IMG/VR virus record: IMGVR_UViG_3300025889_000992
Span: 1-23,107 of that record
DNA length: 23,107 bases
From: a virus
Reading direction: 5' to 3' (one strand)
Below, piece by piece: positions 1 through 23,107 of this stretch (its first letter is position 1; each line of letters starts with the position of its first letter). Position numbers and translations under genes: made by a program. Below the pieces are notes generated by a model. The model was not told the DNA's origin and did not search any database. It saw nothing but the letters and a program-made list of their open reading frames with translations.

Positions 1-174
1 TGATGGATCTACTTTGCGAATAGAAACAAGAACAGGTAGTGTATTGTCCTTTGTTGCAAAGAACAAGTCAAGTTTTGTCAAATATGCTCCAGAAGCACCC
101 GTGATGAAACTATCCGATGTTTCATCGTAATCAAAGGCTGCTACTTTAAAAGTTTGAGCGAAAGGATTTGCCAT
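1..174 (-). CDS. Virion structural protein, N-terminal fragment (partial at window edge)
   Basis: Only the first 58 codons are present and the gene runs off the left edge. The protein begins MANPFAQTFKVAAFDYDETS and continues with a segment of the pattern 'G.YLTKLDLFFANKD..LPVLVSIRK'. That pattern (P-AQTF, then a 'T-K-D-L-F-F..KD..PV.V.IR' strand) is one I associate with the C-terminal part of DUF4815-type tail/baseplate proteins of marine T4-like phages. Here it starts a separate polypeptide directly downstream of the DUF4815 gene, with a 28-base gap. A short AGG lies about 11 bases before the ATG, so the ribosome site is modest. Role inferred: peripheral baseplate or tail-fibre attachment protein. 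The full length and C-terminal domains cannot be seen. Confidence 0.75.
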   Translation of the reverse strand, partial: MANPFAQTFKVAAFDYDETSDSFITGASGAYLTKLDLFFATKDNTLPVLVSIRKVDPS

Positions 175-202
175 TGTTTATTTACCTATTTTTAAATTGC
201 CA

Positions 203-3200
203 TCATCGCGCCGCGCCGATTGCGCCGCCAACGCCGTCGCCCCATGAGACCGATATAGGCGCACCAGTTACTGAGTCAGCACCAGCACCTATATCTACTG
301 AACTATCTGTTGAAGCCGTAATCCAACCACCTATCGACCAAGTTGTTCCAAAATCTGTAGTAAACGCCACTTCAGATATACCACCTGGATCAACCGAAGT
401 CACTGCGTTTTGTGTAACGTTATTGGTGATATTATTAGTCTTATCTACAACGTTGTCAGCAACAGGTACTCTTGTTTCTACAAGTTCAATTTCTCTTGTT
501 GAAACAACAGTTCTTTGTTGTGTGAAAGAAAGACCTGAAGTAGAGTAGGTTGCTTCCGCAATTGAAAGTGGGAAACCAACTCTTGATGTGTTATTATTTC
601 TTTCATCAACAAGTCTAAAAGTCAACGAACCTGATGGGAATTTTAGAGAAGAATCTGCTGGAATTCTAAATTGACCATAAAGATCACCACTCGCATCAGT
701 CAACAATGAACCACCATAAGCAGCAGTATTTGCATAAGAACTATCGGTTGGGCGACAATATGTTTGAACATCTCTACCATCAAAGAATGCATAGTGCCTT
801 GTGCTTGGTCGCAATCCGATAGCACGGAAGTTAATCACACGTGAGCGCATGTATGGAACAATGTTAATATCTCGAATAGATTCACCAAGATCTGTTTCGA
901 TTAACTGACCTGCTTGAATAGTAAATCCAGTTCTTGATGTGTTCGTATCTATAACTGCCGTACTAAAGTCGCGTGCAACAGATTCATTAATTCTACCAAT
1001 GTTTTCCCAACTTCCCCATATCAAATTCGCGGAATTCACGTTGTTTATAAGCGCGTCAGAAATGTTACCAAAATCAACTTGGACTGTTGGCTTCTGTACA
1101 GTATCTTTCCAGAAATCTGTAGCAGGATCTAGAATTAATCTACCACCTTCATAACCATAGAATGCTGTAGTAAGATTACGAGTAGTAGAAGACTTGGATT
1201 GATTCGTTGCGAGGTAATGACTGTAATCTAATGTTACAAGTTTACCAGCACTTGGTCGCGATACCGCAGTTACGTTTTGTGATTGCCCAGAAAGCGCTCC
1301 AACAGCATTTGCTCCTGTTGTAAATGTGCCAGTCTCTTGTTCAACATAAAGTTTGTCGTCAACCTGATAACGTAGTGTTCCTGAGTTGCCACCTTGACTG
1401 ATAGTTTCTCCGGCAGTATATGTTACAGAACCGCTTGCAATCGTGAGAATAACATCAGTCATTGTACGAGTAGTGCCACTTGAGGCAGCTGCATCATAAA
1501 GTAACTCTACTGAGTCAGTCTTAAACTGTGGACGAAGTTCTTTCTTTTGGCGATCAATCGCAACTTTGAAGTCTTCAGCGCGATAGTCGGATGTTGTAAA
1601 GTCTACGAAATTATCAACAACGAATCCATTCTTGAATCTATCAACACCTGATGCTCCTGCGATAAACGTATTTTTTGTATCGCTTTCAAGTAATGATAAC
1701 GAAGTATAGTATTCTAGATTATCGATTCTTTCTTCTAGACTACGAATATCTTTCATTGTATAACGACGAACGCGAGTAGGTTCAGTCTTAACTGCTAGAT
1801 CACTTCTACCATTCTTATGAGTAGCAGTGCTAATACTCGCTGCTGTATCCAAGTCTAATGATGGATATGGCGAAACGTTTAGAATAGCAAGACTCATCGC
1901 ATCTGCTGGTGGATTTGGAGTTTTAGGATTGGCTTCTGGCGTACCTTCGACAATTCTAAATCCACCATTTTCAGTAAGTGTAAGTCTATCTTTACGAGGT
2001 AGATAGTTTTCATAGTCTACAATAAAGTCTTCATCAGGAACTGAGAATCTAAGACCACCCGAAGGTTCAATAATTGCTGACGAAATATCTGGATTTATGC
2101 TGATACCAGTAAGTGTCGTTGTATCAGTTGCAGTATCAGTAATACGTGGGCGAATATCGATATGATTTCTTAGATCGTAACGAACACCTGTTGTCTTTGA
2201 CTGGTAAATAGGAATCTCAGCAGTCTGAATAGCATTTGGATTTGCTGGATTTGAGTCATCAATAGGATAAGAGTCAACTGATAGGTAACCGATGCCTGAT
2301 GAAGTATCATGCGTAAAGTAATCGAACTTAACAAGGTAAACATTGCCGTTTGCAACACTATGAGTTGCGCCTGGTTTGATGTTTAGTTTCGCGTGGTCGT
2401 AGTAACCATCTTTCATACCAGTATCAAGTTCGAACTGATTCGTTACATCTGTGCCATCACTTGTCGTAGAAAATGAGGTATTATCAGTGCGAACGCGAAC
2501 TTCTTTTAACTTGAAACCATCTGACATACCAAGTGGCCAAGGTCCACTAAGACCTGGCGAACCTTGGTTAACATTCGCGAAAGCTCGTGAGACGTTTAAC
2601 TCAACATAACGATCTTTCTTAATAACCTTAGAGATTTCTTGTTGATCGACTTTCTTAAGATTACAAATTAACTTACCAGTTACAGAACCACTAATCGTTT
2701 CTTGAATATCAAAGTCAGCAGAGTTAACAGTGTTAATTGTAATCGTTCTCGCAGCAGCATCACCACCAACACCGTTGAATGATATTACTTGACCATTAGT
2801 AAATGATTTGTTAACATCGCCTGAACCAGTTCCTGGAACAGAATTACCAAATACATTTAGAGAAGTAGTTCCAATGCCAGAAACTACAAGAGTATTTGCG
2901 ACACCATCAATTGTAATTCTATCACCGACGTTATACTTCGTATCTGCTGAACTTAATCCAGTAATCGTGTTAGCGCCAGCAGTTTTTGATGCGCCAGTGT
3001 CAACCGCAGAAGCACTCGTAGCAGTACCAGTAAGAACAAGATAAAAGTTTTCTCTTTCTTGTGCACTATTTAAAGCACCAACTGAGAAAGGAAACTGCTC
3101 ATTAGATGGTGTTACTGTAAGAGTAAACTGTCCATTAGTATCAATGGTAACATCGAATGATCTATGGAATCTAAACTCGTTATCGATAACGCCTGAACCA

Positions 3201-4753
3201 TCGCGAATTCTTTTAATTGCTGTTCCACCAGTATTAAAGATAGCGCGATTAAATTCTGAATCAGTTAATGAAGCATCGCCACCAGCGTCGAGTACGATGT
3301 CAGCAAATCCATCATCTGAACCATTATCATAATGAATACCACGCACATAGTTAAATGAGTTGGCAGACATTTGAATGTCATAAAGATATAGATATTGTTG
3401 ACCAGATGGTGTGCCTTTTTTTCCCGAAGCATACTTGATTGATCGAACTCGTGCTTCACCAATCTTATTCCTACCTGTAATCGAAGAAGCAGAAAATGTA
3501 TTATTTGAAATAGCGTTGAATTCTGAATCATATAGATCAACTACGTCGTGTCCATTTACATCCCAAGTTCCTACAACGTTGTCTACAGTAGTATAATTAC
3601 CATAGTTTGCAGGAATAGAAATATCAGAAACTTCTTCTACTGACGTTCCCTTATTGTATGCAACGTAGTGTGTTTTATTTGTAGAAAGTTGGCGACCTTT
3701 AACGTATGCTTTGCCTGGAGAAATACCAGCAACTAATAGATTAGTATTACCACCGTTGCCAGAAAGAACGAGACCACCATTCGTGCCATTATTTAAATGT
3801 GGACGACTAAAGATATTCATTCCTTCAACGATATAGTTTCCTGATTCGTCAAAGGTTCTTTCTGAAATATATTTGTCAATCAATGAATATGTTGATTGAG
3901 ATGTAGCTCCAGTACTAATACGACCTTGATCAAAACGGAGTTTCTCAACATAGTTTGGAGAACCTGTATCTGTTAGTTCTTTGACCGTAAGCGTAGGTGT
4001 AAGTTTAAGTCTATCAGCACCAGGAGCAGCATAGTTTCTTGCGCCACGAGCTGGATCCAATAGAGTTGAGTCTGTATCTGAATCAGTAAGACTTTCAACA
4101 ATGTTAAATCCGACTGATTTATTTGGAAAGATTGTATATCTACCAACAATCGTATTCGCAGCGGGAACGTATATGAAATGGTCCTTACTGAAAAGAATAC
4201 CAGACTTAAACTCTACTTTGAGAGCAGAACCCACAACACTCGTGGATTGTACACCTTCTGTGATAACGTTCGCTGAAACTCCAGTGCCAGTAAGTTGTTC
4301 TCCACTCACAAAAACAGTATTTGCGCCGTCTGAAGAACCACTTAGATACTTAACATAGAGTGTTTTTGTATTCGGGCTACCTGCTTCAGAACCATCAAGA
4401 ACATTTACAACCGTTGCTGAAACGCCAGAAGTACCACCAGTAATCGTAACATTTACAAAGTCATCTACATCTACTTCAGTAAGACCGCTATCATTATCGC
4501 GAATCTTAACGTACTGAATTTTTTCTTGTGTGTCTTCTAAACCTAAAACAGAAGCACCTTCTTTAAACACATGCTCTGCAAATCTATCGATTTGATTTTG
4601 CAGCATTGTTTGAATTTGAGTAAGTTCACGTGCCTGAACAGCAAGACCTGGCTGAAACAGAATCCTTCTAAAATTCTTTGTCTCATCAAAATCGTCGTAA
4701 TATGGATCGACGTTTAGATTTGTCTGAAGTGATACTGTATTTGCAAGCGTCAT
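203..4753 (-). CDS. Giant DUF4815-family tail/baseplate structural protein
   Basis: This 1516-residue protein is the largest in the window. Its N-terminus carries the DUF4815 hallmark: 'DPYYDDFDETKNFRRILFQP' at about residues 16-35, followed by 'G.AVQARELTQIQTMLQNQI' and 'RFAEHVFKEGASVLG'. The middle is rich in Ser, Thr, Gly and Asn with many short beta-strand repeats, including Gly-rich stretches around residues 580-680 that look like inserted beta domains. The C-terminus has a short helical Asn/Thr-rich stretch (NNITNNVTQN) and a Gly/Ala-rich end. Such proteins are virion structural components of the baseplate periphery in T4-like marine phages; the exact position is not established from sequence. 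An AAAGG lies just before the ATG. The gene follows gp8 by 10 bases, so the two are probably cotranscribed. Confidence 0.85.
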   Translation of the reverse strand: MTLANTVSLQTNLNVDPYYDDFDETKNFRRILFQPGLAVQARELTQIQTMLQNQIDRFAEHVFKEGASVLGLEDTQEKIQYVKIRDNDSGLTEVDVDDFVNVTITGGTSGVSATVVNVLDGSEAGSPNTKTLYVKYLSGSSDGANTVFVSGEQLTGTGVSANVITEGVQSTSVVGSALKVEFKSGILFSKDHFIYVPAANTIVGRYTIFPNKSVGFNIVESLTDSDTDSTLLDPARGARNYAAPGADRLKLTPTLTVKELTDTGSPNYVEKLRFDQGRISTGATSQSTYSLIDKYISERTFDESGNYIVEGMNIFSRPHLNNGTNGGLVLSGNGGNTNLLVAGISPGKAYVKGRQLSTNKTHYVAYNKGTSVEEVSDISIPANYGNYTTVDNVVGTWDVNGHDVVDLYDSEFNAISNNTFSASSITGRNKIGEARVRSIKYASGKKGTPSGQQYLYLYDIQMSANSFNYVRGIHYDNGSDDGFADIVLDAGGDASLTDSEFNRAIFNTGGTAIKRIRDGSGVIDNEFRFHRSFDVTIDTNGQFTLTVTPSNEQFPFSVGALNSAQERENFYLVLTGTATSASAVDTGASKTAGANTITGLSSADTKYNVGDRITIDGVANTLVVSGIGTTSLNVFGNSVPGTGSGDVNKSFTNGQVISFNGVGGDAAARTITINTVNSADFDIQETISGSVTGKLICNLKKVDQQEISKVIKKDRYVELNVSRAFANVNQGSPGLSGPWPLGMSDGFKLKEVRVRTDNTSFSTTSDGTDVTNQFELDTGMKDGYYDHAKLNIKPGATHSVANGNVYLVKFDYFTHDTSSGIGYLSVDSYPIDDSNPANPNAIQTAEIPIYQSKTTGVRYDLRNHIDIRPRITDTATDTTTLTGISINPDISSAIIEPSGGLRFSVPDEDFIVDYENYLPRKDRLTLTENGGFRIVEGTPEANPKTPNPPADAMSLAILNVSPYPSLDLDTAASISTATHKNGRSDLAVKTEPTRVRRYTMKDIRSLEERIDNLEYYTSLSLLESDTKNTFIAGASGVDRFKNGFVVDNFVDFTTSDYRAEDFKVAIDRQKKELRPQFKTDSVELLYDAAASSGTTRTMTDVILTIASGSVTYTAGETISQGGNSGTLRYQVDDKLYVEQETGTFTTGANAVGALSGQSQNVTAVSRPSAGKLVTLDYSHYLATNQSKSSTTRNLTTAFYGYEGGRLILDPATDFWKDTVQKPTVQVDFGNISDALINNVNSANLIWGSWENIGRINESVARDFSTAVIDTNTSRTGFTIQAGQLIETDLGESIRDINIVPYMRSRVINFRAIGLRPSTRHYAFFDGRDVQTYCRPTDSSYANTAAYGGSLLTDASGDLYGQFRIPADSSLKFPSGSLTFRLVDERNNNTSRVGFPLSIAEATYSTSGLSFTQQRTVVSTREIELVETRVPVADNVVDKTNNITNNVTQNAVTSVDPGGISEVAFTTDFGTTWSIGGWITASTDSSVDIGAGADSVTGAPISVSWGDGVGGAIGAAR

Positions 4754-4763
4754 GGAAAAACCT

Positions 4764-6329
4764 TTAGAATCTTACGATTAGTTTGAAATCTTCTGTCTGT
4801 TGGAATTCTCTTTCAATTGGAACTAAATTCTCCAGATATAACAGTTGACCTGTGTAACTATTTATAAGTGGATTTGTCACACTTGAAACTAATCCTGTTA
4901 CTGAAGAACCTGCTCCAGTCACAATGTCCGAGGTAGAAAATGTGCCATTTGAATAATTAACTTTGAGAACACCAGTAGTACTTGCTCCATTGGTATTCGA
5001 AAAAGCTACAACCTTTGCTGTTGCTCCTGATACACTACCAGTGATTACTTCATCTTGATCAAATGCACCGCTGCTTGTAACAGAAGTTAGATTTAAATTC
5101 AAAGTTAAATCATATGAACTTGCGTTGGCAACTGCTCCACCTGCAACTAAAGTTGGATTTTTCAATAATCCCCACTCACGAAAATCGTTTACAATTGGGA
5201 AGTTGAGATCATTATTACTTACAATCTGAACGCTAGTCATTACATAGTCGGATTTAAACTCATTTACTGCATCAGAACCATGACCACCAAGAGGTGGAAT
5301 ATATGCAACTGCAGTAGCGCCACTTCCGTGAGAAGTGTTTGCTGTAACCGTCACGTCTGCGCGACTGTAATTTGCACCAACATTTACCATTGTGACTTTA
5401 TTCACAGAACCATCTATAGCGTTAGTATTAGCATAAGCTGTTGCTGTTGTACTACCATCGCCAATTACAGTTACTTTTGGTCCAATTAGATATGTTGATG
5501 ATGTAGTTGGAGTTACATCAAATGCACTATTGATTGTAATAGTTTTTGTTGCACCATTGTAATCTACGATGTTTTTAAGTTCACCGTTACCTGGACCACT
5601 CGTAATAAAAACGCTAGAATCATTGTAAATATTATCGATACCACTCGCGCTTGCGTTTAATGTCATTGTTGTGGTTGTTGGTACAGAGAAAAAGGTACCA
5701 TTTGATTGTAAATAACTACTTCCCGATGATATAATATCAATTACTTGAATTGATCCGTTTGAAGCAGCTTGTTGTACATTCCACTGTTGAGAACCATCAG
5801 AAGAAGTTAAAGTTTTAATGGGAATAAACTGAGTGTTCATAAACTTCGTGCGATCTGCACTCGTCACAGTATACATGTATTTCCAAATATAACCATCAGC
5901 AGTGTTTAACAAACTAGTGGAGGTTCCAGTCGGTTTTACAGTTGATGTTGCTGCTTTATTATTGAAAAGACACTTGTATACATTATAATCATCCGTCATT
6001 ACATAAAGAGTATTTGCTGCAGATGGATCAGCAAAAAGAGTAGAACTTGTACTATCATATTGACGATAAATTGTATTGTTAGCCCAATTGTATCTTTTAA
6101 TAGCAAAAGATACGTCAGATGCTACAATTTTCTTCGCCGCAATAACATTACGCCAGTAACCAAATTCTGTATAATTTACAGAACCATCTACAGATGGAGG
6201 AGCCGCATCATTTGGCCACGCAGTAATTCTACCGACGAAGATATAATTCTTGTCGTTACCATCCGTTAAAGATGTGTAGAAATTCGTAGCCGCAGCATTA
6301 TGAAAAAAGCTGGTTACTAGATTAGTCAT
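4764..6329 (-). CDS. 8: Baseplate wedge subunit gp8-like
   Basis: This 521-residue protein matches the gp8 family of T4-like phages. Hallmarks are 'YIFVGRITAWPNDAAPPSVD' near residues 29-48, 'AAKKIVASDVSFAIKRYNW' near 64-82, 'TLYVMTDDYNVYKCLFNN' near 105-122 and 'PTGTS...ADGYIWKYMYTV' near 132-155. T4 gp8 is 334 residues and dimerises in each baseplate wedge. This version is about 190 residues longer, with Gly/Ser/Thr-rich beta insertions ('SSGSSYLQSNGTF', 'VNVGANYSRADVTV') and a second half resembling repeats common in marine phage structural proteins. It ends with a gp8-like C-terminal strand (EREFQQTEDFKLIVRF). The gene lies 9 bases after the small virion gene and 10 bases before the DUF4815 gene. 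Confidence 0.85.
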   Translation of the reverse strand: MTNLVTSFFHNAAATNFYTSLTDGNDKNYIFVGRITAWPNDAAPPSVDGSVNYTEFGYWRNVIAAKKIVASDVSFAIKRYNWANNTIYRQYDSTSSTLFADPSAANTLYVMTDDYNVYKCLFNNKAATSTVKPTGTSTSLLNTADGYIWKYMYTVTSADRTKFMNTQFIPIKTLTSSDGSQQWNVQQAASNGSIQVIDIISSGSSYLQSNGTFFSVPTTTTMTLNASASGIDNIYNDSSVFITSGPGNGELKNIVDYNGATKTITINSAFDVTPTTSSTYLIGPKVTVIGDGSTTATAYANTNAIDGSVNKVTMVNVGANYSRADVTVTANTSHGSGATAVAYIPPLGGHGSDAVNEFKSDYVMTSVQIVSNNDLNFPIVNDFREWGLLKNPTLVAGGAVANASSYDLTLNLNLTSVTSSGAFDQDEVITGSVSGATAKVVAFSNTNGASTTGVLKVNYSNGTFSTSDIVTGAGSSVTGLVSSVTNPLINSYTGQLLYLENLVPIEREFQQTEDFKLIVRF

Positions 6330-6338
6330 GACAATCCA

Positions 6339-6905
6339 TTAAGCTGAAGCAGTGTAACTTACGTTGAGTGTATCGCCGTTACCTAAAACTTTATCGCCAC
6401 CACTGAATAAACCAGCGGAATAAAGAATGTCATCAGCGCCGCCATTTGTGGTACGAGTTTTTGTGTTATTACTGCAAAGGAACGCGCCTTTAACAGTTAC
6501 TGAAGCATTAATTGAGAATGCTACGTCAGATGAAGTAGCCTTACTTCCACTACTAGCAGCAGCAAAGGTTGGAGTCTGCCGAGTACCTTCTGTGTATACG
6601 TTAGCTTCTAACCAACCAGCGTGAGATGCGGCAGTATCGCCAACTGCAACCGCTGAATATGAATCATTGTCAATAAGACCCATTGACCATACAGCAGTAT
6701 AAGCAGAACCTGCGAGATAGTTATCTAGAAGATCATTTTTACCCTGAGTAGTAACAAGATTACTAAAAGTGTCTTCCCACTTTAGATTTCCATCTTTGTC
6801 GTAACATTTTGCGGTATAAAAACCAGTTAAATTAACATTCTCATGATGCGATGCACCACGAGTCACGGTAGCATCTGTGACATCATTACTATGAATCTTT
6901 TCCAT
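6339..6905 (-). CDS. Small phage virion protein (decoration/fibre-like family)
   Basis: I place the start at the ATG ending at 6905, giving 188 residues, because GGAGG at 6911-6915 sits 5 bases upstream. A TTG at 6917 is in frame but overlaps that ribosome site, so I reject it. The protein contains 'KWEDTFSNLVTTQGKNDLLD', 'AGSAYTAVWSMGLI', 'GDTAASHAGW' and 'DTLNVSYTASA'. I recognise this pattern from a family of small structural proteins seen in many tailed phages of different morphologies, often called a hypothetical or minor virion protein. No T4 gene corresponds. It has no signal peptide or transmembrane segment and is Ser/Thr/Ala-rich in the second half. It has its own late promoter box, which suggests it is made in quantity as a virion part. 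The biochemical role is unknown. Confidence 0.75.
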   Translation of the reverse strand: MEKIHSNDVTDATVTRGASHHENVNLTGFYTAKCYDKDGNLKWEDTFSNLVTTQGKNDLLDNYLAGSAYTAVWSMGLIDNDSYSAVAVGDTAASHAGWLEANVYTEGTRQTPTFAAASSGSKATSSDVAFSINASVTVKGAFLCSNNTKTRTTNGGADDILYSAGLFSGGDKVLGNGDTLNVSYTASA

Positions 6906-6935
6906 TTTTACCTCCAAGAAAAAGAATTTGTTTAT

Positions 6936-6943
6936 TATTTATA
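6936..6943 (-). promoter_or_regulatory. T4-type late promoter box TATAAATA
   Basis: TATAAATA reads on the minus strand in the 43-base gap between the 800-aa gene and the 188-aa gene. Its end lies 31 bases before the downstream ATG. It is embedded in ATTATAAATAAT (6934-6945), the same 12-mer found at three other gene gaps in this window. The T4 late consensus is TATAAATA, recognised by the phage sigma gp55 with gp33. Confidence 0.8.
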
Positions 6944-6948
6944 ATCAT

Positions 6949-9351
6949 TTATACTGTTTGTAGGAATGCATTTGCAGTTAATGGTAGATAGTCAGTTGTA
7001 AGTTTCAGTGAACTATTAGAACCAATCTTATCTACTGTAAATACTGTGGTATTGGCTGGAGCAGTGATTGGATTAATCACGATGCTACCAGAAACTGAGA
7101 AGTCAACATCTAGTGAACCAACACCATCTGCATTAGTTCCGTTCGGTGCATGGTATAGAACAAGTCTTGCTGTATCATCAAAGTCACCAGAAGTATAACT
7201 GCTGAAGTAGTAAGCAGGTACATCACTAAATGCGCCAATGGTGCTATTCGCGAATTGAACGTTCGCATAGTCGCCACTAAATGTATATATTGAACCTGTA
7301 AGAGCGTCTGCGCTTGTTACAGATTCACTGATTGCGCTAACACCAGTGTAAATAGCTGATAACGAATCAGCAGCAGTTACGGGTTCAACTACACCAATAT
7401 ACTCAGGAGCATCAGTTGGTGTTACAGATTCGGTAATACCCTGTGAGGCAGAAACATAAGTACCCACAAGAGTATCTGTTGATGTAACAGACTCAGTAAT
7501 ACCTTGCGTTCCAGATACATAAGTTGCATCTGGAACATCAGCAGCTGTGATAGATTCTGTAACATCCTCTTCAGGTTGACCAGTAACATATGTAGCATCA
7601 GTTGTCTCTGCTGCAGTAACGGATTCACTAATTGCATCATCCGCACTCCTAAGACCAGTAAGACTATCAGAGAGTGTAATAGTTTCTGATTGATCTTGTG
7701 CTGCTGTAATCATTGTAGCAGAAATTGATTCGCTTGAAGTAATAGTTTCAGCAATATCTTGAAATGTGTTTACAACAACATCACTCGTAACTGTAATTAA
7801 ATTATTAATTGAACTAGAAATATTGACTCTGGCGAAAAGTTCAGTTCCTACAGGATGTATCAGATTTTTAACAAGTTTCTTATATGTCTTCAGGAATTGC
7901 GTGCTTTGAATCTCATATGAAAATTCTTGATAATAGAAATTGTCTTGTAGTTTTTTATCCCAACTTAACCAACCACGCGTATCAGTATAACCACCTGGAT
8001 ATTCAATAATACCGCTTACTGTTGGCAATCCAGTTGCGTTTTGTGCAGATCGTGTAATATTAGTTATAGTTACATCTTGCCCCTTACGATAACTTGTTCC
8101 CAAATTAATCACAGATGCGTCAACAATGGAACCCGTTGTATATCTAGACTGTATATCAGCGTTGTCGCCTTTAATACCACCACTTCCATCTGATATGTTT
8201 TGACTTGCTACAGGATAATAGATAACAGAAGTTGTAGGCAAGGATGCATCATATCCAGTTCCATAGTTTGTTGTTGTAACAGTTGCTATGGAACCCGTAA
8301 GAACATTAGCGTAAGAAAATGATGCATTTAAATACGAAGAGACATTTGAACTTGCTAAGTTTGCACTAACTGAAGTTGTGTTTGCTCCTAATGAAACAAA
8401 TGTTGGACCTGTATTCAACACTACAGGAGCCATAGGTTCAATAATATCTTCGGCAATTTCGATTAGTTCAGTATTATTTAAACTTGTAACTTCCCAAAAT
8501 GCTCCAGTGCCAGAACCACCCGTTACAGTAACAGTTGAATTTAACGCATAACCAGAACCACCATCAACAACATAAAACTCAACTGAATTATCGTCTGTTA
8601 CTTCTAATACACGCCCGGTTGCACCAGAACCTGATGCTGATGTATATGTGATACTATCACCAACTTGATGCCTAGCACCACCATCAGTAATTGTTATATC
8701 TTGTAATGGACCGCTTGTGTTGTAAATGGTTGCGGTAATACTTGAGTCTGAGTTTCGTATTACTTCGCCATCAGCAAAAGTTCCAATGATACTCGTTAAG
8801 AAAAGTTCTTCAATAGGAACACCAAATTCTACTGCGCCGATAATTCGATCCACATAACCTGTAGCGCCAGATGTTACCCCTGTAATTTTAAAACCAACTA
8901 GATTAGCAATTGTGCCTGTTTTAGGATCTCCAACTCGAACTGAAGACTCTTTAACCCAGTTACCATCAGAAGCACGGAGAATATCTTCGCCAGGATAATA
9001 AAAATCAATTTCTTCATTGTATAACAATCTAAACAAAAGACGGTAAGAAAGTTCATCGCCCTTTGAACGGTATAAGTCCTTGATTTGTTTTGATAATTTT
9101 GTCTTGTCTGTTAATACTGAACGAGGTAGTGAACTCATGATTTCACGATGGAAATATTCGAAATACTTGTCGTAAGTATTATCAAGGTCTTGATAGTTTA
9201 ACAGATTCTTAGAAACTTCGATAGCGTTGTTTGATTGCTCAAGCCACTGATAGTATGCTTTTACAAACGCAACAAGATTGGGTCCTTCGTCGCGAACGAA
9301 GTCCGGAAACTGTTGCTCTACAACATTCGATGTTTTCTTAGATGTAGCCAT
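6949..9351 (-). CDS. Large baseplate wedge/virion structural protein at the gp7 position, with repeat tail
   Basis: This 800-residue protein begins with the segment typical of a marine T4-like structural family: 'VEQQFPDFVRDEGPNLVAFV' (residues 10-29), 'KAYYQWLEQSNNAIEVSKNL', then 'RSKGDELSYRLLFRLLYNEE' and 'IDFYYPGEDILRASDGNWV'. It lies directly after gp6 (2-base gap), where T4 has the wedge organiser gp7, so a gp7-equivalent role is inferred; homology to T4 gp7 itself is not visible. The middle (about 215-300) has Gly-rich units such as 'ITDGGARHQVGDSITYT' and 'VDGGSGYALNSTVTVTGGSG'. A segment near 440-520 ('WDKKLQDNFYYQEFSYEIQS', 'YKKLVKNLIHPVGTELFARV') is a conserved feature of the family. 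Residues about 530-690 are degenerate tandem repeats, followed by a unique, probably beta-rich C-terminal domain of about 110 residues. Confidence 0.75.
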   Translation of the reverse strand: MATSKKTSNVVEQQFPDFVRDEGPNLVAFVKAYYQWLEQSNNAIEVSKNLLNYQDLDNTYDKYFEYFHREIMSSLPRSVLTDKTKLSKQIKDLYRSKGDELSYRLLFRLLYNEEIDFYYPGEDILRASDGNWVKESSVRVGDPKTGTIANLVGFKITGVTSGATGYVDRIIGAVEFGVPIEELFLTSIIGTFADGEVIRNSDSSITATIYNTSGPLQDITITDGGARHQVGDSITYTSASGSGATGRVLEVTDDNSVEFYVVDGGSGYALNSTVTVTGGSGTGAFWEVTSLNNTELIEIAEDIIEPMAPVVLNTGPTFVSLGANTTSVSANLASSNVSSYLNASFSYANVLTGSIATVTTTNYGTGYDASLPTTSVIYYPVASQNISDGSGGIKGDNADIQSRYTTGSIVDASVINLGTSYRKGQDVTITNITRSAQNATGLPTVSGIIEYPGGYTDTRGWLSWDKKLQDNFYYQEFSYEIQSTQFLKTYKKLVKNLIHPVGTELFARVNISSSINNLITVTSDVVVNTFQDIAETITSSESISATMITAAQDQSETITLSDSLTGLRSADDAISESVTAAETTDATYVTGQPEEDVTESITAADVPDATYVSGTQGITESVTSTDTLVGTYVSASQGITESVTPTDAPEYIGVVEPVTAADSLSAIYTGVSAISESVTSADALTGSIYTFSGDYANVQFANSTIGAFSDVPAYYFSSYTSGDFDDTARLVLYHAPNGTNADGVGSLDVDFSVSGSIVINPITAPANTTVFTVDKIGSNSSLKLTTDYLPLTANAFLQTV
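7270..7765 (-). repeat. Degenerate tandem protein repeats (about 20 aa each) in the 800-aa structural protein
   Basis: About eight imperfect units follow the pattern '(T/S)ES(V/I)T..D...ATYVSG..GI'. Examples are 'TESITAADVPDATYVSGTQG', 'TESVTSTDTLVGTYVSASQG', 'TESVTPTDAPEYIGV' and 'SESVTSADALTGSIYTF'. At the DNA level the units share words such as 'gttacagattc' on the plus strand but have diverged, so this is an old amplification. Unit lengths vary from about 15 to 25 residues. Such Ser/Thr-rich repeats often form extended stalks in adhesins; that role is inferred. Confidence 0.75.
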
Positions 9352-9353
9352 GT

Positions 9354-11201
9354 TTAATATACAATCGAGTTAATACCTGTTTCTACTGTATCAGTAGTAA
9401 CGCCTGTTGTAGTAGCAGTAACTGTTGCAGCCACGAGTTGATTCGTTGCTTCGTCCGTGACACTTACGCCAGCGCCAGAAATAAGTAGAATCTGATTACG
9501 TACAGCGTTGACATCTAGTTCTCTTGGCTCAGCGAAAATACTCAGATATGAGCCTGAATATGCAGAAATATTGAAACCAAGCAGAGTTACGACACCAGTT
9601 TCATAATTTACTGTACCAGCAGTTGATGTTAGATATGTTCTAACGTTAGATGAATTGAAATAATAGACGCGAATGTTTCCTGCACCATCATCGTCTAGAT
9701 AACAAGTTCTGCCTTGATACGTAAACGAAGATGAACGAATCGTGTACTGATGCCCACTATGAGGTGCATATAACTTATTATTGAAAACAATCGTATAGTT
9801 AATCGCAGTACCCGTTGTCGGAATAAATCTCTTCTCGATTTCGAGTGTGGTATTATTGCCAGTGATTGCAGTATTTGAATCGTCGATTGCTTCAACGAAC
9901 TTAGAGTATCTGAACTTATTGGCTTCAAAGGTGCCGAGATTATTCGTTTCGTAACTTACAATCGCTGCTAAAGCATTTTGTTGAATCGTTGAAGCTGAAT
10001 CAGTAGTGTTGTCTGAATTGTAGAATACTTTAATTGTAGGTACGACATATAAGAAGAAAGCATCGACAAACTCAATCTCTGTTGTGACGACGTTGTACTT
10101 CTTGAGTTCAGTTTTCAGTGTATTTTTTCTATCAGCTGTGATAACAGCACCAGATGTTGGTTTGACTGAAACGTAAACTTTACCGTAGATGGGAGGATCA
10201 TTTTCTTCACCACCCCACACATTTACAGATGAAAAATCGCCGTTGTCGCGAAGAATGATTCTCTTGTAGTCTTCCGCTGTTACAGCGCGATTCTGAGTCT
10301 CAAAGTTCTTTGGTGCATTGAACTTAATAGACTCAATCGTTTCTGCTGCTGCTCCACCAGAAGTTGAACCATTTACAGTAACAGTAAAAGTGGATGAACC
10401 GCCCAGCGTGCTTGGATTTGTAAACGTCGAGATATCGTTACCATCTGCGCCATTACAAACGCGATATTCAATGATTACAATGTTACCGTTCGTGAGTGCT
10501 TTGCCTAGAACCCCATCGCCGAAATAGATTTCATACTCTTGATCTTCTGATTCTTGTAGAAAGTAAACAGTTGATGTTGCTGAAACTTCCGTCAAATCAG
10601 TTGCTAGTGTATATGTTGTCGTTGTCAGATCAACTGCTGATTCTTGAACAGTAACTTTAATTGAAGTTGTATCAGCATTAGCATTCGGCAAAAGATACTT
10701 AACTGGATTCGCAGTTGAAACTGTATATCTCTGAGTAAGAGGGCGACCCTCTGTAATTGTAATCGTGCCTGAATAACTAGCATCTGATGTAAGTATGTAA
10801 TCTTGTGGTGTTACGAAAATGTATTCTTCACCATCAACGGTTGCCGTGAACTCGGTGTTTTTTGATACTGTGACAGAAGCTGGTGAGCCTGATGGTGTAA
10901 TTGCAACCGTCAAAGTAGTTGAAGCGCCTCGTGCTGATCTTGGCGTATAACTCAACATCTTTGCTCTTGACACAACACTATCACGAAGCTGAGCAGAGTC
11001 AAGAAACATTTCGTTGCCGACCATGCTTGAATAGAATGCGTTTTGATATGTGTTATAAGATAGCAAATCAAGCAGTATATTAATTGTTGAACCTTCAAAG
11101 TTATAGTCTGAAAACTCTGACCTACTTGAAAGGTAATTCTTCAGAGACTGTTTAATGTCATCGAAATCTAATTCAGTAACACTGATAGTTGAGGTTGCCA
11201 T
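9354..11201 (-). CDS. 6: Baseplate wedge subunit gp6 (baseplate J-like)
   Basis: This 615-residue protein matches T4 gp6 (660 residues), the wedge protein that forms the inner iris of the baseplate. The N-terminus has 'LDFDDIKQSLKNYLSSRSEF' (residues 11-30) and 'FEGSTINILLDLLSYNTYQN' (35-54), and the segment 'AQLRDSVVSRAKMLSYTPRS' follows; all are strong gp6 hallmarks. A second hallmark, 'YFGDGVLGKAL.NGNIVIIE', lies near residues 225-245. A third, 'FETQNRAVTAEDYKRIILRD', occurs near 295-315. The gene overlaps gp25 by one base (TAATG), implying translational coupling, and precedes the gp7-position gene by 2 bases. Transcription probably starts at the late box before gp25. Confidence 0.92.
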   Translation of the reverse strand: MATSTISVTELDFDDIKQSLKNYLSSRSEFSDYNFEGSTINILLDLLSYNTYQNAFYSSMVGNEMFLDSAQLRDSVVSRAKMLSYTPRSARGASTTLTVAITPSGSPASVTVSKNTEFTATVDGEEYIFVTPQDYILTSDASYSGTITITEGRPLTQRYTVSTANPVKYLLPNANADTTSIKVTVQESAVDLTTTTYTLATDLTEVSATSTVYFLQESEDQEYEIYFGDGVLGKALTNGNIVIIEYRVCNGADGNDISTFTNPSTLGGSSTFTVTVNGSTSGGAAAETIESIKFNAPKNFETQNRAVTAEDYKRIILRDNGDFSSVNVWGGEENDPPIYGKVYVSVKPTSGAVITADRKNTLKTELKKYNVVTTEIEFVDAFFLYVVPTIKVFYNSDNTTDSASTIQQNALAAIVSYETNNLGTFEANKFRYSKFVEAIDDSNTAITGNNTTLEIEKRFIPTTGTAINYTIVFNNKLYAPHSGHQYTIRSSSFTYQGRTCYLDDDGAGNIRVYYFNSSNVRTYLTSTAGTVNYETGVVTLLGFNISAYSGSYLSIFAEPRELDVNAVRNQILLISGAGVSVTDEATNQLVAATVTATTTGVTTDTVETGINSIVY

Positions 11202-11599
11202 TATCGAACTCTCTCTAATAATACGTTTACGGCGATAGGTTCAGAACTGTTTCGAAGTCTAAAAATGATTGTAACGTTGAGTGAATTTAAATCTTCGTTT
11301 GGATTTACTATGACATCATCTACAATTGCTCTTGGTTCATAATTTTTCAGCGCTTGTCTGATATTTTTCGAAACATTGTATTCTGTAATAGGAGTCATAT
11401 TCTCAAATAACTGAGAGGTTACATCTCCTCCAAAAAAAGGATTATATGGTCTTTCATAAAAGTTTGTGAGAACGATGTTCTTTACACTTTGTTTAATAGC
11501 ATCAGCATTCGTCAATAACTTCACATTACCAGTTACAGGATGTGCGTTAAAACTGAGTGGTATGTCATTAAATACAGTTTCGCTAATTTGAGGCATCAT
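11201..11599 (-). CDS. 25: Baseplate wedge subunit gp25
   Basis: This 132-residue protein equals T4 gp25 (132 residues) in length. The family motif is clear: 'NADAIKQSVKNIVLTNFYER' (residues 27-46), 'PYNPFFGGDVTSQLFENMTP' and 'RQALKNYEPRAIVDDVIV'. gp25 connects gp6 and gp53 in the inner wedge and is homologous to TssE of type VI secretion. Its old label as a lysozyme is not supported by structure work on the family. The start has two adjacent ATG codons; the first is used here, with a weak AGGGTAAG just upstream. A late promoter box lies 19 bases upstream, making this the first gene of the 25-6-(7) transcript. Confidence 0.92.
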   Translation of the reverse strand: MMPQISETVFNDIPLSFNAHPVTGNVKLLTNADAIKQSVKNIVLTNFYERPYNPFFGGDVTSQLFENMTPITEYNVSKNIRQALKNYEPRAIVDDVIVNPNEDLNSLNVTIIFRLRNSSEPIAVNVLLERVR

Positions 11600-11617
11600 C
11601 TTACCCTGTTTTTGTAT

Positions 11618-11625
11618 TATTTATA
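11618..11625 (-). promoter_or_regulatory. T4-type late promoter box TATAAATA
   Basis: The minus-strand TATAAATA lies in the 30-base gap between the PAAR gene and gp25, 19 bases before the gp25 start. The extended core ATTATAAATAAT spans 11616-11627 and matches the other late boxes here. If transcription starts about six bases after the box, as in T4, the leader would be only about 12 bases. Confidence 0.8.
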
Positions 11626-11629
11626 ATGA

Positions 11630-12022
11630 CTAATCTAAGCATTTGTTGTTATTCCAGTCAAATTTAACACAAGGGGTTTTACTAGCAATCGCAGCAGAAA
11701 CAGGCGCTGGTTCCCCTCCACCTTCACCACCATTACAAAAAACATTACCCGATGATGATTTTGCAGCGTTCGGAACCCAACTACCATGCCCACCCGTAGC
11801 ATCCCCTAAACGATGAACTGCGATGTTATTTACAAAAACATTCGGACTTCCTTGTGCTGCTGGATCACCACACGCCGTAGTGTCACCTATACGAACTACA
11901 GCTGCTCCATTTACAAAAACATTCGGAGAGCCAACCACATATTTCGTTGCATGAAATGGATTAGGCGTAGGGCTAGCATGACCTATGTGACTATCTAATC
12001 CGACACGAACAACACCAGGCAT
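11630..12022 (-). CDS. 5.4: PAAR-domain tail spike tip protein (gp5.4-like)
   Basis: This 130-residue protein begins 'MPGVVRVGLDSHIGHASPTP', typical of PAAR proteins, which cap the tip of the gp5 spike and coordinate a metal ion through His/Cys residues. Candidate ligands are His12/His15, Cys51, His70 and His79. Two internal repeats 'GSPNVFVN' (residues 31-38 and 58-65) form the PAAR cone strands; their DNA is also similar, offset by 81 bases. The tail after residue 95 is Gly/Ala-rich, ends with a Cys pair (Cys...FDWNNNKCLD) and is not part of a minimal PAAR fold. T4 gp5.4 is 97 residues. The gene lies one base after gp5, so spike and tip are probably made together. Confidence 0.88.
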   Translation of the reverse strand: MPGVVRVGLDSHIGHASPTPNPFHATKYVVGSPNVFVNGAAVVRIGDTTACGDPAAQGSPNVFVNNIAVHRLGDATGGHGSWVPNAAKSSSGNVFCNGGEGGGEPAPVSAAIASKTPCVKFDWNNNKCLD

Positions 12023-12023
12023 A

Positions 12024-12722
12024 CTAACTATCCTTGTTGAAGTCTATTCGGTTCGCTGTAATATCAATATTACCATCAACCTTCCAAATTACATCGCCTT
12101 TAGCATATTGATAAATGTTATTCGCGTTTATTACAACATCTCCATTTGGATAAATTTCTAAAAAGGTACCAGATTTATGATAAATGTGAACACGTTCAGA
12201 TCCTGGACTATCATCAAACTCTATTAGATGACCTGACTCAGAACGATAGGTATGATTTTTTGGATACACTGCTGCGTATGGATCAGCAGGAAATCCATCG
12301 GGGAGAGTTTTCGTTATATTATTTGTTCCACGTGCTCTTTGATCAACGTCTGGTTCGTTTAATCTGTTAGGATATGTTCCATTCGGATCATTGAAACCCT
12401 TTGTTGTATCTACAGCCTGTGTAGGTATGCCAGCTATTGAACCCATAATGATAGGTCGTTGTGCGTCTTTGCCATCCATAAAGAAACCAACAACCCATGA
12501 ACCTTCTACGAGTCCAGTAGGCGAACGACCGATATCACCCATCGCTGCTGAAGTTATTGGTTGCATGGGTTGCGCCCATGGTAAATCTTCTGTCGGGACT
12601 TGATTCTTTACTTCTGTATGCCATCCATAACATCTCACACGCACGCGACCGAGTTGTAGTGGATCATTGCGATCTTCTACAACTCCAAAAAACCAAACAA
12701 ACTCTTCGCCTAAATTTTTCAT
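12024..12722 (-). CDS. 5: Baseplate hub spike gp5-like, without lysozyme domain
   Basis: The first 100 residues form the gp5/VgrG OB-fold: 'EFVWFFGVVEDRNDPLQLGR' (residues 7-26), 'VRVRCYGWHTE', then 'LPWAQPMQPITSAAMGDIGR' and 'GLVEGSWVVGFFMDGKDAQR'. The C-terminal part, 'YRSESGHLIEFDDSPGSERV' followed by 'GTFLEIYPNGDVVINANNIY', is the start of a trimeric beta-helix spike as in T4 gp5 and VgrG. At 232 residues it is far shorter than T4 gp5 (575 residues): the lysozyme domain between OB-fold and spike is absent, and the beta-helix is only about 70 residues. It overlaps gp27 by one base (TAATG), and the PAAR tip follows. This supports a hub-spike-tip module. Confidence 0.88.
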   Translation of the reverse strand: MKNLGEEFVWFFGVVEDRNDPLQLGRVRVRCYGWHTEVKNQVPTEDLPWAQPMQPITSAAMGDIGRSPTGLVEGSWVVGFFMDGKDAQRPIIMGSIAGIPTQAVDTTKGFNDPNGTYPNRLNEPDVDQRARGTNNITKTLPDGFPADPYAAVYPKNHTYRSESGHLIEFDDSPGSERVHIYHKSGTFLEIYPNGDVVINANNIYQYAKGDVIWKVDGNIDITANRIDFNKDS

Positions 12723-14107
12723 TACTCTACCTCAATCGCCTTTTGCGCGTAAGTATCTTTCACACATTCAAAAAGAGTAAAGAAGACGTTATCTTCTTTT
12801 TGATAGGTGTGACGAATAGTAGTAATTAAGAAACGATTTCCATATAACAAATTTTCTTTTTTAAGAAAATCTTCATTTTGAGTTGATTGTAAAATGTGAA
12901 TGTTTACGATCTGACCAATCTCAAGATTTACATTGCCTGGTACTGCTACATTTAAAACTATGTTGTTCAACTTTATTCTAGATGCTAAATCATATTTCAT
13001 TTTCTTATGAAGCAATCGAGGATTTTTAATTTGTGAATCAGTTTCAACAGCATTTCTTAGATATGAAAGTTGATTATAATTTTCGCCTATGTTAGATAGA
13101 ATATAGTATTCAGCTGGAGTACCTGCATCTTTAATTAAAAAGGAATCATCTGCTATTAAATATGACGAGTCAAAAGATTTTTTATCTTGTTCAATATGAG
13201 ACATTTTTGAGAAGTCTCTACTATATAAAAAGTTATCTGTTGTAAATTTTTTAAGTATAGGATCTATTGATTTAATTTTATTGGAATATAATCCAGCGTT
13301 TATATTCTTCAAAGTATTAAATTGATTTACAAAATCTAAATTGTTAATCTTTTGATAATCATGAATTTTTTCTCCAGTAACAGTATTCTCTTGTTCTGCC
13401 GATGCTTCATGAAAATAGAAATCATCTACTGCTTTGGCTGTTAACAAACTGTCAAAAGTTTGAAAATACCACCCATTTTCTCTTTGAAAGAATACAAAAT
13501 TTGATGATTTGCTCAACTCGTTTTTCGAAATCGCCTCAGTGCAAAGATAATCAATCGCATCATATGGTTTTTTACCATTAAAAATAACTGATGTGCTATT
13601 CAGAGTGTCTGATATAATCAGTTCTCTTTCTCTTTTTTCTATGATGGCTTCAGAATCATTGGGCTTTAGAAAGTTGTTGTAAATTCTCTTAATAACCGTC
13701 GAAATAGGTAAGTTTGCATATGATTTGTCGATTACCTTTCTCTCGTTGTTTATGATTTCATGAGAAGCGCCATGAATTACATAACCCTCAGCTCTTTGTT
13801 CAAATTTCTTTCGATCAGTGATTGAATAAATTTGAAAAATGTACTTGAGAGTTCTTTTCTCTGTTGGAGTAGTAAATGAAATATAAAAAGTTTCGTTTCC
13901 AATGATTGGCACTAACTCAATTAAACCATTTGAGTCGATCACAAATAATTCACACCTGATACCCTTATTGTAGATATCGTGATAGATGCTTACCTCTAAC
14001 ACGACATCGCGAATATCAAGTTCTTTTCCTTTATGGTTTAAGAGAACGCATGACTCAAGTTTTATAACATTTGGTCTGTACGTTTCAGTGGTTTGTGATT
14101 GAGTCAT
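12722..14107 (-). CDS. 27: Baseplate central hub gp27-like
   Basis: This 461-residue protein lies directly before gp5, as expected for gp27, the trimeric hub that adapts the sixfold tube to the threefold spike. Visible family features are 'IRDVVLEVSIYHDIYNKGIR' near residues 32-51, a following strand 'CELFVIDSNGLIELVPIIG', and 'KKPYDAIDYLCTEAISK' in the middle, a segment typical of the gpD/gp27 hub fold. The C-terminal part has 'NLEIGQIVNIHILQ' and 'LYGNRFLITTIRHTYQKE', the usual hub ending. T4 gp27 is 391 residues; this one is about 70 longer. It overlaps gp53 upstream and gp5 downstream by one base each, so the three are probably translationally coupled. Lys/Asn content is higher than in neighbouring structural genes. 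Confidence 0.82.
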   Translation of the reverse strand: MTQSQTTETYRPNVIKLESCVLLNHKGKELDIRDVVLEVSIYHDIYNKGIRCELFVIDSNGLIELVPIIGNETFYISFTTPTEKRTLKYIFQIYSITDRKKFEQRAEGYVIHGASHEIINNERKVIDKSYANLPISTVIKRIYNNFLKPNDSEAIIEKRERELIISDTLNSTSVIFNGKKPYDAIDYLCTEAISKNELSKSSNFVFFQRENGWYFQTFDSLLTAKAVDDFYFHEASAEQENTVTGEKIHDYQKINNLDFVNQFNTLKNINAGLYSNKIKSIDPILKKFTTDNFLYSRDFSKMSHIEQDKKSFDSSYLIADDSFLIKDAGTPAEYYILSNIGENYNQLSYLRNAVETDSQIKNPRLLHKKMKYDLASRIKLNNIVLNVAVPGNVNLEIGQIVNIHILQSTQNEDFLKKENLLYGNRFLITTIRHTYQKEDNVFFTLFECVKDTYAQKAIEVE

Positions 14108-14673
14108 TAGTCAAAAATACTTTTTGTTTCATTTAACAACTTTGTAATGTAATCTTTATGAAGCACTTTAATAGTTCTCTTTGAATCATTGAGATCTACT
14201 TCATAATCATAGTTTGATACTTCTCTTTTTTCAGAAGCAGAAAGACCGGCATACGTAGTAGAGTCAACTTCAAGTTTCTTTTCTTTGATTATAGTTCCAT
14301 CAGATAACTTTGAAGATGATTGATAAATCCATTCATAATGATGGACTGTATTCATAGCTGATTCTATAGAACCATATTTGTTAGCTACAAAGTTTACAAA
14401 ATCTTGATAGTTTAAAGGTAAATCATATACAGGATCTAAGATATCGTTTGTAATAAACAAAACCCAATCAAGCGTAGAATCCCCATAATATCTATCAGCT
14501 ATATATTGAACTGTTTGCCCTTCTCTGATATCATGAGTGTAGTAAAGAGCTGTATTATTTTTCAACGCTTCTAATAACTTAAATCTGACAAGAGGATTCT
14601 GTATAGTTCTAATAGTTCCATTTCTCTGAAGATCGTAATCTATAGTAGGGAAATTTTCAAAAAAGTGTGGCAT
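14107..14673 (-). CDS. 53: Baseplate wedge subunit gp53
   Basis: This 188-residue protein matches T4 gp53 (196 residues). The N-terminus 'MPHFFENFPTIDYDLQRNG' is the family signature. It is followed by a LysM-like region near residues 42-75: 'YYTHDIREGQTVQYIADRYY' then 'GDSTLDWVLFITNDILDPVY'. gp53 clamps gp6 and gp25 together and binds adjacent wedges. The C-terminal half is charged and ends with 'VLHKDYITKLLNETKSIF'. The gene overlaps gp27 by one base and starts 5 bases after the tube-cap gene. AGG occurs 8 bases before the ATG. Confidence 0.9.
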   Translation of the reverse strand: MPHFFENFPTIDYDLQRNGTIRTIQNPLVRFKLLEALKNNTALYYTHDIREGQTVQYIADRYYGDSTLDWVLFITNDILDPVYDLPLNYQDFVNFVANKYGSIESAMNTVHHYEWIYQSSSKLSDGTIIKEKKLEVDSTTYAGLSASEKREVSNYDYEVDLNDSKRTIKVLHKDYITKLLNETKSIFD

Positions 14674-14678
14674 TCGAA

Positions 14679-15590
14679 TTACCTATTTTGACTCTTGATA
14701 TTTTCTTTCGTAATAACAGTAACTTCTTGGAAAGTAGCATCGATATTAACTGACACTGGAGCTTTTGTGTCGTTAATGTTGTGATATAATGGTTGACCTT
14801 CAGCGTGATAAGTTGCCTGAAATGATGTTAATACAGATGGACCAATGTTAAAAAGATAATCTTCATATCGAAAATCAATTTCAAATTGTTCTGGATATGA
14901 AAAAAAATACTGATTGGATGGAATATCAGGAGAAGAATGATATTTGAAAAGATGTATTATCTGTTTGATTTTTTCTTGTTCGTCAACATTTTTAGGTAGT
15001 AACTTCCACGTAAACTGATGAGTTCTGAATTGAGGTGAGTCATATAACATTGCCATATAGGGATTTCTAGCAAGACCAGCTCCTGCTACAGCTCCTTTAA
15101 GCGCTTGTCCTGCTGCAGCTCCTGTTATCGCGCCTCCAATTCCGCCGATTGTTCCACCTACTAAAGCTGTTACGTTTTCTTCAGCTGCTTGTAATCCATA
15201 ATATTGAGCGACGGATTTGAAATCAATCCCTTTAACTTTATCAATAAGCGATTGAAGATTTCCACCGGCACCAGCTGCACCAAAAGCGGCTCCTGCAAGA
15301 CCAGCAACACCAATTCCTTCACTGTTATATGATTGAGTATACTGAGTTGCTAAATTTAAAGGTATTGGAAGAAAAATTCTAGCTATATCATTTTTCAAAG
15401 GAAAATCATTCTTTCTACGAAATTCTTGTTTGTTAATACGAAAAGCCATCCAATGTTCAACTTCTTCGATATTATTCGGAAAAGACCATGTGTTTACGCT
15501 ACCAGAGTTTTGTAGAGCTGACTCTAAATCCCCTCTATCTGGACGAGCTTGGGTTCGATAAGTTTCTTGTAACGCTCTTACATCTACCAT
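14679..15590 (-). CDS. 48: Baseplate tail tube cap, gp48/gp54-like
   Basis: This 303-residue protein has the gp48/gp54 pattern: 'ARIFLPIPLNLATQYTQSYN' (about residues 70-89), an Ala/Gly-rich segment of about 90 residues, then 'NPYMAMLYDSPQFRTHQFTW' and 'KLLPKNVDEQEKIKQIIHLF', and a tube-fold ending. T4 gp48 (364) and gp54 (320) are both tube-fold proteins that sit on the hub and start tube polymerisation, so the choice between them is uncertain; gp48 is my preference. The Ala/Gly region (residues about 90-175) looks membrane-like but is a known style of insert in this family. An AAAGGA lies 10 bases before the ATG, and a late box 33 bases before it. It is the first gene of the long minus-strand baseplate operon. 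Confidence 0.7.
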   Translation of the reverse strand: MVDVRALQETYRTQARPDRGDLESALQNSGSVNTWSFPNNIEEVEHWMAFRINKQEFRRKNDFPLKNDIARIFLPIPLNLATQYTQSYNSEGIGVAGLAGAAFGAAGAGGNLQSLIDKVKGIDFKSVAQYYGLQAAEENVTALVGGTIGGIGGAITGAAAGQALKGAVAGAGLARNPYMAMLYDSPQFRTHQFTWKLLPKNVDEQEKIKQIIHLFKYHSSPDIPSNQYFFSYPEQFEIDFRYEDYLFNIGPSVLTSFQATYHAEGQPLYHNINDTKAPVSVNIDATFQEVTVITKENIKSQNR

Positions 15591-15592
15591 CG

Positions 15593-15600
15593 AATAAATA
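15593..15600 (+). promoter_or_regulatory. Possible late promoter box for gp4 (AATAAATA)
   Basis: AATAAATA differs from the T4 late consensus TATAAATA by one base and lies 30 bases before the gp4 ATG on the plus strand. gp4 has no other visible promoter in the 40-base divergent gap. The flanks do not match the extended 12-mer seen elsewhere, so this is a weaker call. Confidence 0.4.
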
Positions 15601-15622
15601 TCCTTTTAAGCAGCATTTATAT

Positions 15623-15630
15623 TATTTATA
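15623..15630 (-). promoter_or_regulatory. T4-type late promoter box TATAAATA
   Basis: The minus-strand TATAAATA lies 33 bases before the start of the tube-cap gene and directly abuts the divergent gp4 start codon. The extended core ATTATAAATAAT spans 15621-15632. It would drive the tube cap-53-27-5-PAAR operon. Confidence 0.8.
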
Positions 15631-16080
15631 ATGAAAACTCTCAAAGGTCGTTACAGACCCACAAACCCAGCAAAATACATTGGTGATCCTACGAACATCA
15701 TTTATCGTAGTTCGTGGGAACTAAAGTTTATGAAATGGTGCGACTTTCGTGAAGATGTTGTTCAGTGGCAATCAGAAGAGTTTTGCATTCCATACAAACA
15801 TCCCATAGACGGAAAAGTCCATCGTTATTTTCCCGACTTTCTCATTAAAGTAAAAAACAATAGCGGGATCATAGAGACTTTAGTTATTGAAGTCAAACCC
15901 GCGAATCAGACGAAAGAGCCTAAATCTCAGAAGAATAAAACGAGGAAATATCTAAACGAAGTCAAAACATATGCCGTAAATCGATACAAGTGGGATTATG
16001 CTAAAGTTTGGTGTGAGAATCGCGGGTATCGTTTTATGATAATCACTGAGAATGAACTATTCGCGAGAAAAAATGGTTGA
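15631..16080 (+). CDS. 4: Head completion protein gp4-like (TnsA/PD-(D/E)XK nuclease fold)
   Basis: This 149-residue protein matches T4 gp4 (150 residues), needed to finish DNA-filled heads before tail joining. A TnsA-like nuclease signature is visible: 'IIYRSSWELKFMKWCD' with Glu30, 'HRYFPDFLIKVKN' with Asp69, and 'LVIEVKPANQTKEP' with Glu87 and Lys89. The acidic residues and lysine thus fit a PD-(D/E)XK active site. The role in trimming or securing the packaged DNA end is inferred. The ATG follows an AT-rich leader without a recognisable Shine-Dalgarno sequence, unlike most neighbours. In T4, gene 4 lies next to and collinear with gene 53; here the two regions are divergent. Confidence 0.88.
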   Translation: MKTLKGRYRPTNPAKYIGDPTNIIYRSSWELKFMKWCDFREDVVQWQSEEFCIPYKHPIDGKVHRYFPDFLIKVKNNSGIIETLVIEVKPANQTKEPKSQKNKTRKYLNEVKTYAVNRYKWDYAKVWCENRGYRFMIITENELFARKNG

Positions 16081-16087
16081 TTTTCAT

Positions 16088-16095
16088 TATAAATA
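16088..16095 (+). promoter_or_regulatory. T4-type late promoter box TATAAATA
   Basis: TATAAATA on the plus strand lies in the 31-base gap after gp4 and 16 bases before the next ATG. The extended core ATTATAAATAAT spans 16086-16097. It is followed by AAGGAG at 16101-16106, giving a very short leader. Confidence 0.8.
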
Positions 16096-16111
16096 ATGAA
16101 AAGGAGCACCA

Positions 16112-16723
16112 ATGGTCGCATATGTTTTTGATAGATTGTTAACTCAGGGAGTAAGAGCAGGAAAGATACCAGCTAGAACTCGTGAATCTCGTGATTGGTT
16201 TAGAGAAAAAGCAGCGTCTACTCGTATTACACCAAATCGTTTCGTGAGCGAAGCGAGTAAGAAAGAAGGTGGTAGTGCGTTAACGAATAAAATACTTCCT
16301 GGACGCATGTATGCTTTCTTCTACAATCCTAAACATCGTGCGACGTTGCCATATTATGATAGATTTCCATTAATTTTTATGGTAAGCAAAGCGGAAGATG
16401 GTTTTTATGGTATTAACTTACACTATCTACCACCAGAATTGCGTGCAAGATTAATGGATGCATTATACGATTTGACTAATAACAAGAAATTTGATGAGAC
16501 AACTAAACTTCGCATGAGTTATGATATATTAAAACAGGCAACAAAATTTCGCTGGTTCAAACCTACATTTAAAAGATATCTATCTAGTCATGTGAATGGA
16601 CGTTTTGTTTATATAGATTCTGTAGAGTGGGATATGGCGTTATTTCTACCGACTGAGCGATTCGTGAAAGCAAACAAATCTGCTGTCTGGAGAGACAGTC
16701 GTAGAATTATTCGAGGACGATAA
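16112..16723 (+). CDS. Conserved T4-like phage protein next to gp4; candidate DNA end protector (gp2-like)
   Basis: This 203-residue basic protein contains 'ILPGRMYAFFYNPKHRATLP' and 'YYDRFPLIFMV' (about residues 60-91), then 'GFYGINLHYLPPELRARLMD' and, near the end, 'VEWDMALFLPTERFVKANKS' with 'WRDSRRII'. I recognise this as a conserved family of T4-like phages that usually lies near head-completion genes. In T4, gene 2 (DNA end protector) neighbours gene 4, and that is the best candidate identity, but I cannot confirm homology to T4 gp2 by eye. The N-terminal 55 residues are rich in Arg, Lys and Ser, fitting nucleic-acid contact. The start is fixed by AAGGAG 5 bases upstream. It overlaps the next gene by one base (TAATG). 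Confidence 0.55.
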   Translation: MVAYVFDRLLTQGVRAGKIPARTRESRDWFREKAASTRITPNRFVSEASKKEGGSALTNKILPGRMYAFFYNPKHRATLPYYDRFPLIFMVSKAEDGFYGINLHYLPPELRARLMDALYDLTNNKKFDETTKLRMSYDILKQATKFRWFKPTFKRYLSSHVNGRFVYIDSVEWDMALFLPTERFVKANKSAVWRDSRRIIRGR

Positions 16724-17475
16724 TGGCTTTTAACATTAACGATTTTACTACTGAACTGAGTAAAAATGGACTTGCTAAAACCAGCAATTTTAAAGTTGTA
16801 ATGTCAGGAGATCCCCTTAAAGATATCTTCCCAGACGCTGGCAGAGATTTTTCTTTTCGTATTGAAAGCGTAGATTTCCCAGGCAGGTCAATACCCTCTT
16901 TAGATTATAAGGATTATGGAGCGCCATATAAAATTGGGGGATTAGCAAATTACATTGAAATTACTTTCGTTATAATTTGTAGTTCTGATCTTCGCGAGAG
17001 AGAATTCTTTATGCGTTGGCAAGACTTGATAACGGGTAATCATAGACAAGGCAAAAAAAGAGATTTTGATATTGGTTACTATGACGAATATGTTTGTAAA
17101 AAAGGATTTGAGATATCTCAATATGATGATATTGGAAATGAAACGTACAAAATCTCTCTAATTGATTCATATCCCACGCTAATTGGCGCATTATCGGGAA
17201 GTTGGGCAACTACCGACATACAAAAAATGACTGTCACAATGTCATACAGGTATTTCGAAGAAAAGTCTATACCAAGTCTTCCAAGTTCTTCTTCGAATAG
17301 AATACCAAAATTACCAAAAGTTAATTTGCCAACCAAGTTCCCTGATATTGATATTGCTTCAAAAGTTCCATTTCCCAAATTACCAAGAATTCCACAAATA
17401 CCAAAGGTTAATTTACCCAGAATAGAAAACGCTAAAAACGAAATAAGCAAAGTTAAGAATGTTTTTAATAGATAG
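16723..17475 (+). CDS. Tail tube-fold protein, gp54-like baseplate tube initiator candidate
   Basis: Residues 1-180 look like the gp19/gp54 tube fold: 'TSNFKVVMSGDPLKDIF', 'FSFRIESVDFPGRSIPSLDY', 'IEITFVIICSSDLREREFFM' and 'IDSYPTLIGALSGSWATTDI'. The 'FPGR...Y...G...YKIGG' and 'REFF..W' patterns are common in myovirus tube proteins. Residues about 184-235 form a Pro/Lys-rich tail in which 'IPKLPKVNLP' is echoed by 'FPKLPRIPQIPKVNLPR'. Such a tail is not part of a standard tube protein. Position before gp26 and gp29 supports a baseplate tube initiator (gp54-like) role and argues against the major tube gp19. The last 20 residues are a charged helix. It is coupled to the preceding gene by a one-base overlap. 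Confidence 0.55.
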   Translation: MAFNINDFTTELSKNGLAKTSNFKVVMSGDPLKDIFPDAGRDFSFRIESVDFPGRSIPSLDYKDYGAPYKIGGLANYIEITFVIICSSDLREREFFMRWQDLITGNHRQGKKRDFDIGYYDEYVCKKGFEISQYDDIGNETYKISLIDSYPTLIGALSGSWATTDIQKMTVTMSYRYFEEKSIPSLPSSSSNRIPKLPKVNLPTKFPDIDIASKVPFPKLPRIPQIPKVNLPRIENAKNEISKVKNVFNR

Positions 17476-17487
17476 TGAGGTTATATT

Positions 17488-18198
17488 ATGGCATTGCCAC
17501 AACTGACTACACCTGAATATGATATAGTTATTCCGTCAACGCAAGAAAAAATTAAGTTTAGACCTTTCTTGGTTAAAGAGGAGAAAATACTTTATTTTGC
17601 GTTAGAAGGACGAGATGAGTCGCAGATTTATGATTCTATTGTTAAGATTTTAGAATCATGTATTTTGACGCCAAACATCAATGTAAATAAGTTTACTTCA
17701 TATGATTTAGAGTATCTTTTTCTGAAGTTAAGGTCTAAGTCTGTCAGTGAGATTATCAATATTAACTTGAAACACGCTGATTCATCAGAGTGTCAAGCAT
17801 CTACTTCGGTGCAGATTAACATTGATGACGTCAATATAAAGTTTAACGAAGAACATGTGAATGTAATTGAAATAGGCAATGGTATTGGAATTAAAATGAA
17901 AGACCCAGATGCCGCTGATATCATGAAATTAAATAATAATTTACCAGAAATAGATCGTTTATTAGAAGCACTATACAGATGTGTTGATTTTGTATATGAT
18001 GAAAAAGAAACATATGACGATTTTTCTAGAGAAGAATTCAATGAGTTTATTGACAAGATGAGCCAGGGGCAATTTCAAAAAGTTGTAAAGTTCTTTGAAA
18101 CTATGCCGAAGGTATCACATGAAGTTAGTTATACTTGTAAAGAATGTGGAAAAGAAGAAACAGTTGTAATTGAGGGCATGCAAAGTTTTTTTACCTAA
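17488..18198 (+). CDS. 26: Baseplate hub assembly protein gp26-like (tail chaperone, zero-frame product)
   Basis: This 236-residue protein resembles T4 gp26 (208 residues), the Pfam T4 baseplate protein family needed for hub assembly. The N-terminus 'MALPQLTTPEYDIVIPSTQE' and 'IKFRPFLVKEEKILYFALEG' are typical. The middle has 'CILTPNINVNKFTSYDLEYL', and a Cys pair 'YTCKECGKEE' lies near residues 213-222. The latter is only a half zinc site within this chain. The zero-frame reading ends 'MQSFFT', where TTTTTTT forms a phased slippery site, so a longer -1 product is expected. A GTGAGGT lies 8 bases before the ATG. The gene directly precedes the tape measure, the usual place of a tail assembly chaperone. 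Confidence 0.82.
   Translation: MALPQLTTPEYDIVIPSTQEKIKFRPFLVKEEKILYFALEGRDESQIYDSIVKILESCILTPNINVNKFTSYDLEYLFLKLRSKSVSEIININLKHADSSECQASTSVQINIDDVNIKFNEEHVNVIEIGNGIGIKMKDPDAADIMKLNNNLPEIDRLLEALYRCVDFVYDEKETYDDFSREEFNEFIDKMSQGQFQKVVKFFETMPKVSHEVSYTCKECGKEETVVIEGMQSFFT
18186..18192 (+). promoter_or_regulatory. Programmed -1 frameshift slippery heptamer (T TTT TTT)
   Basis: Seven consecutive T residues fall exactly as X-XXY-YYZ in the gp26 frame: the zero-frame codons are AGT TTT TTT ACC TAA. Slipping back one base after the second TTT gives TAC CTA AGC and so on, open for 61 codons to the stop at 18375-18377. No Shine-Dalgarno is evident for internal starts at 18225 or 18246. A short inverted repeat, ATGATGC-A-GCATCAT (18246-18260), lies about 54 bases downstream, and a weak 5-bp hairpin lies at 18216-18232. 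Confidence 0.8.
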
Positions 18199-18377
18199 GC
18201 CTCAGTCATGATAACTTGTATAACATGTACAGAGTAAATTTTAACATGATGCAGCATCATAATTATAGTTTGACTGAGTTGGAAAATATGATGCCCTTTG
18301 AAAGAGAAATTTATGTTCAATTGTTGATGCAATATATTAAAGAAGAAAACGAACGATTGCAGCAGGAAAAAATGTAA
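18192..18377 (+). CDS. T-like C-terminal extension of the gp26 frameshift product (gp51-like candidate)
   Basis: This -1 frame encodes 61 residues after the slip, beginning YLSLSHDNLYNMYRVNFNMM and continuing 'QHHNYSLTELENMMPFEREI' then 'YVQLLMQYIKEENERLQQEK'. The 'SLTELE.M.PFEREIYV.LL...IKEE' pattern is one I associate with a short conserved reading frame after the hub chaperone in T4-like marine phages and with T segments of tail chaperones. The fusion would be 296 residues (235 from gp26). The frame contains possible internal starts (ATG at 18225 and 18246), but they lack good ribosome sites. If made only internally, it would be a 43-residue protein from 18246. The stop TAA overlaps the tape-measure ATG by one base. 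Which T4 protein it corresponds to (gp51 is the obvious thought) is uncertain. Confidence 0.75.
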   Translation, partial: YLSLSHDNLYNMYRVNFNMMQHHNYSLTELENMMPFEREIYVQLLMQYIKEENERLQQEKM

Positions 18378-20134
18378 TGGCACTACCTAATCCTAATCCT
18401 AATCCTAATGAACAATCCATTTCAGAATCAGGAAAGAGTTCAGAATCAGGAAATTTCTTATCTTCTATAGATAAGAAATTTTCAGTTTTAATTTCATTGA
18501 ATAAACAGTTGCTTCAATCACAAAAAAGTTTTATTGAAATATTGAGATATGAATTTTTTGAACAGAAAAAAAGAAGAAGGCCAAATAAAGATCCTGCTGG
18601 AGGTGTAGGTGGAAAAGATAGTTTATTTGATAGTTTGAAAAAATCTCTTGGAGGTTTCAAATTTGGCGATCTTTTATTTGCAGCTTTAGCGGCTTGGGCT
18701 ACAGGTTTAGATGATTTTCTTCAAATTAAATTATTACCGAGGATTATGAAGGTAATATCAAAACCATTTTTGGCTTTTGGTAAAATGTTAGACTCTCTAT
18801 TCTCAAAAATTTTAAAACCATATAGAGTAGCTTCTGAGACAATTAAAAAAGGCATCGGAGAGATAAAGACTTTTTTTACAAATATTTACGAAAACGTGAC
18901 CCGCGTAACTGGCTCTATAAAAGAAACTTTTGGTAAAATTACTGGTGCAATAAAAGAAGGACCGTTTGCTAAAGTATTTGGCGCAATAGGAAAATTCTTC
19001 AAATCAATCGTGGCTCCTCTATTGCCAATGGTTAAATTAATAGCAAGATTGTCAGGAGTCGGGACCATTCTTTTTGCAATCTTTGATTTCTTTAAAGGTT
19101 TTATGGCAGGGTTCAAAGAGGGAGGAGTACTTGGAGGAATTAAAGAAGGGTATCGTGAAATAATCCGTGGCTTAATAACAAAACCTCTCGATCTACTTAA
19201 AGATTTATTTGCTTGGGCTGCCGAAAAACTGGGGTTTGAAAGTTTCGCAGAAACTCTTAATTCGTTTTCATTCACTGACTTATTCAATAAATGGGTAGAA
19301 AAAATCGATGAAATTGTTTCTGGAATAGCAAATTGGTTTAAAGCTCTGTTTGCAAACCCAAAAGAAACACTTGAAAAACTGGTTGGAGATACGATTGAAT
19401 GGATTACTAATTTCTCAACCAAAGTTTATGAGAAATATATTGAACCTGCTATAACCTGGGTAACAGAAAATTTTTCAACTGTTTCTGATTCGATTGGAAA
19501 TCTGGTTGGAGATGCGATTGATTGGATTACTAATTTCCCAACCAAAGTTTATGAGAAATATATTAAACCAGTTGTAGACTGGGCGAAGAAATTATTCTCT
19601 TCTGAGGATGAAAAACCGGAGGATGTAGGAAAACTATCATTAGGGGATTCATTTTCTGATGTCAAAGTCATGTTTGACGATTTCAGTATAACTGATATTA
19701 CGAAAAACATTTTAGCAACTGTTGGTGAAAAGATAAACAATGTTTTTCAATGGTTAGCAGAAAAAATTAATGCGATTAAATGGTTAGGACCAAAACTTTC
19801 TCCATTAATGGCAGAAGCGGGCATCACCGCTGGTTCATTTTTTGGTGCAAAAAACTTAAAAAGATTTTCAGCTGATGCTGAAGGAAATAGAGTTCTAGAT
19901 GAAAGTACGATTGAAGCTCCTCCTCCTGATAGCGCTAGTTTAGAAAGTAGTACTAGACAAATGTCTCAATTTAGAGAAGCGAGCGCAGCAAGTTCATCTG
20001 TAGTCATCAATAATAATGGTGGTAATACTCAACAAAACAACGTTAGCAAAACGACACATACAGGAGGCAGCCCTAACGTTAGAGTAGATCAAGTAGGTGC
20101 TGCTTATGCTGGTTGGCTTTCGCTCGCACGCTGA
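18377..20134 (+). CDS. 29: Tape measure / baseplate hub protein gp29-like
   Basis: At 585 residues it is almost the length of T4 gp29 (590 residues), and it sits directly after the chaperone genes as tape measures do. The composition fits: rich in Lys, Phe, Leu and predicted helix, with hydrophobic segments near residues 95-112 ('FGDLLFAALAAWATGLDDFL') and 216-245 ('LIARLSGVGTILFAIFDFF'). The N-terminus has 'PNPNPNPN' and a repeated SESG unit. Residues about 335-400 contain a near-identical duplication around 'WITNFSTKVYEKYIEP' and 'WITNFPTKVYEKYIKP'. The C-terminal 80 residues are polar, with Asn/Ser-rich stretches (VVINNNGGNTQQNN), and end 'AGWLSLAR'. T4 gp29 occupies the tube lumen and sets its length. 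The start overlaps the upstream stop by one base. Confidence 0.8.
   Translation: MALPNPNPNPNEQSISESGKSSESGNFLSSIDKKFSVLISLNKQLLQSQKSFIEILRYEFFEQKKRRRPNKDPAGGVGGKDSLFDSLKKSLGGFKFGDLLFAALAAWATGLDDFLQIKLLPRIMKVISKPFLAFGKMLDSLFSKILKPYRVASETIKKGIGEIKTFFTNIYENVTRVTGSIKETFGKITGAIKEGPFAKVFGAIGKFFKSIVAPLLPMVKLIARLSGVGTILFAIFDFFKGFMAGFKEGGVLGGIKEGYREIIRGLITKPLDLLKDLFAWAAEKLGFESFAETLNSFSFTDLFNKWVEKIDEIVSGIANWFKALFANPKETLEKLVGDTIEWITNFSTKVYEKYIEPAITWVTENFSTVSDSIGNLVGDAIDWITNFPTKVYEKYIKPVVDWAKKLFSSEDEKPEDVGKLSLGDSFSDVKVMFDDFSITDITKNILATVGEKINNVFQWLAEKINAIKWLGPKLSPLMAEAGITAGSFFGAKNLKRFSADAEGNRVLDESTIEAPPPDSASLESSTRQMSQFREASAASSSVVINNNGGNTQQNNVSKTTHTGGSPNVRVDQVGAAYAGWLSLAR
18386..18453 (+). repeat. Short tandem repeats in the tape-measure N-terminus
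   Basis: Four perfect copies of CCTAAT (18386-18409) encode PNPNPNPN. Immediately after, the 15-mer TTCAGAATCAGGAAA occurs at 18421-18435 and again at 18439-18453 (18-base offset), encoding SESGK and SESGN. Both unit lengths are multiples of three, so expansion or contraction keeps the frame. Confidence 0.9.
19379..19569 (+). repeat. Near-identical 68-bp direct repeat, 123-bp period, in tape-measure gene
   Basis: Copy 1 (19379-19446) and copy 2 (19502-19569) differ at only 4 of 68 positions by my alignment. The period is 123 bases, or 41 codons. Both encode 'LVGD.I.WITNF.TKVYEKYI.P'. The spacer between copies (19447-19501) is not obviously duplicated elsewhere. Confidence 0.9.
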
Positions 20135-20135
20135 T

Positions 20136-20164
20136 AAAAAAAGAGGGGACCGAAGTCCCCTCTT
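20136..20164 (-). terminator. Rho-independent terminator after gp32, C(UUCG)G loop
   Basis: On the minus strand a 10-bp stem AAGAGGGGAC / GTCCCCTCTT encloses a TTCG tetraloop closed by C-G, followed by seven T residues (20142-20136). It lies 21 bases after the gp32 stop, between the convergent gp29 and gp32 genes. For plus-strand transcripts the stem also forms, but no T-tract follows, so termination there would be weaker. C(UUCG)G hairpins are known from T4 messages. Confidence 0.93.
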
Positions 20165-20185
20165 CCAACCCATCTTCTATGGATT

Positions 20186-21070
20186 TTAGTCGTCTTCAGC
20201 GAGTTGCTTGAAAAAATCAAGACTGTCATCACCAGACGACTCTTCGCTCTCCATTACAGGAGCGGCAGCTCGACGAGGTTCAGAAGGAAAGTCCTCCTCG
20301 TCGAGGTCTTCAGCAGTGCTTGACACTGCGGAAGCTCCAAGTACACGATTGAGTCGAGCCTGCAACTCGGCATATGACTTGAAGTTCTTACGATCTAGAA
20401 ACTCCTGAAGAGAATATTGAGTTGACCAGATCTTTTCGAGTTCATCGTCATCATCGGCAAGAGCACTTGGAGAATCAAACTCAGACTTATCATAGTTACG
20501 ATAACCTTCAACATTGCGAATCTTCATCTTGAAGTTTGCGCCTTCCCAGAAGTCAAAAGGATTGACTGTTTCTTCATCCTCAAACTCTGGATTCATCTGA
20601 TCATTCAGCTTATCGAAGATCTTCTTACCAAACTTGTATAGGAATACCTTACCCTCGTTCTCAGGATGAGAAGGATCCTTTACAACATAGATGTTTGAGA
20701 TATAACTTAGGCGACGCTTCTGCTTACGAGCCTGTTCCTTACCAGCTTCATCGCCACGATTCCATAGCGTTGAGTTATACTCGCCGACTGGATCCTTTTC
20801 GTTGAGAGTGGTAAGTGAGTTCTCAATGTACCAGCCACCTGGACCCTGGAACCCATGAGAGAAAACTCGTACCCAAGGAAGATCTTCGCCCTTGGGAGAA
20901 GGAAGGAAACGAATCACTGCATATCCGTTACCTGCCTTATCAACTTCTGGCTGCCAAAAACGATTGTCAGCAGAACCTTGATTATTACTTTGAACCTTGG
21001 TCGTCTCTTCGCGTAGTTTATCGGTTAGAGACTTACGTGAACGCTTGAGTTCAGCAAAAGATGTATTCAT
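20186..21070 (-). CDS. 32: Single-stranded DNA-binding protein gp32-like, lacking zinc cysteines
   Basis: This 294-residue protein matches T4 gp32 (301 residues). The basic N-terminal 'LAST'-type cooperativity segment is 'LKRSRKSLTDKL' (residues 8-19). The core has 'RFWQPEVDKAGNGYAVIRFL' (37-56), 'LPWVRVFSHGFQGPGGWYIE' (64-83) and 'RRLSYISNIYVVKDPSHPEN'. In the T4 family a zinc subdomain uses one His and three Cys. Here His72 remains, but the positions expected for Cys are Ser85, Asp93 and Gly96, and the protein has no Cys at all. The C-terminus (about 258-294) is strongly acidic and ends 'DDSLDFFKQLAEDD', the region that recruits replication partners. GGAG lies 8 bases before the ATG. A promoter is upstream and a strong terminator downstream. 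Confidence 0.93.
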   Translation of the reverse strand: MNTSFAELKRSRKSLTDKLREETTKVQSNNQGSADNRFWQPEVDKAGNGYAVIRFLPSPKGEDLPWVRVFSHGFQGPGGWYIENSLTTLNEKDPVGEYNSTLWNRGDEAGKEQARKQKRRLSYISNIYVVKDPSHPENEGKVFLYKFGKKIFDKLNDQMNPEFEDEETVNPFDFWEGANFKMKIRNVEGYRNYDKSEFDSPSALADDDDELEKIWSTQYSLQEFLDRKNFKSYAELQARLNRVLGASAVSSTAEDLDEEDFPSEPRRAAAPVMESEESSGDDSLDFFKQLAEDD

Positions 21071-21120
21071 TTATATTTCTCCGTATGTTTTAATATGTTT
21101 TGTATTTCGTCTTGTCCACA

Positions 21121-21140
21121 CTACTCATCATATAGTAGTT
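21121..21140 (-). promoter_or_regulatory. Inverted repeat in gp32 leader; possible autoregulatory element
   Basis: On the minus strand ACTACT (21140-21135) pairs with AGTAGT (21126-21121) around the loop ATATGATG. The loop ATATG is complementary to a CATAT farther down the leader, so a pseudoknot is formally possible. The leader after it is A-rich and looks unstructured up to the GGAG. T4 gp32 represses its own message through a leader pseudoknot followed by an unstructured region. A start about six bases after the late box would remove part of the stem, so the hairpin may exist only in readthrough transcripts. Confidence 0.35.
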
Positions 21141-21141
21141 T

Positions 21142-21172
21142 ATTTATACCCTATCCTAACAAATAAGTAAAT
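21142..21172 (-). promoter_or_regulatory. gp32 promoter: late box TATAAATA overlapping a sigma70-like promoter
   Basis: TATAAATA (21149-21142, minus strand) lies 71 bases before the gp32 ATG. The same element doubles as a -10 (TATAAA) with TTTACT (21172-21167) exactly 17 bases upstream, a fair host-type -35. The box lacks the 12-mer flanks of the structural late promoters. Confidence 0.65.
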
Positions 21173-21180
21173 ACTTTTTT

Positions 21181-21324
21181 CTATCTTTGTTCATACTCCT
21201 CGTGAATGAAATTTGCAATGTGGTCAATTTTACCTCGAAGTATATAGTTTTCCATGGTGAGCTTCTTGACCAGATTTCTCAACTCTCGCAGTTCTCCTTC
21301 ATATCTCTCAATTTCCTTGTTCAC
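21181..21324 (-). CDS. Small coiled-coil hypothetical protein (47 aa, GTG start)
   Basis: The reading frame starts with GTG at 21324 and encodes 47 residues beginning MNKEIERYEGELRELRNLVK, then 'KLTMENYILRGKIDHIANFI' and ending 'HEEYEQR'. The start is chosen because AAGGAG stands 7 bases upstream, one of the best ribosome sites in the window. The frame overlaps the end of gp59 by 17 bases in another phase, a typical compact phage junction. Leu/Ile/Val spacing and the high charge indicate a continuous amphipathic helix, probably a coiled-coil dimer. No known family is recognised. Cotranscription with 33-59-32 suggests a link to replication or late transcription, but this is only context. Confidence 0.7.
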   Translation of the reverse strand: MNKEIERYEGELRELRNLVKKLTMENYILRGKIDHIANFIHEEYEQR

Positions 21325-21928
21325 TGAATATCTCCTTTACGATCTTTCTCATTTCCATCTTGTTAAACTTCACGAAACTCTTATACTTATTCGCACGCAT
21401 GCGAGTTTCCTCCCAAACGATGTCGTTTAGTTCTTTATTCCAATAACGGGTAAAGTGTAGTATGTCATCCAGTATGATGAATGACTCTAACGTAATCTTC
21501 TTTTGAAGAAGAAGTTTAAGTAGCGGTGGATGACCTTGCTGTACTAATAGGAGATCATTATACGGTACATGGCGTATACCGCAATAATCATGAATAGTAA
21601 GCAAGTCGCTACGAAACACGTAACTAAGAGACTCATTTCTTTTCTTCCATTCAACGTAGTTATTTTCACTCTCTTGCGAGAGCAAATTACCAATCCACGT
21701 ATCACTCAGAATAAAGTTACTCACGAAATAATTAATCAGTTCATTTCGCTCGTACTTCTTCGAAAGTTTACGGAAGAAGAAACGATCTTTTCTTTTCAAG
21801 AACGAATTCGTATTTGCCTTTACATTACCACTATACTTAAAAAAATCATAGTCGCCTGTGAAGTGTTGCTTCAAAGCTAGATATATCTTATAAGCATCAA
21901 AACCTTCATTCACGTCGTACATAATCAT
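21308..21928 (-). CDS. 59: DNA helicase loader gp59-like
   Basis: This 206-residue protein aligns by eye with T4 gp59 (217 residues), which loads the gp41 helicase onto gp32-coated forks. Matching features in order are 'AYKIYLALKQHFTGDYDFFK' (T4: VYKLYLMIKQHMNGKYD), 'KRKDRFFFRKLSKKYERNEL' (T4: KRRDKYFFQKLSEKYKLKEL), 'VSNFILSDTWIGNLL' and 'ITLESFIILDDILHF' (T4: ISFETFILLDSFLN). The start ATG at 21928 overlaps the gp33 stop (ATGA), implying coupling; a second ATG two codons later is possible. Gene order 33-59-32 is that of T4. Its expected partner gp41 is outside the window. Confidence 0.9.
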   Translation of the reverse strand: MIMYDVNEGFDAYKIYLALKQHFTGDYDFFKYSGNVKANTNSFLKRKDRFFFRKLSKKYERNELINYFVSNFILSDTWIGNLLSQESENNYVEWKKRNESLSYVFRSDLLTIHDYCGIRHVPYNDLLLVQQGHPPLLKLLLQKKITLESFIILDDILHFTRYWNKELNDIVWEETRMRANKYKSFVKFNKMEMRKIVKEIFSEQGN

Positions 21929-22137
21929 ATTGGCAGCTTGTTATTCTTCTCTTTTAAAAGATTTAACTCGCTTGCCTCATACTCTAAGGTCTTCTTTATC
22001 TTTGTATTTATAAGTTTTGCTGCGGTTTCAACTTCAATGTTGTTCGTTTCGCAGTAATGGACGATTGCTTCCAGATAAGAAATCTGCTTCTCAACTACAA
22101 GTTTCTCGACGTTCATTGATAGGTCTTTTAGAGACAT
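21925..22137 (-). CDS. 33: Late transcription coactivator gp33-like
   Basis: The protein is 70 residues from the ATG at 22137, which overlaps the preceding stop as TAATG; AGGTGG lies a few bases upstream. A GTG three codons earlier is in frame but falls in that ribosome site, so I reject it. The sequence has 'LVVEKQISYLEAIVHYCETN' and 'NIEVETAAKLINTKIKKTLE', and ends 'YEASELNLLKEKNNKLPI'. This matches the short gp33-type late promoter accessory proteins of marine T4-like phages; T4 gp33 is 112 residues. gp33 bridges RNA polymerase and the sliding clamp so that late promoters fire on replicating DNA. Position immediately before gp59 as in T4 supports the call. A T4-like clamp-binding C-terminus is not obvious. 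Confidence 0.75.
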   Translation of the reverse strand: MSLKDLSMNVEKLVVEKQISYLEAIVHYCETNNIEVETAAKLINTKIKKTLEYEASELNLLKEKNNKLPI

Positions 22138-22631
22138 TAATCCCACCTGTAAAAAATATGATCTTCAATGCGAAGAGTTCTAGTTTTTGTAGATGCCCAT
22201 GCAGGTTGAACATAATGAGCATGATAGTGAGTCGCGCCTTTTGTAAAGTCTGGAACGAATCGATTGTGTATCATCTTAGACAGATAATAAATCGCTTCAT
22301 ATTCTTCGTAGTTATGAATCTTATCAGACTTACCATCACAATACCAACTAAACTGGCATCGATGTCGAATCGGAATCAGTTCACCTGTTCCTTTCCATGA
22401 GGGTCTATGAGGACCTTCCGTCACAACTTCGCAGATGGTGTTGGGAAAGCGACTATCATCAACACGATTGATCGTCACTAACCCAACAGCCATTTTACCT
22501 GCTACAGACTGATTTCTAGCCTCATGATATATGTTGGCAGCGAGACATGAGATTTCAGCATCAGCGGCTTCTGTCTCCGGAGTGTACGCCAACAATAAGG
22601 CGAAGAGCGCTATTGTAATTTGATTCATCAT
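22137..22631 (-). CDS. SleB-type cell wall hydrolase with N-terminal signal segment (endolysin candidate)
   Basis: This 164-residue protein has the Hydrolase_2 (SleB/CwlJ) pattern: 'CLAANIYHEARNQSVAGKMA' with the likely catalytic Glu37, 'VGLVTINRVDDSRFPNTICE', and 'RCQFSWYCDGKSDKI'. This family cleaves peptidoglycan glycan strands. Residues 5-17 are hydrophobic (ITIALFALLLAYT) and are followed by 'PETEAADA', so it has a signal peptide or signal-anchor-release segment and would be exported without a holin. No separate wall-binding domain is present. Two adjacent ATG codons occur and no good ribosome site is visible, so the exact start is less certain. The stop overlaps gp33's ATG, so a wall hydrolase is coupled to late-transcription and replication genes. 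Confidence 0.85.
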   Translation of the reverse strand: MMNQITIALFALLLAYTPETEAADAEISCLAANIYHEARNQSVAGKMAVGLVTINRVDDSRFPNTICEVVTEGPHRPSWKGTGELIPIRHRCQFSWYCDGKSDKIHNYEEYEAIYYLSKMIHNRFVPDFTKGATHYHAHYVQPAWASTKTRTLRIEDHIFYRWD

Positions 22632-22669
22632 AATATAATTATATTACTATCAAATGATGCAAAAGTAAA

Positions 22670-22828
22670 CTACTTTTTGCCCTGACCGCGATACTTCTTA
22701 TAGTTTCTTCGTTTTGCCTTATTCATCATCGCCTTTGAGATCATTGAGTTATTGCCACCAATACTCGTCTTTTTTCGAGTCTTAGATACCTCAACAATCG
22801 ACGTACCAATACCAGACTTTTTTGCCAT
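22670..22828 (-). CDS. Small basic hypothetical protein (52 aa)
   Basis: The frame encodes 52 residues: MAKKSGIGTSIVEVSKTRKK, then 'TSIGGNNSMISKAMMNKAKR', ending 'RNYKKYRGQGKK'. It is very basic (about 17 Lys/Arg) with no hydrophobic core, suggesting nucleic-acid binding. AGGA lies 7 bases before the ATG, and the frame begins 8 bases after the preceding stop. I have seen similar small proteins ending in a 'KKYRGQG'-like tail in marine T4-like phages, always without function. It could be a DNA- or RNA-binding accessory of the following operon. The gap to the SleB gene is 38 bases with no clear promoter. Confidence 0.7.
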   Translation of the reverse strand: MAKKSGIGTSIVEVSKTRKKTSIGGNNSMISKAMMNKAKRRNYKKYRGQGKK

Positions 22829-22836
22829 TATCAATC

Positions 22837-23070
22837 CTATTTCTTATCAGTAATGAATGATTGTAGTTTCTCTGCTTGAGCAACGATTTCTTCAGGCGTG
22901 AACATCTTAGGAAGATATTTTTCAACGTCCTTATAGAGATCTCTGTTCGTCTCCATTGCCTTATTCATTGCTTCCCATGCCATAATTGAAGCCTGCTCAT
23001 ATTGACGATCAAGCATATCCTTAGCCATCGAGAGTAAATCGAAACGAATTTCGTAGGGATTCTTAGCCAT
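22837..23070 (-). CDS. Conserved hypothetical helical phage protein (77 aa)
   Basis: This 77-residue protein starts MAKNPYEIRFDLLSMAKDML and continues 'DRQYEQASIMAWEAMNKAME', with a second part 'FTPEEIVAQAEKLQSFITDK'. It reads as two helices separated by a Pro-containing turn, soluble, without Cys. I recognise it only as a type of short protein found near replication genes of marine T4-like phages; no function is known to me. AGGAG about 7 bases before the ATG (in 23071-23107) gives a strong start. It is the first complete gene of the minus-strand cluster leading to gp32. The remaining 37 bases to the edge hold an ACACAC-type run and no recognisable promoter. Confidence 0.75.
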   Translation of the reverse strand: MAKNPYEIRFDLLSMAKDMLDRQYEQASIMAWEAMNKAMETNRDLYKDVEKYLPKMFTPEEIVAQAEKLQSFITDKK

Positions 23071-23107
23071 AATGTTTTCTCCTGTGTGTGTATGTGTAGT
23101 GTGGGAG

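Follow-up and report, generated by a model that had tools for sequence, protein, structure and literature searches.

A likely programmed −1 frameshift extends gp26 with a gp51-type domain beside the probable tape measure gene of a marine T4-like phage

Results

Organization of the gp26 locus

The window, a 23,107-nucleotide stretch of viral DNA covering positions 1 to 23,107 of IMG/VR record IMGVR_UViG_3300025889_000992, encodes a gp26-type protein followed in the −1 frame by a short open extension, placing a short form and a predicted C-terminally extended long form at one locus directly 5′ of a probable tape measure gene (Table 1). The 3′ end of gp26 reads ...CAA AGT TTT TTT ACC TAA and holds the heptamer T_TTT_TTT in X_XXY_YYZ phase in the gp26 frame, a phasing claimed by an earlier reading made from the DNA alone (the sequence-only reading) and confirmed here by direct reading. 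The same account put the heptamer six codons from the end of the gene, which is wrong because the slip codons specify residues 234 and 235 of the 236-residue protein, followed by a single sense codon (ACC) and the stop. The rest of its layout holds: the −1 frame is open for 61 codons, encodes the 61-aa peptide YLSLSHDNLYNMYRVNFNMMQHHNYSLTELENMMPFEREIYVQLLMQYIKEENERLQQEKM, and terminates at TAA 18375-18377, whose last base (18377) also opens the ATG of the next gene, with predicted products of 236 aa (short) and 296 aa (fused).

The 585-aa product of this next gene, encoded directly 3′ of the chaperone, shows partial similarity to several PHROG tape-measure families (strongest match, 2.9e-13) and is probably the tape measure protein. 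The start of the gene contains four exact tandem copies of CCTAAT (18386-18409), encoding PNPNPNPN.

Table 1. Features of the gp26 locus, with window coordinates and supporting evidence
Feature	Coordinates	Strand	Evidence
gp26-type baseplate hub / tail assembly chaperone, short form (G-like, TAC-N), 236 aa	17488..18198	+	PF12322 T4_baseplate 1.1e-55; phrog_150 6.7e-60; tblastn to 701 phage records
Putative frameshift stimulator, SD-like GAGGGC	18172..18177	+	9 nt from last G to heptamer; GAGGGN or GAAGGG in relatives
Slippery heptamer T_TTT_TTT	18186..18192	+	in phase; 85/85 loci including window; HTVC008M, Mosig, most outgroup phages
−1 frame extension (T-like, gp51 C-terminal domain), 61 codons + stop	18192..18377	+	pN/pS 0.15; phrog_634 1.1e-24; hhalign to T4 gp51 C-terminus 4.8e-08
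Probable tape measure gene, 585 aa	18377..20134	+	partial PHROG tape-measure matches; position after chaperone; ORF list

Conservation of the slippery heptamer

In-phase heptamers are common by themselves, with 34 present in the 7,196 codons of the window. The gp26 site, positioned at a gene end, is the only one of these followed by a long −1 frame, its 61 open codons exceeding the 22 or fewer that follow any of the other 33. A 294-aa gene on the minus strand (20186-21070) also carries an in-phase TTTTTTC, 8 codons from its end, where the −1 frame is open for 4 codons only.

A gp26 relative was retrieved by tblastn from 701 phage records. The 84 relatives examined first comprise 4 from phage records and 80 IMG/VR loci that are the best matches to the window, a choice that biases the sample accordingly. 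Each of the 84 carries T_TTT_TTC or T_TTT_TTT in the gp26 frame near the stop, past which the −1 frame stays open, and this conservation rules out a coincidental heptamer. With the window included, the site is TTTTTTC in 83 loci and TTTTTTT in 2, and the codon preceding the slip codons ends in T throughout (85/85). Across the non-redundant loci, Phe234 is encoded by TTT in 45/45 and Phe235 by TTC in 43/45, against a gene-wide Phe usage of TTT 405 and TTC 181. Because the TTT TTC codons run against this bias, the heptamer nucleotides are constrained beyond the requirements of the protein.

Judged on its gp6-type wedge gene, the window has Melnitz, HTVC008M, and Mosig as its closest named relatives. 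The heptamer also occurs in the Pelagibacter phages HTVC008M and Mosig, in P-HM1, Aeromonas phage 65, two Schizotequatrovirus phages and Menderavirus Marzo, and in Rhizobium phage RL2RES (as TTTTTTG), Stenotrophomonas DLP6, and Pseudomonas Milchi. The T run measures T7 in the window and T8 in HTVC008M and Melnitz, and is T6C in Mosig. Three more distant loci lack the heptamer, those of Vibrio phages YC (Ackermannviridae) and K452 and of Aeromonas TSW001. These three retain the −1 frame extension without T_TTT_TTN, with a TAATG overlap in YC and K452 and neither heptamer nor overlap in TSW001. TAATG or TGATG stop-start overlaps lie at the same place in several outgroups.

Coding character of the −1 frame extension

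The extension evolves under purifying selection, with a pN/pS of 0.30 in codons 2-11 and a lower overall value (Table 1). Its frame is free of stops in 82/82 loci over 43 codons, with stops present in the other two frames in 81/82 and 82/82, bearing out the earlier impression of a conserved segment. By profile, the 61-aa peptide matches phrog_634, designated "baseplate hub assembly catalyst", and the C-terminus of phrog_150.

Cyanophage records annotate this region inconsistently, as gp51 with varying starts or, in S-T4, as a short hypothetical protein, and none of the four cyanophage records examined annotates it as a fusion. Where many cyanophage records list "gp51" as a gene of its own, it is most likely the C-terminal part of a fusion.

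Candidate stimulatory elements

Many relatives carry an SD-like GAGGG or GAAGGG run ~9 nt 5′ of the heptamer, a motif also present in the window. In most of the 45 non-redundant loci the underlying Glu and Gly codons read GAGGGN or GAAGGG, with GGG following GAA in 7/11 loci and GAG in 2/34 (Fisher p = 2e-4, a value that ignores relatedness), on a background Glu codon usage of GAA 777 and GAG 366. This codon pairing points to possible selection to keep an SD-like run ~9 nt 5′ of the heptamer.

On the 3′ side, predicted folding shows one clear peak, in the 40 nt directly following the heptamer (mean z −1.66, 45 loci), with mean z values of −0.82 to +0.35 at other offsets. A covarying hairpin lies directly 3′ of the heptamer in many relatives. 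Whole-family RNAalifold returned no consensus structure because two different hairpin types exist, and splitting the set recovered both. The first is a 5-bp GGUCC/GGACC stem with 9 cells changed on both sides, a count reached in 2/500 shuffles; the second is an 11-bp stem with 6 cells changed on both sides, reached in 0/500, the shuffles ignoring relatedness in both cases. Two unrelated covarying hairpins thus occupy the same place, the 40 nt past the heptamer, in different relatives, and the alignments suggest turnover of the stimulatory RNA element among them. The window itself shows no unusual downstream fold (z +0.35, and z −0.08 for 78 nt), and an Rfam search returned no match. The putative stimulatory hairpin has apparently been lost in this window.

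Relation to T4 gp26 and gp51

T4 gp26 (208 aa) matches phrog_150 positions 14-235, corresponding to the short form, and the match of T4 gp51 (249 aa) runs from position 13 to 280 of 282, corresponding to the short form plus the extension. Both T4 proteins match Pfam T4_baseplate. In hhalign, the gp26 profile aligns with gp51 (E 7.6e-07), and the extension profile aligns with the gp51 C-terminus (Table 1). The predicted gp51-type model carries extra C-terminal helices at residues 196-248. The T4 genes 26 and 51 lie on opposite strands, and T4 gp26 ends GAG TTC TTT GAG, the slippery run being gone. Since gp26 matches the short form and gp51 the full fused form, T4 is, by profile comparison, a two-gene version of the pair, encoding the two forms as separate paralogous genes. 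The sequence-only reading had seen in the extension a possible gp51 counterpart; the kinship with gp51 is upheld by the C-terminal alignment, and the correspondence is now sharper, gp51 equating to the whole 296-aa fusion and not to the extension only.

Predicted fold of gp26

The gp26 model is predicted with confidence (pLDDT 89.4) and matches T4-like hub proteins among viral models, as expected. In a Foldseek search against the PDB, the highest probability goes to 2ob9, the HK97 tail assembly chaperone (prob 0.51, TMt 0.43, E 1.7, not significant), with the related 3fgx further down the match list (prob 0.18); both entries are listed as phage tail assembly chaperones (PMC9603447). This resemblance to the HK97 chaperone fold is suggestive only. 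Sequence searches of the PDB found no homologue, the gp51 model had no meaningful PDB match, and an NCBIfam search gave nothing above the cut-off.

Discussion

Programmed −1 ribosomal frameshifting very probably operates at this locus, yielding a G/GT-type tail assembly chaperone pair of 236 and 296 aa. The sequence-only reading had proposed such a pair, to be checked by aligning related loci and by a profile search of the extension; both computational tests, the first retaining heptamer and −1 frame in 84/84 relatives, support it. Most ribosomes would terminate at the TAA at 18196, releasing the 236-aa gp26 short form, and a minority would slip −1 on T_TTT_TTT, pass the stop, and add 61 codons, generating a long form of gp26-gp51 type (296 aa). 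If lambda G/GT is a guide, the domain common to both forms may bind the tape measure protein, the extension may recruit tail tube or hub components, and the short:long ratio would be set by slippage efficiency. We infer the slippage itself, its efficiency, and the binding roles in this phage.

The extension might instead be an independent small gene, gp51, whose own start codon is used through translational coupling or re-initiation once ribosomes have reached the gp26 stop. Records do annotate it as its own CDS, and an ATG stands at extension residue 4 in 32/45 non-redundant loci; an SD-like element precedes an ATG in only 10/45, however, and 6/45, including Methylophilales phage Melnitz, lack any ATG, GTG, or TTG ahead of the conserved block. 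Peptide conservation begins directly after the slip site, 5′ of the putative starts. The in-frame starts of the window are TTG 18216 and later ATGs, none preceded by an SD-like element, in line with the earlier remark on poor ribosome sites, and initiation at TTG 18216 or the next ATG would remove the conserved beginning of the extension. Separate translation is feasible in principle, since the heptamer is missing from some more distant phages and a stop-start overlap stands at this place in several, but it leaves the synonymous constraint on the heptamer unexplained, and T4 gp51 carries the full fusion. We consider a separate gene improbable here.

There is a similarly slim chance that the long form arises from RNA polymerase slippage on the T run, an extra U entering some transcripts, and not from slippage of the ribosome. 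We retain this as a minor alternative because the window has no detectable downstream hairpin and its T run is longer (T7, with T8 in HTVC008M and Melnitz). T6C is a short run for polymerase slippage, yet it is the form found in most relatives, where the exact ribosomal X_XXY_YYZ phase is kept, along with the SD-like element and, in many, the hairpin. For the Pelagibacter/Methylophilales phage branch, the one nearest to the window, a long form produced partly or wholly by polymerase slippage is unlikely though worth entertaining, because the hairpin seen in cyanophages is apparently missing there and the T run reaches a greater length (T7-T8; T6C in Mosig). If true, T4-like phages would make the G/GT pair in three ways: ribosome slippage, polymerase slippage, and gene duplication. 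A homopolymer sequencing error, with both frames truly forming one gene, is scarcely credible: errors are classically expected in a T homopolymer, and in T4 gp51 the fused form is one ORF, but the reading is refuted by the same two-frame arrangement in the isolates P-SSM2, Melnitz, HTVC008M, Mosig, and P-HM1 and in all sampled metagenomic loci.

A 2010 review describes gp26 and gp51 as hub assembly chaperones, gp51 being essential and of unknown function (PMC3004832), and a 2016 review (PMC5009743) describes G-T frameshifting as a widely conserved trait of long-tailed phages, "except T4". T4-like chaperone genes were identified by Vladimirov, Gautam and Davidson in 2022 (Virology 566:9), as cited in PMC10885494 and PMC12846349. 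Poly-T slippery sites in T4-like chaperones are attributed to the same work by a later paper. Going by these citations, the claim of the sequence-only reading to depart from the standard description is out of date. Because both the chaperones and their poly-T sites are credited to that work, the mechanism is not conceptually new; in outline it had been described in T4-like phages before, and the window adds one case of a mechanism known in kind. What the present analysis contributes is the breadth of the site, its candidate stimulatory elements, and their apparent loss in the window. The locus also connects gp26 and gp51, two T4 hub factors about which little is understood, with the wider G/GT chaperone system.

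The pair would thus be made in two ways, by frameshifting in marine and other T4-like phages and from two genes in T4. T4 and the window share one protein family, with the short form equivalent to gp26 and the long form, including the C-terminal extension, to gp51; they differ in that T4 uses two genes on opposite strands without a slippery run, whereas the window has one locus with a heptamer. The arrangement resembles lambda G/GT and HK97 gp13/gp14, made by −1 frameshifting, in pairing a short protein with a rarer long fusion. It differs from them in its gp26/PF12322 sequence family, its poly-T slippery site, and its occurrence in a contractile-tailed T4-like phage, a common fold being weakly indicated. 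The phage Adele locus belongs to other phage families (Vandenendeviridae/Andersonviridae; PMC12846349) and uses a GTTTTT motif; by its description, it is alike in combining a poly-T −1 frameshift with a short and a long chaperone, as inferred from comparative data.
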